A DNA stretch of 64,000 bases from Verrucomicrobiia bacterium (lineage in GTDB: Bacteria; Verrucomicrobiota; Verrucomicrobiia; Verrucomicrobiales; Akkermansiaceae): NCBI GenBank assembly GCA_030432565.1, contig JAUIGV010000006.1, positions 1 through 64,000 of the forward strand. The letters run 5' to 3'. The notes under the pieces were generated by a model. It was not told the DNA's origin and ran no database searches. It saw only the letters and a program-made list of their open reading frames with translations. Within the stretch, counting starts at the first letter, position 1; each line of letters begins with the position of its first letter. The position numbers and the translations under genes are program-made. Below, piece after piece: positions 1 through 64,000 of this stretch.

Positions 1-50
1 GAAAGAGAGGCAACTCCAGCGAAGAAAAGTGGGAGCATAGCAGACCACAT
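1..50 (-). CDS. N-terminus of an unidentified membrane protein, cut by the window edge
   Basis: An ATG at 50..48 opens a frame reading MWSAMLPLFFAGVASLS that runs off the left edge without a stop. The residues are hydrophobic, as expected for a signal anchor or first membrane segment. The GspG-like gene at 68..565 ends 17 bases upstream in the same direction, and a GAGG lies about a dozen bases before the ATG. A second in-frame ATG at 38 is possible. Only 16 codons are visible, so the family cannot be named, and the call rests on spacing and hydrophobicity. Confidence 0.4.
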   Translation of the reverse strand, partial: MWSAMLPLFFAGVASL

Positions 51-67
51 CAGTCAGAGTTCCTCTG

Positions 68-565
68 CTACGGCTGATCGTATCCGCAGCTCAATGAAAA
101 ACCAACGGCACTCCACGTGACGCTTACTTCAGATGTGCCTGGGCTGCCGGTCTTTCCGTCAGGGCCCAAGGAGCGGATTTTAAAGCTTTCTTTAAAAGTT
201 TGGGTTTCGTCGGGAAAGCAGACTTTGCCGTCCTGATCATAATCGAAGATAATCTCGTAGGGGGTGCCCCACGAATCGAGGACTTCAAATGGGTGGTCGG
301 GGTGATCTCCGAAGACATTCAGGGTTTGTAAAAGTTTTTTGCCTCGGACCCCAAGTGTCGAGATGACGGCATCCTTGGTTTGGCCTCTGCCAAGAGGGAG
401 TTCGTGGTGTTTATCGATGTGATTTTCAATTCCGATCCATATCGCAGGCATATCGGTTTCGTGACGGAAGTTGGGATTCGTGGTGCAAGTCGTTCTGAGA
501 AAAAAGAATAAAATACCTCCGGTCACGATGAATAGAACGAGGAGGGTGATCTTGACTTGTGTCAT
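68..565 (-). CDS. GspG-like pseudopilin-domain protein with N-terminal anchor
   Basis: 165 residues. A hydrophobic segment at about residues 5-22 (ITLLVLFIVTGGILFFF) anchors a periplasmic domain. The C-terminal half has the signature of major pseudopilins of type II secretion: DSWGTPYEI near residue 97, an acidic DYDQDGK loop, and RSLGPDGKTG near residue 131. In GspG this loop binds calcium. The anchor is not preceded by a K/R-G-F prepilin peptidase site and lacks the Glu at position 5, so processing like a true pilin is doubtful. The gene lies 18 bases downstream of a paralogue (584..1135) and probably shares its transcript. Function unknown; a secretion or adhesion accessory role is inference. 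Confidence 0.75.
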   Translation of the reverse strand: MTQVKITLLVLFIVTGGILFFFLRTTCTTNPNFRHETDMPAIWIGIENHIDKHHELPLGRGQTKDAVISTLGVRGKKLLQTLNVFGDHPDHPFEVLDSWGTPYEIIFDYDQDGKVCFPDETQTFKESFKIRSLGPDGKTGSPGTSEVSVTWSAVGFSLSCGYDQP

Positions 566-583
566 TCCGATGGGGTCTGTCGG

Positions 584-1135
584 TTATCGACGTCTTGCGT
601 AAATGTTATCCTTATCAAAGCCAGTTGTGCCGGTCTTTCCATCTGGTCCGGGTGACCAGACCAAGATCCGGATTTTCTCGAGGGTCTCCCCGGTTGAGGG
701 ATGTTTCAGGCTGCCGGAGTAATCGTAGTCGAAGAGAACGTAGTAAGGATTTCCCCAGGGATCGAAGAATTCGACGTAGGTTCCCGCCTCGTTTCTGAGC
801 AGGCCGTCTTTCTTTTCGCGGGCTTCCCGATATCCGAAAAAGTTCTGGTATTTGGGGCCTTCGGTCAGGGGAATGGGATTGCAAAGCAAAGTCATGATGT
901 TGTTCGCTTTGCCGGTCGTGATTTGGACGGCATCGGCTGCCGTCCTGTTCGCCAGTGGGAGAGATTGATATTCCTCGTAAAAAGCATCGCAGGCTTTCGC
1001 GAGACTTTCGGCTCCTTGCTTCGCGTTGGCCGGGCGCCGGTCATGAGCGAATGAGGGTTTGAGAAATGACAGGCCGACGATGATGGCGAGACAGATCGAG
1101 ATCTGAATCAGCATTCTCTCCGGCCAACGGTCCAT
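584..1135 (-). CDS. GspG-like pseudopilin-domain protein, paralogue of its neighbour
   Basis: 183 residues with a hydrophobic N-terminus at about 9-24 (IQISICLAIIVGLSFL) that could be an anchor or signal peptide. The C-terminal part repeats the GspG-like pattern: FFDPWGNPYYVLFDYDYSG, then LVWSPGPDGKTGTTG. A conserved tract between the two (SLPLANRTAADAVQITTG) matches LPLGRGQTKDAVISTLG of the next gene, which shows the two are paralogues. No prepilin cleavage motif is visible. It is probably the first gene of a short operon with 68..565. The specific role is unknown. Confidence 0.75.
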   Translation of the reverse strand: MDRWPERMLIQISICLAIIVGLSFLKPSFAHDRRPANAKQGAESLAKACDAFYEEYQSLPLANRTAADAVQITTGKANNIMTLLCNPIPLTEGPKYQNFFGYREAREKKDGLLRNEAGTYVEFFDPWGNPYYVLFDYDYSGSLKHPSTGETLEKIRILVWSPGPDGKTGTTGFDKDNIYARRR

Positions 1136-1227
1136 CCTAGAAAGATGAGGCAGTCATTGGACTCTGTCAAATTGAGGGCTCCGTAGTTCGCGTTTGTGTT
1201 TTTGGGGTATTTTGGCAAGTAGGACCT

Positions 1228-2592
1228 GTGATTGACGAACTGCGTGAGCTTTTGGGGGACGGCAAGGTTTCAACGATGGCGGAGGTGCTTGAGGAGCATG
1301 GCACCGACCGGTGGAATTTTTCTCATCTGCCGGAGGTGGTGGTGTTTGCGGAATGTCGGGATGATGTGGTGGCGGTGATGAAGTTTGCCAATGAACGGCT
1401 GATCCCGGTAACGACCCGGGGCGCGGGGGTGGGTTATGTGGGCGGCTGTGTCCCGGTTGAGGGCGGGATTGCACTGTCGGTGGCGCGGATGAAGTCGCTG
1501 GTGGAGATTGCGCCGGAGGATGGTGTGGTGGTGACCCAGCCGGGAGTGATTTTGAAGGATCTACAGGACGCGGTGAGCGAACTTGGTTGGTATTATCCGC
1601 CGGATCCGGCTTCATTAAAGGAGTGTTCGATCGGTGGGAATTTGGCGACCAATGCGGGAGGTCCCCGGTGCTTGAAATACGGGGTGACGAAGAATTACGT
1701 TTTGGGTCTGGAGGTGGTTTTGGCGAGCGGCGAGGTTCTTCATGTCGGAGGGCGGTGTCACAAGAACAAGACGGGCTTTGATTTGCTCCATCTCTTTGTT
1801 GGGAGTGAGGGGATGCTGGGAGTGATCACCGAGGCGACCTTGCGCATCATTCCGCATCCGCAGACGCGGGCGATGTTGACGGCGACGTTTCCGGAGTTCG
1901 TCGATGCTGCGGGAGCGGTACAGGCGATTCTTAATGCGGGGCATTTACCGTCGGCGCTTGAGATTACGGATGAGTTCACTTTGAAGGCGGCGCGGGCATA
2001 TTTGGGGGAGGATTCCTTGCCGCCGGGAAAGGCGCATTTGATTGTCGAGATCGATGGTCGGGCGAAGGCGGTGGCGGGTGAGCTGGAGGAGCTGCAAGAA
2101 GTGCTGAATGGGGCGGGGGCCTTGTCGAGCGAGTTGCATGGTGATGAGGAGGCTTGTGAGAAGGTGTGGCAGTTGCGCCGGGATTTCTCTTATTCGTTAC
2201 GGGCGACCGGTCTGACGAAGTTGAACGAAGACATTGTGGTACCGCGCTCCAAGTTGGTGGAGCTGGCCAACTTTGCTGCGGGGCTTGAGGAACGGACCGG
2301 GATTCCGGTGGCCTGTTTCGGCCATGCGGGCGACGGCAATATTCACACAAACTTGATGGTGGAGGACTACGATGATCCGGACGTTCGCGAACAAGCCGAT
2401 GCGGCCCTGGATGTTCTTTTCACCTGGGTGCTTGAGAACGGGGGGGTGATCACGGGGGAGCACGGAGTGGGATTGGCGAAAAAACGGTGGATTAAGGAGG
2501 CGCTTGGCGAGGCTGGTTTTACGGCCCACCTGACGGTGAAGGAGGCCTTCGACCCCAATCGGATTTTGAACCCCGGCAAGTTTTTGGATTGA
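1228..2592 (+). CDS. glcD: FAD-linked oxidase, glycolate oxidase subunit GlcD type
   Basis: 454 residues, the usual GlcD length. The family oxidises 2-hydroxy acids such as glycolate or D-lactate using FAD. An N-terminal PCMH-type FAD-binding domain covers about residues 35-215, with TTRGAGVGYVGG, the SIGGNLATNAGG loop and GVTKNYVLGLEVVLASG. The C-terminal FAD-oxidase domain carries CFGHAGDGNIHTN and ends GEHGVGLAKKRW plus FDPNRILNPGK, all characteristic. The start is GTG, five bases after an AGG. No GlcE or GlcF gene is adjacent, so the electron acceptor is unknown. Substrate choice between glycolate and D-lactate cannot be read from sequence. Confidence 0.9.
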   Translation: MIDELRELLGDGKVSTMAEVLEEHGTDRWNFSHLPEVVVFAECRDDVVAVMKFANERLIPVTTRGAGVGYVGGCVPVEGGIALSVARMKSLVEIAPEDGVVVTQPGVILKDLQDAVSELGWYYPPDPASLKECSIGGNLATNAGGPRCLKYGVTKNYVLGLEVVLASGEVLHVGGRCHKNKTGFDLLHLFVGSEGMLGVITEATLRIIPHPQTRAMLTATFPEFVDAAGAVQAILNAGHLPSALEITDEFTLKAARAYLGEDSLPPGKAHLIVEIDGRAKAVAGELEELQEVLNGAGALSSELHGDEEACEKVWQLRRDFSYSLRATGLTKLNEDIVVPRSKLVELANFAAGLEERTGIPVACFGHAGDGNIHTNLMVEDYDDPDVREQADAALDVLFTWVLENGGVITGEHGVGLAKKRWIKEALGEAGFTAHLTVKEAFDPNRILNPGKFLD

Positions 2593-2656
2593 TTTTGAGA
2601 TTGTTGTCTTTTGCGTTGAGGACGGAGGGCAAGTGGTGTTTGTTTAGTGCCTAAAG

Positions 2657-4648
2657 ATGGCGAGTTGGAAAGAAGACCGGCTGCAGTTGGTGCTCCAAGC
2701 CTCGAGAGAGGGAATCTGGGATTGGGACCTGGTGAAGGGGACCATCTATTTTTCGCCGCGGGTTTGCCGGTTTATGGGGTATCGCAAGGATGAGATGCCG
2801 AACTTTTTTCAGGATCGCAGTGAGCATATGGACGAGGCCTCGGTGGCGGCTGTGAATGAAGCCCTGCGGCGTGTTTTACAGGAGGGTGAGGACTTGTTTG
2901 CGGTGGAGCCCAGAGTGAAGACAAACCGGGGTGACTGGAGATCTTTCCGGGTGCGGGGCACTCCGGTGCGGGACGGGCTTGGCGGGGTGACCCGGATTGC
3001 GGGTAGCTTGATCGATATCTCAAAGCGCAAGGAGGCGGAGCGTCAGTTGGCCGAGGAGCGTCATCTCATCGAAACCCTTTTGGATAACATTCCCATGAAT
3101 GTCTATTTTAAGGATGAGGAGTCGCGCTTTGTGATGGCGAACCTGCCGACAGCGCGAAAGATGGGCTTGAGTTCCGTCAATCAGTTGGTCGGGAAATCCG
3201 ATGCTGATTTCTTCAGTGAGGAGCATGCCAGTCACGCGCGAATGGTGGAGAAGGAGATTATGGCTTCGGGCGGTGGGGTGGAGGACTTGACCGAGCATGA
3301 GAAGTGGGAGGACCGTGAAGATACCTGGGTGAAAAGCACGAAGCATGCGTGGATTGGTCACGATGGCAAGGTGCGGGGGACCTTCGGGGTGACCATTGAT
3401 ATTTCCGAATTGATGCGGACGCGGGAAGCCCAGGAAAAGGTGACTTCGCAGCTCAATGCGCAGAATCAGCTCATCGAGGAGGAGCGGGAAAGGCTGCGTC
3501 TGGTCATCGACAGTGTGCCACTTCATGTCTACTTCAAGAATCGGGACCATGAATTTGTGATCGCGAACCAGGCGATCGCGGAGTGGTTCGGGTTCGGCGG
3601 TCCTGAAAGCCTTTATGATAAGTCGGATCGGGATATTTTCTCCGAGGAACACTGGAGGAAAACGGAGGCCGACGAGAAACAAATCATGGAGTCGGGAGAG
3701 GCGATCGTGGGGACGATCGAGAAGGAGGTTTGGGGGGGCAAGAAGGACACCTGGGTGATGACCTCGAAATATCCCTGGCGCGACAGTGGGGGGAACATTG
3801 TCGGGACGTTCGGAGTCTCGAGCGATATTTCCGATTTGATGGTGGCACAGTCCAACCTCCGTAAACTGGCAGCGACCTACGAGAAGAAAAACCGTGAAAT
3901 GGCCGAGGAGCTGCAGCTGGCGCGTGAGGTGCAGCAGGCGCTTTTACCCGATGAATTTCCGACGATTTCGGGTGGAGGTTCGACGATGGATTTTTGCCGT
4001 CTGTATGAACCGGCCCGTCTTCTAACGGGGGAGTTTTTTGAGGTCGTTCCGCTGGGTTCGGACCGGGTTGGTTTTTTAATGGGTGAGGTCTTTGACAAGG
4101 GGGTGCGCTCCGCTTTGATTGTTTCGATGTTGCGGGGGTTGATCGAGAAGGAGATGGCTTCGGCAGGAGATGCGGGGGCTTTTTTGACCGGAATCAACGT
4201 AGGGCTGGCCCACTTGTTGGTGGAATCGGGGCATGAGGTTAAAGCGACGGCGTTTTATGGGGTGGTGGATTTGACGAAGGCCGAGATTCAGCTCTCGGTG
4301 GCGGGGCACGTGAATCCAATTGCGGTCTTCGTGGACGGCGTTCGTCAATTGGTGCCGCCGGATCATGCCCGCGGGTCGGCTTTGGGGGCTGCCGAGAGAA
4401 GCCGCTATGGAACGGTGACCGCACCGTTGCAAGGCTTGCGAAGGTTGATTTGTTTCACCGAGGGATTCCAGAATGCGTGTAATGCGGAGGGCGAGAAGTT
4501 CGGAGTGACACGGATGTTGGAAGAGATCGAGCGGGGCGGTGATTTGGAGCGCGTCATGGAGAGGCTTGCCGAGGCGGTAAAGGTCTTTAGCGGGGATCGG
4601 AAATTCGAAAATGCGATTTGTTTGTTGGGATGGGAGATCACGAGATGA
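2657..4648 (+). CDS. Triple-PAS sensor with degenerate PP2C/SpoIIE phosphatase domain
   Basis: 663 residues. Three PAS/PAC modules (about 5-130, 135-255 and 275-395) are followed by a short coiled coil and a SpoIIE/RsbU-type PP2C domain (about 430-660, beginning LAREVQQALLP). In this family aspartates bind the metal ions that drive serine-phosphate hydrolysis. Here they are replaced: GDF is GEF (E459), the DxxGHG site is EVFDKG (E477), FTDG is FTEG (E602), and the terminal Asp-Asp pair is Asn652-Ala653. The paralogue just downstream keeps all of these aspartates. This copy is therefore probably inactive, perhaps a regulatory pseudophosphatase; that role is inference. Its stop overlaps the next start as ATGA, so the two are translationally coupled. 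Confidence 0.85.
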   Translation: MASWKEDRLQLVLQASREGIWDWDLVKGTIYFSPRVCRFMGYRKDEMPNFFQDRSEHMDEASVAAVNEALRRVLQEGEDLFAVEPRVKTNRGDWRSFRVRGTPVRDGLGGVTRIAGSLIDISKRKEAERQLAEERHLIETLLDNIPMNVYFKDEESRFVMANLPTARKMGLSSVNQLVGKSDADFFSEEHASHARMVEKEIMASGGGVEDLTEHEKWEDREDTWVKSTKHAWIGHDGKVRGTFGVTIDISELMRTREAQEKVTSQLNAQNQLIEEERERLRLVIDSVPLHVYFKNRDHEFVIANQAIAEWFGFGGPESLYDKSDRDIFSEEHWRKTEADEKQIMESGEAIVGTIEKEVWGGKKDTWVMTSKYPWRDSGGNIVGTFGVSSDISDLMVAQSNLRKLAATYEKKNREMAEELQLAREVQQALLPDEFPTISGGGSTMDFCRLYEPARLLTGEFFEVVPLGSDRVGFLMGEVFDKGVRSALIVSMLRGLIEKEMASAGDAGAFLTGINVGLAHLLVESGHEVKATAFYGVVDLTKAEIQLSVAGHVNPIAVFVDGVRQLVPPDHARGSALGAAERSRYGTVTAPLQGLRRLICFTEGFQNACNAEGEKFGVTRMLEEIERGGDLERVMERLAEAVKVFSGDRKFENAICLLGWEITR

Positions 4649-6648
4649 CTTTGGAAGAGGAGAGGCTTGATCTGGCTCTCAAGGCCTCGAATGAGGGGAT
4701 TTTGGATTGGGATCTCAAGACAGGAGAAATTTATTACTCCAATCGTTTGCTGGGTTTTTTGGGATACGGACGATTTGGGGCGCCAAATATTTTGGAGGAG
4801 CCGGAGAAGCATGTGCATCCCGATGATTTGGCGAGGTTTACCCGCAAGCTGAACCGGGTCTTATACCGTGAGGGGAAGTTGTTTGCGGACGAAGCTAGAA
4901 TTCGGACAAACGAGGGCGAGTGGAAATGGTTTCGGGCGCGGGCATTACCTTTGCGCGGCGATGATGGGAGTTTGCAGCGATTGGTGGGGAGCTTGATTGA
5001 TATTTCCAAGCGAAGATTTGCCGAGGATGCCTTGGCGGAGGAGCGGAGGATGATCGATCTTGTCTTGGACCGGGTGCCGATCAATGTTTATTTCAAAGAC
5101 AAGGAGTGCCGGTTTCAGCGGGCGAACCTCTCCACCGCACAACGGATGGGGGCAGGAACGGTGGCGAATTTGGTGGGGAAGACGGATCACGATTTTTTTG
5201 AGAAGGAGCATGCCGATTTGTCGCGGGCCCGGGAGCTCGAAATCATGAAGACCGGGATTGGCCAGGAAGAGAAGCTGGAGCATGAGATCTGGGGGGACGG
5301 TCACGATTCGTGGAGTTTGGTGACCAAGAAGGTATGGCGGGGATTGGATGGAGAATTACTCGGAACCTTTGGCCTTACCCACGATGTGACCGAGTTGATC
5401 GAAACAGAGCGGAATCTTGAGCAGATTGCGGATGAGCTGAAGGTGGTGAATCGGGAAATCAGTGAAGAGCGTCACCTCCTGCGACTGGTCATCGACAACA
5501 TGCCGGTGTTTGTTTACTTCAAGGATGTGGGTTCAAACTTCGTGCTGGTGAACCGGCGGATGTCTGACCTGGTGGGGGCTGACTCTCCGGAAGCGGTGGT
5601 CGGCAAGAATGACCGGGACTTTTTTAGTGAAAAGTTGGTTCAGGAGTCGTCCCGTGATGAGCGGGAGATTATGGCCACCGGTGAACCGGTGGTGAAGAAG
5701 CTGGAGGAGATTCGTTGGAAGGATGGTCATGTTTCCTGGGCAGTCTCCTCGAAGTATCCGTGGTATTTGCCGGACGGGACCTTGCGCGGAACTTTTGGGA
5801 TCTCTTCGGAGGTGACGAGACTGGTGGAAACGAAGCAACAGCTTGAAAAAATCGCGAAGATTCTGGGGCGTCAAAATGATGCCCTGGAGGAGCAGCTGGG
5901 GCTGGCGCGTGAGATTCAGCAAGCGGCGCTGCCCAGTGTCATTCCATCCATCGCTTCTGCTGGGAGTGGGCGAACGGCAGATTTTCACCATCGATATCAG
6001 CCCGCCTCTCATCTGGCGGGTGACTTTTTCGAGGTGATTCCACTGGGTGAAGGCAAGGCGGGTTTTTTTGTCTGCGACGTCATGGGACACGGCGTGCGAT
6101 CGGCCCTGATCGTTTCGATGTTGCGTGGATTGATTGAAAAGCAGGGTGAGACTCTTGGTGGTCAACCGGGAGCTTTTTTAACGGGCTTGAACGACGGCCT
6201 GAGCCACTTGCTCGAGCGAACGAGCCAATTGATTTTTGCGACCGCCATTTATGGATACGTGGATCTGGAGCGGGGCGAGTTGAAGATTGCTTCCGCCGGT
6301 CACCCGGATCCCATTGTGAGGCGGAAAGGCGTGGCTGAAATTTTGGAATTGGAGGCCGTGGCCCAGGGGCCGGGTTTGGGAATGGTTCCTGACTATGAAT
6401 TTCCTGAATTGAGTCTGTCGATCGACTCTTTGGAAGGAATCTGGAGTTTTACAGACGGAGTCTTTGAAGTGCTGGGCGCGGATGGGGAGGAATTTGGCCA
6501 GACCAGGATGTGTGAGGCGCTTCAGAGCGGGGGCGGAGGGATGGAGGCCATTGACCGGATGGTGAAGGCTGCCGTCGACTTCGCCTCCCACGAAGGGTTT
6601 GAGGATGATCTCTGCATTCTGGGGGTCGATTTCGGGCACCGGACTTGA
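4645..6648 (+). CDS. Triple-PAS sensor PP2C/SpoIIE-type serine phosphatase
   Basis: 667 residues, a full-length paralogue of the preceding gene with three PAS/PAC modules and a C-terminal SpoIIE/RsbU phosphatase domain (LAREIQQAALP onward). The metal-binding aspartates are present: GDFFEV (D460), CDVMGHG (D478), FTDG (D604) and EDD (D654, D655). Such enzymes usually dephosphorylate an anti-sigma-factor antagonist in a partner-switching pathway, but no antagonist or anti-sigma gene is in this window. The ATG at 4645 overlaps the upstream stop (ATGA), has a GGGAG about eight bases before it and aligns with the start of the paralogue. A longer TTG-initiated reading from 4618 is less likely. Confidence 0.9.
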   Translation: MTLEEERLDLALKASNEGILDWDLKTGEIYYSNRLLGFLGYGRFGAPNILEEPEKHVHPDDLARFTRKLNRVLYREGKLFADEARIRTNEGEWKWFRARALPLRGDDGSLQRLVGSLIDISKRRFAEDALAEERRMIDLVLDRVPINVYFKDKECRFQRANLSTAQRMGAGTVANLVGKTDHDFFEKEHADLSRARELEIMKTGIGQEEKLEHEIWGDGHDSWSLVTKKVWRGLDGELLGTFGLTHDVTELIETERNLEQIADELKVVNREISEERHLLRLVIDNMPVFVYFKDVGSNFVLVNRRMSDLVGADSPEAVVGKNDRDFFSEKLVQESSRDEREIMATGEPVVKKLEEIRWKDGHVSWAVSSKYPWYLPDGTLRGTFGISSEVTRLVETKQQLEKIAKILGRQNDALEEQLGLAREIQQAALPSVIPSIASAGSGRTADFHHRYQPASHLAGDFFEVIPLGEGKAGFFVCDVMGHGVRSALIVSMLRGLIEKQGETLGGQPGAFLTGLNDGLSHLLERTSQLIFATAIYGYVDLERGELKIASAGHPDPIVRRKGVAEILELEAVAQGPGLGMVPDYEFPELSLSIDSLEGIWSFTDGVFEVLGADGEEFGQTRMCEALQSGGGGMEAIDRMVKAAVDFASHEGFEDDLCILGVDFGHRT

Positions 6649-6681
6649 GATCGCTGATATCTGTGATATTGCACGTCCATC

Positions 6682-7647
6682 TTGAATGAGAAAGTTGCGA
6701 TCCTGACTTCCGGCGGAGATGCTGCCGGAATGAATCCTGCGGTGAAATCAGCCGCCGATTATTCCCGCCAGAAAGGTATGGTTCCCTATGTGGTGGAATG
6801 GGGGTTGAGAGGTCTGATCGAAGGTTGGATCAAGGAGGCGACACACGAGCGGTTGGATGGTATGCTTTACCGCGGAGGCACTGCGCTCGGCTCCTCAAGA
6901 TCGAAGAGGTTTTACGACTACGAATTCCGCAAGCAGGCTTTTGAAAATCTGCAAAAGCTGGGGATTTCGAAGCTGATTATCATTGGCGGAGACGGTTCCT
7001 TCAAAGCGCTGAACCAGTTCTATGTGGATTTTGAGGTGCCATTTGCGGGGATTCCGGCAACGATTGATAACGATATTTCGGGGACTGATTACTGTCTCGG
7101 GGTCGATACCGCCCTCAATATGATTCGCTCAAGCGTGGATAGTATTCGTGACACGGCTTCTTCATTTTCGAGGGCATTCGTCATCGAGACGATGGGTCGG
7201 GATTGCGGGTATCTTGCCATGGTGAGTGCGCTTGCAAACGGGGCGGAAGTCTGCCTTGTCCCCGAGATCGAGTATGATCTCAATGCGGTCGGCGAACGCT
7301 TGCGTGAACAGCGCGAAGCCGGAAAACGCTATGTTTTGGGCATTGTCGCGGAAGGAACCGGAATGGCGGAGCCACTGACGCGGTGGATGGGCGACGTTTT
7401 AAAAATGGATGCCCGGCTCACTGTTTTGGGACACGTTCAGCGGGGGGGATCACCCACGGTTTATGACCGGATCATGGCCTACAAATTTGCGGTGGCTGCT
7501 GTCGATCACCTCTTGGCGGGCGATACCAATCGCGTGGTGACCTTCAGGAATGGTCGATTTGGTAGTTCGTCAATCCACCAAATCGCTGATACCAAGCACG
7601 AGTGCGAGTCGAGTCTGCTTGATTTGGTCCGCGGATTGAGTTGCTAG
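6682..7647 (+). CDS. pfkA: 6-phosphofructokinase, ATP-type
   Basis: 321 residues, the length of bacterial ATP-dependent phosphofructokinase, which makes fructose 1,6-bisphosphate in glycolysis. The fold signatures are complete: LTSGGDAAGMNPA at the N-terminus, IIGGDGSFKAL for ATP binding, PATIDNDI with the catalytic Asp, METMGRDCGYLA-like IETMGRDCGY, and LGHVQRGGSPT. GGDGS (rather than GGDDS) and PAT (rather than PKT) favour ATP over pyrophosphate as donor. The only in-frame start is TTG at 6682; the ATG at 6686 is out of frame. The 3' end overlaps convergent lpxA by four bases. The last residues are shorter and more divergent than in E. coli PfkA. Confidence 0.9.
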   Translation: MNEKVAILTSGGDAAGMNPAVKSAADYSRQKGMVPYVVEWGLRGLIEGWIKEATHERLDGMLYRGGTALGSSRSKRFYDYEFRKQAFENLQKLGISKLIIIGGDGSFKALNQFYVDFEVPFAGIPATIDNDISGTDYCLGVDTALNMIRSSVDSIRDTASSFSRAFVIETMGRDCGYLAMVSALANGAEVCLVPEIEYDLNAVGERLREQREAGKRYVLGIVAEGTGMAEPLTRWMGDVLKMDARLTVLGHVQRGGSPTVYDRIMAYKFAVAAVDHLLAGDTNRVVTFRNGRFGSSSIHQIADTKHECESSLLDLVRGLSC

Positions 7648-8414
7648 CGGATGACGCCACGTTCCGAGGTTCCAATAAAGTGGAGCAGCTCGGCAACCTT
7701 GACGTTCCCGGCAAGTGCCGGATCGAGCGCCTTGACGGCTTCGGCGAGATTGGTGTCTTTCTTGAGGAAGAGTTTTTTGTAAGCTGTCCGCAAGGCGCGG
7801 ATGTCTTCATTGGTGAAGCCCCGACGTTGGAGGCCGACCTGATTGATTCCACGGACGGTGGAAGGATTGCCATCGACGATGGTGAAGGGCGGGATGTCCT
7901 GCACGATTTTGGAAATGCCTCCGGTGATGGAATGGGCTCCGACCCGGCAGAATTGGTGGACGGCGGTGAGGCCGGAGATGATGGCGTAGTCGGCCACCTG
8001 GACATGACCGGCGAGCGTGCCGTTGTTGGAAAGAATGATGTGGTTTCCGACCTGGCAGTCGTGCGCGATGTGCGAGTAAGAGAGGCAAAGGTTATCCGAA
8101 CCGACGCGGGTGGGGGTGGCTTCTACGGTGCCGCGATGGACGGTGGTGTTTTCTCGAAAAACATTGCGGTCACCTACGATGAGGGTGGTGGGTTCGCCGG
8201 CATACTTGAGGTCTTGCGATTTGATTCCGATGGCCGCGAAGGGGAAAAATTCGTTTTCGTCGCCGATCTCACTGTGGCCGTGAATGACGACGTGGGAGTG
8301 GAGCTTGCAGCGGTCGCCCAGGCGGACGTTGGCTTCGATGACGCAATAGGGGCCGATTTCGGTGTCGGTGCCTATCTGTGCGTCCGGCGAGACGATAGCG
8401 GTGGGATGGATCAT
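7644..8414 (-). CDS. lpxA: Acyl-ACP--UDP-N-acetylglucosamine O-acyltransferase LpxA
   Basis: 256 residues. LpxA transfers a 3-hydroxyacyl chain to UDP-GlcNAc, the first step of lipid A synthesis in the cytoplasm. The N-terminal two thirds is a left-handed beta helix of hexapeptide repeats (IHPTAIVSPDAQIGTDTEIG and onward). LSYSHIAHDCQVG carries the catalytic His, and GGISKIVQDIPPFTIVDGNP is the conserved end of the helix. A helical C-terminal domain follows. It implies a Gram-negative outer membrane with lipid A. It stands apart from other lpx genes here and probably follows 8423..8851 in one transcript (8-base gap). Confidence 0.95.
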   Translation of the reverse strand: MIHPTAIVSPDAQIGTDTEIGPYCVIEANVRLGDRCKLHSHVVIHGHSEIGDENEFFPFAAIGIKSQDLKYAGEPTTLIVGDRNVFRENTTVHRGTVEATPTRVGSDNLCLSYSHIAHDCQVGNHIILSNNGTLAGHVQVADYAIISGLTAVHQFCRVGAHSITGGISKIVQDIPPFTIVDGNPSTVRGINQVGLQRRGFTNEDIRALRTAYKKLFLKKDTNLAEAVKALDPALAGNVKVAELLHFIGTSERGVIR

Positions 8415-8422
8415 GCTGACGT

Positions 8423-8851
8423 TCAGAGATCTCTAACCTCTTCGTCAGTGAAAAGCGAGCGTCCTTCCACGCTGGCTTCGGTCAGCTCCCATTGACGGTC
8501 GACATTGAGCCGGAAGCTGGCGAGGTGCGAGTGGGGCCACTGGTCGGGTGCGATCATGGAAAGGGTGTTTTTTCCACGAATACGATAGAGGTGGTAGATC
8601 TCTCCGACAACAGGCTCAAAGTTGATATCGGCTTCATAAACGAGCTTGTTCCAGTTGAAGTGCTCGATGGTGGCGATGTATTCCTCGCGCATCTGGACGA
8701 GTTTTTGCTGAAGCTCGCGTTCGACCTGGCTGATGCCGCGGGACTTGAAAGTGGAGAGATCGTTGGGAACGATTTTGGGACTCAGGGTCGAGACCGGGTA
8801 AGGCATGAAGGCGCCTTTGTTTACGATGGTGTCGGTGGTGAGTTCTTCCAT
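8423..8851 (-). CDS. DUF2452-like protein of unknown function
   Basis: 142 residues, soluble, no signal peptide. The middle reads as a DUF2452-type domain: ISQVERELQQKL followed by a helical tract, then FEPVVGEIYHLYRIRG and SMIAPDQWP. The family is widespread in Bacteroidetes and related phyla and has no known function. It sits directly upstream of lpxA with an 8-base gap, so co-transcription is likely, but no functional link is known. The family name is from memory of its conserved VGxxYxLY and SMIAPxxW motifs. Confidence 0.7.
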   Translation of the reverse strand: MEELTTDTIVNKGAFMPYPVSTLSPKIVPNDLSTFKSRGISQVERELQQKLVQMREEYIATIEHFNWNKLVYEADINFEPVVGEIYHLYRIRGKNTLSMIAPDQWPHSHLASFRLNVDRQWELTEASVEGRSLFTDEEVRDL

Positions 8852-8919
8852 AATTGCGGTCTAACATGACAGAGGTCCGGAGATGGGCAAACGGGATTTT
8901 GCCTGACTTGGGGCTTGTT

Positions 8920-9612
8920 TTAGAGCTCGGTTCCCTTGAGTGGGAAAGTCGGGGTCGGAATGTCTTTCCCGAAGAGCGAATTATTGCCGGTTTGGAAAGT
9001 GTGGACGCGTCCTTTGGTCAGGGCATTGCCATGCTCGTTTAAGTCACCAACAATTCCGGCACCGTCGACAAGTCCCGCAACGTATTTCCCGTCGTAAACC
9101 TGTCGGTCGAAAATGGGAACGATTCCAGGGTGTTTCACTCCGGCAAAGACCAATGGAGTCGAAGACCTGATGTCATGAAGTGAGGCACCGTTTGCGGCCA
9201 TGATGTAGGTGAATCCGTTCTCGCCAGCCGAGAGGAGCTTGCTCGCGATCCCAGTGACATTATCCCCTTCGTGGAAAACTCTCATTCCGGGAGTGTGGAA
9301 TGCTTTTTCGCCATCGATTGCTTTGGTTGCAATAAGCTGTGCCAGATAGGCATTTGAGCTTTTTCCATCGGGGAGAAAATCGACACCATTGTCTTCAAGG
9401 AGCACACGGGTTGCGTCGCAAGGGTAGGCTCCTCGTTCTGATCGGAACGACATTAAACCACCTGCGATATTCTTCGCGTTTGAGAGGGCGATGGTCCGGG
9501 CGTTCTTTGCCGCGTGTTTTTGATAAAGGTGGGGAACCATCCCAATCAGGGTCACGATCAAGGAAGCGGCTAGGATCAAGTTAAACCAATTGGGGCGGAC
9601 CTGAGATTTCAT
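8920..9612 (-). CDS. Pseudopilin-like array member 7 (most distal, no prepilin signal)
   Basis: 230 residues. The body matches the other six copies: TIALSNAKNIAGGLMSFRSE, AYPCDATR, AYLAQLIATKAIDGEKAFHTPG, GENGFTYIMAANGASL, GLVDGAGIVGDLNEHG and NSLFGKDIPTPTFPL. The N-terminus is MKSQVRPNWFNLILAASLIV, a plain membrane anchor that has lost the KGF prepilin cleavage site entirely. It is the last gene of the series and is 64 bases from the previous copy. It is more divergent than the central copies, and tracts such as GEGDNV are altered. Location is probably inner membrane with a periplasmic domain. Function unknown. Confidence 0.85.
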   Translation of the reverse strand: MKSQVRPNWFNLILAASLIVTLIGMVPHLYQKHAAKNARTIALSNAKNIAGGLMSFRSERGAYPCDATRVLLEDNGVDFLPDGKSSNAYLAQLIATKAIDGEKAFHTPGMRVFHEGDNVTGIASKLLSAGENGFTYIMAANGASLHDIRSSTPLVFAGVKHPGIVPIFDRQVYDGKYVAGLVDGAGIVGDLNEHGNALTKGRVHTFQTGNNSLFGKDIPTPTFPLKGTEL

Positions 9613-9676
9613 TAGATTCGAGTAGTGGTAAAGCTGACGGCTTGAGATGCGGTATTTTGGAACGATGAGGACTTGG

Positions 9677-10387
9677 CTATTTCTTAGCCGGACGGAGTGG
9701 GTAGGCGATCTCCGGGATGTCTTCTCCGAAGAGGGAATCCCGGCCGGTTTGGAAAAAGCTTTCCCGGCCTAACGATCTAATATGCCCTTTTTCGTTGAGA
9801 TCGCCCGTTCTGGCTGATCCGTCAACGAGTGCCATGACAAATTTGCCACCGTAGATATCGGCATTGAAGACAGGCTCGCCTTCTCCTTTTTTGCCAATCG
9901 TGGCGAGGATGATGGGAGTAAAGGATCTGGTGTCCGTGAGTGGCTTGCCGCCTTTGGCCATGATGTATGCGAAACCATTTTCACCGGGTGCAAGGAGTGT
10001 TTTGGAGGTCCTTGTATCGTCGTCGCCCTTCTTCAAACCTTTCTCTGGCGTGTGAAAAGCTTTTTCACTGTCGATGGCTTCAGATGAAATCAGTTGAGCC
10101 AGATAGGCGTTTGCGCTTTTGCCGACCGGAAGGTTTTTGATGCCGTCCTCTTCCATCACCTTGCGAGTTGCGTCGCAAGGATACGCGCCCATGTCAGATT
10201 TAAACACAAGCAGCCCGCCTGCGATCGATTTGGCATTCGCGAGAGCTTTGGTTCTTCTTTGGGCTCCGCCGTTGAAAAAGAGTTGGGCGGAGATGACTTG
10301 CGCCGAGAGGAAGAGAAGGACAGCCCCGAGAATGACGGAAGGCCATGACAGGGGTTGATGATGGGTGGGGGAGTTTTTTCGCTTCAT
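9677..10387 (-). CDS. Pseudopilin-like array member 6
   Basis: 236 residues. It has the family body (TKALANAKSIAGGLLVFKSD, AYPCDATRKVMEEDGI, ANAYLAQLISSEAIDSEKAF, GENGFAYIMAKGGKPLTDT, DSLFGEDIPEIAYPL). The N-terminus MKRKNSPTHHQPLSWPSVIL carries no KGF site, only a hydrophobic anchor at about 17-34. A lysine-rich insert (GLKKGDDDTRTSK) replaces the APG tract of the other copies. It follows member 5 by 41 bases. Processing by prepilin peptidase looks unlikely. Confidence 0.85.
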   Translation of the reverse strand: MKRKNSPTHHQPLSWPSVILGAVLLFLSAQVISAQLFFNGGAQRRTKALANAKSIAGGLLVFKSDMGAYPCDATRKVMEEDGIKNLPVGKSANAYLAQLISSEAIDSEKAFHTPEKGLKKGDDDTRTSKTLLAPGENGFAYIMAKGGKPLTDTRSFTPIILATIGKKGEGEPVFNADIYGGKFVMALVDGSARTGDLNEKGHIRSLGRESFFQTGRDSLFGEDIPEIAYPLRPAKK

Positions 10388-10428
10388 AGGTTTTCCATAT
10401 CAATTTTATGGATTGCTAGCAAGAAGGC

Positions 10429-11112
10429 CTATTCGAGTCCCAAAGGGTATTTCAAAACCGGGGTGTCTTTTCCGAAGAGTGAGTCGGGTCCGGTTTGGAA
10501 AAATGATTCGCGGGCTTCCGAGACAGCGTGGCCGTTTTCATCGAGATCACCTGCGGCGGACGATCCGTCCACCCGGCCGAAAACAAACTTGCCGCCAAAG
10601 ACTTTCTTGTCGAAGACGGGCTCGGAGCCTTGGGCCACGATCCCGGCGAGGATGAGCGGAGTGAAGCTTCTCGTGTCGGTCAGCGGTGCCCCATTTGGAG
10701 CCATGAGGTAAGCGAAGCCATTGGTGCCCTCGGCGAGATCATTTTTTGACCAACGATTTTGTTTGGTGAATTGCGTTCCGGCAACGGAGAAGGGGGCCGT
10801 GGTGTCGATGGCGTCTGCGACGAGGAGCTGAGTCAGATAAGCGTTGGCGCTGTTGCCAGTTGGAATGTTGGTGAACCCATCTTGAGCGAGAACTTCGCGT
10901 GTCGCGTCGCAAGGATACGCGCCCTTATCCGCTTTGAAGGAAAGAAGAGCTCCAACAACGGATTTGGCATTGGCGAGAGCTTTGGTCCGGTCGCCTGCTT
11001 TGGCTTTTTTGAGGGTCAATGGTGAAATAAGGCCTGCCAACGCAATGAGAATGGCGACAAGAAGAAGGCCGTGGAGCCAGGTGAATCCTTTTTGGTAGGA
11101 GTATGAGTTCAT
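10429..11112 (-). CDS. Pseudopilin-like array member 5
   Basis: 227 residues. The N-terminus MNSYSYQKGFTWLHGLLLVA keeps Lys-Gly-Phe-Thr, close to the prepilin consensus, but has His where the Glu at +5 should be. The mature part starts with a hydrophobic helix, then DRTKALANAKSVVGALLSFK, AYPCDATREVLAQDGFTNIP, ANAYLTQLLVADAID, GTNGFAYLMAPNGAPLTDT and GRVDGSSAAGDLDENGHAVS. It lies four bases downstream of member 4, so they share a transcript. Confidence 0.87.
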   Translation of the reverse strand: MNSYSYQKGFTWLHGLLLVAILIALAGLISPLTLKKAKAGDRTKALANAKSVVGALLSFKADKGAYPCDATREVLAQDGFTNIPTGNSANAYLTQLLVADAIDTTAPFSVAGTQFTKQNRWSKNDLAEGTNGFAYLMAPNGAPLTDTRSFTPLILAGIVAQGSEPVFDKKVFGGKFVFGRVDGSSAAGDLDENGHAVSEARESFFQTGPDSLFGKDTPVLKYPLGLE

Positions 11113-11116
11113 GGGG

Positions 11117-11812
11117 TCAACGTATGAGCGGAAGTTTCACGACGGGGGTGTCATTGCCGAAAAGTGAGTTGGGTCCGGTTTGGATAAGGGATTCGCGGCA
11201 ATTGGAAATGGCCTGACCGTTTCCGTCGATGCCTCCAGCACTTGCTGATCCGTCGGCGAGCCCCATCACGAACTTGTCCGCATAGGGGCCTCCGTCAAAG
11301 ATAGGTTCTCCATCTCTAATTTCTTTGACCGGTGCAAGAATGACAGGAGTAAAGTCATTTGTGTCAGTCAGAGGCTTTCCTTCAGGAGCCATGACATAGG
11401 CGAAGCTATTTTCGCCACGAGAGAGAAGCGTTTCGGAGCTTCCCTTGATGTTGTCGCCTACCACCATGCCCACCATTCCTGGAGCGAAGAATGCTTTTTC
11501 TGTCTCCAGGTATTCACTGACAAGTAGTTGAGCGAGGTATTCGTTGGCGCCGGTTCCGGACGGGAGATATTTGATTCCATCTTTTGCCAATTTTTCGCGA
11601 GTGGCATCGCAAGGGTAGGAGCCCAAATCAGATTTGAAATTTGCAAGGGCACCTGCGATTGACTTGGTGTTTGCGAGGAGCTTTGCTTTGTCCTGGTCGT
11701 AGGCTGATCTCAAAACGACAGGAGTGAAGATTCCGGCAAGGAGGATCAGAGCAATGATAAGGAACAAGGCGTTTCCCCAGTTGAAGCCCTTTTTGAGTGA
11801 GTAGGAACTCAT
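11117..11812 (-). CDS. Pseudopilin-like array member 4
   Basis: 231 residues. The N-terminus is MSSYSLKKGFNWGNALFLII: the K-G-F context is kept, but the residues after it are polar and no Glu is at +5. The body holds DKAKLLANTKSIAGALANFK, SYPCDATREKLAKDGIKYLP, GENSFAYVMAPEGKPLTDT, GLADGSASAGGIDGNG and NSLFGNDTPVVKLPL. Its ATG overlaps the stop of member 3 (ATGA), which shows translational coupling. The anchor helix runs about residues 12-32. Confidence 0.87.
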   Translation of the reverse strand: MSSYSLKKGFNWGNALFLIIALILLAGIFTPVVLRSAYDQDKAKLLANTKSIAGALANFKSDLGSYPCDATREKLAKDGIKYLPSGTGANEYLAQLLVSEYLETEKAFFAPGMVGMVVGDNIKGSSETLLSRGENSFAYVMAPEGKPLTDTNDFTPVILAPVKEIRDGEPIFDGGPYADKFVMGLADGSASAGGIDGNGQAISNCRESLIQTGPNSLFGNDTPVVKLPLIR

Positions 11813-12510
11813 CGCCTGGGGAAAAGTGGGTATTTCACGACGGGTGTGTCTTTGCCAAAACGAGAGTTAGCGCCGGTTTGGAAAAGGCTGCCGCCGTCGG
11901 GTGACAAGGCGTGGCCGTTTTTGTCGAGGTCACCTGCGATAGATGAGCCGTCGGCAAGGCCCATGACAAATGTGCTGTGATAGGGATTCTGATCAAAAAC
12001 TGGTTCACTGTCACCCTGTTCCTTGACGGGGGCGAGGACGAGCGGAGTTTCAGCTTTGGTGTCGGTGAGTGGCTTTCCTTCAGGAGTCATGATGTATGCG
12101 AAGCAATTTTCACCCCTCGAGAGCAGCTTGTCGGGACTGTCTTTGATGTTGTCGCCTTCCTTGCCTCCAATGAAGCCGGGGGCGAAGAAGACTTTCTCGG
12201 TGTCGATATTGTCAGTGACGACCAACTGGGCGAAGTAGGCGTTGGCGTTATTGCCGGGGGGCAGGTAGTCAATGCCCTCGGCTTCGAGGAGTTCACGAGT
12301 GGCCTGGCAAGGGTAAGCTCCCTTGTCACTTTTGAACGCGAGCAGTCCACCCACAATCGACTTGGCGTTGGCGAGGGCTTTGGTCCGATCTGCATAATAG
12401 GGACGACTGGATAGATGCGCCACGAACAAGAGAAAGAGAGTTCCTACTATTGCCGAAGTGACAATGACATTGAGCCAACTGAAGCCCTTTTTGAGTGAGT
12501 AGGAGTTCAT
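11809..12510 (-). CDS. Pseudopilin-like array member 3
   Basis: 233 residues, with N-terminus MNSYSLKKGFSWLNVIVTSA, a KGF context without Glu at +5. The body is close to member 1: DRTKALANAKSIVGGLLAFK, AYPCQATRELLEAEGIDYLP, ANAYFAQLVVTDNIDTEKVF, GENCFAYIMTPEGKPLTDT, GLADGSSIAGDLDKNGHALS and SRFGKDTPVVKYPL. It overlaps both neighbours by four bases (ATGA), so members 2 to 4 form one coupled unit. It has one cysteine (GENC) beyond the conserved PC. Confidence 0.87.
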   Translation of the reverse strand: MNSYSLKKGFSWLNVIVTSAIVGTLFLLFVAHLSSRPYYADRTKALANAKSIVGGLLAFKSDKGAYPCQATRELLEAEGIDYLPPGNNANAYFAQLVVTDNIDTEKVFFAPGFIGGKEGDNIKDSPDKLLSRGENCFAYIMTPEGKPLTDTKAETPLVLAPVKEQGDSEPVFDQNPYHSTFVMGLADGSSIAGDLDKNGHALSPDGGSLFQTGANSRFGKDTPVVKYPLFPRR

Positions 12511-13250
12511 GGTGTTGGGATGAGTGGATATTTCACAACGGGAGTATCAGTCCCGAAGAGGGAGTCTCTGCCCCTTTGGAAGAACGATTTTCGGCCCAGG
12601 GAAATGGCTTTGCCGTCTTCGTCAATGTCGACAACCGAGCTGGATCCGTCGACGAGGCCATAGACAAGTTTGCCACCATAAACTTTTGGATCAAAAACCG
12701 GTTCGTGTTCGCCCGGGCCCTTCACGGGAGCCAGCACAAGCGGCGTGTAACTTTTTGTATCAGTGAGAGGCATTCCGTTGGGTGCCATGATATAAGCGAA
12801 GCCGTTCTCACCGGGAGCAAGGAGTTTGTCGGCGCTGCCCATGATACCGTCACCTTCCCTGGTTCCCGGAACGTCGGGAGCGAAGAAGACTTTTTCGGTG
12901 TCTATCGTATCACTCGCAATCAACTGGGCGAGGTAAGCATTGGCACTGGTTCCCGATGGAAGCACGTCAGGTCCGACTCTCGTGAGATGAAAATCTTCCA
13001 AAGTTTGATCATTGGGATCTTCCTCGAGGATCGCACGTGTCGCGTCACAGGGATAGGCCCCGTATTCTGATTTGAAGGCTAGTAATCCACCCACGACGGA
13101 TTTGGCATTAGCAAGGGCCTTGGTGCGTTCTCCTCCTGGCGAGGAGCGAAAGATCAGAGGTAGGAAGATTAGGATGGCAGCGACAAAGACGAGCAAGCCA
13201 AAGAGGACGTCGGGCCAGCCGAGGCCCTTTTGAAGCGAGTATGATTTCAT
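12507..13250 (-). CDS. Pseudopilin-like array member 2
   Basis: 247 residues, the longest copy. The N-terminus MKSYSLQKGLGWPDVLFGLL keeps K-G but not the Phe, Thr or Glu of a prepilin. The body has ERTKALANAKSVVGGLLAFK and AYPCDATRAILEEDP, then an insert of about 15 residues (NDQTLEDFHLTRVG) before VLPSGTSANAYLAQLI. It is the first gene after the terminator that follows member 1. It is therefore expressed either by read-through or from its own promoter in the short gap; no obvious promoter was seen there. Confidence 0.87.
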   Translation of the reverse strand: MKSYSLQKGLGWPDVLFGLLVFVAAILIFLPLIFRSSPGGERTKALANAKSVVGGLLAFKSEYGAYPCDATRAILEEDPNDQTLEDFHLTRVGPDVLPSGTSANAYLAQLIASDTIDTEKVFFAPDVPGTREGDGIMGSADKLLAPGENGFAYIMAPNGMPLTDTKSYTPLVLAPVKGPGEHEPVFDPKVYGGKLVYGLVDGSSSVVDIDEDGKAISLGRKSFFQRGRDSLFGTDTPVVKYPLIPTP

Positions 13251-13280
13251 GGGGTGAAGTCATTGGAATTTGAGGTCACC

Positions 13281-13310
13281 AAAAAAAAGCGGGCCTCGTG
13301 AGAGGCCCGC
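13281..13310 (-). terminator. Strong intrinsic terminator between pseudopilin members 1 and 2
   Basis: On the minus strand a perfect 9-bp stem (GCGGGCCTC, loop of four, GAGGCCCGC) is followed by eight T residues, written as eight A at 13281-13288. It lies 37 bases past the stop of the canonical prepilin gene and 31 bases before member 2. Placement suggests a highly expressed first gene and reduced expression of members 2-7. Confidence 0.9.
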
Positions 13311-13346
13311 TTCTGAAAGATGATTTTCAGTTTAATCAACCGGGAC

Positions 13347-14048
13347 CTACTGGATGCCGGTTGGGAGTTTCACGACTGGAGTGTCGTTCCCGAAGAGTGA
13401 GTCGCGGCCGGTTTCGAAGAAGCTGTCACGTCCTTTGGAGACGGCGCTTCCGTCTTCGGCAATGTCACCGGCAGTGGATGATCCGTCGACGAGTCCGTAA
13501 ACGAACTTGTCTCCGTATGGACCACCGTCAAACTTTGGGTTATCGCCGCCGCTCTTGATCGGAGCGATCACGAGAGGAGTGTAACTCTTGGTGTCGGTGA
13601 GGGGAGCCTCGTTTTCAGCCATGATGTAGGCAAAGCTGTTCTCGCCACGAGCGAGGAGTTTGTCGGCGCTTCCTTTGATGTTGTCACCTTCCTTGGCTCC
13701 AATGACACCGGGAGCGAAGAACGCTTTCTCGGTATCGATGTTGTCGGTTGCGACCAACTGGGCGAGGTAAGCATTGGCATCATTCCCGGGAGGAAGAAAG
13801 TCAATGCCCTCGTCCTCGAGGAGTTCGCGAGTGGACTGGCAGGGGTAGGCCCCTTTGTCACTCTTGAAGCTCAGCAAGCCACCAACAACCGATTTGGCGT
13901 TGGCGAGTGCCTTGGTCCGGTCACCCGCTTTTTGGGCCTTGAGGATGAGCGGAGTCGCGATTCCGGCAAGAACAGCGATGATCGCGATCACCACGAGCAG
14001 CTCCACCAAGGTGAAGCCCTTCATTTTCTGTGTTTTTTTCAGTTTCAT
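13347..14048 (-). CDS. Pseudopilin-like array member 1 with canonical prepilin signal
   Basis: 233 residues. The N-terminus MKLKKTQKMKGFTLVELLVV is a textbook type IV prepilin/type II pseudopilin signal: a basic leader, cleavage after Gly11, Phe at +1, Glu at +5 and a long hydrophobic helix. Prepilin peptidase PilD/GspO would cleave and methylate it (family knowledge). The periplasmic part carries the array motifs, including AYPCQSTRELLEDEGIDFLP, GENSFAYIMAENEAPLTDT, GLVDGSSTAGDI and DSLFGNDTPVVKLP. It is the promoter-proximal gene of the array and is followed by a strong terminator. It is probably the assembling subunit, with the other six as variant partners (inference). No assembly ATPase, PilD or secretin gene is in the window. 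Confidence 0.9.
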   Translation of the reverse strand: MKLKKTQKMKGFTLVELLVVIAIIAVLAGIATPLILKAQKAGDRTKALANAKSVVGGLLSFKSDKGAYPCQSTRELLEDEGIDFLPPGNDANAYLAQLVATDNIDTEKAFFAPGVIGAKEGDNIKGSADKLLARGENSFAYIMAENEAPLTDTKSYTPLVIAPIKSGGDNPKFDGGPYGDKFVYGLVDGSSTAGDIAEDGSAVSKGRDSFFETGRDSLFGNDTPVVKLPTGIQ

Positions 14049-14178
14049 TATTTTGTTTATGGTTTGGAGGTGACCCTCCGGTTTTTATTTGCGGGAACTT
14101 CTCGAAAGACATTTCCGCAAAACAAATGTAATCCACCCACAAGTCGCCGCAAGACAATTCAGCAGGCTCTTATGGTCT

Positions 14179-14955
14179 TTATTTGAAGGCCGCCGCCAAT
14201 CCCTCGAGATCAGCACCGGTCGCCTTGTCAGCGGCGATGATGGCTTCCTTCTGCAATTCGATCAATTTGGCGATGCCGTCCCGCGAGAGATCGAGCATCG
14301 CCGTCATTTGCTCGCTGGTGAAGACATCCTCCTCTCCGCTGCCTTGCAATTCGACGTATTCACCGCTTTCGGTCATGACCACGTTGAAATCGACGGCGGC
14401 ATCGCGGTCCTCGGGGTAGTTGAGGTCAAGAATGGCCTCGCCCTGGTAAATTCCTGCGCTCACTGCGGCGACGAGTTTTTTGAGAGGGAAATCCTTGAGT
14501 TTCCCCTGCGACATCAGGCGATTGATGGCGATGGCGGCGGCGACACAGCCCCCGGTGATGGACGCGGTGCGGGTGCCTCCGTCGGCCTGAAGCACATCGC
14601 AATCGATCCAGATCGTGCGTTTTCCGAGCATTTTGAGATCAATGACGGCGCGGAGTGAGCGGCCGATAAGGCGCTGGATCTCAGAGGAGCGGCCATCGAG
14701 CTTGCCGCGATTGACGTCGCGCTGTTTCCGGTCGTGGGTGGAATAAGGCAGCATGGAATATTCCGCGCTTACCCAGCCGCCGTCGACATTCTGGAATTTC
14801 ATCCAACGGGGGACGTTTTCTTCCACGGTGGCTGCGCAAATCACGCGGGTGTTCCCGAAAGAGACCAGCACCGAGCCCGTGGCGTTCGGGGCAACGTTCG
14901 GGATAAAGGAGATCGGGCGAAGATCGGGAATTGCGCGTCCATCAGGTCGGTCCAT
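14179..14955 (-). CDS. rph: Ribonuclease PH
   Basis: 258 residues. RNase PH is the phosphate-dependent 3'-5' exoribonuclease that trims tRNA precursors. Conserved features are the start DRPDGRAIPDLRPISF, SVLVSFGNTRVICAATVEENVP, GWVSAEYSMLPYSTHDRKQRD, GRSSEIQRLIGRSLRAV, IDCDVLQADGGTRTASITGG and DLNYPEDRDAAVDFNVVMT. The active-site Arg and Asp residues lie in the last two motifs. The C-terminal helix matches the family. It is on the same strand as the pilin array but 130 bases upstream, and that gap shows no clear terminator. The gap contains a GGAGG-CCTCC inverted repeat near the pilin start. Confidence 0.95.
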   Translation of the reverse strand: MDRPDGRAIPDLRPISFIPNVAPNATGSVLVSFGNTRVICAATVEENVPRWMKFQNVDGGWVSAEYSMLPYSTHDRKQRDVNRGKLDGRSSEIQRLIGRSLRAVIDLKMLGKRTIWIDCDVLQADGGTRTASITGGCVAAAIAINRLMSQGKLKDFPLKKLVAAVSAGIYQGEAILDLNYPEDRDAAVDFNVVMTESGEYVELQGSGEEDVFTSEQMTAMLDLSRDGIAKLIELQKEAIIAADKATGADLEGLAAAFK

Positions 14956-15092
14956 GCGCGGAATTAGTTTCCCTGGAGCTTGAAGGCAAGTTGAATTGAT
15001 CTTGGGGCGGGGTCTTTAAGTTATTTTAACCAACACGACGCCCGGAGGGCATTTCGTAAAAAATACTTTGCAATTGTCTAAAAAAACCTTGC

Positions 15093-15118
15093 CTGAGCGG
15101 GGATTTCCCCTATCTCAG
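15093..15118 (+). promoter_or_regulatory. Leader hairpin directly upstream of rpsN
   Basis: CTGAG (15093-15097) pairs with CTCAG (15114-15118), and inside it GGGGA (15099-15103) pairs with TCCCC (15106-15110). The hairpin ends eight bases before the rpsN ATG, where a ribosome binding site would lie, and no Shine-Dalgarno sequence is visible. It could control translation of S14, for example by autoregulation. It has no T tract, so it is unlikely to be a terminator. Confidence 0.5.
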
Positions 15119-15125
15119 CGCTCCC

Positions 15126-15395
15126 ATGGCAAGAAAATGCTGGATTGAGCGCAACAAGCGCAAAGCAAAGACTGTAGCAAAATACGCTGACCTTCGTCAC
15201 CAGTTGAAGAAGGAGAAGGACTACGTTGGTTTGACAATGCTCCCTCGTGACGCAAGCCCGACCCGGCTTGTGAACCGTTGTGAAGTGACCGGCCGTCGTC
15301 GTGCCTTCCTCCGCCGTTTCCGCCTTTCCCGGATCACCTTCCGCGAGATGGCTTCCCACGGCATGATTCCGGGAGTGACAAAGTCCTCCTGGTAG
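15126..15395 (+). CDS. rpsN: 30S ribosomal protein S14, zinc-independent form
   Basis: 89 residues. S14 binds the 3' major domain of 16S rRNA in the small subunit head. The conserved C-terminal half is clear: [20 protein letters not shown], then [25 protein letters not shown]. The CxxC pairs that bind zinc in the short form are absent, so this is the C-minus type. The gene stands alone, not beside rplE or rpsH of the usual spc operon. A terminator follows at 15423-15452. Whether a second rpsN exists elsewhere cannot be seen here. Confidence 0.95.
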
Positions 15396-15422
15396 GTAAG
15401 GTGCCTCAGTCAGAAGTTTTGA

Positions 15423-15452
15423 GGGTGCGGTTTTCTGGCCGGCACCCTTTTC
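15423..15452 (+). terminator. Intrinsic terminator after rpsN
   Basis: GGGTGC(GG) pairs with (CC)GGCACCC around a TTTTCTGG loop with one bulge, followed by TTTTCT. It lies 28 bases past the rpsN stop and 12 bases before the next start, so it separates rpsN from the FmdB-type gene. Confidence 0.7.
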
Positions 15453-15464
15453 TGGGTTACGACC

Positions 15465-15725
15465 ATGCCAATTTACGAATATCAATCTGAAAATCCGGAT
15501 GATCCGGAGGGGAGTTGTAGCGTCTGCGCAAAAGGATTTGAGCTGCAACGCCCGATAGGACGGGAGGCGCTGGAAAAGTGTCCCCTCTGCCGCCGCCCGG
15601 TGAGGAAGTTAATCAGCCGGGTCAACACCAAGGTTGCCACCAAGGAGTATTCCGACTCCGAGGCTAAAGCCGCCGGATTCAACGTTCTCAAGAAGAACTG
15701 CGATGGTGGCTATGACAAGGTCTAG
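15465..15725 (+). CDS. FmdB-family zinc-ribbon protein
   Basis: 86 residues starting MPIYEYQSENPDDP. The MPIYEY start and the two Cys pairs (CSVC at about residues 18-21 and CPLC at about 39-42) are typical of the FmdB regulatory-type zinc ribbon. The family is widespread and its exact role is unknown; one member was described as a putative regulator of formamidase genes. Here a five-residue insertion precedes the first knuckle. The tail AAGFNVLKKNCDGGYDKV is not part of the ribbon. The next gene starts 12 bases later, so the two are probably co-transcribed. Confidence 0.8.
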   Translation: MPIYEYQSENPDDPEGSCSVCAKGFELQRPIGREALEKCPLCRRPVRKLISRVNTKVATKEYSDSEAKAAGFNVLKKNCDGGYDKV

Positions 15726-15737
15726 CGACTTACCGAA

Positions 15738-17141
15738 ATGATTGATTCGCTATTTTATCTGGCAAGTGCATCGGGAGAAGTCCCAACCGAGTATCCCACT
15801 TGGGCCGAAGCCGCCTGGTATCTCCTTGGGATTATTTTCTTTCTTCTCCTGAACGCCTTCTTCGTGGCGTCGGAGTTCGCTATCGTCAAAGTCCGCCCGA
15901 GCCAGATCGAGGGCGAATTGGAGAAAAAGCCGCGGCGTGCAGGAATCTCCAAGCACGTGGTGAGCAACCTCGATGGTTACCTATCCGCGAACCAGCTGGG
16001 AATCACCATTGCTTCCCTGGCACTCGCTTTTCTTGGTGAGCCATTCATCGAAAAGCTGATTGGGCCAAGTCTCCTCAAGACGGGGATGGCGAAAGAATGG
16101 ATCAAGATCATCACTTTTCTTGTCGCGATGCTCTCGTTCACCTTTCTCCACGTGGTGATCGGAGAACTGCTGCCGAAGTCAATCGCGATCCGGAAGTCGC
16201 TCGCTACCACGCTGGTGATTGCACGGCCGCTTCACCTTTTCTATGCCATTTTCCGTCCCTTTATTTTTATCCTGAACGGTACCGCAAATTGGCTGCTCAA
16301 GAAGGTTTTCAAAATTGACCCGGTGTCAGAAGGTGAAGCGGTTCACAGCTCGGAAGAGCTGGCTCTTCTTGTCGAGGAGTCCGAGCGCCAGCAGGAGGTG
16401 ACCGAGACCGAACGCGAGATCCTTATTAATGCTCTCGAGTTGAACGATGTCTCGGTGAAGGACGTCATGACTCCGCGCAGCGAGGTCGTGGTTCTGGATC
16501 TGGAATTGAGTTTTCAAGAGAATCTGGAACTTGCCATTAAGTCCAAACACACCCGCTTTCCTCTCGTGACGGGGCACCTTGATGAGACCGAGGGCTTGAT
16601 CCACATCAAGGATGTGGTGAGCCTGATGAAGAACGAAGAGCCCGATCTCATGGAGATTCGTCGCGAGCTCAAGATGGTTCCGGCTACGATGAGGTTGGAT
16701 GACTTGCTTCAGTATTTCCTTAAGGAACGAGCGCAACTGGCTTTGGTCGTCGATGAGTTTGGTGATGCCTCGGGATTGGTCTTTATGGACAATATCATGG
16801 CGGAGTTGGTCGGCGATATTCACGACGAATTTGATGAGGACGAAGAAACCGATTTCCTCCGCATCAACGAAGAGGAGTTTGTTGTCGAGGGCGGCTTGAG
16901 CCTCAATGAGCTTTCCGACCACGAGCCCGCCATTGATTTGGAAAGTGGCGAGGTGAGTACGATCGGAGGATACATCGTGCAGCAACTTGGGCACCTGCCG
17001 GATCCCGGCGAGACGATTGAGGTCGAAGGGTTTGAGGCGAGCGTGACCAGCACCGACGGGCGTCGGATCGAGCAATTGCGATTTGTAAAGCTCCCCGAGG
17101 AATTCGAGGAAGAGGAAGAGAGCAAAGTCGAGGCGAGCTGA
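15738..17141 (+). CDS. CorC/HlyC (CNNM-type) membrane protein with CBS domains
   Basis: 467 residues. An N-terminal DUF21 transmembrane domain (about 25-205, with four hydrophobic segments and ANQLGITIASLALAFLGEP) is followed by a CBS pair (about 225-345, VKDVMTPRSEVVVLD and RLDDLLQYFLKERAQLALVVDEFG). A C-terminal CorC_HlyC domain follows (about 365-450, EEFVVEGGLSLNEL, GGYIVQQLGHLPDPGE). Relatives act in magnesium or cobalt efflux or transport. The older name hemolysin is not well supported. It starts 12 bases after the zinc-ribbon gene. The last 15 residues are strongly acidic. Substrate unknown. Confidence 0.88.
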   Translation: MIDSLFYLASASGEVPTEYPTWAEAAWYLLGIIFFLLLNAFFVASEFAIVKVRPSQIEGELEKKPRRAGISKHVVSNLDGYLSANQLGITIASLALAFLGEPFIEKLIGPSLLKTGMAKEWIKIITFLVAMLSFTFLHVVIGELLPKSIAIRKSLATTLVIARPLHLFYAIFRPFIFILNGTANWLLKKVFKIDPVSEGEAVHSSEELALLVEESERQQEVTETEREILINALELNDVSVKDVMTPRSEVVVLDLELSFQENLELAIKSKHTRFPLVTGHLDETEGLIHIKDVVSLMKNEEPDLMEIRRELKMVPATMRLDDLLQYFLKERAQLALVVDEFGDASGLVFMDNIMAELVGDIHDEFDEDEETDFLRINEEEFVVEGGLSLNELSDHEPAIDLESGEVSTIGGYIVQQLGHLPDPGETIEVEGFEASVTSTDGRRIEQLRFVKLPEEFEEEEESKVEAS

Positions 17142-17228
17142 TTTCTTACCCGGTTTGCTGGGAGAAAGTAGCCGGAAGCTCCAGCTTTCAGACGTTCCGG
17201 CCCGGTGACCAGAAGTGGGAGCATTCGG

Positions 17229-18683
17229 CTACCTTGCGAGTTGGAGATCTTTTAGAAAAAGCGCCTCTTCGACTTCTCGCTGCGGAGTGTCCCGGAGTCG
17301 GAGCAGATAGGAGGGATGAACGGTAGCGATCACTTTTTCGGCAAGGCCGGTGTCCGGGACAATGCCGCGTAGTCTGGTGATTTTGAAATTTGGATCGATT
17401 AGCGAGCGGGCGGCCGTTGAACCAAAAAGGATGAGGGTGCGGGGTTTGACTTCGAGAAGTTCGCCAACGAGCCACGGTTTGCAACGGGAAATTTCGTCCG
17501 GATTTGGGCTTTGGTGAAGTCGTTCTTTTCCGCGCGGGGTGAATTTAAAGTGCTTCACGGCGTTGGTGACATAGCACGTCTTTCGATCGATTCCGGCCTC
17601 GGCGAGGAAACGATCGAGAAGTTGTCCGGCCGGACCGACGAAGGGACGGCCGAGAAGATCTTCCTGATCGCCGGGTTGCTCTCCCACGAGCATGATTTCG
17701 GCATCGTCCGGACCTTCTCCAAAAACTGTTCCGGTGGCGGCTTGATGAAGCGGACAGGCCTGGCAGCAAGTGGCCAGTTCACGAAGGTCATCAAGAGGTT
17801 TGCCGATGTGATCGTCGGGGATAAAAACGCTGTTGTTATCTTGCGAGGTGAGCTTGCGAAGATGTTTGAGGTAGGGGTTTTTTCCTCCGCTGGTAGTCGG
17901 GCGGAGGTGCTCTTTGTGCATGCCCTGAACGCGGTGCCGGCTCCCGGAGATGAGCGATTCAATGAGATCGGATTCGGGAAGGTTGTGCCAATATTTCTTG
18001 GGCATTTCGGCCTGCATCGCTTTCACCTTGAGGCGGGCGGGATTGAAGATGCTCTTGTAGTAACCCCGCCAGAGTTCATCGAGTTTCTCTTCAGGGACCT
18101 CGACCTTATCAACGCCCGGGCCGTGGCGAAGCTCCTTTCCATCCCAGGAAGCGGAACCGGTCGGGGTGAAGATGGCCCAGTCCATCCCGGTGAAACGCTT
18201 TTGGAAGAATTTCGCGGTCAGGGGCATGATACGGTGGTCCGGTTCGAACCACGCCATGAAGCGCTCGCGGCCGGTCTCAGGATTTTCACCGGTTTTTTTG
18301 AAGCGCACGAAGGCGTGCATCTTATGAATGTCGCGCGAGATTTCCTTACGCATACGAAACAGGCGTGAGACGTCAGGGTCTGTCGTTCTTTTGAGAAGAT
18401 TGCTTTCGCCGCCCAAGGTGAGTCGCCAAAGGGTTCGGTAGAGCAGCGCCCAGCGCCCGGCAGAGCAGTGGTGGGCGATTGTTTCGGCAAGCGACAGGAA
18501 CTCGCGCGACACCCTGGGTGCCGGAGCAGTCGTCGGTGGCGGAAGGGGCCTGTCGGTCTCAAAAAGTCCGCGCTGGCCCGGCTCTTCCCAGATGATTCCG
18601 GCCGGTGAAATGCCAGCAAGCAGAAGAGCACGGGCTTTCTCCCGCCAGTCTTCAAAGTCGTTCTCGACAGTGAGGGTGAGCAT
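17229..18683 (-). CDS. DUF4130-UdgX fusion, uracil-DNA-binding repair protein
   Basis: 484 residues in two parts. Residues about 1-245 match the DUF4130/TIGR03915 domain of putative DNA-metabolism proteins (HKMHAFVRFKK, FMAWFEPDHRIMPLTAKFFQKRF, YYKSIFNPARL). Residues about 285-484 are a UdgX-type uracil-DNA glycosylase domain. VGEQPGDQEDLLGRPFVGPAG is the active-site motif, and the loop KERLHQSPNPDEI contains the His that in characterised UdgX bonds covalently to the abasic site. CCQACPL, TCYVTN and SRCKPWL supply the iron-sulfur cysteines. The protein is predicted cytoplasmic. It lies three bases downstream of a radical SAM gene, a pairing known in other bacteria. Exact lesion and reaction are unknown. 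Confidence 0.88.
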   Translation of the reverse strand: MLTLTVENDFEDWREKARALLLAGISPAGIIWEEPGQRGLFETDRPLPPPTTAPAPRVSREFLSLAETIAHHCSAGRWALLYRTLWRLTLGGESNLLKRTTDPDVSRLFRMRKEISRDIHKMHAFVRFKKTGENPETGRERFMAWFEPDHRIMPLTAKFFQKRFTGMDWAIFTPTGSASWDGKELRHGPGVDKVEVPEEKLDELWRGYYKSIFNPARLKVKAMQAEMPKKYWHNLPESDLIESLISGSRHRVQGMHKEHLRPTTSGGKNPYLKHLRKLTSQDNNSVFIPDDHIGKPLDDLRELATCCQACPLHQAATGTVFGEGPDDAEIMLVGEQPGDQEDLLGRPFVGPAGQLLDRFLAEAGIDRKTCYVTNAVKHFKFTPRGKERLHQSPNPDEISRCKPWLVGELLEVKPRTLILFGSTAARSLIDPNFKITRLRGIVPDTGLAEKVIATVHPSYLLRLRDTPQREVEEALFLKDLQLAR

Positions 18684-18686
18684 GGC

Positions 18687-19967
18687 TCAATCGATGACTT
18701 TCCCAAGGGGAGATCCTTGATCGGAGGGAGAGAGCGCGAGTTCCATTTGTTCGGGAGGGGGCGCGAATCTGGAGCGGAGGGTTTCGTGGTCAAGTTCGCG
18801 GGTGTTTGGGGTGTGATCGGCGGCGATGATAAAGGGGAGGACTTTCTTGAGGGAGACCCGCAGGCGGATGAGATCCTGGATTTTGATGGCTCCATAGCGC
18901 CGGATGCCGAGGATGCGGTCGGCATTACGAATGCCGAGGCCGGGAACGCGGTAAAGCATGAGCTTGTCGGCGCGATTGAGATCGATGGGGAAGAGGTGGC
19001 GATTACGGAGAGCCCAGGAGAGCTTGGGGTCGAGATCAAGGTCGAGATTTGGAAGATCGTCCGAAACAATTTCGGTGGCATCAAAACCGTAGAAGCGCAT
19101 GAGCCAATCGGCCTGGTAAAGCCGGTGCTCGCGAACGAGCGGGGGCGACTTGAGCGGGAGAATCGAGGAGGGCTCCGGGATGGGGCTGAAAGCGGAGTAG
19201 TAGACCCGGCGGAGACGATAGTTCGAGTAAAGGTCGGTGGAGCGTTTGAGAAAGGTTTGGTCGGTGGAGCTATCGGCACCTACGATAACTTGCGTACTTT
19301 GACCGGTGGCGAAGCGGGAGTCCGGGGAACGTTTTCCTCCTTTTTCGCGGCGAACTTCCTTGGCGTTTTCGACACGGTGGCGGATTTTCCCCATCGCGAT
19401 CCGGGTTCTCTTGAGTGATTTTTCGGGGGCGAAGGTTTTCAGGCTTTCTTCATCGGGGAGTTCGATATTGATGGAGATTCGGTCGGCAAACTGACCGGCC
19501 TTCTCGATGAGTTCGACCGAGGCTTCGGGGATTGTTTTAAGATGAATGTAGCCTCGAAAGTCGTGGTCTTCGCGGAGTGAGCGGGCGACCTCGATGACCA
19601 TTTCCATGGTATAGTCGGCGTTACGAATGATGCCGGAAGAGAGGAAGAGGCCTTCGATGTAGTTCCGCTTATAAAAGTCGAGGGTCAGCTTGACGACTTC
19701 ATCGGAGGTGAATGCGGCGCGTTGGACGTTGGACGAGCGGCGGTTGATGCAGTAGTGGCAGTCGTAGAGGCAGCGGTTGGTGAGGAGGACTTTGAGAAGG
19801 GAGATGCAGCGGCCGTCGGGGGCGTAGGAATGGCAAATGCCTGCTCCGCCGGTGGAGCCGACTCCCTTGCCGCCGGAGGAATTTTTGCGGGTGGCACCGG
19901 AGCTGGCGCACGAAGCATCGTATTTGGCGGCGTCCGCAAGGATCTCGAGTTTTTTTTGCAGTTCCAT
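18687..19967 (-). CDS. Radical SAM protein, putative DNA modification/repair type
   Basis: 426 residues. The CLYDCHYC motif (about residues 66-73) is the CxxxCxxC site that binds the 4Fe-4S cluster and S-adenosylmethionine. The family (TIGR03916-like) is recognised by the start YDASCASSGA, the GICHSYAPDGRCISLLKVLLTNRC tract (split here around Cys66) and a C-terminal helix-hairpin-helix (VPGLGIRNADRILGIRRYG, about 350-370), which suggests DNA binding. It pairs with the UdgX fusion three bases downstream. The reaction is unknown; repair or processing of uracil-containing or otherwise damaged DNA is inference from context. Confidence 0.87.
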   Translation of the reverse strand: MELQKKLEILADAAKYDASCASSGATRKNSSGGKGVGSTGGAGICHSYAPDGRCISLLKVLLTNRCLYDCHYCINRRSSNVQRAAFTSDEVVKLTLDFYKRNYIEGLFLSSGIIRNADYTMEMVIEVARSLREDHDFRGYIHLKTIPEASVELIEKAGQFADRISINIELPDEESLKTFAPEKSLKRTRIAMGKIRHRVENAKEVRREKGGKRSPDSRFATGQSTQVIVGADSSTDQTFLKRSTDLYSNYRLRRVYYSAFSPIPEPSSILPLKSPPLVREHRLYQADWLMRFYGFDATEIVSDDLPNLDLDLDPKLSWALRNRHLFPIDLNRADKLMLYRVPGLGIRNADRILGIRRYGAIKIQDLIRLRVSLKKVLPFIIAADHTPNTRELDHETLRSRFAPPPEQMELALSPSDQGSPLGKVID

Positions 19968-20081
19968 CGTTCACTTGAACACTAATCGGGAATTAGGGAA
20001 GATGAAATGAATTTTAGATATGTTAGATGATTTTCCTCCATGGGGATTTTTAGAGGACCCCGGCCTTTTAGGTGATTTGTC

Positions 20082-20657
20082 TCAACGGGAAAAGACGGCG
20101 GCGCGTTCTTCCGGGGTGAGTTCTTTCCATTCGCCAACGGGCAGGTCGCCGAGGGGGAAGGCGCCAATGCCTTCGCGGAGGAGGCGGAGAGTGGGGTGGC
20201 CGACGGCAGCGGTCATGCGGCGCACCTGGCGGTTCTTGCCTTCGCGGAGTTCCAGGCGAAGCCAGGTATCGATGATGTTTTTTCGATATCGGACCGGCGG
20301 ATCACGATCGGGAATGGGTGGGGCCTGCTTAAGGGATTTGGCCCGGCAGGGGAGGCACTTGTGACCTTTGATGACGAGAGTGCCGCTGCGGAGTTTGGTG
20401 AGAGCGGCTTCATCGGGCTCTCCCTCCACAAGGACGAGGTAGCGGCGGCGGTGGGCGTAGCGGGGATTGAGAAGGCGATCTTCGAGAGATTTTTCGTCTG
20501 TGAAAAGAAGGAGCCCTTCGGAGTCCATGTCGAGTCGTCCTAGGGGAAGGCACCGCGGCGGGAAGTCGAATTCCTTCAAAGTGCGCTGCCCTTCGTCCCC
20601 GGGGTTGGCATTAAACTGGCTTAGAACACCGTAGGGTTTGTTGAAGGCAATGAGCAT
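20082..20657 (-). CDS. rluE: 23S rRNA pseudouridine synthase, RluE/RsuA family
   Basis: 191 residues. The family isomerises a uridine in rRNA to pseudouridine. GRLDMDSEGLLLFTDE contains the catalytic Asp, with FNKPYGVLSQF at the N-terminus and LREGKNRQVRRMTAAVGHPTLRLLR near the C-terminus. No S4 RNA-binding domain precedes the catalytic domain, and the size is close to RluE of E. coli (about 207-217 residues), so RluE is favoured over RluB or RsuA. The rRNA position cannot be confirmed from sequence. It ends at 20082 with no evident terminator. Confidence 0.82.
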   Translation of the reverse strand: MLIAFNKPYGVLSQFNANPGDEGQRTLKEFDFPPRCLPLGRLDMDSEGLLLFTDEKSLEDRLLNPRYAHRRRYLVLVEGEPDEAALTKLRSGTLVIKGHKCLPCRAKSLKQAPPIPDRDPPVRYRKNIIDTWLRLELREGKNRQVRRMTAAVGHPTLRLLREGIGAFPLGDLPVGEWKELTPEERAAVFSR

Positions 20658-20676
20658 CGGCTGGCAGGGAGCTGAA

Positions 20677-20726
20677 ACAAAAACGCAGAGTTTCGGAGGT
20701 CTGGACCGTCCGGATACTCTGCGTTT
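20677..20726 (-). terminator. Intrinsic terminator after the pyruvate dehydrogenase E2 gene
   Basis: AAACGCAGAGT (20681-20691) pairs with ACTCTGCGTTT (20716-20726), with inner paired tracts CGGA/TCCG and GGTC/GACC. On the minus strand the stem is followed by TTGTTTC after its own T run. It lies 21 bases past the E2 stop and before rluE. Confidence 0.8.
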
Positions 20727-20747
20727 CGAAATCTTAGGCTAAGATGA

Positions 20748-22052
20748 TCAAACGAGCATGAGGGCGGGGTTCTCGAGGAGGCGCTTGATCTCCCCGAGGA
20801 ACTTGGCCCCGACAGCTCCATCGACAACACGGTGGTCGCAGCTGAGGCCGAGATTCATGCGGAGGCCCGGAACGATTGCTCCGTCCTTGACGACGGGCTT
20901 TTCGATGATGCCCCCCACGCTGAGAATGGCAGCCTGGGGAGGGTTGATGATGGCATCAAAGGATTCGACGCCCCAAGCCCCGAGATTGGAGATGGTGACG
21001 GTGCCACCATCGAATTCGTTCGGAGCGAGCTTCTTGTCGCGAGCACGAACGGCCATCTCTTTGATCTCCTTGGAGATGGCGAGGAGGGATTTTTGCTCGG
21101 CGTTTTTGACAACGGGAGTGACGAGGCCGTCATCAACCGCGATGGCCACCGAGATGCCAACGTGAGCGAACTGGACGATGTGGTCGCCGTTGAAGGAGGC
21201 GTTCACTTCGGGCACGGCCACCGAGGCGTTGATGAGGGCTTTCACAACAAAATCGTTCACGGAATATTTGTTTCCGTGAGTTGCTTCGGCTTGCGCGTTG
21301 ATCTGTTTGCGGAGGGCCATGAGCGGCGCGGCGTCGACCTCAAGGTGAAGGTAAAAATGCGGGATGGTAACCTTGGAAGTAAGAAGTCTCTCGGCAATGA
21401 TCTTGCGCATGCTGGAGAGTTCGACGATTTGGTCCTCGCCTCCGGCCACGGGCGAAATTGCAGCAGGAGCGGGAGTGGCTGCCGGGGAGGGCGAAGGAGC
21501 CGGCGCGGCAGTTGCAGGAGCCGCGGGGGCTGCCACAACGTCTGCTTTCACGATGCGACCTCCGGGTCCGGTTCCGGTCACGCTGGAAAGATCGACCCCT
21601 TCGGCTTCGGCGATCTTCCTCGCGAGTGGAGAGGCTTTGATGCGCTCACCGCTGACGGGAGTGGCCGCAGGAGCCGGGGTGGCGGTTTGCGATTTGTTGA
21701 CAGTGGCGGCGGCTGATTCGAGAGCCTTGGCCACTCCTGGAGGGGCGCTGGATGAAGCAGCTGGAGCGCTTTCCTCGGCGGGTGCCGAATCGTCCTCGTC
21801 GTCGTCGCTTTCACCATCTTCGAGGAGGACGGCAATCGCCGACCCCACAGGAGCCTTGCCGCCTTCGGGAACGGAAATCTTGGAAAGGATGCCTTCATCA
21901 AAGGCTTCCATTTCCATGGTTGCCTTGTCGGTTTCGATTTCGGCAATGATGTCGCCAATTTCAACTTCCTCACCCTCCTTCTTGAGCCAGCGCACCACGG
22001 TTCCTTCGGTCATGGTGTCGGAGAGTTTGGGCATTTCAATGTTGATCGGCAT
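20748..22052 (-). CDS. pdhC: Pyruvate dehydrogenase complex E2, dihydrolipoamide acetyltransferase
   Basis: 434 residues. E2 transfers the acetyl group from lipoamide to CoA. Domains in order: a lipoyl domain (about 1-80, IETDKATMEME with the lipoylated Lys), an acidic then Ala/Pro-rich linker, a peripheral subunit-binding domain (about 140-175, ASPLARKIAEAEGVDLSSV), a second Ala/Pro linker, and the catalytic domain (about 205-434, ending LSCDHRVVDGAVGAKFL with the catalytic His). IPHFYLHLEVD and FTAPLMALRK-like tracts fit pyruvate E2. No E1 or E3 gene is adjacent; the gene has its own terminator, so it appears monocistronic. Branched-chain E2 cannot be fully excluded. Confidence 0.9.
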   Translation of the reverse strand: MPINIEMPKLSDTMTEGTVVRWLKKEGEEVEIGDIIAEIETDKATMEMEAFDEGILSKISVPEGGKAPVGSAIAVLLEDGESDDDEDDSAPAEESAPAASSSAPPGVAKALESAAATVNKSQTATPAPAATPVSGERIKASPLARKIAEAEGVDLSSVTGTGPGGRIVKADVVAAPAAPATAAPAPSPSPAATPAPAAISPVAGGEDQIVELSSMRKIIAERLLTSKVTIPHFYLHLEVDAAPLMALRKQINAQAEATHGNKYSVNDFVVKALINASVAVPEVNASFNGDHIVQFAHVGISVAIAVDDGLVTPVVKNAEQKSLLAISKEIKEMAVRARDKKLAPNEFDGGTVTISNLGAWGVESFDAIINPPQAAILSVGGIIEKPVVKDGAIVPGLRMNLGLSCDHRVVDGAVGAKFLGEIKRLLENPALMLV

Positions 22053-22170
22053 GGTCTTGGAAAATTTAGATGAGTGGAAGTTTGTCGCCTCCCGCGACGC
22101 GGGGAGAAATAGCAGAGCAAGCGGAGTTAATAAAAGACAATTCCGCGTATCTGCAAGAGACCGAAGTGGT

Positions 22171-22668
22171 CTAACCGACCGCGGAGAAATTCTTGCGGGC
22201 CAGTCTGCCCATCAAGTCGCGGACTTCGGCAAATCCCTGGCTGGTCAGCCGAAAGGTTTTGTGGGCGTTGGGGTTTTCGCCGGCCACAAATTCCATCAGG
22301 CCCTTCTTTTCCAGATTCTCGACGGTGCTGGTGGTGTTGGAAGGCTTTCGTCCGTAACTGTCGAGAGTGACGTTCAGGGAGCGGGTGTCGAGGAGATCAA
22401 CGTTTTCACGGTGTTTAAAGAAGCTGCCGAGGAGGACGCACTCCGGGCCGTTCAGATCAAGGTTGCCGTTATCGAGAAAGCGGCGGACCTCGCGGAGTTC
22501 GTCCGACGTTTGTTGATCCTGCCGGATGCCGATCTTCTCAGTGCCGCCTTCGACAGCCTCTTTGGCCTCGATGATCTTTTGGACGACGTCACAGGCTGCC
22601 TTGGCTCCGTCGAGTTCGAGAGACCACGCTAATTCTGCAATTTTTTTTAGGGCCGAGGAGTCGTCCAT
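22171..22668 (-). CDS. Unknown protein with possible winged-helix C-terminus
   Basis: 165 residues, soluble, no signal peptide. I do not recognise the family. The first half is mostly helical (AELAWSLELDGAKAACDVVQ). The second half (about 90-150) has a pattern common in winged-helix DNA-binding proteins: a helix with STVENLEKKGLM, a wing-like gap, then FRLTSQGFAEVRDLM. A 7-bp inverted repeat lies 25-45 bases upstream, in a region shared with the divergent gene at 22832. That fits an autoregulatory transcription factor, but this is inference. Confidence 0.6.
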   Translation of the reverse strand: MDDSSALKKIAELAWSLELDGAKAACDVVQKIIEAKEAVEGGTEKIGIRQDQQTSDELREVRRFLDNGNLDLNGPECVLLGSFFKHRENVDLLDTRSLNVTLDSYGRKPSNTTSTVENLEKKGLMEFVAGENPNAHKTFRLTSQGFAEVRDLMGRLARKNFSAVG

Positions 22669-22692
22669 GGGATGGAATTAGAAAAAAAATTA

Positions 22693-22713
22693 GCGAAATG
22701 CAAGATATTTCGC
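22693..22713. promoter_or_regulatory. Inverted repeat in a divergent AT-rich promoter region
   Basis: GCGAAAT (22693-22699) and ATTTCGC (22707-22713) form a perfect 7-7-7 dyad. The surrounding 160 bases are much more AT-rich than the rest of the window, as expected for promoters. The dyad could be an operator for either flanking gene. Confidence 0.45.
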
Positions 22714-22831
22714 TTATCTGAAATAAAAAATCCAAGTAAATTAGGGTAAAACTCCAAAATTCTGGACTCGTAAGAGTTTTTTGATAGTTTCGGGGCTGTC
22801 GAAGTTCTTTGACAAGAAATCTCCCAATCCC

Positions 22832-23425
22832 ATGAAATCCAAGCGGCTCCCCCAGAACTCCTTCGAAACCAATCAATCTCTCGCCGAATTTGCAATGAGG
22901 GGAGAGTTTCTTTTTAGTCAGGAAAGCTCCGTTGAGGGTGGAAAGGTTGAGGAAATTAGCAAGGTTTTAGCAAATTGTTTTCAAGAACCCGAAGAGGGCG
23001 AACTGAGTCTTAAAGATGAGTTTTCGGCAAAAACCATTACGTTTGTGATCACAAAGTGCCGTGAAATGTTACAATCGGCGAGTGAGGATTCCGGATGTTG
23101 GACTAAAGTAAGAGTGTTTCTAGAGGAAGAACTCTGGGAATTTAGTCGTTTGAAGGAAGATTTAGTCATGGCCGACCGAAAGTGTGGAATGGTTCGTGCG
23201 AAATTAGAGGAATACTCGAATCCGCAAAACGGTCATGTGAATCAAAAGCGCGTCTTGGCTTGTGGGATGCTCCTCGCGGAGTCTGAGATGCGTCGCGATC
23301 ACCTTCAGGAGCGAGTCTCCATGGTGATTGATCAATTTGTGGGCCGGATTTTAGCGGGAACACAAAATTCTCCCGGTGGTGATGTTCTTGAAATTCGCCT
23401 TCGCGGGGTTTTCGGTTCTCTTTAG
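22832..23425 (+). CDS. Unknown helical protein
   Basis: 197 residues from ATG 22832. A TTG-started reading from 22781 adds 17 residues but is less likely. There is no signal peptide or membrane segment. The sequence is helical and charged, with a long stretch (about 95-180) that could be coiled coil (VFLEEELWEFSRLKEDLVMA, AESEMRRDHLQERVSMVIDQ). I do not recognise the family. It is divergent from 22171..22668 across an AT-rich spacer with an inverted repeat. More A/T in its codons than in most neighbours suggests a less optimised or acquired gene. Confidence 0.55.
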   Translation: MKSKRLPQNSFETNQSLAEFAMRGEFLFSQESSVEGGKVEEISKVLANCFQEPEEGELSLKDEFSAKTITFVITKCREMLQSASEDSGCWTKVRVFLEEELWEFSRLKEDLVMADRKCGMVRAKLEEYSNPQNGHVNQKRVLACGMLLAESEMRRDHLQERVSMVIDQFVGRILAGTQNSPGGDVLEIRLRGVFGSL

Positions 23426-23531
23426 CGGGAAACTTTGCCGGATGAACCTATTTCATTTTGAGCGGAAATTTATTTTAGAGTTCTTTCGCATTCTCGATTG
23501 CTCTTGGTATTTTCCCTGCTAACCGGACGCC

Positions 23532-23870
23532 GTGCCTGCGAAAAAGAAAGCTGCCAAGAAGGCGGCTCCCCCCAAGAAAGTTGCTGCCAAGAAGGTGGCA
23601 AAGAAAGCCGTGAAGAAAACCGTGGCCAAAAAGGCTGCTAAAAAAAGCGCTGTCAAAAAGGCGGCGAAAAAAGCTGTCAAAAAGGTCGCCAAGAAGGCGG
23701 TCAAAGCGGCTGCCAAAAAGGCTGCCGTGAAGAAAGCTGCGACGAAAGTGATTACCACCGACGATATTGGTCAGGCAGCTTACCTGCTTTTCCTCAAACG
23801 TCAGGAAACCGGGACTCCCGGAACTCCTGAGGGTGATTGGTTGGAGGCCGAGCGTCTCCTTACGAAGTAA
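23532..23870 (+). CDS. Histone H1-like Lys/Ala-rich protein with DUF2934-like tail
   Basis: 112 residues from a GTG start. Residues 1-73 are almost entirely Lys, Ala, Val and Pro in KKAAKK-type repeats, like the C-terminal tail of eukaryotic histone H1 and bacterial Hc1-type proteins, which bind DNA without sequence specificity. Residues about 78-112 form a compact module (DDIGQAAYLLFLKRQETG, then EGDWLEAERLL) that resembles the DUF2934 motif. The protein is probably nucleoid-associated; this follows from composition, not from a family match. Two hairpin terminators follow. Confidence 0.7.
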   Translation: MPAKKKAAKKAAPPKKVAAKKVAKKAVKKTVAKKAAKKSAVKKAAKKAVKKVAKKAVKAAAKKAAVKKAATKVITTDDIGQAAYLLFLKRQETGTPGTPEGDWLEAERLLTK

Positions 23871-23882
23871 TCGAGTGGTTCA

Positions 23883-23903
23883 CGCCAGACTAATGGCGTT
23901 TTG
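23883..23903 (+). terminator. First of two hairpin terminators after the histone-like gene
   Basis: CGCCA (23883-23887) pairs with TGGCG (23894-23898) across a six-base loop, followed by TTTTG. It lies 12 bases past the stop of the histone-like gene. The stem is short, so termination may depend on the second hairpin just downstream. Confidence 0.5.
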
Positions 23904-23909
23904 TGTGTT

Positions 23910-23944
23910 TGCCTGGCTGGTTTTCGAACCGGTCAGGCATTTTG
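23910..23944 (+). terminator. Second, stronger terminator with UUCG loop
   Basis: TGCCTG (23910-23915) pairs with CAGGCA (23934-23939), the inner CTGGTT pairs with AACCGG, and the loop is TTCG, a very stable tetraloop. TTTTGCG follows. The right arm overlaps the last codons of the convergent gene at 23933..24358. Confidence 0.75.
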
Positions 23945-24358
23945 CGTTTCACGGAGGATCGCCTGATGTATCCGGGGCCCGACTGCCATTCGGCCGCCGT
24001 GAGGAGTTCCGAGATCGTATAAATAGACCTTTCCGAAGAGACCTGCCTCTTCTTTTCGAAATCGGATTTGCGGCCACGGAAAATAAAGGGGTGGGTGGCC
24101 AAATGAAAAAAGCGGGAAGACCGCAATACAGAGGCCGTTTTTGCCGAGATGGAAGGAAATACAGCGATTGTATCTTGTGAGAAGGCCAAGCCTCATGCTT
24201 TGCCAGTGATAGGAGGTTCCTTCCGGACGGGCAAAGGCCGAATAGCGTTTGGCCAAACGACTCCACCCGGAGAATGAGATGATTTTTAGGACCAGGCACC
24301 AAAACCCGATGAAGAGAACCGGGATTAGGATTAAGAGGAAAGTTTCTGAAGGAGGCAC
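23933..24358 (-). CDS. Small membrane protein of unknown function
   Basis: 141 residues. One strong transmembrane segment at about 7-29 (FLLILIPVLFIGFWCLVLKII) is followed by a cytoplasmic or periplasmic domain with regular beta-like patterns (LGKNGLCIAVFPLFSFGHPP, LYFPWPQIRF). I do not recognise the family; similar one-helix proteins with an SYHW-type middle occur as orphan genes in many phyla. It ends inside the terminator region of the convergent gene and follows the DUF4112 gene by about 33 bases on the same strand. Confidence 0.65.
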   Translation of the reverse strand: MPPSETFLLILIPVLFIGFWCLVLKIISFSGWSRLAKRYSAFARPEGTSYHWQSMRLGLLTRYNRCISFHLGKNGLCIAVFPLFSFGHPPLYFPWPQIRFRKEEAGLFGKVYLYDLGTPHGGRMAVGPRIHQAILRETQNA

Positions 24359-24391
24359 GAATAAAGAGTTTGGATTGGGAGCGGCTTCCTT

Positions 24392-24871
24392 TTATCCCAC
24401 AAGCAAACGTGCCGTCAGCCAAATAACCAATCCGATGGCAGAAAAGACAAGCAAGATCATCGCGATGAGGATCAGGAGGGGCCACCATCCGCCGTTTTTC
24501 ACCTTTTCGTCGCCATGCTCGGCGACATGGGCCTCGATCAGTTCTTGGTTTCTGCGGTTGGACTTGAACCAAAATGAAAAGAGGTCACCAAGGAAGGGGA
24601 TCGCTCCGACAAGCGCATTGAGTGTCCAATTGGAAATCATGCGGAGGTAAACGTTTTTAGGGATTCCCTTTTTTATGCCCGCCACCAACAAGGCGGCTCC
24701 GGCTGCTGAAGTGGCAAAGTCGCCGAAGCCGGGAATCAGGCCAATCAAGGGGTCCAGCCCAATTCGTTTTTGAGTTCCCGGAATGGGAATGAGATCATCC
24801 AGAATGAAGGCCACTTTCCCGGAAAGAGCGGATTTCTTTCCGGCCGGATCGAGGGGTGGAGGTTGGGACAC
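24392..24871 (-). CDS. DUF4112 membrane protein
   Basis: 159 residues. The DUF4112 pattern is clear: LDDLIPIPGTQKRIGLDPLIGLIPGFGD, then ISNWTLNALVGAIPFLGDLFSFWFKSNRRN (each quoted only as landmarks). Hydrophobic segments lie at about residues 52-68, 85-103 and 133-157, the last a clear transmembrane helix (LLILIAMILLVFSAIGLVIW). The function of the family is unknown. It is probably co-transcribed with the gene downstream. Confidence 0.82.
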   Translation of the reverse strand: MSQPPPLDPAGKKSALSGKVAFILDDLIPIPGTQKRIGLDPLIGLIPGFGDFATSAAGAALLVAGIKKGIPKNVYLRMISNWTLNALVGAIPFLGDLFSFWFKSNRRNQELIEAHVAEHGDEKVKNGGWWPLLILIAMILLVFSAIGLVIWLTARLLVG

Positions 24872-24918
24872 AGCGAACCATAGACGATTTTATTCTCCTC
24901 CGATAGAGGCGAACTTGG

Positions 24919-25506
24919 TCACTCAAGTGCCTTCATTGTCTTAAGGTCGAGTTTACGTGCGAAAGCGAGAATGTCTTTGGCTTCGCAGTCATTGTCACCT
25001 TCAAGTTCGAGGAGCACTTCGCTCTCAATTCCAATGAGAATTTTGCGTTCGCTGTCCACGAGAGCTGCTTCGCCATCGATGGTGTGGACTTTCTTGCCGG
25101 TAAACTTCAAGGCGTCCCGGTTGGAGAGAATTTTAAGCCACTTGTCGACCATGGGTGAGTCTTTCACGAGCTTGGCGGTGATGCTTTTTTCCTCGAGCTT
25201 GTAGGTTCGCTTCACGGAAATCCCTCCGCCGATGGCAGCGAGATCCTCGCGTTCCAATTCTCCGGCTTTCCAGTCGCCAAGCTCATCGGGCAGGACGGCA
25301 CCAACCTTCGCTGCTTTCCTTTCATCGATGGCTTTCAGGACTTCCTGAAGCTTCGCGGTGACGGCCTCAAGATCTTCCTTTTGATAGGCGCTAAAAGCCT
25401 CGCGCAAACCCTGCTCGATGGGATCTTTTTTTGCTTTTTCGTCTTTCGCTGCAACAGGGAGTGCAATGAATCCGATGACGAGCAGGAAAGTTTGGAGGAT
25501 TTTCAT
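24919..25506 (-). CDS. Secreted protein of unknown function
   Basis: 195 residues. A signal peptide (MKILQTFLLVIGFIALPVAA, cleaved near residue 20) is followed by a lysine/glutamate-rich helical region to about 75. A compact domain comes next, with LPDELGDWKAGELEREDLAA, GGISVKRTYKLEEKSITAKL and VKDSPMVDKWLKIL. This order (a DW-type tract, a conserved GG and a second beta sheet) recurs in uncharacterised periplasmic proteins. No cysteine or membrane anchor is present. The gene may follow the sulfatase locus on the same strand, but no link is evident. Confidence 0.65.
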   Translation of the reverse strand: MKILQTFLLVIGFIALPVAAKDEKAKKDPIEQGLREAFSAYQKEDLEAVTAKLQEVLKAIDERKAAKVGAVLPDELGDWKAGELEREDLAAIGGGISVKRTYKLEEKSITAKLVKDSPMVDKWLKILSNRDALKFTGKKVHTIDGEAALVDSERKILIGIESEVLLELEGDNDCEAKDILAFARKLDLKTMKALE

Positions 25507-25550
25507 ATCAATCGGATTACGCTCCTGCGGAAGAAATGGTTACCGTCATG

Positions 25551-27095
25551 CTAGCGGATTTCGCTCTTCTCCCAAATGCCGTTTTTATTGAGATCACGCC
25601 GTTTAAAATGCCGCAGGATTTCGGGGACTTTCCTGCCCGTGCGGCTTGCGATAAATTCCTCGAGGGTGACTTTGCCGTCTTTATTTTTGTCGCGGGCCTG
25701 AAAAATTTTATCGTCCGGAATGGCGGAGGCCTTCTTTGGCTGTGGTCGTGGTTGCATTTTGCCATCGAGGTAGTGATCGAAATACCGATTCCCTTGCAGC
25801 GTGATACCTGATCCGAAGTCGGAGGATTCGGGGAGCGATGCCTCCCAGGTGTCGAGGAGGGCTGCCAATTTCGCGGCGATTTGTGGCCTTTCTTTGATGA
25901 GGTTTTTCTTTTCTTCTTTGTCGGTTGCGAGGTCGAAGAGGTAGGCGCGCGAGCCGAGGCGGAGGAGCTTCCAGTCGCCCTGGCGCACGACCGCTTGGCC
26001 GACCCAGCGCCAGTAGAGTGCGGAATGTGCGTCAGAATCGGACTCGCCTTTGAGTTGAGGGAGGATGTTGCGTCCGTCGAGATCAGGGACTTTCAGGCCT
26101 GCAAGTTCGAGCGCGGTGACGGTGGCGTCGAGCGCGATAACCGGGCGTTTGTAGACTTGCCCGGCCGGGATGGTGCCGGGCCAGGAGACGAGAAAGGGAA
26201 CTCGAATGCCGCCTTCGGTGAGCATTCCTTTTTCACCATTGAGTGGTTCGTTGAGCGAGCCATCCCATCCGGGGCCTCCTCCCGGGGCGTCGATCTTGTG
26301 AATTTTGAGGGGAGCTCCGTTGTCGCCGATGTAAAAGATGATTGTTTTTTGAGTGAGCTTGAAATTGGCGAGCTCAGCCGTGATCGCTCCGACCCCGTCA
26401 TCCATCGCAGCAATCATGGCAAGCGCCTGACGTCGTCGTTCGGGCATCTCGCCGGGAAAGCGAGCGAGGTGCTTCTTGGGCGCATCGAGCGGGACGTGTG
26501 GTGCCCGGTAAGCCAGGTAGAGGAAGAAGGGCTTGTCCTTTTGTGCGCGAATGAAGCTGAGGGCGTGGGCGGAACAGTCATCAAGGTGATACTCTTTGTG
26601 AGGCTTGATCTTAGGTTTCGATTTTTCTCCGTTTAGGTCAAAGTTGCCCCAGCAGGGTCGGTTGGCGTTCTTGTTGTAAAAGAAGTCGAATCCATGGCTT
26701 CCGATTTCATTACCAGGGCCGAGGTGCCATTTGCCAATCTGACCGGTGACGTAACCGGCTTTCTTGAGGTGTTCAGCGACCGTGAGTTCTTTGTTGAAAG
26801 TGGTCAGGTCGGAACCGTTTGCGGGAACATTGATGCGGTTTTGATACTTGCCGGTCATGAGTCCGGCGCGGGAGGGGACACACTGGGGAGCGGAGGAGTA
26901 GCCATCAGTGCAGCGGACCCCGGAGGCGGCGAGGGCATCAAGGTGGGGAGTTTTCAGATCCTTGTGAATTCCGGCGGGACCGACATCGGGCCAGCCGTGG
27001 TCATCGGTGTAAATGAGGATGATATTGGGCTTGTCAGCAGCTGCCAGCAGGTTGGCAACGGATGTCAGAAACAAGGCAAACAAGAAAGGTTTCAT
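25551..27095 (-). CDS. Secreted sulfatase with C-terminal EF-hand pair
   Basis: 514 residues. A signal peptide (MKPFLFALFLTSVANLLAAA) precedes an S1-family sulfatase domain (about 22-440) that hydrolyses sulfate esters. Key residues: YTDDHGWPDV for metal binding, PQCVPSRAGLMTG with the Cys converted to formylglycine, GKWHLG and YIGDNGAP. Past about residue 455 are two EF-hand-type calcium loops, DKNKDGKVTLEE and DLNKNGIWEKSE. The chosen ATG at 27095 starts at the signal peptide; a longer frame from 27179 would add residues that overlap the next gene. An FGE-like gene lies 47 bases upstream. Sulfated polysaccharide is a likely substrate class; the exact one is unknown. Confidence 0.9.
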   Translation of the reverse strand: MKPFLFALFLTSVANLLAAADKPNIILIYTDDHGWPDVGPAGIHKDLKTPHLDALAASGVRCTDGYSSAPQCVPSRAGLMTGKYQNRINVPANGSDLTTFNKELTVAEHLKKAGYVTGQIGKWHLGPGNEIGSHGFDFFYNKNANRPCWGNFDLNGEKSKPKIKPHKEYHLDDCSAHALSFIRAQKDKPFFLYLAYRAPHVPLDAPKKHLARFPGEMPERRRQALAMIAAMDDGVGAITAELANFKLTQKTIIFYIGDNGAPLKIHKIDAPGGGPGWDGSLNEPLNGEKGMLTEGGIRVPFLVSWPGTIPAGQVYKRPVIALDATVTALELAGLKVPDLDGRNILPQLKGESDSDAHSALYWRWVGQAVVRQGDWKLLRLGSRAYLFDLATDKEEKKNLIKERPQIAAKLAALLDTWEASLPESSDFGSGITLQGNRYFDHYLDGKMQPRPQPKKASAIPDDKIFQARDKNKDGKVTLEEFIASRTGRKVPEILRHFKRRDLNKNGIWEKSEIR

Positions 27096-27142
27096 GTTGA
27101 GGGCCGACGCTAAGAAGAGGGCAGGGAGGGTGAAAGGTAATT

Positions 27143-28315
27143 CTACCAGTTCCAGAATTTTCCGGAGTCGATGTTCCAAATGAGGTGGGCTTCTGTGAGC
27201 GAAGGAATCCTGCGCGGGCGCACGATTCGAAAACCAATTTCGATGACGCTCGAATTATACCAGATCGACCGGGGGGCCTGAGGGTCGCTGTCATTCCATC
27301 TGGGGCTGGCTGGCAGTCGTGCGGCGGATCGCAACTGGTGAGGATCGCTGTCAAAGTGGCCGCCTCGAACTACGCCACGATGGAGTTTGGCTGCGAATGA
27401 GATGGGATTTTTGACGACGTGTTTTGAAGCGCGGTAGCGTCGATGGGAGTCGAGGGTCCACTCGGCGACGTTTCCGTGCATGTCGTAAAGACCCCAAGGG
27501 TTTGGTTTGAGAAGCCCGACCTGGCGGGGAATGTACTCGTCGTTTTCTTCGTGAAAATACCATGCAAATTTCCGGAGGTCATTCTCCCGGTCGTCGAATG
27601 AGTATCGTGAACTCGTTCCGGCCCGGCAGGCGTATTCCCATTCGGCTTCGGTGGGGAGGCGATAATAGTGTCCGGTTTGCGCAGTGAGCCACTGGCAAAA
27701 TTTCAGGGCGCTGTGGCGGGTCATTCCAACCGCGGGCTTCTTCAAGCTGGTCGAGGCTGCTTCTGATGAACGGGCTGTTACCGGGCCGGCTTGCTCTGGA
27801 GAATAGGGTGCCGAGGGACTGCTGATCATGTCGACGGGTTCGAGGTTCTCGAGCTGGTCGCGGTGTTCTTCGGGGAACCCAAATTCGTCCCGCAGGATGT
27901 ATCTGCCGTCCTTGCGAAATTGATTGATGAAAGCCTGATACATTAACCAAGTGGTCTCGGTGGAGGCCATCCAAAATGAGTCGACGTGGACGGGGTGGGC
28001 GGGATGTTCGTCGGATTGAGGATCCGGTTCCTCATGGGAGGATCCCATCAAAAATTGACCTCCTTGGATCGGGATCATCTCGAAGGTCGCGTTGCCGGCG
28101 AGAGGCATCGTTTCGGTGTATTTTAGGAATCGGGGATTTTCACTGTGGTCGATAAGTCGGTAAATTTTTTCGCTCACCTCACGGAATCTTTGAGGCGGAT
28201 CCGGAAGAGTGCCCTCAACTACGGTGAAGGAGAAGAGGTGCTCCTCTGCTTGCTCTTCGGGTTTTTCGCAACAGGAGTCCAAGAGGAGAAAAACAAGTAA
28301 TACTGAGCGCTTCAT
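27143..28315 (-). CDS. FGE-like (SUMF1 domain) lipoprotein without catalytic cysteines
   Basis: 390 residues. MKRSVLLVFLLLDSCCEKPE has a lipobox (LDSC), so it is probably a lipoprotein. From about residue 75 it matches the formylglycine-generating-enzyme fold: GGQFLMGSSHEEPD, HPVHVDSFWMASTETTWLMY, CQWLTAQTGHYYRLPTEAEW, YDMHGNVAEWTLDS and the end IEIGFRIVRP. True FGE enzymes have a Cys pair after the GGSW/RGG tract (GGSxxCxxxxC); here the tract reads RGGHFDSDPHQLRSAARL with none. It is therefore unlikely to make formylglycine and may instead bind or recruit a partner. It lies just upstream of the sulfatase. Confidence 0.85.
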   Translation of the reverse strand: MKRSVLLVFLLLDSCCEKPEEQAEEHLFSFTVVEGTLPDPPQRFREVSEKIYRLIDHSENPRFLKYTETMPLAGNATFEMIPIQGGQFLMGSSHEEPDPQSDEHPAHPVHVDSFWMASTETTWLMYQAFINQFRKDGRYILRDEFGFPEEHRDQLENLEPVDMISSPSAPYSPEQAGPVTARSSEAASTSLKKPAVGMTRHSALKFCQWLTAQTGHYYRLPTEAEWEYACRAGTSSRYSFDDRENDLRKFAWYFHEENDEYIPRQVGLLKPNPWGLYDMHGNVAEWTLDSHRRYRASKHVVKNPISFAAKLHRGVVRGGHFDSDPHQLRSAARLPASPRWNDSDPQAPRSIWYNSSVIEIGFRIVRPRRIPSLTEAHLIWNIDSGKFWNW

Positions 28316-28354
28316 TCAAAACAGGGACGGGCTGAAGTCCATTGAGCTATCATC

Positions 28355-28388
28355 AAAATAAGAAAAGCCCGATGCCGGGGCATCGGGC
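28355..28388 (-). terminator. Intrinsic terminator after the Gfo/Idh/MocA gene
   Basis: GCCCGATGCC pairs with GGCATCGGGC (28367-28388) with a two-base loop; on the minus strand a T-rich tail (TTTTCTTATTTTG) follows. It lies about 36 bases beyond the stop at 28424, and before the lipoprotein gene, so the two genes are separate transcripts. Confidence 0.85.
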
Positions 28389-28423
28389 GTGAAAAGGAGT
28401 AAGAGCGCTAACGTGTGCGTCTC

Positions 28424-29575
28424 CTAGGCGCGTTTCACGTCGACCCACTGTCCGGTTCTGGCGGACTCGAGGACGGCGTCGCAAACGTATTGTGTGCCGA
28501 GGGCGTTTCGAAAATCGGGAAAGGCCTTGGTGGCACTCGGATCATCGAGGTGCTTCATGAACTCGACAGCACCGTGAACGAAGGAATGTTCGTAACCAAG
28601 GCAAAGGCCGGGGACCCACCAGTTTCCGGTGTAAGGGTGGTCGCCATCGGAGACGTGGATGCTGGACCAGCCACGGGTTTCACCGGGGACGTCATGATCG
28701 AAGTACGAGAGCCGGTTGAGATCGTGGAGGTCCCAGGAGATTGATTTGTCATGACCATTGATTTCAAAAGTCTTGAGTGCCTTGTGACCGCGGGCGTAGC
28801 GGGTGGATTCGAAGATGGCGGTGGAGCCGTTTTCGAAACGGGCGAGGAAGGCGCAGGCGTCGTCGATGGTGACGGGGTGCCTCTCGCCGGTTTCCTGGTG
28901 AATGCGTTCCTTGATGAAGGTTTCGGTCATGGCGGAGACGCTGACGATGTCGCCATTGATCCAGCGGGCGCAGTCAATGTTGTGGGCGAGGAGGTCACCG
29001 GTGACACCGGAGCCGGCTGCCGCTGCGTCGAGTCGCCAGAGAGCTTCTCCGCCTTGCGGGAGTTCCTCGGACATGGTCCAGTCCTGAAGGAAGTTGGCGC
29101 GGTAGTGATAGATGCGCCCGAGGTCACCACGGTCTACGATTTGCTTGGCGAGGGTGACAGCGGGGAGGAAGCGGTAGTTGTACCAAACGAGGTTTGGGAG
29201 TCCGGCGGCTTCGATGGCTTCGACCATCTTGAGGCCTTGTTCGCCGTTGAGGGCGAGGGGCTTCTCGCAAAGGATCATCTTGCCGTTCTCAATCGCGGCC
29301 ATCGCGATGTCGTAGTGGGAGTTGTTGGGCGTGCAGATGTCGATGGCGTCGACATCGTCGCGTTTGACCAACTCCCGCCAATCGGTCTCGGTATCGGCGT
29401 AGCCCCACTTTTCAGCGAAGGCTTTCACCTTGTCCTCGGAGCGGCCGCAGATGACCTGCTTGACGGGAACGTGGTCGGTTTCGAAAAAGTGCTCAAGTTG
29501 GGAGTAGGCATTCGAATGGGTGCGCCCCATGAATCCGTAGCCAACGACGCCAATGCGGACAGGTTTTTTGCTCAT
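28424..29575 (-). CDS. Gfo/Idh/MocA-family sugar oxidoreductase
   Basis: 383 residues. The family oxidises sugars or inositols with NAD(P). The N-terminal Rossmann fold starts [19 protein letters not shown] with a GxGxxG-like nucleotide site, and the catalytic Lys lies in the [10 protein letters not shown] motif (about 97-106). The C-terminal alpha/beta domain includes [13 protein letters not shown] with the usual active-site His. No signal peptide is present, so it works in the cytoplasm. Together with the symporter at 31177 and the isomerase at 32811 on the same strand it suggests a sugar or polyol utilisation locus. Substrate unknown. Confidence 0.9.
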
Positions 29576-29610
29576 CTGTGTGACAGATTAGAAAAGGGAA
29601 CGGCGGGGGC

Positions 29611-29636
29611 AAGGCAGAAGCGTTCTATTCTGCCTT
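29611..29636 (-). other. Stem-loop at the end of the anchored unknown gene
   Basis: AAGGCAGAA (29611-29619) pairs with TTCTGCCTT (29628-29636) across eight bases. It spans the stop codon at 29625. No T tract follows on the minus strand, so it is more likely an RNA-stabilising or factor-dependent end than an intrinsic terminator. Confidence 0.4.
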
Positions 29637-30824
29637 GAGAGGAGGGATTTCTATTTTTCGGCCAATGGCGTCGATGCGTTCCGACAGGAAGGGCATTTGA
29701 AATTTCGAGCCATCTTTTCCCTTAAAGGTGAAGGCATGGGTGTTTTGTTCATAGGATTGCCGGGTGATGTTGAAGGTGGCGTGGGAGAGGAGTTCGCCGA
29801 GACCGAGATCAGCGGCGTTTCCAGTTTCGAGAAAGAGCGCTTGAGCTTCATCAGTCGGGAGATCACCAGTGAATGACACGGCTTTGATTTCTCTTCCGAA
29901 GCCTCGTTCGAAGGAGACGACAAGAAACTGAATGTCGGAAGTGCTGCCAATGCTGGCTCCGCTTTTTTGAAGGAGTCCAAGGCCGCCGGGTGGAACGAGC
30001 ATTCCCAGGTTCGGAGTGGAGTCGTCGGGAAAGCGAATTCGGGTTTGATAGGGGGTGTCGGAGATGGCTTTGCTGACGAGACCGTCAATTTTGACGATAT
30101 TTTTTGCGCCGGTTCTTAGGATGAGTGTTGATGACGAAGGGAGAAAGGAAACTGGGTCGTTCTCTTTGATCACTCCGAGCCCCAGAAGAAGTTGTCTGAT
30201 ATCAGGCCGCGAATAAAAGGGGTCTTCGAAAGGGTCGATCGGGATTCCTAGTTCGGTGAGGTCAGGGAGAAATGAGGGAAAGTCGGGAGGCACCGTCCAT
30301 CGTCGCTGGGAGGGTGGGCCATCCTCCACTTCGGTGAAGGTGAGTTGATCGTTCTCGATCTCCAAAGTCATCCCGGCCATGGCGGCGATGAACTTACAGT
30401 TCGAGATGAAATTGCCACCCAATTTGAGATAGAAGATGGGGTCGGGCTCCCCGTGAATGGTGTAGTGAAATTGAATCGGGCCCTCGGCGGTTTCGCGACA
30501 GATGTTTCGGTAGTGGGAAAGCAGGGTGTTCATTGCTTCTTCCATGGAGACCTGGGATAAGTCGGTGGGCGGAAGAAAGAAGGTATCAAGATCCTCGGTG
30601 GCATGACTCGTTGGCTGGTCCTGAGTTGATGATCTTTGCCTACCTTGGCGGGATAACCTGGTGGAGGGATTTTTGCCCGGGGGGGTGATTGTTCTAAGGC
30701 TGGAGCCAGTGATTGATGCTTCGACTTGTCGCGAGTGATGAATTGCGAACGGGATCAGAGCGAGAAGGGCGAGGGCAGCAAGGATGAGCCAGGTCCTGCG
30801 ACGGCGATGGGATCTTTGGGGCAT
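29625..30824 (-). CDS. Membrane-anchored protein of unknown function, possible secretin-like domain
   Basis: 399 residues from ATG 30824 (MPQRSHRRRRTWLILAALAL). A basic N-terminus and one transmembrane segment at about 10-28 are followed by a Ser/Thr/Pro/Gln-rich linker to about 80. The periplasmic part has a tract (DLSQVSMEEAMNTLLSHYRN to FHYTIHG, about 95-135) that could be an STN or secretin N-domain-like fold. The rest (IRFPDDSTPNLGMLVPPGG, GREIKAVSFTGDLPTDEAQA) is not recognised. A longer reading to 30917 is possible but adds a non-typical start. Role unknown; similar proteins accompany pilus or secretion genes in some phyla (recollection, low certainty). Confidence 0.55.
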   Translation of the reverse strand: MPQRSHRRRRTWLILAALALLALIPFAIHHSRQVEASITGSSLRTITPPGKNPSTRLSRQGRQRSSTQDQPTSHATEDLDTFFLPPTDLSQVSMEEAMNTLLSHYRNICRETAEGPIQFHYTIHGEPDPIFYLKLGGNFISNCKFIAAMAGMTLEIENDQLTFTEVEDGPPSQRRWTVPPDFPSFLPDLTELGIPIDPFEDPFYSRPDIRQLLLGLGVIKENDPVSFLPSSSTLILRTGAKNIVKIDGLVSKAISDTPYQTRIRFPDDSTPNLGMLVPPGGLGLLQKSGASIGSTSDIQFLVVSFERGFGREIKAVSFTGDLPTDEAQALFLETGNAADLGLGELLSHATFNITRQSYEQNTHAFTFKGKDGSKFQMPFLSERIDAIGRKIEIPPLKAE

Positions 30825-31176
30825 TTTCAGAGTAGGTGTGACCCTGATCTTGAATTCTGTGAGGCGAATTGGGAAGACTGGAAATCTGGGATCTCTTCCG
30901 TTTAGACCATCTGCCAAAAGTCCTTACGTGAAAACGGGGATTGTGGTGTCGAGAGGATCAGCCGCTGCGCGGGAGGGCTGACAGACTTCCGGCCCGTGGG
31001 AGCCGATTGCGGCGTTGCTCGTCAGTTGCGTATGTTCATATGCCCCTTCCTCGCGCCTTGCACTCAATTCCCACAGTGTCGGGCTTTTCCCGCAATCACT
31101 TCTGGCAAATGGTCTAAGGCCGAAGGTAAAGCCTATTGGCGTGGCACCGCTGTAACAAAAGGGCTTCTTTTGAGAA
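30825..31176. other. Intergenic region of about 350 bases with no clear gene
   Basis: No convincing coding frame, tRNA or terminator was found. From about 30961 the DNA is GC-rich and can form nested stems: GCCGC (30961-30965) with GCGGC (31009-31013), and an inner GGCT/AGCC pairing. It also contains an imperfect dyad GCGTATGTTCATATGC near 31027. This could be a structured RNA or a dispersed repeat. It lies between the anchored protein and the symporter, both on the minus strand. Confidence 0.3.
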
Positions 31177-32751
31177 TCACTTTTGTTTGAGGAAGGTGGT
31201 GCAAAGAGTTCCGGCGATGAGGGTGGTGAGGACGCCAATGACGGGAGCCATTTGTGCGTGGAGAATTGAGGTTGAAGTGACCGAGATGATGGCAATGACC
31301 CCGGCAAGAGTGGCAAAGACGGCGGAGCGGTTGGTGGCAAATTTGTTGATCATTCCGAGGAGGAAAAGTCCGGTCATGGCTCCACCGATGATTCCGGAAA
31401 GGGTCCACCAGATATCGAGGGCGCTATTGGTGACCTTAACGAGGTAAAGGCTGAGCGAGGTGCCGAGGATACCCCAGAGAATGGTGCCGAGGTAGAGGGA
31501 TCTCATGGCCGATTTTCCGGTGGCTTCCGGGTTGAAGAAACGCTTGTAAAAATCATTCATGATGAGAGTGGCGGATGAGTTCAAGCTCGTGGAGACGGTG
31601 CTCATGGCGGCGGCGAAGATGGCGGCGATGAGGAGTCCGGTGAGGCCGGGAGGGAGGTGGGTGGATATGAAATGGGGGAAGACGCGGTCGCCGACGTCGG
31701 CGAGGGAGAGATCCATTGCAATTTCATTAGCGGCTTCGTTGGCGTCGGAAGTGATGCCCTTTTGCGAAATTTTTTGTTGAGCTGCGATCAGTTTGACCTC
31801 ATCGAGTTGCCCCGGAGCTTCGATGACACCAGGGTCATCAGCGAGCGTTTGGTTGGCTCCGTAGTAGGAGAAAAGGGTGGTGCCGATGAGGAAAAAGAGG
31901 GCGCTGACGGGAATGTAAAGGAGACTGCCCATCCAGACCGAGCGGCGTGCTTCGGCGTCGGATTTGGAGGCGATGTAGCGCTGGATGTAGGATTGATCGA
32001 TGCCGAAGTTGCGGAGGTTATCAACGAGACCGAATAGGAAGATGACCCAGAAGGTGGTGGAGGCGAATTCGGTGAGGGAGAAGGATCCAAGGGAGAATTT
32101 GTCGTTGGCTACTGCCGTTTCGATGACACCGGAGGGGCCACCGGGGGCGCCATTGAGGAGGACGATGAGGCAGATGAGCGCGCCTCCAAGGAGGACGAGG
32201 GCCTGGATCGCATCGGTCCAGATGACGGCGGGGAGTCCGCCGGCGAGGGAGTAGATGGTGACGCAGAGCCCGGTGACGAGGAGGACGGCGTAGATGTCCC
32301 ATCCAAAAATGATCTGCATGGGGAGGGCCATGAGATAGAGAACCACCGCGATGCGGGAGATGTGGAAGAGGAGGTAAAAGGAGCTGGCGAAGATGCGGGC
32401 CCAGGGACCAAAGCGCTCCTCGAGAAGTTGGTAGGCTGAGACGGCTCCGCTTTTCCGGTAGTAGGGGAGGAAGTATTTCACCGCGATGATCGCGACAAAG
32501 GGGATGGAGAGAGAGAAGGCGAAGGCGTTCCAGTTGCCCGCGAAGGATTTACCGGGGAGGGCGAGGTAGCTGATGGAGCTGACGTAAGTGGCTAGGATAG
32601 AGAGGCCGCAGACCCAGCCGGGGATTGAGCGGTTACCGGCGGTGTAACCTTCCACCGAGCGGGTGCGTCGGTAGAAGTAGAAGCCCATGGCCATGGTTCC
32701 TCCGAAGTAGAGGATCAGGATGATCCAATCGGCGGGGTGCAGGGCAGGCAT
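31177..32751 (-). CDS. Sodium:solute symporter (SSS family)
   Basis: 524 residues with about 13 hydrophobic segments. Family landmarks: YFGGTMAMGFYFYRRTRSVEGYTAGNR near the N-terminus, GLSILATYVSSISYLALPGK, SGAVSAYQLLEERFGP, YSLAGGLPAVIWTDAIQALV (a typical SSS tract) and AAIFAAAMSTVSTSLNSSATL. SSS proteins import sugars, amino acids or organic acids with sodium across the inner membrane. Position beside the isomerase and oxidoreductase suggests a sugar or polyol. A charged loop of about 45 residues (SQKGITSDANEAANEIAM) interrupts the middle, as in several marine members. Confidence 0.9.
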   Translation of the reverse strand: MPALHPADWIILILYFGGTMAMGFYFYRRTRSVEGYTAGNRSIPGWVCGLSILATYVSSISYLALPGKSFAGNWNAFAFSLSIPFVAIIAVKYFLPYYRKSGAVSAYQLLEERFGPWARIFASSFYLLFHISRIAVVLYLMALPMQIIFGWDIYAVLLVTGLCVTIYSLAGGLPAVIWTDAIQALVLLGGALICLIVLLNGAPGGPSGVIETAVANDKFSLGSFSLTEFASTTFWVIFLFGLVDNLRNFGIDQSYIQRYIASKSDAEARRSVWMGSLLYIPVSALFFLIGTTLFSYYGANQTLADDPGVIEAPGQLDEVKLIAAQQKISQKGITSDANEAANEIAMDLSLADVGDRVFPHFISTHLPPGLTGLLIAAIFAAAMSTVSTSLNSSATLIMNDFYKRFFNPEATGKSAMRSLYLGTILWGILGTSLSLYLVKVTNSALDIWWTLSGIIGGAMTGLFLLGMINKFATNRSAVFATLAGVIAIISVTSTSILHAQMAPVIGVLTTLIAGTLCTTFLKQK

Positions 32752-32810
32752 GGGCGCTATGATCTATGACGCGTGGTTTGGGCCGGCACTGGACGTGACG
32801 CCAGCTTGCC

Positions 32811-33830
32811 TCACTGGGCGTCGCGGACTTTGAGCATGGTGTCGAGGATGGTGTTCCAGGTTCCCTGCTCTTCGAGGAGTTCATTGGAGAACATGCAGCC
32901 GTCCCAGCAGATGTGCTCGATCTTGCGGTCGGCGTGGTCTTTGAGCCACTCGGAGGAGCAAGCGACGATATCGAGTTTGCCGTTTGGATCATCGGCAGGG
33001 CAATGGCGGCCGGTTTTGTCGTGAGCGCCGGTGCCGTGGACGGTGCCGTCGTTTTGGGCGACGTGGAAGTCGATGGTCCAGGGGCGGAGCTTGTCGACCA
33101 TGGGGCGATAGGCGGCCCAAAATTCTTCCTCGGTGTGGTCTGGTTTGACGAGGGCGTGCTCGGGGGCGTTGTAGCCGAGGAGGTAAAGATAGGTGTGGGC
33201 GAGGTCGGATTGGAATCCAACTGTTTCAGGCATGCCGATGGCTTCGAGGAGATCGAGGGTGTCTTTCCAGGAATGAATGCCACCCCAGCAGATTTCGCCT
33301 TCCATGGCGAGGCGCTCTCCGTTGTCGGCAGCGACCTTTGCAGCGCGTTTGATGGTGTCGGCAGCCAGGGCGGTGTTGGCGGCGGGGTCCTTGGCCCAGT
33401 CCTCCACTCCTCCGGCGGTGTCTATGCGGATGGCTCCGTATTCGCGGACGCCGTGCGCTTTAAAGATGTTGGCGACGCGACAGGCTTTTTCGACCGCGAG
33501 GACGAAGTTGTCCCGGTCGGTTTGCGAGCCGAAGGCGGAGCCGCCGACGGTGCCTTCCCAGACGGGTGCGACAAGGGTGCCGACTTTGAGGTCTTTGGAG
33601 GCGATGAGGTCGGCGATTTTTTTCAACTCATCCTCGGAGGCATCGGGATCGGTGTGGGGGTGAAAGAGAAAGTAGTCGATGCCGTCGAATTTCTGCCCGT
33701 TGACTTCGGCAGTGGTGGTGAGTTCGAGCATGCGCTCGAGAGAAATGGGCGGGTGGTCGGTGCCTTCTTCTTTTCCGACGAGACCGGGCCACATGGCGTT
33801 GTGAACTTTGAGTGAACTCATACGGGCCAT
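32811..33830 (-). CDS. Sugar phosphate isomerase/epimerase-like TIM-barrel enzyme
   Basis: 339 residues, no signal peptide. The sequence matches xylose isomerase-like TIM barrels (AP endonuclease 2 superfamily): [48 protein letters not shown] and [16 protein letters not shown]. Glu, Asp and His in these strand ends form the usual divalent metal site. The start could be ATG 33830 or ATG 33821. It lies 59 bases upstream of the symporter and probably shares its transcript. Substrate unknown; a role in conversion of the sugar taken up by the symporter is inference. Confidence 0.85.
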
Positions 33831-33877
33831 AGTGAAGGTTGAAGAGTAAGGAGTGAAGTTTGAAATTCAGCCAGTGA

Positions 33878-34195
33878 TTATTGCGGGATTTCCCGGTCGC
33901 CGTGGTGCTGAAGCTGTTCTCGTCTTAGCTTCGACAAGCGGCACCCGGCATAGATCCAACTCGCAACGAGAGTCAGGCCGATGATGATTATGAGAATGGC
34001 AACGGGCGTGGTAATCCTTTCGAAGCCATTTGTGGCAAGCGAGAAGATGGCGATGATGGGAAGGGTGGCGGGGAGGGTGTTGATGGGAATGGCAGTGAAG
34101 GTGTAGATTCTCTGCCACTTCATGGTCTCGCGATTTACTGGCGTGATCTGAGTTTCGGCTTCTTCTGCTGGTGGGGCGTAACGGGGATCGCTCAT
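33878..34195 (-). CDS. Small membrane protein, paralogue of its upstream neighbour
   Basis: 105 residues from ATG 34195 (MSDPRYAPPAEEAET), overlapping the upstream stop (ATGA). Two hydrophobic segments at about 36-56 and 64-84 follow the short N-terminus. The DPxYxPP start is shared with the gene before it, which implies a common origin or a shared binding motif. It is the last gene of the Ton operon. Function unknown. Confidence 0.65.
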   Translation of the reverse strand: MSDPRYAPPAEEAETQITPVNRETMKWQRIYTFTAIPINTLPATLPIIAIFSLATNGFERITTPVAILIIIIGLTLVASWIYAGCRLSKLRREQLQHHGDREIPQ

Positions 34196-34488
34196 GATCT
34201 TCTTCGGAAGCCTGCGATAAGAGTTGAGATTAACGCAAGTAGGCCGGATGCGATAACGACCAACCCAACTGCGGCACCGATCCATAATGATGAATAGCTC
34301 AATTGTTCGGCCTCTTCGATGGAGGTGGCATTCCTATATTTGATCGTGATGATTTTACTCCAAATCCTTCCTCCAATTAGGGTGCTGATAAAGACAAGGC
34401 CGGATATGTTTCTAGTTTTTCGCCAGTTTGATTTTTTACTGGTCTGGGCGGCCTGAGAGTTTGGTGGTTCATACGGATCCTCGCTCAT
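34192..34488 (-). CDS. Small membrane protein with DPYEPP N-terminus
   Basis: 98 residues. N-terminus MSEDPYEPPNSQAAQTSKKS is followed by hydrophobic segments at about 28-43 and 70-92 and a basic end (FRRRS). It overlaps both neighbours by four bases (ATGA), so it is translationally coupled to tonB and to the next small protein. Not recognised beyond the MS(E)DPxYxPP start, which is common in small membrane proteins of this phylum group (recollection). Confidence 0.65.
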   Translation of the reverse strand: MSEDPYEPPNSQAAQTSKKSNWRKTRNISGLVFISTLIGGRIWSKIITIKYRNATSIEEAEQLSYSSLWIGAAVGLVVIASGLLALISTLIAGFRRRS

Positions 34489-35273
34489 CGCAGTCGAAAT
34501 GGCACGGGCAGGGTGTAACTGTAGCTGATGGCTTCGCCGAGGGCGTTGCGGGCGGGTTTAAAACGCCAGCGACGGATGGCGGCGAGGGCGGCGTTGTCGA
34601 GAAGGGAGTGTCCGCTGGATTTGGCGACGCGAACGGAGGTGACGGTTCCGGAGGTTCCGACGGTAAAGGAAAGGGTGACGGTGCCTTGCTGGCCGGCGCG
34701 GCGGGCGGCGGAGGGGTATTTGGGTTTGGGTTGGTTGATGCCGGAGGGTTTGCTGACGATTCGTTTTTTTGCCGCGGCGCGGGCGGCTGCTGCTTTGCGG
34801 CGCGCGGCTTCGACTTTTTGGGCGGCGAGCTTTTGTCTGCGCTTTTCTTCGAGCTGTTTGCGGGCGAGTTCGCGTTGCCGTGCCAGTTCGCGTTCGCGTG
34901 CGGCCTGGGCTTCTTGTTCCTTTTTCAGGATGGCGGGATCAATTTTTGGAGGCTCGGGTTTTGGCGGAGGCGTGGGCTCGACCTCCGGAGGGGCGGGTTC
35001 CGGTTCGGCTTGGGCAATGGGCTCCGGCTCGGGCATGTGCTCCGGTTCGGGGTTGGGAGCCGGCGGGTCCGGGGTCACGAGAGGTTCGGGAGCAGGCTTT
35101 GGCGCTGGTTCCTGAAATTCGACGAAGCTGAGGTCGATGAAGGCAGTTTGTTCCGGTGGGGTGTCGGGTAGCTCGATGGTGATTTTCCCCCACTTCAGGG
35201 CGCCCGCAAAGAGCGCCGCCGTGAAGACGGCGACGAAGATCCAGGTCAGGGGCTGACTACTTCGTGAGTTCAT
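34485..35273 (-). CDS. tonB: TonB energy transducer
   Basis: 262 residues from ATG 35273. One transmembrane segment at about 9-27 (LTWIFVAVFTAALFAGAL) leads into a Pro/Glu-rich spacer (about 60-125), a Lys/Arg/Glu helix (about 125-180) and a C-terminal TonB domain (about 185-262, PKPKYPSAARRAGQQGTVTL, SSGHSLLDNAALAAIRRWRF). TonB couples ExbB/ExbD energy from the proton gradient to outer-membrane receptors. The start overlaps exbD by 17 bases. A longer frame from 35318 adds residues upstream of the anchor and is unlikely. Confidence 0.9.
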   Translation of the reverse strand: MNSRSSQPLTWIFVAVFTAALFAGALKWGKITIELPDTPPEQTAFIDLSFVEFQEPAPKPAPEPLVTPDPPAPNPEPEHMPEPEPIAQAEPEPAPPEVEPTPPPKPEPPKIDPAILKKEQEAQAARERELARQRELARKQLEEKRRQKLAAQKVEAARRKAAAARAAAKKRIVSKPSGINQPKPKYPSAARRAGQQGTVTLSFTVGTSGTVTSVRVAKSSGHSLLDNAALAAIRRWRFKPARNALGEAISYSYTLPVPFRLR

Positions 35274-35670
35274 TCTGCTTGTCGTAAGCGAGATTGATAA
35301 TACCGCTTTCCCGCGCAATTTCCATCACGGGAAAGATGATTTCGGCTTGGGCGGCTTTGTCGACCCGGAGGATGAGGGCGTCAATCCCGCTGTGTTGGAT
35401 GGCGTCGCGGAGTTTGCTGTCGAGGTCTTCTTTGGCGATTTCCGCTCCTTCGAGAAGGATGGTGTTCTCAGCCGTGATGACGAGGGTGAGGTGTTGGTCG
35501 TCGGGGTTGGCGGTGGCGGATTCCATGGGCCCGGCGGGGAGCTCGACGCGGCGGTCGGGCTTGATGAACTGGCTGCTCACCATGAGAAAGATGAGGAGTT
35601 GGAAAACGACGTCGATAAGCGGGGTCATGTCAATCCCGGCATCAATGCGGCGTTTTCTGGTGATGAGCAT
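35257..35670 (-). CDS. exbD: ExbD biopolymer transport protein
   Basis: 137 residues. One transmembrane helix near the N-terminus carries the essential Asp (IDMTPLIDVVFQLLIFLMVSS, about 13-33). The periplasmic domain follows, with GMESATANPDD-like tract, ALILRVDKAAQAEIIFPVME and a short tail. ExbD couples proton flow to TonB. It lies 24 bases after exbB and overlaps tonB, so the three form one operon. Confidence 0.92.
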   Translation of the reverse strand: MLITRKRRIDAGIDMTPLIDVVFQLLIFLMVSSQFIKPDRRVELPAGPMESATANPDDQHLTLVITAENTILLEGAEIAKEDLDSKLRDAIQHSGIDALILRVDKAAQAEIIFPVMEIARESGIINLAYDKQNELTK

Positions 35671-35694
35671 TTTTTAAGGCTTCGGGATGAAGGT

Positions 35695-36291
35695 TTAGGA
35701 CCTGGAAAAAAATCGTTCACGAAGGTGTGAGGTCAGTTCGTTGAGGTCGTGCACAAGCCTGTCGACGCGGGCTTCGAAGATCCTGGTCATCGCCATGGCG
35801 GGGATGGCGACGAGGAGGCCGGCGACGGTGGTGAGAAGACCGGTCCAGATGCCGTCGGCGAAGTCGGCAGGAGTGACGGTTTCGCCAAGTTTGGCGATTT
35901 TTGAGAAGGCGATGACCATACCCCAGACAGTGCCGAGCAGTCCGATGAGAGGAGAGATGGCAGCGATGAGAGCGAGAATACGGAGGCCGCGTTCGTGTTG
36001 GCGAATGACGCGGGAGGCTTCGCGCTCGGTGACGTTGAGAGTGTGCTCTTCGCCATCGGAAGTGGCGTTCACAAAGACCGATCCGACTTGGGTGAGAGGG
36101 TTGGACGAGGAGGTGACGCCCTGTTGCAAGTCTCTGATGCTGCGTGAGAGCCGATATTGCCGAAGTGTGTAGTAGATCAGGCGTTCCAGAACGATGAGGA
36201 CCGTGATGAAAGCGAGAATGAGGAGGGGCCACATGAAGCCACCGCCTTTTTCGAAGAGTTCGGGAAGGGAGAATTCTATCGAGAGGATCAT
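35695..36291 (-). CDS. exbB: ExbB/TolQ/MotA-family proton channel
   Basis: 198 residues with three transmembrane segments, at about 19-35 (WPLLILAFITVLIVLERLI), 105-125 and 148-170. Family signature: ILALIAAISPLIGLLGTVWGMVIAF, then DFADGIWTGLLTTVAGLLVAIPAM. It is 16 bases downstream of the secreted unknown protein at 36308 and 24 bases before exbD. It is the channel part of the Ton complex in the inner membrane. Confidence 0.92.
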   Translation of the reverse strand: MILSIEFSLPELFEKGGGFMWPLLILAFITVLIVLERLIYYTLRQYRLSRSIRDLQQGVTSSSNPLTQVGSVFVNATSDGEEHTLNVTEREASRVIRQHERGLRILALIAAISPLIGLLGTVWGMVIAFSKIAKLGETVTPADFADGIWTGLLTTVAGLLVAIPAMAMTRIFEARVDRLVHDLNELTSHLRERFFSRS

Positions 36292-36307
36292 GTTGAACGG
36301 GAGTGAA

Positions 36308-37531
36308 TTATTCGGCTTTCAATTTTTCGACATAGGCGTCGATGGCGCGGCCAATCCGAACGCGGTAGTAGGCGTTTTCCACAAAATCTTCGACAAGAAT
36401 TCGGGAGACGAGGGCCTGTCCTTTTGAACCTTCCAATTTCCCGTTGAGCACCTCGGCGAGGTATTCCTGCTTCTTGGCCGGGGGAGCTTGCTGGCGAAAT
36501 GATCTGACGAGGTTCTCGATGAAAGCATTGCGTGATTCAGGAGTTGTGAGGATTTCGGCTGCACCGATTTGATTTCCGTCTTGCTTCAGTCGTTTGGCAG
36601 TCTTCGCCATGGCTTGATCGAGAAATTTGAAGAAGAACTCGTTGTTGATGAATCCTGATTTGTTGAGCGGCTCCTGGCTCAGGAAGTCGATGAATCGATC
36701 TTCGATGGACACCAGGTAGGTTCGCAGTGAATCAGCAAGCTTTTTGTCTCGGGAAGCTTCATTGATGAGGTTTTGCAGAACCTGCCTGGTGAATTTTTGG
36801 CTCATTCCGGAGGCGGTGAGGTTTTCACGCCGGGCGTTTTCCAAATCGAATTTGAATTTGGCGGAGATGGCTTCTTTGCCGGGGTTTGCCTTCCAGAATG
36901 TTCGCTTGAACGATCGTATCTGGTCTCCGGATGTGACCACTTGTGAGGTGATCACGCCGGTTTTGGCGTCGACGGTGACTGTGCCAAGTTCCCCGAGGTC
37001 CAGAACGACTTCGTTATCGGATTTGCTGACGAGTTTTTCCGCTTTTACCAAAAGTCCGGCTCCTCCGGTGGTGTATGAGATGCCCATGTTGACGCCTGTC
37101 TTGTCCAGGTAGGAGTCGGGTTTGATGCGCGCGGGGATTTTGTCTTCTTTTTCTCGTTCGATGATCTCAACGAGGTCGCTGAATCGGTTGCCCAAGGCGC
37201 CAAATCCCTCAAATACAACTTTTTGGTCGCCGGACTGAAGGAGATAGTTCCCGTCCGCGGTGGTCCATTGCTGGCCTTGCTGCATCACATTGCCCCTTTC
37301 GTCCTTGAGTTCTGAGATGAGATAGGACCACCCCGATTTGAAATCGACGCCCATCTCGATGGTGCCGGTTCGGCCAGTGCTCGTTTCGGCGGCGTAGGTG
37401 GCCTGGTATCCCTCGAGTTTGCCGTGTCGGGCGGCGAGCTCATCGAGAGTTTCACCCAACTCATCGGCCCGGGCGATTTGGCAGACAATGAGTGTGGAAA
37501 TGATCGAGCGTTTCAAAAAGGACATGGACAT
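36308..37531 (-). CDS. Secreted protein of unknown function, first gene of the Ton operon
   Basis: 407 residues from ATG 37531; an alternative start is 37525. The signal peptide (SFLKRSIISTLIVCQIARA) is cleaved near residue 21. Residues about 30-200 form a beta-rich region (GTIEMGVDFKSGWSYLISEL, VVLDLGELGTVTVDAKTGVI) that is reminiscent of LolA-like lipoprotein-binding folds, with low certainty. The C-terminal half is helical (FLDQAMAKTAKRLKQDG, ILVEDFVENAYYRVRIGRAI). It precedes exbB by 16 bases, so it probably works with the Ton system in the periplasm (inference). Confidence 0.6.
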   Translation of the reverse strand: MSMSFLKRSIISTLIVCQIARADELGETLDELAARHGKLEGYQATYAAETSTGRTGTIEMGVDFKSGWSYLISELKDERGNVMQQGQQWTTADGNYLLQSGDQKVVFEGFGALGNRFSDLVEIIEREKEDKIPARIKPDSYLDKTGVNMGISYTTGGAGLLVKAEKLVSKSDNEVVLDLGELGTVTVDAKTGVITSQVVTSGDQIRSFKRTFWKANPGKEAISAKFKFDLENARRENLTASGMSQKFTRQVLQNLINEASRDKKLADSLRTYLVSIEDRFIDFLSQEPLNKSGFINNEFFFKFLDQAMAKTAKRLKQDGNQIGAAEILTTPESRNAFIENLVRSFRQQAPPAKKQEYLAEVLNGKLEGSKGQALVSRILVEDFVENAYYRVRIGRAIDAYVEKLKAE

Positions 37532-37689
37532 GAAGTACCATGTCCCTCTGCGGGGGCGAGTCAAAAGAAGGTTCGAGGAATTTCCCGGTGATTCCCGCGG
37601 TGCCTTGGCCGGGGATGGGTTTGAAGGGCAGTTTAAGATTGCCTCATCTTCAAGGAATCTGTATTTGCGTCGGTAACTGTTATTTCTCC

Positions 37690-38307
37690 ATGGAAGTATT
37701 GCTTGAGCGTCCGGTCCTTGTCCTTAATCGGCTCTGGCAGCCGGTGCACACTTGCTCGGTAAAGCGGGCGTTGAAACTTCTCTGCCTCGGTCATGCCCAG
37801 GTGGTACAGACGGAGGGGGAGTGTCGATATCAAACCCATGACATCGGGTCCTGGGTCGAGTATTCAGGCGGGGAAAGGGAGTCGGCGGCTGCCGAATTGG
37901 TGCATTCGGTCAAGGTGGCCCTGCGGGTTCCCAAGATTATTGTTTTGGCTCTTTATGATCGCATTCCGCGAAAGGAAGTGAAGTTCACGCGGCAGAATGT
38001 CTTCCTTCGGGACAAGCACACCTGCCAGTATTGCACCGAGATTTTTCCCGAGGCGAAGTTGAATCTCGATCACGTTGTTCCCCGGGACAAGGGCGGGAAA
38101 ACAACCTGGGAGAATATCGTGACTTCTTGTATTCCGTGCAACACCCGCAAGGCGAACCGTTTGCCGTGCGAAATTGGCATGCGACTTCTCAATGAGCCGC
38201 GCGCGCCGAAATGGCGGCCGCTTTTTGGCTTTCGAAAGCAGGCGAGCGAGCAGGTTTGGCAGGAATTTATTTCGCCGGACCGGAAGAATGTCAGCCTTGG
38301 CGCGTAA
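37690..38307 (+). CDS. HNH endonuclease
   Basis: 205 residues from ATG 37690. The C-terminal HNH site is intact: CQYCTEIFPE, LNLDHVVPRDKGGKTTWENIV and SCIPCNTRKANR, with the catalytic His and the two Cys pairs that bind zinc. The N-terminal part (VLNRLWQPVHTCSVKRALKL, LCLGHAQVV) is typical of the widespread small HNH family seen in many bacteria, whose cellular role is not known. It is divergent from the Ton operon and not near any restriction or phage gene. A much longer frame from 37540 has no supporting start. Confidence 0.88.
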   Translation: MEVLLERPVLVLNRLWQPVHTCSVKRALKLLCLGHAQVVQTEGECRYQTHDIGSWVEYSGGERESAAAELVHSVKVALRVPKIIVLALYDRIPRKEVKFTRQNVFLRDKHTCQYCTEIFPEAKLNLDHVVPRDKGGKTTWENIVTSCIPCNTRKANRLPCEIGMRLLNEPRAPKWRPLFGFRKQASEQVWQEFISPDRKNVSLGA

Positions 38308-38346
38308 TCGCTGGTCCTTCCGGGTATTGTCTGGTATTTTGCCTTT

Positions 38347-39069
38347 GTGAACTTTCCGAATGAGGCAGGCGGGGTGATCCTGTGGTTACAGGTCGTTCTC
38401 GGTTTTGTGGGCCTGTTGGTCATGGTGGAGCGCATGGTGTTTTTCCAGCATGCCCGCACCAAGGTGGCTGATTTGCTTTTAGGAGTCACGAATCATGTCC
38501 GCAAGAAGGCTTATGCAGAGGCTCTGCACGAGGCCTCGCGCGCCCGGGGGCCGGAGGCGAGGGTGATTCATTCGGTTTTGATGCGCCACCATCTGGACCG
38601 GACCAATTTGCGTGAAATTGCGCAGGAGGCGGGGCAGTTGGAAGTTCCACGGATCGAGCGCTACCTGCGGGTGCTTCTCGGAGTTGCGATGCTGGCTCCC
38701 ATGCTGGGAATGTTCGGAACGGTTCTTGGCTTGATTGAAGTTTTCATGAAGGTGGGTGCGGCTGATTCGGCGGTGGCCCAGGCTGCCCTGGCAAGTGGAA
38801 TGTTCCAAAGCCTGGTCTCGACTGCGGTCGGGCTGGCGCTCGCGATTCCTTCCTATCTTGTCTATCTCTACCTTTACGGAAAGGCCCAGCGAATGCTGCA
38901 CCGTCTTGAGAGAGCTGGAATTGAGACTGTGAACATCGTGTGCGACAGCCGCGAACATGACCGTATCGTTTCTTTTCGGGATAGCGTGGAGCGCCAGGCC
39001 CAGAACCCGGAACCGAAGTCCAAAAACTCCTCGATGAGATCAAAAATGTCCGACAAGAAGGACTCCTGA
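38347..39069 (+). CDS. Second ExbB/TolQ/MotA-family proton channel, divergent
   Basis: 240 residues from a GTG start. Transmembrane segments at about 9-30, 105-130 and 158-180, with the family core LLGVAMLAPMLGMFGTVLGLIEVF and SLVSTAVGLALAIPSYL. Compared with exbB at 35695 the soluble linker and the charged 40-residue C-terminal tail (DSVERQAQNPEPKSKNS) differ. It starts a four-gene unit (38347-40532) with very small gaps. It belongs to the ExbB/TolQ class, but pairing with TolQ or ExbB specifically is not decided. Confidence 0.85.
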   Translation: MNFPNEAGGVILWLQVVLGFVGLLVMVERMVFFQHARTKVADLLLGVTNHVRKKAYAEALHEASRARGPEARVIHSVLMRHHLDRTNLREIAQEAGQLEVPRIERYLRVLLGVAMLAPMLGMFGTVLGLIEVFMKVGAADSAVAQAALASGMFQSLVSTAVGLALAIPSYLVYLYLYGKAQRMLHRLERAGIETVNIVCDSREHDRIVSFRDSVERQAQNPEPKSKNSSMRSKMSDKKDS

Positions 39070-39072
39070 ACG

Positions 39073-39510
39073 ATGAAGCTCAAGATGTCATTGCCCGAGC
39101 GTCCCGGATGGATTTTCGTGATTCCAGGCTTCGATTTCATTGCGCTGTTACTCGCTCTGGTGATGCTCACGGGGGTGGTTGCGAAAGAAAGTTATGTCGA
39201 GATCAAGCTCCCGCGCTCGGAATTTCGGGGAGAGCGTTTGGGTGATGAGAATCCGGTGGTGGTGATGTTGAAGAGCACGACTGCCGGGCCGGTTTATTAT
39301 GTGGAAGGGGTCGAGGTGCCCGAGGACTCTCTTGGGAACGTTGTGTTCGAGTCCGCCGAGAAGCTGGGAACCAAGGTGGTAGCGCTCAAAGTGGATTCCG
39401 GAGCGACGATGGCGGAGCGTCAGGTCTTGATCGATTCGATTGGCAGGCTCAACGGGATCCGTATTTTTGAGGGCTATGAGCGGGTGGATGATTCCAACAA
39501 GTTGCCCTGA
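39073..39510 (+). CDS. ExbD/TolR-like protein of the second system
   Basis: 145 residues. One transmembrane helix (about 15-36, FVIPGFDFIALLLALVMLTG) carries the conserved Asp (D20) of ExbD/TolR. The periplasmic domain (VEIKLPRSEFRGERLG, EKLGTKVVALKVDSGATMAE) is divergent in detail but similar in layout. It is three bases after the channel gene. Confidence 0.8.
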   Translation: MKLKMSLPERPGWIFVIPGFDFIALLLALVMLTGVVAKESYVEIKLPRSEFRGERLGDENPVVVMLKSTTAGPVYYVEGVEVPEDSLGNVVFESAEKLGTKVVALKVDSGATMAERQVLIDSIGRLNGIRIFEGYERVDDSNKLP

Positions 39511-39513
39511 GAG

Positions 39514-40296
39514 ATGTTTTGGCGTCATCGGAAAGTTCTTCGTGACCGGGCTGCCGGAATGGTTTTCGATTGGCGCCGGGGACATGGTTCTTCCTACCGC
39601 TTGTTGATCGCCTTTGTAGTTTCGGGTGCTTTTTGGGGAGGGATTTATCGGTTTGTGCAGGTGCGTGAAGTCCAACCGGTGGAGCTGGCGCAGAATGAAA
39701 TTGATGTCGCGATGGTGGATCTTGAGGCTGATGAGTATCGTGGATTGGCCGAGGTCGTCGATCGGAAAACACTTTTTCAGCAGCGTTGGAATGTCAGCAA
39801 TTCCAATGTCATTGATCAGGTGGTCGCGGAGATCCTCGCCGCAACCACTCCGCGCGTCTATGAGCCGACCTTGCGTCAGATCTCACTTCCGGAGCCGGAG
39901 GTGAAGTTGGCAAATCTGCCTGGGATGGGGCCGGATGCGCTGCCCGAACCGGATGCAGTGGCATCGGTAACGTATGCGAGCGAAGAGCCGAATTGGTGGA
40001 TCAAGGTCAAGGTGGTCGACGGTCCGGCGGGCCTGAAGTCCTTGGATTTTCCCTTCGAGTGGTCCCAGGATCCAAATTTAATGAGCGAGGGAGAAATTTG
40101 GTCCATCGTCCTGACTGCGGATTGGCGCGGACGTGTCGTCGCGGTTGAGGCTTGGTGGGAGAAGGCCAATGATGTCCGGACCGGTCCCATTTTAAACAGA
40201 CTTCGAAGCGAAAGGATCGAGCCGTTGCCTAAAATGGGACCATTGCGGGTCTGGAGGCTTGAAGCGGAGCTTGTCAACCGACCTGCCAACCAATGA
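39514..40296 (+). CDS. Unknown anchored periplasmic protein, TonB-like position
   Basis: 260 residues. One transmembrane helix at about 30-46 (LLIAFVVSGAFWGGIYRF) after a basic N-terminus, then a periplasmic region. A central part is Pro/Glu-rich (SLPEPEVKLANLPGMGPDAL, about 125-150), and a compact C-terminal domain has WWIKVKVVDGPAGL, WSIVLTADWRGRVVAVEAW and LRSERIEPLPKMGP. It occupies the position of TonB after the ExbB- and ExbD-like genes, with the same anchor, linker and C-domain plan, but no TonB motif is recognisable. It starts four bases past the preceding stop. Confidence 0.65.
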   Translation: MFWRHRKVLRDRAAGMVFDWRRGHGSSYRLLIAFVVSGAFWGGIYRFVQVREVQPVELAQNEIDVAMVDLEADEYRGLAEVVDRKTLFQQRWNVSNSNVIDQVVAEILAATTPRVYEPTLRQISLPEPEVKLANLPGMGPDALPEPDAVASVTYASEEPNWWIKVKVVDGPAGLKSLDFPFEWSQDPNLMSEGEIWSIVLTADWRGRVVAVEAWWEKANDVRTGPILNRLRSERIEPLPKMGPLRVWRLEAELVNRPANQ

Positions 40297-40532
40297 TTAT
40301 TTCATTTTCTGATCTTCTCGTGGTGATCGTCATGCTTGCGTTCGTTTGGATCGCGGTGGATTGGGCGTTTTCCTTTATTGCCGAGCGACGGGAGGAGCGC
40401 CGTCTCCGCTCTTCGACGAGGGAATGTCACCTTTGCGGCAAGCGTTATTCTGAAGAAAAGCGGGTGAAGCTCTCCACCTGTCCCAAGTGTTCTGCACGCA
40501 ATGTCCGGGGTGGCCACCGCAAGTTGGGGTGA
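40293..40532 (+). CDS. Membrane protein with zinc-ribbon motif
   Basis: 79 residues. One transmembrane helix (about 6-24, DLLVVIVMLAFVWIAVDWAF) is followed by a basic helix and two Cys pairs, CHLC and CPKC, about 20 residues apart, as in a zinc ribbon. It overlaps the preceding gene by four bases (ATGA). Family unknown. A weak stem (CCTGT/ACAGG, 40535-40549) follows. Confidence 0.7.
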   Translation: MIISFSDLLVVIVMLAFVWIAVDWAFSFIAERREERRLRSSTRECHLCGKRYSEEKRVKLSTCPKCSARNVRGGHRKLG

Positions 40533-40601
40533 ATCCTGTCAATTACAGGCCTTGCTTTTCAAAAGAACACGGGCTAACCACAACGAAACCTTCTAGCAGC
40601 A

Positions 40602-41846
40602 ATGGAAAACCGACGCGTCGTAGTGACAGGGATCGGGGCCGTGAGCCCCTTGGGAAATGATGCCAACTCAACTTGGGAAAGCATGAAAGCCGGGCGGAGT
40701 GGGATCAGCCTGATCGAGTCCATGGATACCAGCGAGTATCCGGTGAAGATCGGGGGTGAGGTGCGTGATTTTGATCACACCCGGTATTTTAGCAATCCCA
40801 AGGATGCCCGTCGTATGGACCGCTATGCCCACCTTTCCATCGCGGCAGCCCAGATGGCTCTCACCGAGTCGGGTCTTGTCGAGGGGGAGCTCGATCGCGA
40901 CCGGGTGGGCGTGATGCTGGGAAGTGGAATCGGGGGACTCGGAACGCTCGAGGCCAATCACACCGCGCTCATGAAACGCAGCCCAAGCCGCGTGTCGCCC
41001 TTCACCATTCCGATGATGATTTCCAATATCGCCAGCGGGGTCTTCTCGATGGAGCACGGATTTGGCGGCCCCAATATGGCGATTGTGACGGCCTGTGCGA
41101 CCGCAAACCACAGTATCGGAGAGGCCTGGAGAATGATCAAATTTGGTGATGCCGATGCTTTCGTGGCAGGAGGGTCTGAAGCAGCCATCCTCCCAATGGG
41201 TCTGGCTGGCTTTGGCAACATGAAGGCTCTCAGTACCCGAAATGACGATCCGACCGCGGCATCACGTCCGTTTGACACCGGCCGTGATGGATTTGTCATG
41301 GGCGAGGGTGCCGGAGTGGTGGTGATCGAGGAACTTGAGCATGCCAAGAAACGCGGTGCGACCATTCTCGCCGAGCTCACCGGATATGGCCTCAGCGCCG
41401 ATGCCTATCACCTGACTTCGCCTCATCCCGAGGGTCTGGGCGCGGCCCGTTGCATGGACATGGCCCTGAAGCACGCCGGGCTCAATCCGGAAGATGTGCA
41501 ATACGTGAACGCCCACGGCACCTCGACCCCACAGGGAGATATTTGTGAAACCAAGGCGATCAAGAAGTCCTTCGGAAACTGGAGCAAGGAAGGGCTCGTT
41601 GTCAGTTCGACCAAGTCGATGACCGGTCACCTCCTCGGAGCTGCCGGTGGGGTGGAGATTCTGGCCTGCATCAATGCCATCCGTGACGGGGTGATTCCGC
41701 CAACCATTAACCTGGAGGATCAAGATCCCGAGTGCGATCTCGACTACTGCGCCAATACCGCGCGTGAAGTTGAAATCAAGGCCGCTTTGAGCAACTCCTT
41801 CGGCTTCGGCGGGCACAATGCCTCCTTGCTGGTAGAGAAGTTTTAA
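40602..41846 (+). CDS. fabF: 3-oxoacyl-ACP synthase II
   Basis: 414 residues. FabF condenses malonyl-ACP with acyl-ACP in fatty acid elongation. VVVTGIGAVSPLGND is the N-terminal signature. The catalytic triad is present: Cys in ACATANHSIGEAW, His in NAHGTSTPQGD and His in TGHLLGAAGG. FGFGGHNASL is the C-terminal glycine-rich motif. The length is typical. The menD gene starts three bases later, which suggests one transcript. Confidence 0.96.
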   Translation: MENRRVVVTGIGAVSPLGNDANSTWESMKAGRSGISLIESMDTSEYPVKIGGEVRDFDHTRYFSNPKDARRMDRYAHLSIAAAQMALTESGLVEGELDRDRVGVMLGSGIGGLGTLEANHTALMKRSPSRVSPFTIPMMISNIASGVFSMEHGFGGPNMAIVTACATANHSIGEAWRMIKFGDADAFVAGGSEAAILPMGLAGFGNMKALSTRNDDPTAASRPFDTGRDGFVMGEGAGVVVIEELEHAKKRGATILAELTGYGLSADAYHLTSPHPEGLGAARCMDMALKHAGLNPEDVQYVNAHGTSTPQGDICETKAIKKSFGNWSKEGLVVSSTKSMTGHLLGAAGGVEILACINAIRDGVIPPTINLEDQDPECDLDYCANTAREVEIKAALSNSFGFGGHNASLLVEKF

Positions 41847-41849
41847 GCG

Positions 41850-43364
41850 GTGACCCCGGAACAAGATATTGTCGATCGCCTTCTTAAGGCGGGTTGCGGC
41901 GATTTCGTGGTTTGCGGAGGTGCCCGGAATGCCGGTCTGGTTGCTTTGCTGGAGGCGGCGGAGGGCTTGCAGGTCTGGAAGCACTTCGAAGAGCGCGGGG
42001 CGGCTTTTTTTGCGATGGGACGTGCCAAGGATACCGGGCGGCCTTGTGCAGTTGTGACCACGAGCGGCACGGCGGTGGCCGAGTGTCTGCCGGCGGTGAT
42101 CGAGGCTCACTATAGTTGTCTTCCGTTGGTGGTGTTGTCCGCGGACCGCCCCGAGACATTCCGAGGATCGGGGGCTCCGCAGGTGATTGATCAGGAAGGG
42201 ATTTTTGGAAACCATGCGGTGAGATCTCTTGACGGATGGAACGGTCACGGGCCTCTTCATTTGAATGTCCCGCTTGAGGAGGAAGTCATTGATTGTCCGG
42301 ATTGGCAGGCTGAGGTGGAAGGGTTCCTCCCGCAAAGGATTTCTTTTGAAGTACGAAGCTTACGCGACTTTCTTGACGACGGAGTCTTCAAGGGGATTGT
42401 TGCCATGGTGGGCGGGCTGGATCCTGAGGATCGGGAGGATGTTTTCTACTTCTTAAAAGATCTCGGGATTCCGGTAGTGGCGGATGTGAATAGCGGGATT
42501 CGGGAATTGCTTCAGGATCTTTTGGTTTCTGAAAAAACGTTTTCAGGGAATTTGCCCGGACGGGTTTTACGATTGGGTGAAGTTCCGGTGGGAAGACTCT
42601 GGCGTGACCTTGAGGCGAATCCCGCGACCTCGGTTCTTTCGATTTGCCGGAACGGCCTGCCGGGATTGGCGAGAAAATCGATGGTGATTCGTGGCGAGGT
42701 TGGCAGGGTGATTCGAGGATTGGGTGAGGCGGATTTTATTGGAGACATACGCGATGATTTTCCCAGAGGGCGGCCGATCTTTTCCCAGACTGACGAGAGA
42801 CTGGAATCGTTTCCAGACAGCGAGCCGGGATTGGTGAATCTGCTCTCGGTGTATGCCACAACGGGAGAGAGTCTTTTTATAGGCAACAGTTTGCCGATTC
42901 GAGAGTGGAATGAGTATGGTCAGAGGGAGACGCCGTATGCGCGCGTTTTTGCGAACCGGGGTGCGAACGGGATTGACGGACAGCTATCAAGTTGGCTGGG
43001 AGCCACAGCGGAGACTCCGGATTCGTGGGGTGTGTTTGGTGATTTGACGGCTCTCTATGATTTGGCGGCCCCGGCTATGTTTCCTCAAGTGGAGTGCCAG
43101 GGGCGTGTTCTGGTCGTGATCAACAACGGAGGGGGGCAAATTTTCGAGCGTCTTCCGAGGTTGTCGCAACTCGCTGAGAATCAAAAAGATGCCATTGTGC
43201 AGTCACAGAATGTTGATTTGAGAGGCTGGGCCCAGATGTGGAATCTGGATTACTTGCGAATCGAGAGTCGCGAGGGCTTCGACGCACTCGAGGTCGGAGA
43301 AAGGACCCTGTTGGTAGAGCTGATCCCCGATTCCGGCGAGACCGCGCAATTTTATGCGGTGTGA
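41850..43364 (+). CDS. menD: MenD, 2-succinyl-5-enolpyruvyl-6-hydroxy-3-cyclohexene-1-carboxylate synthase
   Basis: 504 residues from a GTG start. This thiamine-diphosphate enzyme adds the succinic semialdehyde unit of 2-oxoglutarate to isochorismate in menaquinone synthesis. Recognised by HFEERGAAFFAMGRAKDTGR with the thiamine-activating Glu, TTSGTAVAECLPAVIEA, SADRPE, GNSLPIREW, FANRGANGIDGQLSSWLG and the NNGGGQIFERLP tract. The usual PGSRSTPLTLA at the N-terminus reads CGGARNAGLVALL, keeping the Arg but not the serines. It follows fabF by three bases. Confidence 0.9.
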   Translation: MTPEQDIVDRLLKAGCGDFVVCGGARNAGLVALLEAAEGLQVWKHFEERGAAFFAMGRAKDTGRPCAVVTTSGTAVAECLPAVIEAHYSCLPLVVLSADRPETFRGSGAPQVIDQEGIFGNHAVRSLDGWNGHGPLHLNVPLEEEVIDCPDWQAEVEGFLPQRISFEVRSLRDFLDDGVFKGIVAMVGGLDPEDREDVFYFLKDLGIPVVADVNSGIRELLQDLLVSEKTFSGNLPGRVLRLGEVPVGRLWRDLEANPATSVLSICRNGLPGLARKSMVIRGEVGRVIRGLGEADFIGDIRDDFPRGRPIFSQTDERLESFPDSEPGLVNLLSVYATTGESLFIGNSLPIREWNEYGQRETPYARVFANRGANGIDGQLSSWLGATAETPDSWGVFGDLTALYDLAAPAMFPQVECQGRVLVVINNGGGQIFERLPRLSQLAENQKDAIVQSQNVDLRGWAQMWNLDYLRIESREGFDALEVGERTLLVELIPDSGETAQFYAV

Positions 43365-43409
43365 ACAGTCTTGCGCAAAGGGACACACTGAGTTACGCCG
43401 ATACCCGAC

Positions 43410-44174
43410 ATGAGGAAGCCAATTATCGCCGCCAACTGGAAGCTCAACAAAGGACCGTCCGACACCGAAGACTTTATAAAGAGTTTTGAGAGCAGACTAG
43501 CTGATCTCCCGAAAGGGGTCGACATCGTGATTGCTCCGCCCTTTGTATCGCTGCCGAAAGCCACCGAATTGCTGGCTCACTCCAAGGTCCGGGTCTCCGC
43601 CCAGAACATGAGCGAGAAAGATAATGGAGCCTTCACGGGCGAGGTGAGCGCTTTCATGTTGAAAGAGATTTTTGTCAACTACGTCATTCTTGGGCACTCC
43701 GAGCGGCGGGCGATTTACGGTGAATCGGACGAGTTGATCAATGCCAAGATTTTGAAAGCCCACGAAGTTGAGCTGAAGCCGATTTTTTGCATCGGAGAAA
43801 CCTTGCAAGAGCGCGAGGATGGCAAGTTGGAAGAGATTCTTCGTACTCAGATTACCGAAGGGATGAAGATTGTTTCCGAGAAGCAGGCACTCGATACGGT
43901 GATTGCCTACGAGCCTGTTTGGGCCATCGGAACCGGAGTGACTGCTTCGCCGAAGCAAGCGCAGGATGCCCACGAATTTGTTCGGTCGGTCCTGACCGAT
44001 CTCTACGGGATCTCAATCTCGGAAAAAATTCGTATTCAATACGGAGGTTCGGTGAAGCCGGATAACGCCGCTGAACTTCTTGGTCAGAAAGACATCGATG
44101 GTGCTCTCGTTGGGGGTGCCAGTCTTGAGGCGGCAAGTTTCGCCGAGCTGATCAAGAATGGTGTGGTAGAATAG
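43410..44174 (+). CDS. tpiA: Triose-phosphate isomerase
   Basis: 254 residues. Interconverts dihydroxyacetone phosphate and glyceraldehyde 3-phosphate in glycolysis. Catalytic residues are visible: Lys in AANWKLNKG, His in LGHSERR, and Glu in YEPVWAIGTG; the phosphate loop IQYGGSVKPDN and the end DGALVGGASL follow. It starts 46 bases after menD and ends eight bases before menF, so it lies inside the menaquinone gene group. Confidence 0.96.
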   Translation: MRKPIIAANWKLNKGPSDTEDFIKSFESRLADLPKGVDIVIAPPFVSLPKATELLAHSKVRVSAQNMSEKDNGAFTGEVSAFMLKEIFVNYVILGHSERRAIYGESDELINAKILKAHEVELKPIFCIGETLQEREDGKLEEILRTQITEGMKIVSEKQALDTVIAYEPVWAIGTGVTASPKQAQDAHEFVRSVLTDLYGISISEKIRIQYGGSVKPDNAAELLGQKDIDGALVGGASLEAASFAELIKNGVVE

Positions 44175-44181
44175 CCGCATC

Positions 44182-45168
44182 ATGGAAAGAGCGGTTTTTG
44201 GAACCCGGACCGGCGAGGTGCTCGTCGGCCATGGACCGTTCACGGCATTGGCGGAGCCACCGGCGGGAGGGGTGACGTTCTACAAGAATGACTTCTCCCT
44301 CAGTGTCGAGAAACCCTGGCTTGTTCCCAACCGAATCGAAGTCCTGGAAAAACCACCTGTCAGGGGCGAATGCCGGATCCAGTGGGAGGAACCTGATCCC
44401 GGGGAATTTGCCGAGGTTTTCCGGGAAATTTCCTCCGCGATCGGGCATGGTATGATCGAGAAATCGGTTCCGGTTGTGACCGAAAGAGGAAAAGGGACCT
44501 GCTCGCCCGAGACACTTCTGGCGTCGCTGCTGCAGTTGCCGAAGACCGTGCGGCCTTATGGTTGGATTGGCGAAAATGGGGGTTTTTTGGGGGCTACCCC
44601 GGAGGTGTTGTTTCGCTATTTCGACGGTCGGATTTATACGATGGCGCTGGCAGGAACTGCGCGCCGCGATGAGCAACGGCTTTTCGCGGTCGATGACAAG
44701 GAGATTCGCGAACACGAATTTGTCGCGCAGACCTTGATTGCGAAGCTCTCCGATCTGGGAATGGTGATTCGTCGCGAAAGGGACATCCTTGATTTGGGGC
44801 GGCTCATTCATTTTCAAACTCTCATCAAGGTAGAGCTCTATCAGTATCAGGAAACAAAGACCTTGATCGAGCGCTTGCATCCGACCCCTGCTTTGGGCCC
44901 ATTGCCCCGGACTCTGGAAACGATGGCGCAACTCACGGATTGGCGTGAGCGTCTGGGGTGTCCGGTTGAGTTCGGAGCGCCATTTGGGTTGTTACGTGAT
45001 GGTGATTTTGAAGCCTTGGTCGCGATTCGAATGGTGGCCTGGAATGGCGAGGACTTTCTGCTCCCCAGCGGTTGCGGAGTGATTCAGGAAAGTCGACTGG
45101 TGAGTGAGTGGCGCGAGCTCGCTTTGAAGAGGAATGCGGTGCGTGGCTTGTTTTTTCCTTTGAAATGA
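44182..45168 (+). CDS. menF: Isochorismate synthase, chorismate-binding family
   Basis: 328 residues, short compared with the 430 or so of E. coli MenF; the N-terminal regulatory-like part is reduced. The chorismate-binding core is recognisable: FLGATPEVLFRYFDGRIYTMALAGTARR, EIREHEFVAQTLIAKL, HFQTLIKVEL, LHPTPALGPLPR and SGCGVIQESRLVSEW, with the metal-binding Glu residues. Isochorismate synthase makes the first menaquinone intermediate, and menD two genes upstream supports that over anthranilate or para-aminobenzoate synthase. It overlaps the next gene by four bases. Confidence 0.85.
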   Translation: MERAVFGTRTGEVLVGHGPFTALAEPPAGGVTFYKNDFSLSVEKPWLVPNRIEVLEKPPVRGECRIQWEEPDPGEFAEVFREISSAIGHGMIEKSVPVVTERGKGTCSPETLLASLLQLPKTVRPYGWIGENGGFLGATPEVLFRYFDGRIYTMALAGTARRDEQRLFAVDDKEIREHEFVAQTLIAKLSDLGMVIRRERDILDLGRLIHFQTLIKVELYQYQETKTLIERLHPTPALGPLPRTLETMAQLTDWRERLGCPVEFGAPFGLLRDGDFEALVAIRMVAWNGEDFLLPSGCGVIQESRLVSEWRELALKRNAVRGLFFPLK

Positions 45169-45641
45169 AGATTCCGGAATTGCTGCAGTTGGCGGAGAAG
45201 CTCGATGAGTTTTCCCATTTGGTGGTTTGGGAAAAGAGCGAAGGTTTCGAGGTGGTGGCGGTTGTTGTCGAAGATTTTCAGGATGCCTTTCCCTTGCCGA
45301 TGGGGGTGCAAGCAGCGGCGGCCGAACTCGGGATGCTTCTTGATACGACGACGGCAGCGAGGCTGAAAATTGAGGGGATGCCCGGGGACTTTTGGGAGGA
45401 GCTCGATGAAGTTGACTACGGAAATAATCTGAAAGTATCCAGACTTGGATTGCCTGGTCGAAAGTATCTGGAAATTTTTCATGCGGTGAATTCCGGGGCC
45501 GCTTTCGATCGTTCTTCATTGGTTGGTTTTGATTTCACCGAAGGGGAGCTTTTGAATATTGCCCGTTGGCTTCGTGAAGAATCCCTCTTTGACCATCGCC
45601 GTGGTGATCTTCTAATGGAGATTCTCACACATCTTCGGTGA
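45165..45641 (+). CDS. Unknown small soluble protein coupled to menF
   Basis: 158 residues from the ATG at 45165, which overlaps the menF stop (ATGA). No signal peptide or membrane segment. Hydrophobic and charged alternation suggests an alpha/beta fold (LVVWEKSEGFEVVAVVVEDF, MEILTHLR end). I do not recognise the family. Coupling with menF suggests a link with menaquinone or shikimate metabolism, but nothing in the sequence proves it. Confidence 0.6.
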   Translation: MKIPELLQLAEKLDEFSHLVVWEKSEGFEVVAVVVEDFQDAFPLPMGVQAAAAELGMLLDTTTAARLKIEGMPGDFWEELDEVDYGNNLKVSRLGLPGRKYLEIFHAVNSGAAFDRSSLVGFDFTEGELLNIARWLREESLFDHRRGDLLMEILTHLR

Positions 45642-45732
45642 AACACGGGGTTTCTTTACGGGGGATCCGGATTTTGTGCAATCCGAAGCAAGTGGTGACA
45701 AGACAGGGAGTGTTGTGTGAAATCAAAGTGTG

Positions 45733-46215
45733 ATGGGATCGAAAGTCTGGTATCTGGAACTTGTGGAGAGGGCTCAATTTGTCTCTTCCATGATCCCTGA
45801 GGGCCTTGAACTCCGGGAAGTTCACGAGGCTTCGATGAATGCTCGATTTTATCGAGAAGTTGGGAGCCTTTGGCATTGGACTGATCGCTTGAGCTGGACT
45901 GATCGTCAGTGGGAAAATTGGGTGAATCGCGAAAATCTAAAAACGTGGATCGCCCATTTTGAAGGTGAGGAAGCGGGATATGTCGAGATGGAGTTCCAGG
46001 AGGCGGGAAGTGTGGAGATCGTATATTTCGGGCTGCTCCCGTCTATGATTGGAAAAGGTCTTGGGGGAGGAATGCTTTCTCTTTCTGTTCAGGAAGCCTG
46101 GAAAATCGAAGGGACCCAAAGGGTATGGCTGCATACTTGTAGCGAGGACCACCCTCATGCGCTCGGCAACTATGAGAAACGAGGATTCCGCTTGTTTCGG
46201 GTCGAGGAGATATAA
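45733..46215 (+). CDS. GNAT-family N-acetyltransferase
   Basis: 160 residues from ATG 45733; a GTG three bases earlier is also possible. The acetyl-CoA site is typical: VEIVYFGLLPSMIGKGLGGGML, a Q/RxxGxG/A-like signature, followed by HTCSEDHPHALGNYEKRGFRLF. An N-terminal beta-alpha region (ELREVHEASMNARFYREVGS) precedes it. Substrate unknown. Soluble; no operon partner is evident downstream. Confidence 0.85.
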   Translation: MGSKVWYLELVERAQFVSSMIPEGLELREVHEASMNARFYREVGSLWHWTDRLSWTDRQWENWVNRENLKTWIAHFEGEEAGYVEMEFQEAGSVEIVYFGLLPSMIGKGLGGGMLSLSVQEAWKIEGTQRVWLHTCSEDHPHALGNYEKRGFRLFRVEEI

Positions 46216-46292
46216 TCCCGGGGGAGTTTGTAGCCCCGCTCCGGTCGGGTGTATGGTATCAATCGGGGAAGCCGGAATTTCTTGGGAAGCTC

Positions 46293-46571
46293 ATGATATG
46301 GGGCGTGATGGCTCTCTATTTGGCAGGGGTTGTGATGTTTTCACGTTGGTGTATCGACGATGCGGGGCGCAGAGGATGCTCCAGGGTGTTTGTCTTGCCG
46401 GGGGTGGTGGGCTGTTTTCCAATTGGCTGGATGATCTGGCTCATCTGCCGGCCTCCGGTTCAAAAAAGCTTTGTCGGGCGATTTGTTGGCACTCAGAAAT
46501 CTTTGCGAGGAAATGTGGTCCGATCGAAAAAAAAAAGGACGAAGCCCGGCAAGGCTTCGTCCTTTGATTAG
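46293..46571 (+). CDS. Possible small membrane protein ending in a terminator
   Basis: 92 residues. Two hydrophobic segments, at about 4-17 (GVMALYLAGVVMFS) and 35-51 (FVLPGVVGCFPIGWMIWLI), followed by a basic tail (RSKKKRTKPGKASSFD). The tail is encoded by the minus-strand terminator of the selenoprotein gene, which casts doubt on the frame being real past residue 75. No clear ribosome binding site. It might be a genuine small gene whose end drifted into the terminator. Confidence 0.4.
   Translation: MIWGVMALYLAGVVMFSRWCIDDAGRRGCSRVFVLPGVVGCFPIGWMIWLICRPPVQKSFVGRFVGTQKSLRGNVVRSKKKRTKPGKASSFD
46526..46565 (-). terminator. Intrinsic terminator after the Sec-TlpA gene
   Basis: AAAGGACGAAGCC pairs with GGCTTCGTCCTTT (46534-46546 with 46553-46565) over a six-base loop, and on the minus strand a run of T follows (A-rich 46527-46536). 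It lies about 25 bases past the stop of the thioredoxin-like gene. Confidence 0.92.
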
Positions 46572-46589
46572 TCTTGAGCCGGGATGGCG

Positions 46590-47648
46590 TTACTCGCCTT
46601 CCATCTCTTTTAGAAGAGTATCGACAGCCTCGTCCATAGCCTTGCCACGAGTGTTCTTGTAGCGAATCACGCCTTTGGCATCGATGACGTAAATTGTGGG
46701 CCAACCTCGAACAGCCCATGCCTTGGCGATGGGTCCACCGGTTTTTCCTCCGTCCCAGAATGAGGGCCAGGTGATGTTGTTTTCTTTGATGGCCTTCTTG
46801 TATTTTTCAGCGGGGTCGCTGTTGACACCGAGAATGGTGAAGGGCTTGTCTTTCAATCTCTCAACGAGCGACCGCTCGTGAGGATACATGGCGCGGCAGG
46901 GACCTCACCAATCACCCCAGAAATCAAGGACAACGATCTTGCCCTTGTAATCCGAGAGTTTCATTTCATTCCCGTCAACATCCTTACCGATGATTTCGGG
47001 AGCTGGTTTCCCAATTGCCAATTTTTCTTTTGCTTCAACGGTGGCCTTCATCATTGCTGCAACCTTTCGGCCTCTGACTTCGAGGTCGGCATGTTCGGAG
47101 TTCAGTTTTTCGACAATGGCCTTGTATTCTTCGGCTTTTGCCGGATCGCGTTCCATCTGCATTGCCTGAACGTAGAGGGCGGAACCTTGGGCTTCCTTTA
47201 CTTCGCTCTTTTCAACTACGTTTGCAAGAAAGGCCCGGGCTTCTTCGCTGTTGGCACTGTAGAGCGAAAGGACGACTGTGGAGAGTTCGCTACTATCAAG
47301 ATGGTGTTCTTCAAGAGCTGCAAACATCTCCGGCGACAAAGCCTGCCCCCGGCTACGGCCTGACATCCAGGAGATGGCCTTGAGGCTCGCTTCGTCAGCG
47401 GGGTTTTTTCTCACGATGGCAGAGAGTGCATCGATGGTGTCCTTGGGTTGCGGATATCCTTTTTGGTAGGCCTCCCGCTGTTGCTCCCGGGGGAGGGCGC
47501 GGACCTCCTCCATGAATTTGGCAACCGCAGCATCCTGGGTTGCGATGAGTTCGCTGATTTGGTCAGCGACTTTGTTTTTGGTGTCGGTTTGTGCCACCGT
47601 GAGCCCGGCGGCGGCAACCAACATTACGAGTAATGTTTTTGCCTTCAT
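46590..47648 (-). CDS. TlpA-like thioredoxin, probable selenoprotein (UGA at residue 248)
   Basis: 352 residues if the TGA at 46907..46905 is read as selenocysteine. A signal peptide (MKAKTLLVMLVAAAGLTVAQ) and a helical region (about 20-210) lead to a TlpA/thioredoxin domain (about 215-352). Its active site reads FWGDW-U-GPCRAMYPHE, so Sec248 and Cys251 replace the usual WCxxC. A cis-Pro (RGWPTIYVID) lies in its proper place. The reading frame is continuous across the UGA and both halves have full TlpA homology. A hairpin with a GGTC loop follows 22 bases downstream. Read naively it gives a truncated 247-residue protein and a separate 99-residue fragment (46590..46889). It is probably periplasmic and redox-active. 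A nonsense mutation cannot be excluded. Confidence 0.85.
46860..46882 (-). promoter_or_regulatory. Candidate bacterial SECIS hairpin
   Basis: On the minus strand, starting 22 bases after the UGA, CTCA-CGAGC pairs with GCTCG-TTGAG (one unpaired T on the 3' side), with apical loop GGTC. A GG(T/U)-containing loop on a short stem with a bulged U at the base, at this distance from the UGA, is the general form of known SelB-binding SECIS elements. It lies within the coding sequence, as bacterial SECIS elements do. Not tested by folding software. Confidence 0.65.
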
Positions 47649-47739
47649 GAGGGAGCTTTTAGATGAAATCTCCGAGGTGTCGATCAGGGAGTAATCAGCG
47701 GGGACTTTACTTATGGGATGAGGCGTTCACTTTTTTGAA

Positions 47740-50235
47740 GTGCCGCAGTTGGATCCCTCAATCGTTAACGATGCTTCCTCGAGCGCCGAGGTGCTCGATG
47801 CATTCCTCGAGTATCTCATCGAAAGTGGAATCGAACCCTACGACCACCAGGAAGAGGCAATTCTGGAGCTATATGAGGGGAAGAATGTCATTCTTAATAC
47901 GCCGACTGGTTCCGGGAAGTCTTTGGTGGCGCTCGCACTCCACTTTCGGGCGATTTGCCAGGGACGGCGATCATTCTACACCGTGCCGATCAAGGCGCTG
48001 GCGAATGAGAAATTTCTCTCGCTCTGTGAAACCTTTGGGCCGGAGCAGGTCGGGATGATTACCGGAGATGCCACGGTAAATGCCGGGGCGCCGGTGATTT
48101 GTTGCACGGCAGAGATTCTTTCCAACATGGCTCTGCGGGAGGGATCGCTGGCAAAGGTGGATGAAGTCATTATGGATGAATTTCACTACTATTCGGATCA
48201 TGAACGGGGGGTGGCCTGGCAGGTTCCTTTGCTGACCCTTCCACAGGCTCGTTTTCTTTTGATGTCGGCGACTTTGGGCGAGACCGATTTCTTCCAGAAA
48301 GAACTGACAGAGCTTACGGGGGCGAAAACGGTATTGGTGAAATCGGAAGATCGCCCGGTTCCTCTGGAGTTTTCTTACAGCACGACCTCACTGGAAGACC
48401 AGGTGGAGGAATTGGTGGAGGGTGATAAGTCGCCGGTTTATCTCGTTCATTTTACCCAGTTGGCTTGCGCCCGGACCGCGCAAAACTTGATGAGTCGTAA
48501 CTTTTGTTCGAAGGAGGAAAAGGCTGCGATCGCCGAGGTTCTTCAGGATGCTGATTTCAAGAGCCCTTACGGGAAGGAAATGAGGAAGCTTCTGCGACAT
48601 GGTCTCGGGATCCACCACGCGGGATTGTTGCCGAAGTATCGGGTTCTGGTTGAGAAACTCGCGCAGCGTGGGCTGATGAAAGTGATCTGCGGCACCGATA
48701 CTCTCGGGGTGGGGGTGAATGTTCCGATCCGGACCGTCCTCTTTACCCAGCTTTATAAATACGGGGGGCAAAGTACGAAGATTCTCGCTGTTCGGGATTT
48801 TCGGCAGATTTGCGGACGTGCGGGCAGACGGGGGTTCGATGATGTGGGCTACGTTGTGGCCCAAGCTCCAGAGTATGTCATTGAAAATTTGAAGGCGGAT
48901 GCAAAGGCCGCTGCGAAGGGAAAGAAGAGCAAAGCCCAGAAGAAGAGGCCTCCGGAAAAGGGGTTTGTGAACTGGGATGAGAAGACCTTTGAAAAGCTCC
49001 AGAGTGCTCCGCCGGAGAAGCTGGTTTCGAGTTTCAATATTCGCCACGGGACTTTGTTGAATGTGCTCTCGCGGGAGCATGAGGACGGGTGTGCGGAGCT
49101 GCGGCGGCTTATTGAGGCTTGTCACGAGACTCCGGTTCGGAAAAAAGCCCTGCGGAAGCAGGCCTTTGCACTTTTCCGGGGACTGGTGGAGGGAAATGTC
49201 CTCACGATTATCCCCAAAAATGAGCGGACGGGCCCGGCCAAGGTGAAGTTGAATGTCGAGTTGCAGGACGACTTTACCATGAATCAGGCTCTTGGCCTCT
49301 ATCTCATTGAGACGATCCCCAAGCTCGATCGTGAGGCTCCTGATTATGTGGTGAACATGCTCTCGCTGATCGAAGCCATTCTTGAAGATCCGACGGCGGT
49401 GATCCGGAAGCAGGTCGACAAGATTAAGTCGGCCCTGGTGGCGCAGATGAAGGAAGACGGAGTGGAATACGATGATCGTATGGATGCGCTGGACGAGGTC
49501 GAGCATCCCAAGCCGGGAAAAGATTTTATTTATCAAACTTACAACGACTTCGTTCTGCTAAACCCGTGGGCCAGGGAGGCTGGAGTTCGGCCCAAGTCGA
49601 TTGTGAGGGAGATGTTTGAGAACTGGTCTTCTTTTGAGGATTACGTGAAGAATTACGGGCTGGAGCGTAGTGAAGCGGTGCTGCTTAGGCACCTTTCGGA
49701 AGTTTACAAGGTGTTGGTGCAAACGGTGCCACCGGCCTTGAAGACACCGGAGGTGGAGGAGGCCGAGTCGTTTTTGGAAGGGATGGTGAGGGAGGTGGAT
49801 TCCAGTCTTATCGACGAATGGGAGAAGCTTCGAAATTCGGACGAGGAAATGGAAGAGGTCGGGAAGCCTCCTGAAAAGGAGATTCCGTTCACGAGACGAA
49901 AGGCTGAATTCCTCCGCGCGACGCGTCGGGCGGTCTTTGATTTTGTGAAGGAGATCTCACGTGAGAATTACGAAGTTGCGGCAGAAATTGTGGGAGGCAA
50001 GGCACTGGAGATTCGTGAGATGATGGCGGGTTACTTTGAGGAACATGGAATCATCCGAATGGACCCGGAGGCCCGGAGTACGAAGTATCTCCGAGTTGAA
50101 GGAGATCGTCTGGAGCAGATTTTGATTGATGAGGAAGGTCTCAATGACTGGAGTGCGGTTTTAGAGGTGGACCGGGCGAAGTCAGATGAGGAGAACCGGG
50201 TGGTTCTTGGACTCCTGGGAGTGGGACCATTTTAG
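47740..50235 (+). CDS. Ski2-like DEAD/DEAH-box helicase (DUF3516-type)
   Basis: 831 residues from a GTG start. The ATPase core is complete: TPTGSGKS (Walker A), DEFHYY (Walker B in DEFH form), SAT motif, and [20 protein letters not shown] for motif VI. The middle has the Ski2-family winged-helix and ratchet-like region ([45 protein letters not shown]). The C-terminal 350 residues resemble DUF3516 of actinobacterial helicases. Likely RNA substrate, by family, in RNA processing or decay; not certain. Ends convergent with pelA (4-base overlap). Confidence 0.88.
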
Positions 50236-51257
50236 TTCTCGAGTGCTTGTTTCCACTCGGGGTAATCGTTGAGAATCGAGCGAGGATTGCTGACATACCA
50301 GGCATAGCCATTGCGGCGTTCGGCTTCGATTTCTGCGAACGAGGATTTGATGATGCCGTCGCGGCCGGAGAAGATGGGCTCGCCGGTTTTGAGATCGGAG
50401 AAGCGGGCCCAGAGTGGTGGGGCGTTTTTGTCTTCGACGATGATTCGGTTGCCGTCTTTTTTGTCGATTCGTATTCCGTTGATTTGATGAGCGCGGAACC
50501 AGGCGACGGCTCCTTCAATAGATTCACGAACCCGGGTTGACGGACTTTTGATCTCCATCAGGTATCTCACGATCCCGGCGCTTTCACCTCCGCTGAATGA
50601 CGGGTGTTCGTATGACCGGGCCTTGGCGGGGAGGAGGGTTTTGGCGTCGTGTTGGGCACACCAGACTGTGGGTTTTTCATCAACATAGATTTGGGTGTTG
50701 AGGATACAATCGAGGCCTTGGGAGAGGGCGCTCTTGATGGCGGTTTTTTCCTGATCCATGAGGAAGGTTGGAGGTTTTTCAAGGAGATCGCGTAGGTAGG
50801 TCATGACCCCGATCATGGCGCCGTCGTTGTAAGTGATGTGCAGGCTGTATCCGGAATGATTTGGACGCTGGGGCCAGCCTCCGTTGGGGTATTGGCTTTT
50901 AAGGAGGAAAGAGAGGCCGCGATGAAGAGAGGATTCGATCTCGGAATCGGGTTTGGCCTGCCAGACCTGGGTGAGAAACTTAAGGGGAGTGTAGGTGGCT
51001 CCATTGTCGATGGTGGCTTCCTTCAAGGCGCCGCGTTGTTCGGCGAGCCTTTTGAGACCGTCAAGATCGAGATCGGACGAAAAATCGGTATTCTTGGGCC
51101 AGCCTCCATTGCTCTTTTGGTAAAGCATGACCTTTTCGGCAAGTTCGCGGGCTTCTGCCGACCCATACCAATCTTCTTTTTGTTTGAGTGCGCTCTTCCA
51201 TGTCGTTTTTGCTTCGAGCAGGCAAAGTGTGGAAAGAAAAAGAAGAATGTGCCTCAT
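50232..51257 (-). CDS. pelA: Secreted pectate lyase, PL10 family
   Basis: 341 residues from ATG 51257 with a signal peptide ([16 protein letters not shown]). Family tracts: [68 protein letters not shown] and [22 protein letters not shown]10 lyases cut polygalacturonate by beta-elimination in a calcium-dependent manner. An upstream extension to 51440 is ignored because the signal peptide starts at 51257. It does not sit beside other pectin genes here. Confidence 0.88.
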
Positions 51258-51313
51258 TGGCTTGGAATACGCGACGAAGTGAACTTTTGTTCCACTGCGA
51301 ATTAGAATCGGCC

Positions 51314-51448
51314 CTATTTGGGTGAATCTTTGGGGCAGGCACAGCTTCCGCTTCCACAGGATTTTTTGCCCCGGCGAAGGCGCGCGATGAAGGTAATCAC
51401 CGTGAGGAGAACGACGGTGATGGCTGCAGGTGATTGCCAATCGGTCAT
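51314..51448 (-). CDS. FeoB-associated Cys-rich membrane protein
   Basis: 44 residues from ATG 51448, which overlaps the feoB stop (ATGA). One transmembrane helix (about 6-24, PAAITVVLLTVITFIARL) is followed by a short Cys-rich tail, KKSCGSGSCACPKDSPK. Small membrane proteins of this type often follow feoB and are annotated as FeoB-associated Cys-rich proteins. The tail could bind iron or an iron-sulfur cluster; its role is not established. Confidence 0.82.
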   Translation of the reverse strand: MTDWQSPAAITVVLLTVITFIARLRRGKKSCGSGSCACPKDSPK

Positions 51449-53421
51449 GAGTAGCCGAGAAGTTTTCCTGTTTGATAAACCACGAGGGCGGCGAGGTAGG
51501 CGAAAACCGTCATGGCGGCAAGTTGACCGATTGCCCACTTCCAGGATCCGGTTTCGCGTCGGACCACAACGGTGGTGGGCAGGCATTGCAGCGCATAGAC
51601 GAAGAAGACGATGATGGAGAGTCCGACAAGCGGAGTATAGAGCGCGGTGCCGTCGGCGCGGGTTGAGGCGGTTAGTTTATCCCGCATTTCTTCTCCGTCC
51701 TCTTCATCGGTTGCATATGAGATGGCGAGAGAGGAGCGGAAGACTTCGCGCGCGGCGAAGGAGGCCATCATGGCGGTGCCCATGCGGGCATCCCAGCCCA
51801 ATGGGGCCACCACCGGTTCCATGATTTCACCGATTTGGCCGTTAAAGGATTCGGATTGTTGGACGATGGGATCGTCGGAGTCGCTCTTAGGGTAGCTTTC
51901 AAGGAACCAAAGAATGATGCTGAGCCCAAGGATCACGGTGCCTGCTTTTTTGATAAAGGCGAAGGCGCGTTCACCGACTTGCCGCAGGACGTGAGTCCAT
52001 CGTGGTTTTTGGTAGGGAGGAAGCTCGAGCAGGAATTGCGGAGCTTCGGTTTTACCAAGGCTTGGTTTGAGAAATTTGGCGGCAACAAGCGCGGTGATTG
52101 TACCCAGCGCATAGATTCCGAAAAGAGCGAGGCCTTGCTGAAGGGCGCCCGCGAAAATCAGAGGAATAATCAAGGTGTAAACCGGGAGGCGGGCCGTGCA
52201 TGAGGTCCATGGAAGGATGAGGATGGTAGCAAGTCGTTCCTTGGCATTCGGAATGGTGCGGGTCGCCATAATTCCGGGAATGGCGCAGGCGTAGCCGGAG
52301 AGAAGGGGCAGGAATGATTTTCCGCTGAGGCCGACCTTGTTCATGACGCCATCCATTAAATAGGCGGCGCGCGCCATGTATCCTGAACTCTCCAGGAGGC
52401 TGATGAAGAAAAAAAGTAGAACGATTTGCGGGAGAAAGACGAGGACGCCACCGACACCGGCAATGATTCCATCGACGATGAGGCTTTGAAAATCCCCTTC
52501 ACCAATCAAACTTCCCACCCATCCCTGCAAGGCTTCCTGGCCTTGCTCGATCCAGCCCATGGGAACTTCCGCAAACTTGAAGATCGACCAAAAGACGGTG
52601 ATCATGAGAGCGGTAAAAATGATCCAACCTCTGACCGGGTGAAGTGCATGAGCGTCGATGCGGTCGGTGAGCGCGAGTGAGTCCTCGTTGGGGCGCTGGA
52701 GTCCGGCTTCCACCGCGCGGTGGATGAATTCGAAGCGGGTCTTTTGAATGAACTCCTTGCTTTCCGGGCCTTTGTCGGCGACAGCGGTCAGTCCGGAAGC
52801 GGCTGGATAGGTCTCGCCTTTGGTTTCGGCAAGTTTGATCGATTTTTCGATGGCGTCTTCCAGCTCGGCAGGGCCTTTCCAAAGTCTTCCGGGAGGAGAG
52901 GGGAACGGGTGACGCAGAGCGTGTTTCAGCTGGGTGATGCCGCGCTCGGTCATCGCGGAAATGGCAACGAACGGAACTCCGAAACTTTCGCTGAGTGCGG
53001 TGGGGTCAAGACGGAGGCCCTGTGCTTCGGCGCTGTCGATCTTGTTCAGGGCGGCGACGACGGGATAACCGAGATCGATGACCTGAAGGAGGAGGTAGAG
53101 GTGGCGCTCGAGATGGGTGGCATCGAGAACGCAGAGAACGAGGTCGGGAGTCTCTTCACCTTCCTGATCTCCAATTAAAACATCGCGGGTAATTTTTTCA
53201 TCCGGAGAATTTGGATCGAGCGAGTAGGCTCCCGGGAGATCAATCAGCTCGAACTTGTGTCCGTGCGGGGTGAAAAAAGTTCCGGATTTTCGGGACACGG
53301 TTGCCCCGGCGTAGTTGCCGACCTTTTGATTTTGCCCGGTTAGGGCGTTGAAAAGGGTGGTCTTTCCCGCGTTCGGATTTCCGACCAGAGCAATCCTTGC
53401 CTTGATGGATGGGTCACTCAT
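51445..53421 (-). CDS. feoB: Ferrous iron transporter FeoB
   Basis: 658 residues. The N-terminal GTP-binding domain is intact: VGNPNAGKTTLFNALTGQ (G1), VGNYAGATV (G2 region), LIDLPGAYSL (G3) and NKID (G4). The membrane domain has several helices from about residue 275 to the end, with PLLSGYACAIPGIMATRTIP as a conserved gate motif, and the AAREVFRSSLAISYATDEE tract. Transports Fe(II) into the cytoplasm across the inner membrane. Ends 12 bases before feoA's stop region; an inverted repeat upstream of feoA suggests metal control. Confidence 0.95.
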   Translation of the reverse strand: MSDPSIKARIALVGNPNAGKTTLFNALTGQNQKVGNYAGATVSRKSGTFFTPHGHKFELIDLPGAYSLDPNSPDEKITRDVLIGDQEGEETPDLVLCVLDATHLERHLYLLLQVIDLGYPVVAALNKIDSAEAQGLRLDPTALSESFGVPFVAISAMTERGITQLKHALRHPFPSPPGRLWKGPAELEDAIEKSIKLAETKGETYPAASGLTAVADKGPESKEFIQKTRFEFIHRAVEAGLQRPNEDSLALTDRIDAHALHPVRGWIIFTALMITVFWSIFKFAEVPMGWIEQGQEALQGWVGSLIGEGDFQSLIVDGIIAGVGGVLVFLPQIVLLFFFISLLESSGYMARAAYLMDGVMNKVGLSGKSFLPLLSGYACAIPGIMATRTIPNAKERLATILILPWTSCTARLPVYTLIIPLIFAGALQQGLALFGIYALGTITALVAAKFLKPSLGKTEAPQFLLELPPYQKPRWTHVLRQVGERAFAFIKKAGTVILGLSIILWFLESYPKSDSDDPIVQQSESFNGQIGEIMEPVVAPLGWDARMGTAMMASFAAREVFRSSLAISYATDEEDGEEMRDKLTASTRADGTALYTPLVGLSIIVFFVYALQCLPTTVVVRRETGSWKWAIGQLAAMTVFAYLAALVVYQTGKLLGYS

Positions 53422-53432
53422 CAGATGTAGCC

Positions 53433-53681
53433 CTAGGCGGGAACAACTTGGATTTGATCGGCCAGATCCCTACTGAGGGCAAGCCGGGTGCCGCAAACCG
53501 TGCAGAGCATGTTGCGACCGTTCGTTAGCTTTTTGACGCGCATTTGCTCGCAGAAACCAATATCGCGAAGCTGACTGCAGGCTGGACCTCGGACCTGACG
53601 GATTTGAAACTCACAACCGATTGCGGCCTGGCTGAGAGTCAGGGCGGAATCTAGTTCAAGATCTGTCGCGAAGTTGGCCAT
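53433..53681 (-). CDS. feoA: FeoA small SH3-like protein
   Basis: 82 residues. Typical FeoA layout: SQAAIGCEFQIRQVRG, LRDIGFCEQMRVKKLTNG, TVCGTRLALSRDLADQIQV. It has an unusual number of cysteines (residues about 23, 35, 44, 60 and 63). FeoA acts with FeoB in iron uptake; its precise role is debated. It starts the feoA-feoB-Cys-rich operon and is the promoter-proximal gene. Confidence 0.9.
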   Translation of the reverse strand: MANFATDLELDSALTLSQAAIGCEFQIRQVRGPACSQLRDIGFCEQMRVKKLTNGRNMLCTVCGTRLALSRDLADQIQVVPA

Positions 53682-53700
53682 GTGCTAAACAAAAGAAAGC

Positions 53701-53723
53701 TTATTGAGACTGTTTCGCAATAA
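53701..53723. promoter_or_regulatory. Inverted repeat upstream of feoA, candidate metal-responsive operator
   Basis: TTATTGAGA (53701-53709) and TCGCAATAA (53715-53723) form a 9-5-9 dyad with one mismatch. It lies 20-42 bases upstream of the feoA start, where a repressor would overlap the promoter. The composition is like Fur- or DtxR/MntR-type sites but does not match either consensus fully, so the regulator is not named. Confidence 0.5.
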
Positions 53724-53810
53724 CAAACGTGATTTTTCTGAAGCTTCTTTCACTGAAGTGGGTGGAGCGGCGCAATTCTCCGGGGCAATGAAGGCAGTCT
53801 GGATCCCAAG

Positions 53811-53824
53811 TCTACTTCTGTAGA
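53811..53824. promoter_or_regulatory. TCTAC-GTAGA palindrome upstream of the efflux genes
   Basis: TCTAC (53811-53815) and GTAGA (53820-53824) form a perfect 5-4-5 dyad, 72 bases before the small Cys-rich gene. Dyads with TAC/GTA arms are used by BlaI/CopY-type metal-responsive repressors, but no such regulator is encoded nearby, so this is a weak candidate. Confidence 0.3.
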
Positions 53825-53895
53825 ACTAAGAATGTCCTTTCTAATAATTTCTGAAATAACTCTCCGGCTCGGATCCGTAATTCACAAGGGAAACA

Positions 53896-54312
53896 ATGAG
53901 TTCATTTTACAGGAATCACCCGGCCTTGGCCCGCTTGCTTAGCGGAGTCACCTTTGCGGTGTTTCTAGGGTGGTTTGTTCTTCCGTCCTGCCATTGCCAA
54001 TGGGAGGTCCTTTTTGGCGGGGGACAGCAAGAGGTCGGGACTTCCGAGCTGGTTTTTAATTCAGCTGGCTCGACTTTGCCCGGGCAACCCTGCCACTGCG
54101 ATGATTGTCCCGGAAAGACTTTCCAGCACTCTGACGAGGCCCACCTCCGGGCTGATCTCCAAACTCCGTTCTTGCCAGGTTCCGCAATCCTGCCTGATCA
54201 CCTTACTGCTGTAGCAGCAGTCGTCCTAACCCGCGGGCCACCTCCGGGCTATTCACTCGTTCATCATTCGGAGCCGCGCACCTATCTGCGCCAGCTTTCG
54301 CTCCTTATTTGA
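53896..54312 (+). CDS. Small secreted or anchored Cys-rich protein upstream of metal efflux genes
   Basis: 138 residues. A hydrophobic segment at about 15-31 (LLSGVTFAVFLGWFVLPSCHC) may be a signal peptide or anchor. Cys and His cluster in PSCHCQW and QPCHCDDCPGKTFQHSDEAH, a plausible metal-binding pattern. The rest (LTAVAAVVLTRGPPPGYSLV) has no family match. Its position before an RND metal-efflux operon suggests a periplasmic metal-binding partner, by inference only. No regulator is present. It is C-rich in coding composition like the efflux genes. Confidence 0.6.
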   Translation: MSSFYRNHPALARLLSGVTFAVFLGWFVLPSCHCQWEVLFGGGQQEVGTSELVFNSAGSTLPGQPCHCDDCPGKTFQHSDEAHLRADLQTPFLPGSAILPDHLTAVAAVVLTRGPPPGYSLVHHSEPRTYLRQLSLLI

Positions 54313-54452
54313 TTCCCGCGCTCGCGCGTCGCCTCTGTTGACCTTGGGTCGATAGCAGCTGCGCGCTTTTTTGTGCCCTTGTTTCAAGCGCGCCCGGGTC
54401 GCGCCACGCTCCTTGCCGGGGCCTTTACCAACCTCGAACTCTTTTTTATGCT

Positions 54453-55748
54453 ATGAAATTTTCCAACTCTCTTTTCTGTGTCCTTCCTGCGATTGGGCTG
54501 GTCGCCACCAGTTGCAGCACTTCCGATGATGCTCCATCGACCACCGCCACCCCACATGGGCTCACCTCTGCGGAGACCCCTAAAAACCTTTCTCTCACCA
54601 ACGCTTGCGCTCTTGCGGTGAAACACCATCCCTCGCTCGCAACCTATCCCATGGATCGTCGAGCCGCCGATGCCCGCATCCTTCAGGCCACCCGTCTCCC
54701 CAACCCAACCCTCACTGTCGATGCCGAGGATTTATTAGGCGCCGGGAGTGTTAGTGGACTGGGTGCCGCCATGATCAACACGCTCTTCACCCAAGTCATA
54801 CAACGCGGTGGCAAGCGCCAGGCCAACACCGAGGCCGCCCAATCATCCGGAAAAGTCATGGATGCCCAATACGAGGTTCTTCGCCGTCAGGTCATCCGGG
54901 AAACCGGGGAACTCTATCTCGACGCTGTCGCTGCCCGTGAAAACGTGTCCTTTCTTGAAGCCACCTTGAAGCGCTCAAAAGAAACCTCCGCCCTCGTCGC
55001 CCAACTTGTCGAAGCCGGACGCGTCACCATTGGCTCGGTTCAGCAGGCAAAGCTGGAAGTGCAAAAAACCGAGCTCGCTCTCGCCAGTGCCCGCAAGGCA
55101 AGCGAGCGGGCCTCCCGCGCCCTGACCGCCCAGTGGGGTGACTCACGCCCAACCCTTGTGACCAACGGGGGACTCGCCGCCCCTCCCGGCACCCTGGGTT
55201 CAAAGTCCTCCCAAAAGGCGGGTCTCTCAAAACATCCCAAAATCCGATACTCGCAGGCCAAGGTCGAGCAGTCCGAGGCGCTCCTCAAAGTCGCCCGGGC
55301 CAACAGCCGCGGCAACGCCACTGTTGGAGGCGGATTTCGACAGGCCAACGCAACCGATGAACCCTCGGCCCTCTTATCGGTTTCGCTCCCCCTTCCAATC
55401 TTCAACAAACGCCAGGACGCCATCGTTCAGATGACGGCACTTTTCGAAAAAGCCCGGACCGAACTTGCGGGAGCCGAGCGGGCCCTCGAGACCGAATTTT
55501 CCTTTGCTTGGTCCGACCTGGTCTCCACCCATCAAACCGCTCGCAAAATCGAAAGCGATCTCCTGCCCACTTCCAGTGAACTTTTCAAAAGCGCCGAGGA
55601 ATCCTTCCGCGCTGGCAAGATCACTTCGCTCGAATACCTCGCCGCCCAGCAGCAATTCCAGAATATCCGCAGCCAATGGCTCACCGCTCGCCGCGAATAC
55701 CAAATCAGTGCCGCCCGCGTGCAGGCCCTCACCAACCGCTCACTCTAA
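54453..55748 (+). CDS. Outer-membrane efflux lipoprotein, CzcC/CusC-type (TolC family)
   Basis: 431 residues. The N-terminus ends in a lipobox (GLVATSCSTSDD), so it is a lipoprotein. Residues about 40-431 have the TolC-type outer-membrane factor repeat with ALKRSKETSALVAQLVEAGRVT and EYLAAQQQFQNIRSQWLTARREYQ (each a landmark). It would form the exit duct of the efflux pump through the outer membrane. The membrane fusion protein gene starts 14 bases after its stop. Coding bases are unusually C-rich. Symbol not assigned because metal specificity is unknown. Confidence 0.88.
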   Translation: MKFSNSLFCVLPAIGLVATSCSTSDDAPSTTATPHGLTSAETPKNLSLTNACALAVKHHPSLATYPMDRRAADARILQATRLPNPTLTVDAEDLLGAGSVSGLGAAMINTLFTQVIQRGGKRQANTEAAQSSGKVMDAQYEVLRRQVIRETGELYLDAVAARENVSFLEATLKRSKETSALVAQLVEAGRVTIGSVQQAKLEVQKTELALASARKASERASRALTAQWGDSRPTLVTNGGLAAPPGTLGSKSSQKAGLSKHPKIRYSQAKVEQSEALLKVARANSRGNATVGGGFRQANATDEPSALLSVSLPLPIFNKRQDAIVQMTALFEKARTELAGAERALETEFSFAWSDLVSTHQTARKIESDLLPTSSELFKSAEESFRAGKITSLEYLAAQQQFQNIRSQWLTARREYQISAARVQALTNRSL

Positions 55749-55762
55749 CCACTTTCCAAACC

Positions 55763-56878
55763 ATGAAATCTCTCAACCTGATTCTTGCCACCCTGACCAT
55801 CCCCGCTGCTCTATTCGGCGAAACCCTTCCTTCCGTGACTCTTGAAAAAGAAACCATCGAAGGCCTCGATATTTCCTCCGCGACGGTCACCCAACATCTG
55901 GTCGCCGACCCCGTCATCGCCACCGCACAAATCATCATCGACCCTACCTGCACTCGCTCCATCACGAGCTTTTTCTCCGGACAGATTGATCGTGATCTCG
56001 TTCAACCCGGCGACGAAGTGAAAGCCGGCCAGGAGCTAGCCCGACTCAAAAGCCGCGAGGTCGCCGAGGTTATCTCATCCTTCCTTCAGGCTGACAGCAA
56101 GTTCGAATCGGCCTCCATTCTCTACGAGCGCGAACGCGGTCTCCGGCCTCAAAAGCTCACCACCGAGGACGACTTCCTCGCTGCCAAGGCCAATTACCAG
56201 CAGGCCCTCGCCACCCGCACCGCCACCCTGCAGGCTGCCCTTCTGGCCCGCTCCAAGGAAAATCTGCTCTCTTTACGCGAAGGCGATGGCATCAACGATC
56301 TCACCGAACTCCCCATCACCTCACCGATTGGCGGCACCATTATGAGCAAGACCGTCTACGCCGGTGACGCCGTCGAAACCAATGCCGAGCTTTTCGAAAT
56401 CGCTGATCTCAATCAGCTCCTCATCGAGATCCAAATTCCCCTCAAAGCGGCTTCCTTCGTGAAAGTCGGAGACTCCCTCAACTTCCACACCGTCGTTGGT
56501 GACCATCGTAAGGGCACTGCCCGCGTCTCGCGCATGAGCCCGCTCGTGAATCAAAGCGCACTCTCCGTCCGTGTCTTTGCAACCTTGGAGAATGCCAAAC
56601 GCGATTGGCTCGTCGGCACCCCCGTCAACGTCGATATTGTCGATTCCGCTGCTCAAAAAGTGAACGCCGTGCCCAGCACCTCACTCGTCAAAATTGAGGG
56701 CATACCACACCTTTTCATCGAAGAAGCAAGCGGACAATTCCGACCCGTCGCCATCACCACCGGCCAACAATCACAAGCCTACACCGAAGTCACCAGCAGT
56801 CTCGCCGCAGACACCCGCGTCGTGACCAAGGGCGCCAGCCTCCTCCTCGCCGCCTGGGAAGAACGTTCCGCCGAATAA
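55763..56878 (+). CDS. RND efflux membrane fusion protein, CzcB/CusB-type
   Basis: 371 residues from ATG 55763. A signal peptide (MKSLNLILATLTIPAALFGE) is followed by an HlyD-like layout: barrel-sandwich hybrid and lipoyl halves (GQIDRDLVQPGDEVKAGQELARL, SPIGGTIMSKTVYAGDAVE), a helical hairpin (ESASILYERERGLRPQKLTT) and a beta-barrel domain (VGDSLNFHTVVGDHRKGTAR). It links the inner-membrane pump with the outer-membrane factor. There is no His-rich N-terminal metal-binding tract as in CzcB. It sits in a cpx-type operon with the flanking genes (gap 14 and 22 bases). Confidence 0.88.
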   Translation: MKSLNLILATLTIPAALFGETLPSVTLEKETIEGLDISSATVTQHLVADPVIATAQIIIDPTCTRSITSFFSGQIDRDLVQPGDEVKAGQELARLKSREVAEVISSFLQADSKFESASILYERERGLRPQKLTTEDDFLAAKANYQQALATRTATLQAALLARSKENLLSLREGDGINDLTELPITSPIGGTIMSKTVYAGDAVETNAELFEIADLNQLLIEIQIPLKAASFVKVGDSLNFHTVVGDHRKGTARVSRMSPLVNQSALSVRVFATLENAKRDWLVGTPVNVDIVDSAAQKVNAVPSTSLVKIEGIPHLFIEEASGQFRPVAITTGQQSQAYTEVTSSLAADTRVVTKGASLLLAAWEERSAE

Positions 56879-56900
56879 CTTCTCACTCCCTTCTTTCACC

Positions 56901-59900
56901 ATGTTTCCAAAACTCGTCCAAGCGGCCCTCGCCAGCCGTCTCCTCGTCTTCGTCCTCACCGGTGTCCTCTGCATCCTCGGCTGGCGATCCTTTCAACACC
57001 TGCCCATTGATGCCTTCCCCGACATCACCACGACCCAGGTCCAGGTCATTATTAAAGCACCTGGAATGACCCCGGAGGAAGTCGAACAACGCGTCACCCA
57101 AATGCTCGAAATCGAAATTCGTGGGATTCCCAACCAGACTGTCCTGCGCTCCATGACGAAGTACGGCCTTTGTGTTATTACCACCGATTTCACCGAAGGC
57201 ACCGATATCGACTGGGCCCGCCAACAGGTCAACCAACGCATCGCTCAAGTCCTCGCCGACCTTCCCGATGGTGTGGAAGGCGGCCTCGGTCCCGTGACAA
57301 CCCCGCTCAGCGACGTCTACATGTTCCTCGTCGAAGGCGAGGGCCACAGTAATGAAGAACTCCGCACCATCCTTGATTGGCAGATTCGCCCGCGCCTTCT
57401 CTCCCTCCCGGGCGTCGCCGACGTCAATGCTCTCGGCGGAGACGTGCGCGCCATTCTGATCGAACCCCGTCCCGATGCCCTCCGCACCTACGGTCTCACC
57501 CATCAGGATCTCATCGAAGTGATCGAACGCAACAACGCCAACGCCGGCGGCGGCAATATCATCACCGATGACCAGGTTCTCCTTCTCACTACCAATGCCC
57601 GCCTACGCGGAGAACACGACATCTCGCAACTCACCGTGACCGTCCGCGACGGCAACCCCATCCGCATCCTCGACGTCGCCGGGGTCACCATCGACCGCCT
57701 TCCCCGATACGGTGGCGTCACTGCCAATGGCACGGGCGAAGCAATCCAGGGCATCGTCCTGACCCGCCGGGGTGCCAATAGCCGCGAAACCATCAACGCG
57801 GCCAAGGAGCGATTGGAGGATATTAAGAAAACCCTCCCCAAAGGGGTTCACATCCGGCCTTTCTACGACCGCTCTTTCCTCATCGAAACCGCGGCCTCGA
57901 CCGTGAAGAGCGCCCTTCTTCAGGCCATTCTTCTGGTTCTCATCGTCCTTGCCCTTTTTCTCTTTGATCTGCGCAGCGCTCTCACTGCCGGCCTCATCCT
58001 CCCGCTCACCGTCCTCGGGGCCTTCCTCATGATGGATCAGATCGGTCTCTCGGCCAACCTGATGTCGCTCGGAGGAATCGCGGTCGCGGTGGGCATTCTC
58101 GTCGATTCTTCGGTGGTGATGGTCGAGAACATCCAGACCCAGCTGCGGGTCCAGGCCGGTCATGACAAGATTGCGGTCCTCCGCCACGCCGCCTCCGAAA
58201 TGGCCAAACCCATCGTCTCCGGTGTCGTGATCATTATCGTCTCCCTAGCGCCCGTCCTCAGCCTCACCGGCATCGAGGGCAAGCTCTTCGGCCCCCTCGC
58301 CATGACCATCGCGATCTCCTTGCTGGTGTCCCTGGTCCTCAGTCTGACCACCATTCCGGTTCTTGCGTCCTTCCTGATGAAGGCCAGGGAAGGGAGGGGG
58401 AGCCCCGTCGCGGCCGGCCTCCTTTTCCTCTACCGCCCCGTCCTGAGGTTCTGCCTCAAGCGCCGGGGACTCGTCACCATCGTCGCCCTCGTCCTCCTCG
58501 CGGTGAGCCTCTGGTTGGGAAGCCGCATTGGACGCGAATTCCTCCCTCAACTCAATGAGGGCACCATCGTTCTCCAGTACGAAAAAATCCCCTCCATCTC
58601 GCTTGAGAAGTCGATGGAGATCGACGACCACATCGCCCGGGAACTCATGGCCCTGCCCGAGATCACCGGTGTCTTCAATCGCACCGGCTCTGATGAACTC
58701 CGGCTCGACCCGATGTCGCTCAATGAGACTGATGCCTTCCTTGAAACGAAACCCCGTTCCGAGTGGCCCGATCCCGACCCCGCGGTTCTCGAAGAAAAAA
58801 TCCGTGAGATTCTCGCCCACTATCCCGGCGTGGTCAGCGGCTTCACCCAGCCCATCGATATGCGCGTCTCGGAGATGCTCTCCGGCGTCACCTCGGCCGT
58901 CGCTATCAAACTCACCGGTCCCGAACTCAGCGGACTTGAGGAGTTTTCCTCCCGCATCGAGAAGGTTGTCGGCAGCGTCCCCGGTGCCATCGATGTTGCC
59001 CGAACGCCCCTGACCGGACAGCTTTACTACCAGATTGATCTCAATCACGAAATGCTCTCACGCCTTGGCATCGAACCCAATGCCGTCAACAAGCTCGTGA
59101 GCGAAGCGATTGGGGGCACCACCACCACCGAGATCATCGAAGGCATCCGCCGCATCCCGGTCGTTGTGCGATACCCGGTCGAAAACCGCGACGGCCCCGC
59201 CTCGATCTCGCAACTGACCATCCCCACGCCCTCCGGCCAGGCCGTGCCGCTGAGCACCATCGCGACCATCCGGGAAATCGATGGTCCGGGCTCCATCAAC
59301 CGCGAGGACGCCGAACGAAACATCGTCATCGAGACCAACGTCACCGGCCGCGATGTCGTGGGATTCGTCCGCGAGCTCGAAGGAGCGATCTCCGAAAAAG
59401 TCCCGCTCCCCCAGGGCTACCGCGTGGAATTTGGAGGACAATTTGAGAACGAAGCCCGTGCCGGTAAAAGCCTCATGGTCATTGTGCCGGCAGTCCTCCT
59501 CGCCATCTTCCTCATTCTCTACAGCACCTTCCAGAACGGCCGCCAGGCTCTTCTTATCCTGCTTAACATTCCCTTCGCCCTCATCGGTGGAATCTTCGCG
59601 CTCTTCATCTCCGGCTTCTACCTCTCGGTGCCCGCCTCCATCGGCTTCATCGCCCTCCTCGGCACCGCCGTGATGAATGGCGTGGTCCTCGTTTCCTACC
59701 TCAATCAACTGCGGGAGGAATCCGATCTTAACATCGAAGAAGCGACCCACACCGGAGCCGAGCGCCGCTTCCGCCCCGTCATGATGACGGCCATCCTCAC
59801 CGTGATTGGACTGGTCCCCATCCTCTTCGCCAGCGGTCCCGGGTCGGAAATCCAAAAACCTTTGGCCGCCGTGGTGGTGGGAGGCACCGTGACCTCCACA

Positions 59901-59981
59901 GCCCTCACTTTGCTGCTTCTCCCGGCTCTCTACGCCAGCCTGGAAACCCGTGTGAAAAGACGTTTCGAAAGGCAACTCTGA
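56901..59981 (+). CDS. Heavy-metal RND efflux pump, CusA/CzcA-type
   Basis: 1026 residues, 12 hydrophobic segments, the usual HME-RND size. Landmarks: QHLPIDAFPDITTTQVQVII near the N-terminus, MSLGGIAVAVGILVDSSVVMVEN in TM4 and PLAAVVVGGTVTSTALTLLLLPALY at the end. The TM4 motif resembles CusA-type (Cu/Ag) pumps slightly more than CzcA, but the substrate needs testing. It uses the proton gradient to expel metal ions from the periplasm. It closes the operon 53896-59981. Coding strand is strongly C-rich, e.g. 27 C against 14 G in 57361-57420. Confidence 0.92.
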   Translation: MFPKLVQAALASRLLVFVLTGVLCILGWRSFQHLPIDAFPDITTTQVQVIIKAPGMTPEEVEQRVTQMLEIEIRGIPNQTVLRSMTKYGLCVITTDFTEGTDIDWARQQVNQRIAQVLADLPDGVEGGLGPVTTPLSDVYMFLVEGEGHSNEELRTILDWQIRPRLLSLPGVADVNALGGDVRAILIEPRPDALRTYGLTHQDLIEVIERNNANAGGGNIITDDQVLLLTTNARLRGEHDISQLTVTVRDGNPIRILDVAGVTIDRLPRYGGVTANGTGEAIQGIVLTRRGANSRETINAAKERLEDIKKTLPKGVHIRPFYDRSFLIETAASTVKSALLQAILLVLIVLALFLFDLRSALTAGLILPLTVLGAFLMMDQIGLSANLMSLGGIAVAVGILVDSSVVMVENIQTQLRVQAGHDKIAVLRHAASEMAKPIVSGVVIIIVSLAPVLSLTGIEGKLFGPLAMTIAISLLVSLVLSLTTIPVLASFLMKAREGRGSPVAAGLLFLYRPVLRFCLKRRGLVTIVALVLLAVSLWLGSRIGREFLPQLNEGTIVLQYEKIPSISLEKSMEIDDHIARELMALPEITGVFNRTGSDELRLDPMSLNETDAFLETKPRSEWPDPDPAVLEEKIREILAHYPGVVSGFTQPIDMRVSEMLSGVTSAVAIKLTGPELSGLEEFSSRIEKVVGSVPGAIDVARTPLTGQLYYQIDLNHEMLSRLGIEPNAVNKLVSEAIGGTTTTEIIEGIRRIPVVVRYPVENRDGPASISQLTIPTPSGQAVPLSTIATIREIDGPGSINREDAERNIVIETNVTGRDVVGFVRELEGAISEKVPLPQGYRVEFGGQFENEARAGKSLMVIVPAVLLAIFLILYSTFQNGRQALLILLNIPFALIGGIFALFISGFYLSVPASIGFIALLGTAVMNGVVLVSYLNQLREESDLNIEEATHTGAERRFRPVMMTAILTVIGLVPILFASGPGSEIQKPLAAVVVGGTVTSTALTLLLLPALYASLETRVKRRFERQL

Positions 59982-59991
59982 ATCCGATCGG

Positions 59992-60981
59992 TCACTTCGT
60001 ATTGCCCCCCTCGGGGCCGACGTCCTTCTTGGTAAAGGCGGCGCCCTCGAGGACTTTGCTGGAGTCCGGGGTGGTGACCGAATACTGAAATCCCGAACCA
60101 GAGCCAGCGGCTCCGAAGCGGCCTTTTTTATCGAGGGCGACGAAGTTGAGATGAAGGTCTTCCGCTGATTTCGGGTCGATTGCAGAAATTCGGGCGATCG
60201 TTTTGAGACAGGCTTCTTCAGGATGAAGTCCCTGTCGCATGTATTCCACGACCATGAAGGACGCACAGTAACGCATGACGTTTTCTCCCAATCCGGTTGC
60301 TCCTGCAGCACCGACTTCGTTGTCGACATAAAGTCCGCTTCCGATGATGGGGGAGTCGCCTACCCGGCCCGGAAGTTTTCCTCCCCATCCGCTCGTCGAG
60401 CAACCGCCGGCAATGTCACCTTTGGTATCCAGGACGAGCAAGGCGACGGTGTCGTGGTTATCTTTGGGGCGTTCGGTCGGTGCGGGTTTGTTTTGTTTTT
60501 GATGCCATTCCTGATGGAGCTTTTGAGAGTCAACTTTCATTGATTCCAACCCTTCTTTAATCGCGAACTGCCGGGCACCATCGCCGACCAACATGACATG
60601 GGGCGTGTTTTCCATCACCCGCCTGGCAGCGGTGATGGGGTGAAGAATTCCTTCGATGGCGGCAACGCTCCCGGCGTTGTGGTCGGGGCCATTCATGATG
60701 CAGGCATCCTGCTGGACCACTCCGGCAGCATTGGGGAGGCCGCTAATTCCGACCGAGCGATTGGTTTCATCTGCCTCGACCACGCGGATTCCTTGCTCAA
60801 CCGCATCGAGCAGGGAGTCTTTGTTGTTCAACGTTTCGAGGGCCTTTTCGTTTCCGGCTTTCCCAAAAGGCCAAGTGGAAACGATGAGCGGCTGATGAGG
60901 GAGCGCTTCGGCACGAAGCGATTGAACAGTGGTTCCCATGATAAGACTTGATGTGAGGAATTGACGGCGGGTGGAAGACAT
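59992..60981 (-). CDS. N4-(beta-N-acetylglucosaminyl)-L-asparaginase (glycosylasparaginase)
   Basis: 329 residues with a Tat-like signal (STRRQFLTSSLIMGTTVQSL). Family tracts: IVSTWPFGKAGNEKAL, LDAVEQGIRVVEADETNRSVG, the autocleavage site at NHDTVALLVLD (Thr becomes the nucleophile), GCSTSGWGGKLPGRVGDSPIIGSG and VDNEVGAAGATGLGENVMR. The enzyme cleaves the sugar-asparagine bond of glycopeptides after self-processing. The Tat leader suggests export in a folded state. It is convergent with the efflux pump and lies 13 bases past the end of the argD-type gene. Confidence 0.92.
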   Translation of the reverse strand: MSSTRRQFLTSSLIMGTTVQSLRAEALPHQPLIVSTWPFGKAGNEKALETLNNKDSLLDAVEQGIRVVEADETNRSVGISGLPNAAGVVQQDACIMNGPDHNAGSVAAIEGILHPITAARRVMENTPHVMLVGDGARQFAIKEGLESMKVDSQKLHQEWHQKQNKPAPTERPKDNHDTVALLVLDTKGDIAGGCSTSGWGGKLPGRVGDSPIIGSGLYVDNEVGAAGATGLGENVMRYCASFMVVEYMRQGLHPEEACLKTIARISAIDPKSAEDLHLNFVALDKKGRFGAAGSGSGFQYSVTTPDSSKVLEGAAFTKKDVGPEGGNTK

Positions 60982-60994
60982 TTGGTAGGAGAGG

Positions 60995-62212
60995 CTAGGA
61001 TTTCAGATGGTCATCGAAAGCGGCCTTCACCAACTGAAGGGCTTGGTCGACTTCGTCGGCGCTGACATTGAGCGGTGGTAAGAGCCGAATAATTTCAGGG
61101 CCGGCTGGCGGGACGAGGAGGCCTTTTTCAATCAGGGCCGCGCAAAGGTGAATGGATGCGGCCTTGCCTTCGGGAATGTCGAGGGCATCGGGTTTCAGGC
61201 CAATACCGAGGAGGAGTCCGTGGCCGCGGACTTCGGTGATGGCGGGGTGATTCCAGCCCGCGATGGTTTCGCGAATCTGGGCTTCCCGGGCTTTCACGTT
61301 TTCGGTGAGGTTTTCCGCAATGATGGTTTCGATGACCGCTTTGGACGCGGCACAGGCGAGGGCGTTGCCTCCGTAGGTGGAGCCGTGGCTGCCGGGGCCG
61401 AGAAGGTGGGCATGTTTTTCAGCGACGTAGAACGAGCCGATCGGGAAGCCGCCGCCCATGCCCTTGGCCCATGAGATGCCATCGGGGGCAAGGCCGGATG
61501 CGATGGTGTCGTAGCCGTTGAGATCACCGGTTCTTCCGAATCCGCACTGCACTTCATCGAGCAGAAGCAGGATGTCTTTTTCCTTGGCCAGACCTGAGAG
61601 GCCTTCGAGGAATTCCCGGGTCATCGGGTTGACCCCGCCTTCGCCTTGAATGGGCTCCAGCAGGAAGGCTGCGGTCTTGTCGGTGAGGGCAGCTTTGACG
61701 GCATCGAGATTATTGGGCTCGACGTAGGTGAAACCGGTCGGAAGGGGATCGAAACCTTCGTGAATCTTGGTCTGGGCGGTCGCGGTCATGGCGCCGATGG
61801 TCCGGCCGTGGAAGGACTTGTTGAAGGTGATCACTTCGTAGCGACCGGTCGCTTGTCCAAATCTTCGCGCGAACTTGATGAGTCCGTCGTTTGCTTCCGC
61901 TCCTGAATTGGAAAAGAAAATCTTCCCCGGATGTCCGACCACTCTTTCCACGATGAGTTCGGCGAGATCGGCCTGTTGCCCGATGTAGTAGAGATTGGAA
62001 CAATGCATCAGGGTGGTGGATTGCTCTGCGATGGCTTTGGTTAGGGCGGGATGGCAATGCCCCAGCGAGCAGGTGGCGATGCCTGAACAAAAATCAAGAT
62101 ACTCACGACCGCGCTCGTCCCACACTCTGGTGCCTTTACCGCGGGCGACGGTGAGGGGGAATCTGCCATAGGTTTCGAGGACATACTGTTTTGTTTTTTC
62201 AGTGGTGGTCAT
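60995..62212 (-). CDS. argD: Acetylornithine aminotransferase-type (class III) enzyme
   Basis: 405 residues from ATG 62212; a TTG-started extension to 62347 is unlikely. The class III PLP fold is clear: DFCSGIATCSLGHCHPAL, FSNSGAEANDGLIKFARR, FHGRTIGAMTAT, LEPIQGEGGVNPM, LLLDEVQCGFGRTGDL and the PLP-binding Lys in GISWAKGMGGGFPIG. Similar to ArgD, which transfers an amino group to N-acetylglutamate semialdehyde in arginine synthesis, but 4-aminobutyrate or ornithine transaminase activity cannot be excluded. Its ATG overlaps the EamA stop (ATGA). Confidence 0.88.
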   Translation of the reverse strand: MTTTEKTKQYVLETYGRFPLTVARGKGTRVWDERGREYLDFCSGIATCSLGHCHPALTKAIAEQSTTLMHCSNLYYIGQQADLAELIVERVVGHPGKIFFSNSGAEANDGLIKFARRFGQATGRYEVITFNKSFHGRTIGAMTATAQTKIHEGFDPLPTGFTYVEPNNLDAVKAALTDKTAAFLLEPIQGEGGVNPMTREFLEGLSGLAKEKDILLLLDEVQCGFGRTGDLNGYDTIASGLAPDGISWAKGMGGGFPIGSFYVAEKHAHLLGPGSHGSTYGGNALACAASKAVIETIIAENLTENVKAREAQIRETIAGWNHPAITEVRGHGLLLGIGLKPDALDIPEGKAASIHLCAALIEKGLLVPPAGPEIIRLLPPLNVSADEVDQALQLVKAAFDDHLKS

Positions 62213-63117
62213 GAGTTTGTCTGTTGGGTTGGTAGCCTTTTTGCAGTGGATTTGGAAGCGCGACGATGAATCATCAAGGTGGAGGCCAGAGTGAGGGTTG
62301 CTCCGAGGAGTTCCGTTGAGCCAAGGGTTTCGCCAAAGAGAATCCAAGCCCCGAAACCGGTGGCGATGGGCAGGAGAAGCTGCATTGAGGCCCCGATTGA
62401 GACTTCAAGGTGTCGGTAGGCAAAGGTCATGCTGAGTTGTCCGGCGGCCACGATGAACCCGGCGAGCAACATCAGGCCCGCTGCGGGAAGGGTGAAATTG
62501 GGCATGGACTGGTGCGTCATTGGAAGCGCCAGGACGATGCAGTAGGCAGCCTGGCTCATGAAAATGGTCGAGCCGTGTTCGCTTTGATGGAGGTTCCGAA
62601 TGAGGACCACCACGGCAGCCGCCAGAATGGCTCCGAGGATGGCTACCACGTCGTAGAAGCCGATCCCTTGGCTCAGGGATTTGGGTGCAAGGAAGACGAG
62701 TAGGCCGATGAAGCCGGTGAGGATCCAGCAGAGCTTTTTTGCCGGAAGGGCTTCTTTGAGGAAAGCTCGTGCCAGTAGGGCGGCGAAGATCGGGTAGGTC
62801 AGATTAATGACAACGGCGCGGGCGGCACCGAGCTCGATCACGGTGATGTAGTAGAAGGCAACTCCGATTCCTCCGAGTAATCCCCGGGCGATGATCTTGG
62901 GGCGGTCGATCAGTGACTTGATTCTCAGATGACCGGATCTCTGGTAGAAGGCGAGGACGACGAGGGTCCCGGCGACTCCCCGGAAGAGGGTGACCTCCCA
63001 GCCTCCGCATGCCGGCAGGGCGAGCGCGAGCGCCCGCACCGCCAGAGTGTTGACGGTAAAGAAGAAGATCGAGAGCATCATGAGAATGATGCCCCGGTTT
63101 TCGGATATGGGATTCAT
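62209..63117 (-). CDS. EamA/DMT-type membrane transporter
   Basis: 302 residues with about ten transmembrane segments and two EamA repeats. The first repeat runs about 10-140 (MMLSIFFFTVNTLAVRALAL, GGIGVAFYYITVIELGAARA, VNLTYPIFAALLARAFLKEA) and the second about 155-285 (GFIVAAGQLSMTFAYRHLEV, FGETLGSTELLGATLTLAST). The DMT superfamily carries metabolites or drugs; substrate unknown. It overlaps the argD-type gene by four bases, so the two are translationally coupled. Confidence 0.87.
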   Translation of the reverse strand: MNPISENRGIILMMLSIFFFTVNTLAVRALALALPACGGWEVTLFRGVAGTLVVLAFYQRSGHLRIKSLIDRPKIIARGLLGGIGVAFYYITVIELGAARAVVINLTYPIFAALLARAFLKEALPAKKLCWILTGFIGLLVFLAPKSLSQGIGFYDVVAILGAILAAAVVVLIRNLHQSEHGSTIFMSQAAYCIVLALPMTHQSMPNFTLPAAGLMLLAGFIVAAGQLSMTFAYRHLEVSIGASMQLLLPIATGFGAWILFGETLGSTELLGATLTLASTLMIHRRASKSTAKRLPTQQTNS

Positions 63118-63414
63118 GGGTTGGCTTGGTCGGGAGATGCCAAGCGCGACGTTCCGAAAGGGGAGGTCCCAGGGAAGCGCCGCGTGCTTGGGCGCCTCCG
63201 GTGTCGTGTCTCAATAACGAATCACTTCACCTGCGCCGAGCGGAGCCAAAGGGCTGCTCGTCGTGGGAAGTTCGGCTGAATGTTTTGAATCACGGAGCGT
63301 CAAATCTTCTGAATCTCTTGGAATGTCAATGACAGAACTTTGACACAAAGGCGATTTTTCCTGCATTTCGCAGTTCAAAAAATAGATTCAAGCCCCTAGC
63401 TTCTCCGAAACAAC
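63118..63414. other. Gap between the divergent EamA and murG genes
   Basis: No coding frame or terminator was recognised in these 297 bases, which should hold the promoters for the divergent transporter and murG. A TTGACA hexamer at 63340-63345 is a possible -35 element for murG, but the matching -10 element (GCATTT after 17 bases) is poor. Confidence 0.3.
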
Positions 63415-64000
63415 GTGTCTCAATCCCAAAAAATCATCATCGCGTGCGGCGGAACAGGCGGCCATCTCTTCCCCGGTATCGCTGTCGCCCAAGAGCTCAA
63501 ATCAAGGGGGCACGAGGTCTTGCTCTTAATTTCAGAAAAGAAAGTCGATGCCCAGGCTTCTGAAAAGTACTCCGATCTTCGCTTTGAAACGGTAAGGGCG
63601 ATCGCGAAGCCGCCAACCTTTTCGCTGAAGATGTTGTCCTTTCTCTGGCGACTTCGCAAAACGATCAAGCAATGTGGCGCTATTATTGATCGGGAGAAAG
63701 CAGATGCGGTCCTCGGCATGGGAGGGTTCACGTCCTTCCCACCGGTGGTTGCCGGAGCGAAAAAAGGACTCCGGACTTACATACATGATTCCAATGCCAT
63801 CCCGGGACGTTCCAACCGGATGACGGCGAAGCGCTGCACCGCCGTATTGGTTGGGCTCGATGAAGCATCGGCCCATTTTCCCGATTCGGAGGTGATTCGA
63901 ACCGGAACCCCCGTTCGTGAGGAACTCGAGAAACTGCCATCGCGGGAAGTGGCATGCCGGAAGTTCGGTCTCGACCCTGCGAAAAAAACACTCCTTGTCA
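63415..64000 (+). CDS. murG: MurG, UDP-GlcNAc:lipid I transferase (partial, 5' part only)
   Basis: 195 codons from GTG 63415 run off the right edge with no stop, out of about 355-365 expected. MurG adds GlcNAc to lipid I to give lipid II on the inner face of the membrane. IIIACGGTGGHLFPGIAVAQE is the N-terminal glycine-rich motif (split as IIIACGGTGGHLFPG), followed by VLGMGGFTSFPPVVAGAKKG and IHDSNAIPGRSNRM, close to the usual HEQNAVPGLTNR. A division and cell-wall cluster may continue to the right. Confidence 0.95.
   Translation, partial: MSQSQKIIIACGGTGGHLFPGIAVAQELKSRGHEVLLLISEKKVDAQASEKYSDLRFETVRAIAKPPTFSLKMLSFLWRLRKTIKQCGAIIDREKADAVLGMGGFTSFPPVVAGAKKGLRTYIHDSNAIPGRSNRMTAKRCTAVLVGLDEASAHFPDSEVIRTGTPVREELEKLPSREVACRKFGLDPAKKTLLV

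Follow-up and report, generated by a model that had tools for sequence, protein, structure and literature searches.

We found that a gene in the window, the 64,000-nucleotide stretch of DNA analyzed here, very probably encodes an exported selenoprotein, a thiol-disulfide oxidoreductase with a Sec-Gly-Pro-Cys active site whose in-frame UGA would be decoded via a hairpin recognized by SelB. The computed basis for this assignment consists of a recurrent TGA, homologues with Cys at the same place, the presence of the selenocysteine machinery, a SECIS-like hairpin and the constraint upon it, all of which strongly support the sequence-only reading of a TGA at the catalytic Cys as a selenocysteine codon, together with the fold.

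The gene (Table 1) has 352 codons, translating to 247 residues, a single in-frame TGA as codon 248, and 104 further residues before a TAA. The TGA lies within VVLDFWGDW-TGA-GPCRAMYPHERSLV, at the position that the first catalytic Cys of W-C-G-P-C occupies in homologues. With the TGA read as a residue, Pfam AhpC-TSA (PF00578; 90 bits, cut-off 26) and Redoxin (PF08534; 73.6 bits, cut-off 26.6) both matched across it, while a plain ORF listing returned two pieces of 247 and 99 amino acids, as had been predicted for simple gene callers. A terminator-like hairpin of 14 pairs followed by a T-tract lies directly 3′ of the TAA, and a terminator scan of the region found no such site after the TGA on the same strand (six sites on both strands of the region, versus 3.0 in shuffles). 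Scanning the whole window yielded neither a tRNA nor an Rfam match above gathering score. Next to the gene lie a divergent helicase-like gene and other neighbors without evident link to it (identities by eye), and the genomic context gives no functional hint.

Table 1. Features of the predicted selenoprotein gene, in window coordinates.
Feature	Position	Strand	Basis
Whole gene, 352 residues with predicted Sec 248, then TAA	46590..47648	-	Translation, Pfam, relatives
Codon 248, an in-frame TGA predicted to encode selenocysteine (U of U-G-P-C)	46905..46907	-	Sequence, alignment
TGC, resolving Cys 251 of UxxC	46896..46898	-	Sequence; column invariant in alignment A1
SECIS-like hairpin, GGTC loop, 7 stem positions	46863..46880	-	Model fit, folding, covariation
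12-nt core GAGCGGTCGCTC, near-invariant in TGA rows	46866..46877	-	Row comparison, pattern searches
Signal-peptide-like N-terminus, ~residues 1-19	47592..47648	-	By eye; similar starts in many relatives; low pLDDT
N-terminal all-helical domain, ~residues 25-208	47025..47576	-	Predicted structure, fold searches
C-terminal TlpA/ResA-like thioredoxin domain, residues 210-352	46593..47021	-	Pfam, predicted structure, fold matches
Pro 317, presumably the cis-Pro position of thioredoxins	46698..46700	-	Invariant in alignment A1
Intrinsic-terminator-like hairpin and T-tract after TAA	46534..46565	-	Terminator scan

Relatives of the window protein were compared as 121 aligned rows, from which 10 without recognizable motif were dropped and near-duplicates removed. 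Among the resulting 94 distinct motif rows, 83 carry TGA and 11 carry TGC or TGT at the site, and the TGA rows reduce to 73 with distinct 63-mers; choosing rows by their closeness to the window protein leaves Cys forms under-represented, and these counts give no family-wide U:C ratio. The dropped rows, which were not counted as TGA genomes, include four weaker matches in which the aligned frame contains a TGA but no recognizable motif (L047, L121, L123, L124), as well as the planctomycete L132. The sequence-only reading had proposed looking for Cys at position 248 in homologues, and it is indeed found there, in the 11 rows and in a protein annotated as TlpA family on plasmid pPL62-2 of Planctomyces sp. 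SH-PL62 (WP_197491325.1), which has a similar thioredoxin domain (45.3% identity over query residues 174-351) but, unlike the window gene, has Cys at the site (WCGPC) and lacks the hairpin core. The invariant columns of alignment A1 include Trp 247, position 248 (Sec or Cys), Cys 251 and Pro 317.

Downstream of the TGA, we observed a hairpin that conforms to the bSECIS model. This model, given in the review PMC13188914, calls for a loop of 3-9 nt, a stem of 4-16 bp, a distance of 16-37 nt from the UGA, a G in the first two loop positions, and an MFE at or below -7.5. In the window gene, a GGTC loop begins 31 nt 3′ of the TGA on the stem ACGAGC/GCTCGT, with a perfect hairpin of -7.9 kcal/mol; six of the seven stem positions pair, and the outermost sets a C opposite a T. 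The 12-nt core was exact in 68 of the 83 TGA rows and in none of the 11 Cys rows. The residues encoded there, E-R-S-L (258-261), could be written with 2, 6, 6 and 6 codons, respectively, and their synonymous entropy lay 24 (E), 28 (R), 34 (S) and 14 (L) standard deviations below resamplings from each gene's own codon usage, whereas the z-scores of the other columns tested went no lower than -7.8. All 75 rows that keep Ser at the core use TCG for it. This Ser looks imposed by the RNA, because, among the 11 Cys rows, seven carry K, A, E or V after E-R at the same place, and the remaining four lack both E and R.

Folding and covariation pointed in the same direction. Hairpins that fit the model at -7.5 kcal/mol or lower occurred in 58 of the 73 distinct TGA rows versus 1 of the 11 Cys rows, and in a mean of 7% of synonymous resamplings of the distinct TGA rows; when the window gene itself was resampled 2000 times, 1.8% of the outcomes folded equally well. 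The hairpin was absent in 15 of the 73 rows at this threshold, and in 7 of the 73 at -5. Two-sided changes were seen at four of the seven pairs (mean of 1.3 in shuffles, as high in 1 of 500), and 89% of cells paired in the proposed helix, versus 16-41% when the helix was slid; at shifts of +2 and +3 columns, two-sided changes appeared at 3 and 4 pairs, with 36-39% of cells paired. Among the departures from the core, which are rare, are compensatory changes: a G-C pair becomes A-U via Glu to Lys and a synonymous Leu change in L112, and with Leu to Phe in L135 and L143, while U-A replaces C-G in the stem of L115. The 37-nt hairpin stretch with flanks folded modestly better than shuffles (-13.2, z -2.09, 9 of 200 as good), a 60-nt stretch folded no better (z -0.38, 57 of 200 as good), and RNAalifold over all 73 rows returned only three pairs. 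The GGTC loop was absent in 8 of the 83 TGA rows, namely in L101, L105, L120, L136 (three copies), L137 (one of two) and L142; the SECIS of these relatives, if any, must differ and may be another hairpin.

The genome that holds the window (5.93 Mb, 82 contigs, 97% complete) contains the machinery for selenocysteine, as the sequence-only reading had suggested checking. One tRNA-Sec scored above the Rfam gathering score (54.4 bits; gathering 47) and was confirmed by ARAGORN with anticodon tca, that is, tRNA-Sec(UCA), whereas 11 weaker matches all fell under the gathering score. SelA (489.1 bits, cut-off 267.9), SelB (315.6 bits, cut-off 242.25) and SelD (386.7 bits, cut-off 125) were all present. 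Across the 145 genomes of the family, SelA was found in 22 of the 24 TGA carriers versus 43 of the 121 others (Fisher p 2.5e-7). SelD of the window's genome (L018, G000:C73:16415-17344) is predicted to be a selenoprotein as well, with a single in-frame TGA within its SCGGU motif; as the hairpin after this TGA differs from that of the window gene, the core is not common to every selenoprotein gene of the genome.

Among the alternatives, the one that fares best is a reassigned or suppressed UGA, read as Trp by near-cognate decoding or as Cys on a tRNA with a UCA anticodon. In its favor, and against the selenocysteine reading, are three TGA-bearing genomes in which SelA was not found, namely G109 and G110 (86% and 83% complete) and G497, a planctomycete assembly of unstated completeness with three TGA-bearing copies (L066, L095), where either incompleteness or another route may be at play. 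Nevertheless, we consider it improbable: homologues have Cys rather than Trp at the site, SelA, SelB and SelD are present, SelD contains a TGA of its own, and a reassigned codon would have no need of a SECIS-like hairpin.

The coding sequence beyond the TGA bears on a second alternative. Comparing the window gene with L023, L024, L025 and L052, we obtained dN of 0.04-0.06 and dS of 0.86-0.97 after the TGA, and dN of 0.14-0.16 and dS of 1.13-1.35 before it; for the near-identical L022, the values were dN 0.004 and dS 0.09 after, and dN 0.019 and dS 0.07 before. Hence, in these five pairwise comparisons, the codons 3′ of the TGA are under stronger purifying selection than those 5′ of it. Such selection is at odds with a true stop or nonsense mutation, by which the gene would be a pseudogene or subject to a regulated truncation yielding the helical domain alone, an idea that draws on the two fragments of the plain ORF list and on the N-terminal part being a confident folding unit when predicted alone. 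With the same TGA in two phyla, the terminator-like site sitting after the TAA, Cys in homologues, and synonymous constraint at the hairpin also speaking against it, we regard a true stop as highly improbable, and selenocysteine as the far better reading of the codon.

We found the TGA to recur widely. By eye, the match list for the 145 genomes of the same family (Akkermansiaceae) contained a close relative with TGA in 24, and a second, more distant TGA-bearing copy in ten. In a sample of 387 genomes from the phylum, five passed E 1e-32, namely the window's genome, which has the TGA, and four others that have Cys in its place. Of 392 Planctomycetota genomes, 94 passed the same threshold, many with two or more copies; among the matches listed, six rows had no stop, two had two TGA, and the others had one. 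A genome-collection scan, whose loci partly repeat genomes of the family scan, returned 25 loci, with 17 (L051-L067) at E 1e-58 or better; 16 of these 17 show the TGA, and the sequence of L067 ends before its position. Where a group was named, these loci belonged to Verrucomicrobiota or its families, except for the planctomycete L066. An error of sequencing or assembly for TGC or TGT, named as a possible refutation by the sequence-only reading, can be given next to no weight: TGA is one base away from a Cys codon and the window comes from an assembly, but the same TGA stands in separately assembled genomes of two phyla, in other assemblies at 54-97% protein identity as well as in planctomycetes. 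Two in-frame TGA each were found by genome search in L131 (G836:C22) and L132 (G842:C80).

In a tree of 92 thioredoxin domains (quick method, two short rows left out), the window clade comprised 17 verrucomicrobial rows with a support of 99, placed among planctomycete rows. The phylum label needs six changes on this tree, of which at least two are forced by well-supported branches, while 41 of the 86 inner branches stay open and long branches come together. The tree favors transfer between phyla, which may have gone either way. The Sec/Cys state likewise needs six changes, with the Cys rows mostly on long branches.

The hairpin and the TGA could be retrieved together as plain DNA. In the 392 Planctomycetota genomes, TGA-N27-GAGCGGTCGCTC was found 112 times, spread over 72 genomes, versus 8 times for the reversed control; upon recounting, the 112 comprised 104 with Cys at +3 (UxxC), four with a second TGA at +3 (UxxU), and four that were neither or unrelated. 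In the family, the same pattern matched 31 times in 24 of the 145 genomes (control 2), with 30 matches in Sec-TlpA genes and one unrelated (G013), as classed by eye. Viral contigs yielded 25 stretches with the pattern, none in a TlpA-like frame, and a single 18-residue match in a protein-profile scan. The 12-mer core alone is unspecific, with two occurrences in the window's genome versus four for the reversed control; its second site in this genome (G000:C64:181804, L145) shows neither a TlpA context nor a TGA at the distance seen in the window gene. The four UxxU loci, all planctomycete (L212-L215; G606:C37:59381, G802:C32:346, G561:C54:24884 and G816:C678:3221), have a TlpA-like domain surrounding the site in frame and the identical hairpin core at identical spacing, and are apparent double-selenocysteine forms. 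Furthermore, L080:1-2121 (G625:C42) joins two Sec-TlpA modules within a single open frame, with a TGA and a hairpin core in either module, and appears to be a tandem double selenoprotein.

The predicted structure of the window protein, obtained by AlphaFold with an alignment of 49 relatives, had a mean pLDDT of 92.5. Residues 210-352 matched ResA, DsbE and TlpA-like structures (Z 20.4-21.0, rmsd 1.6-2.2, 133-142 aligned in the best eight rows), in agreement with a sequence-profile match at E 9e-29; ResA 2h1b_C showed the same fold as this C-terminal domain at Z 20.7, rmsd 1.6 and 133 aligned residues. Residues 22-211, predicted alone, formed a confident helical domain (pLDDT 96.1). In the four proteins scanned, all Pfam matches that exceeded their cut-off lay in the thioredoxin part, and Foldseek gave none for the N-terminal domain at E 0.001 or better. 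The best VIA match of this domain was AP2 (Z 9.6, rmsd 3.6 over 157), in a range common for helical repeats. The helical domain, as modeled, thus appears to have no convincing solved relative in these fold searches, which does not by itself show a new fold. The N-terminus resembles a Sec-type signal peptide by eye, likewise in many relatives, and from this resemblance we infer a periplasmic location for the exported protein.

We propose that SelB recognizes the mRNA hairpin, with its GGUC loop 31 nt 3′ of UGA 248, and would there deliver tRNA-Sec such that the UGA is read as selenocysteine. As the hairpin sits within the coding sequence, it would dictate the residues E-R-S-L. ResA/TlpA proteins are periplasmic dithiol oxidoreductases, and the same role is therefore suggested for the window protein. 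In the ResA/TlpA-like domain, Sec 248 would attack or hold a disulfide that Cys 251 resolves, and the helical domain of the mature protein would probably bind a partner or substrate. Having Sec as the attacking residue should give a faster, lower-potential catalyst. More broadly, we lean, with some reserve, towards an unnamed family of exported two-domain Sec-TlpA proteins that is major in Planctomycetota and marine Akkermansiaceae, that was passed between phyla with a near-unchanging SECIS cassette fixing E-R-S-L, and whose members multiplied inside single genomes, underwent tandem fusion (L080), and advanced to the double-Sec UxxU.

For comparison with known systems, we take cd02966 to be the TlpA-like domain class. 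ResA, TlpA and DsbE/CcmG have a CxxC-type site and the invariant Pro 317 position in common with the window protein, which differs from them by Sec in place of the first Cys and by its extra helical N-terminal domain. It stayed under the NCBIfam cut-offs for ResA (NF002854, 88.1 vs 170), TlpA (NF047696, 62.4 vs 230) and DsbE (TIGR00385, 46.8 vs 123.15), and no listed NCBIfam model reached its cut-off for the window protein or the five relatives tested. TlpA-like UxxC selenoproteins are already catalogued: within PMC13188914, Table 1 gives a cd02966 UxxC group, a "UGC-containing TlpA" and a "Redoxin family protein" (PF08534, UxxC). The second of these and the ResA-like WAxxUGC motif protein of NF041054 are also bacterial ResA/TlpA-like selenoproteins, but have the motif UGC versus UGPC in the window protein, which reaches 39.8 bits with NF041054, far under the cut-off of 300; the third, as listed, shares the Redoxin domain and UxxC. 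The first, the "thiol-disulfide isomerase-like protein" from the Sargasso Sea (cd02966), four metagenomic sequences in the 2005 tables of PMC1088965, likewise has Sec first in UxxC in a TlpA-like class, an agreement known by class and motif only. The window family may include this group, as compared by description only; "planctomycet" and "verrucomicrobi" are absent from the portion of PMC1088965 available as text. For its part, PMC4807772 reports selenoproteins in two planctomycetes, and its section on them does not name a TlpA-like UxxC type. We recognized no description of the two-domain family, its spread or its near-invariant SECIS in the open-access literature, although table S9 of PMC4807772, on planctomycete candidates, may list members. 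The earlier suggestion of an undescribed protein therefore does not hold for the TlpA-like UxxC type, given the entries in PMC13188914 cited above, and holds for the two-domain architecture, its spread and its SECIS, which we did not find described.

Because plain ORF calling splits such genes at the TGA, many Sec redox proteins may be mis-annotated in planctomycete and verrucomicrobial genomes. The near-invariance and fixed spacing of the 12-nt core make it a sharp signature for a bacterial SECIS; along with the TGA, it can be searched as plain DNA, and it presents a case in which an RNA signal writes part of a conserved protein sequence, with the departures from the core offering a natural variant series with compensatory changes. 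One relative outside alignment A1, L044 (G072:C1:2661636-2662403), reads U-G-P-S, with the resolving Cys changed to Ser and both the TGA and the hairpin core kept.
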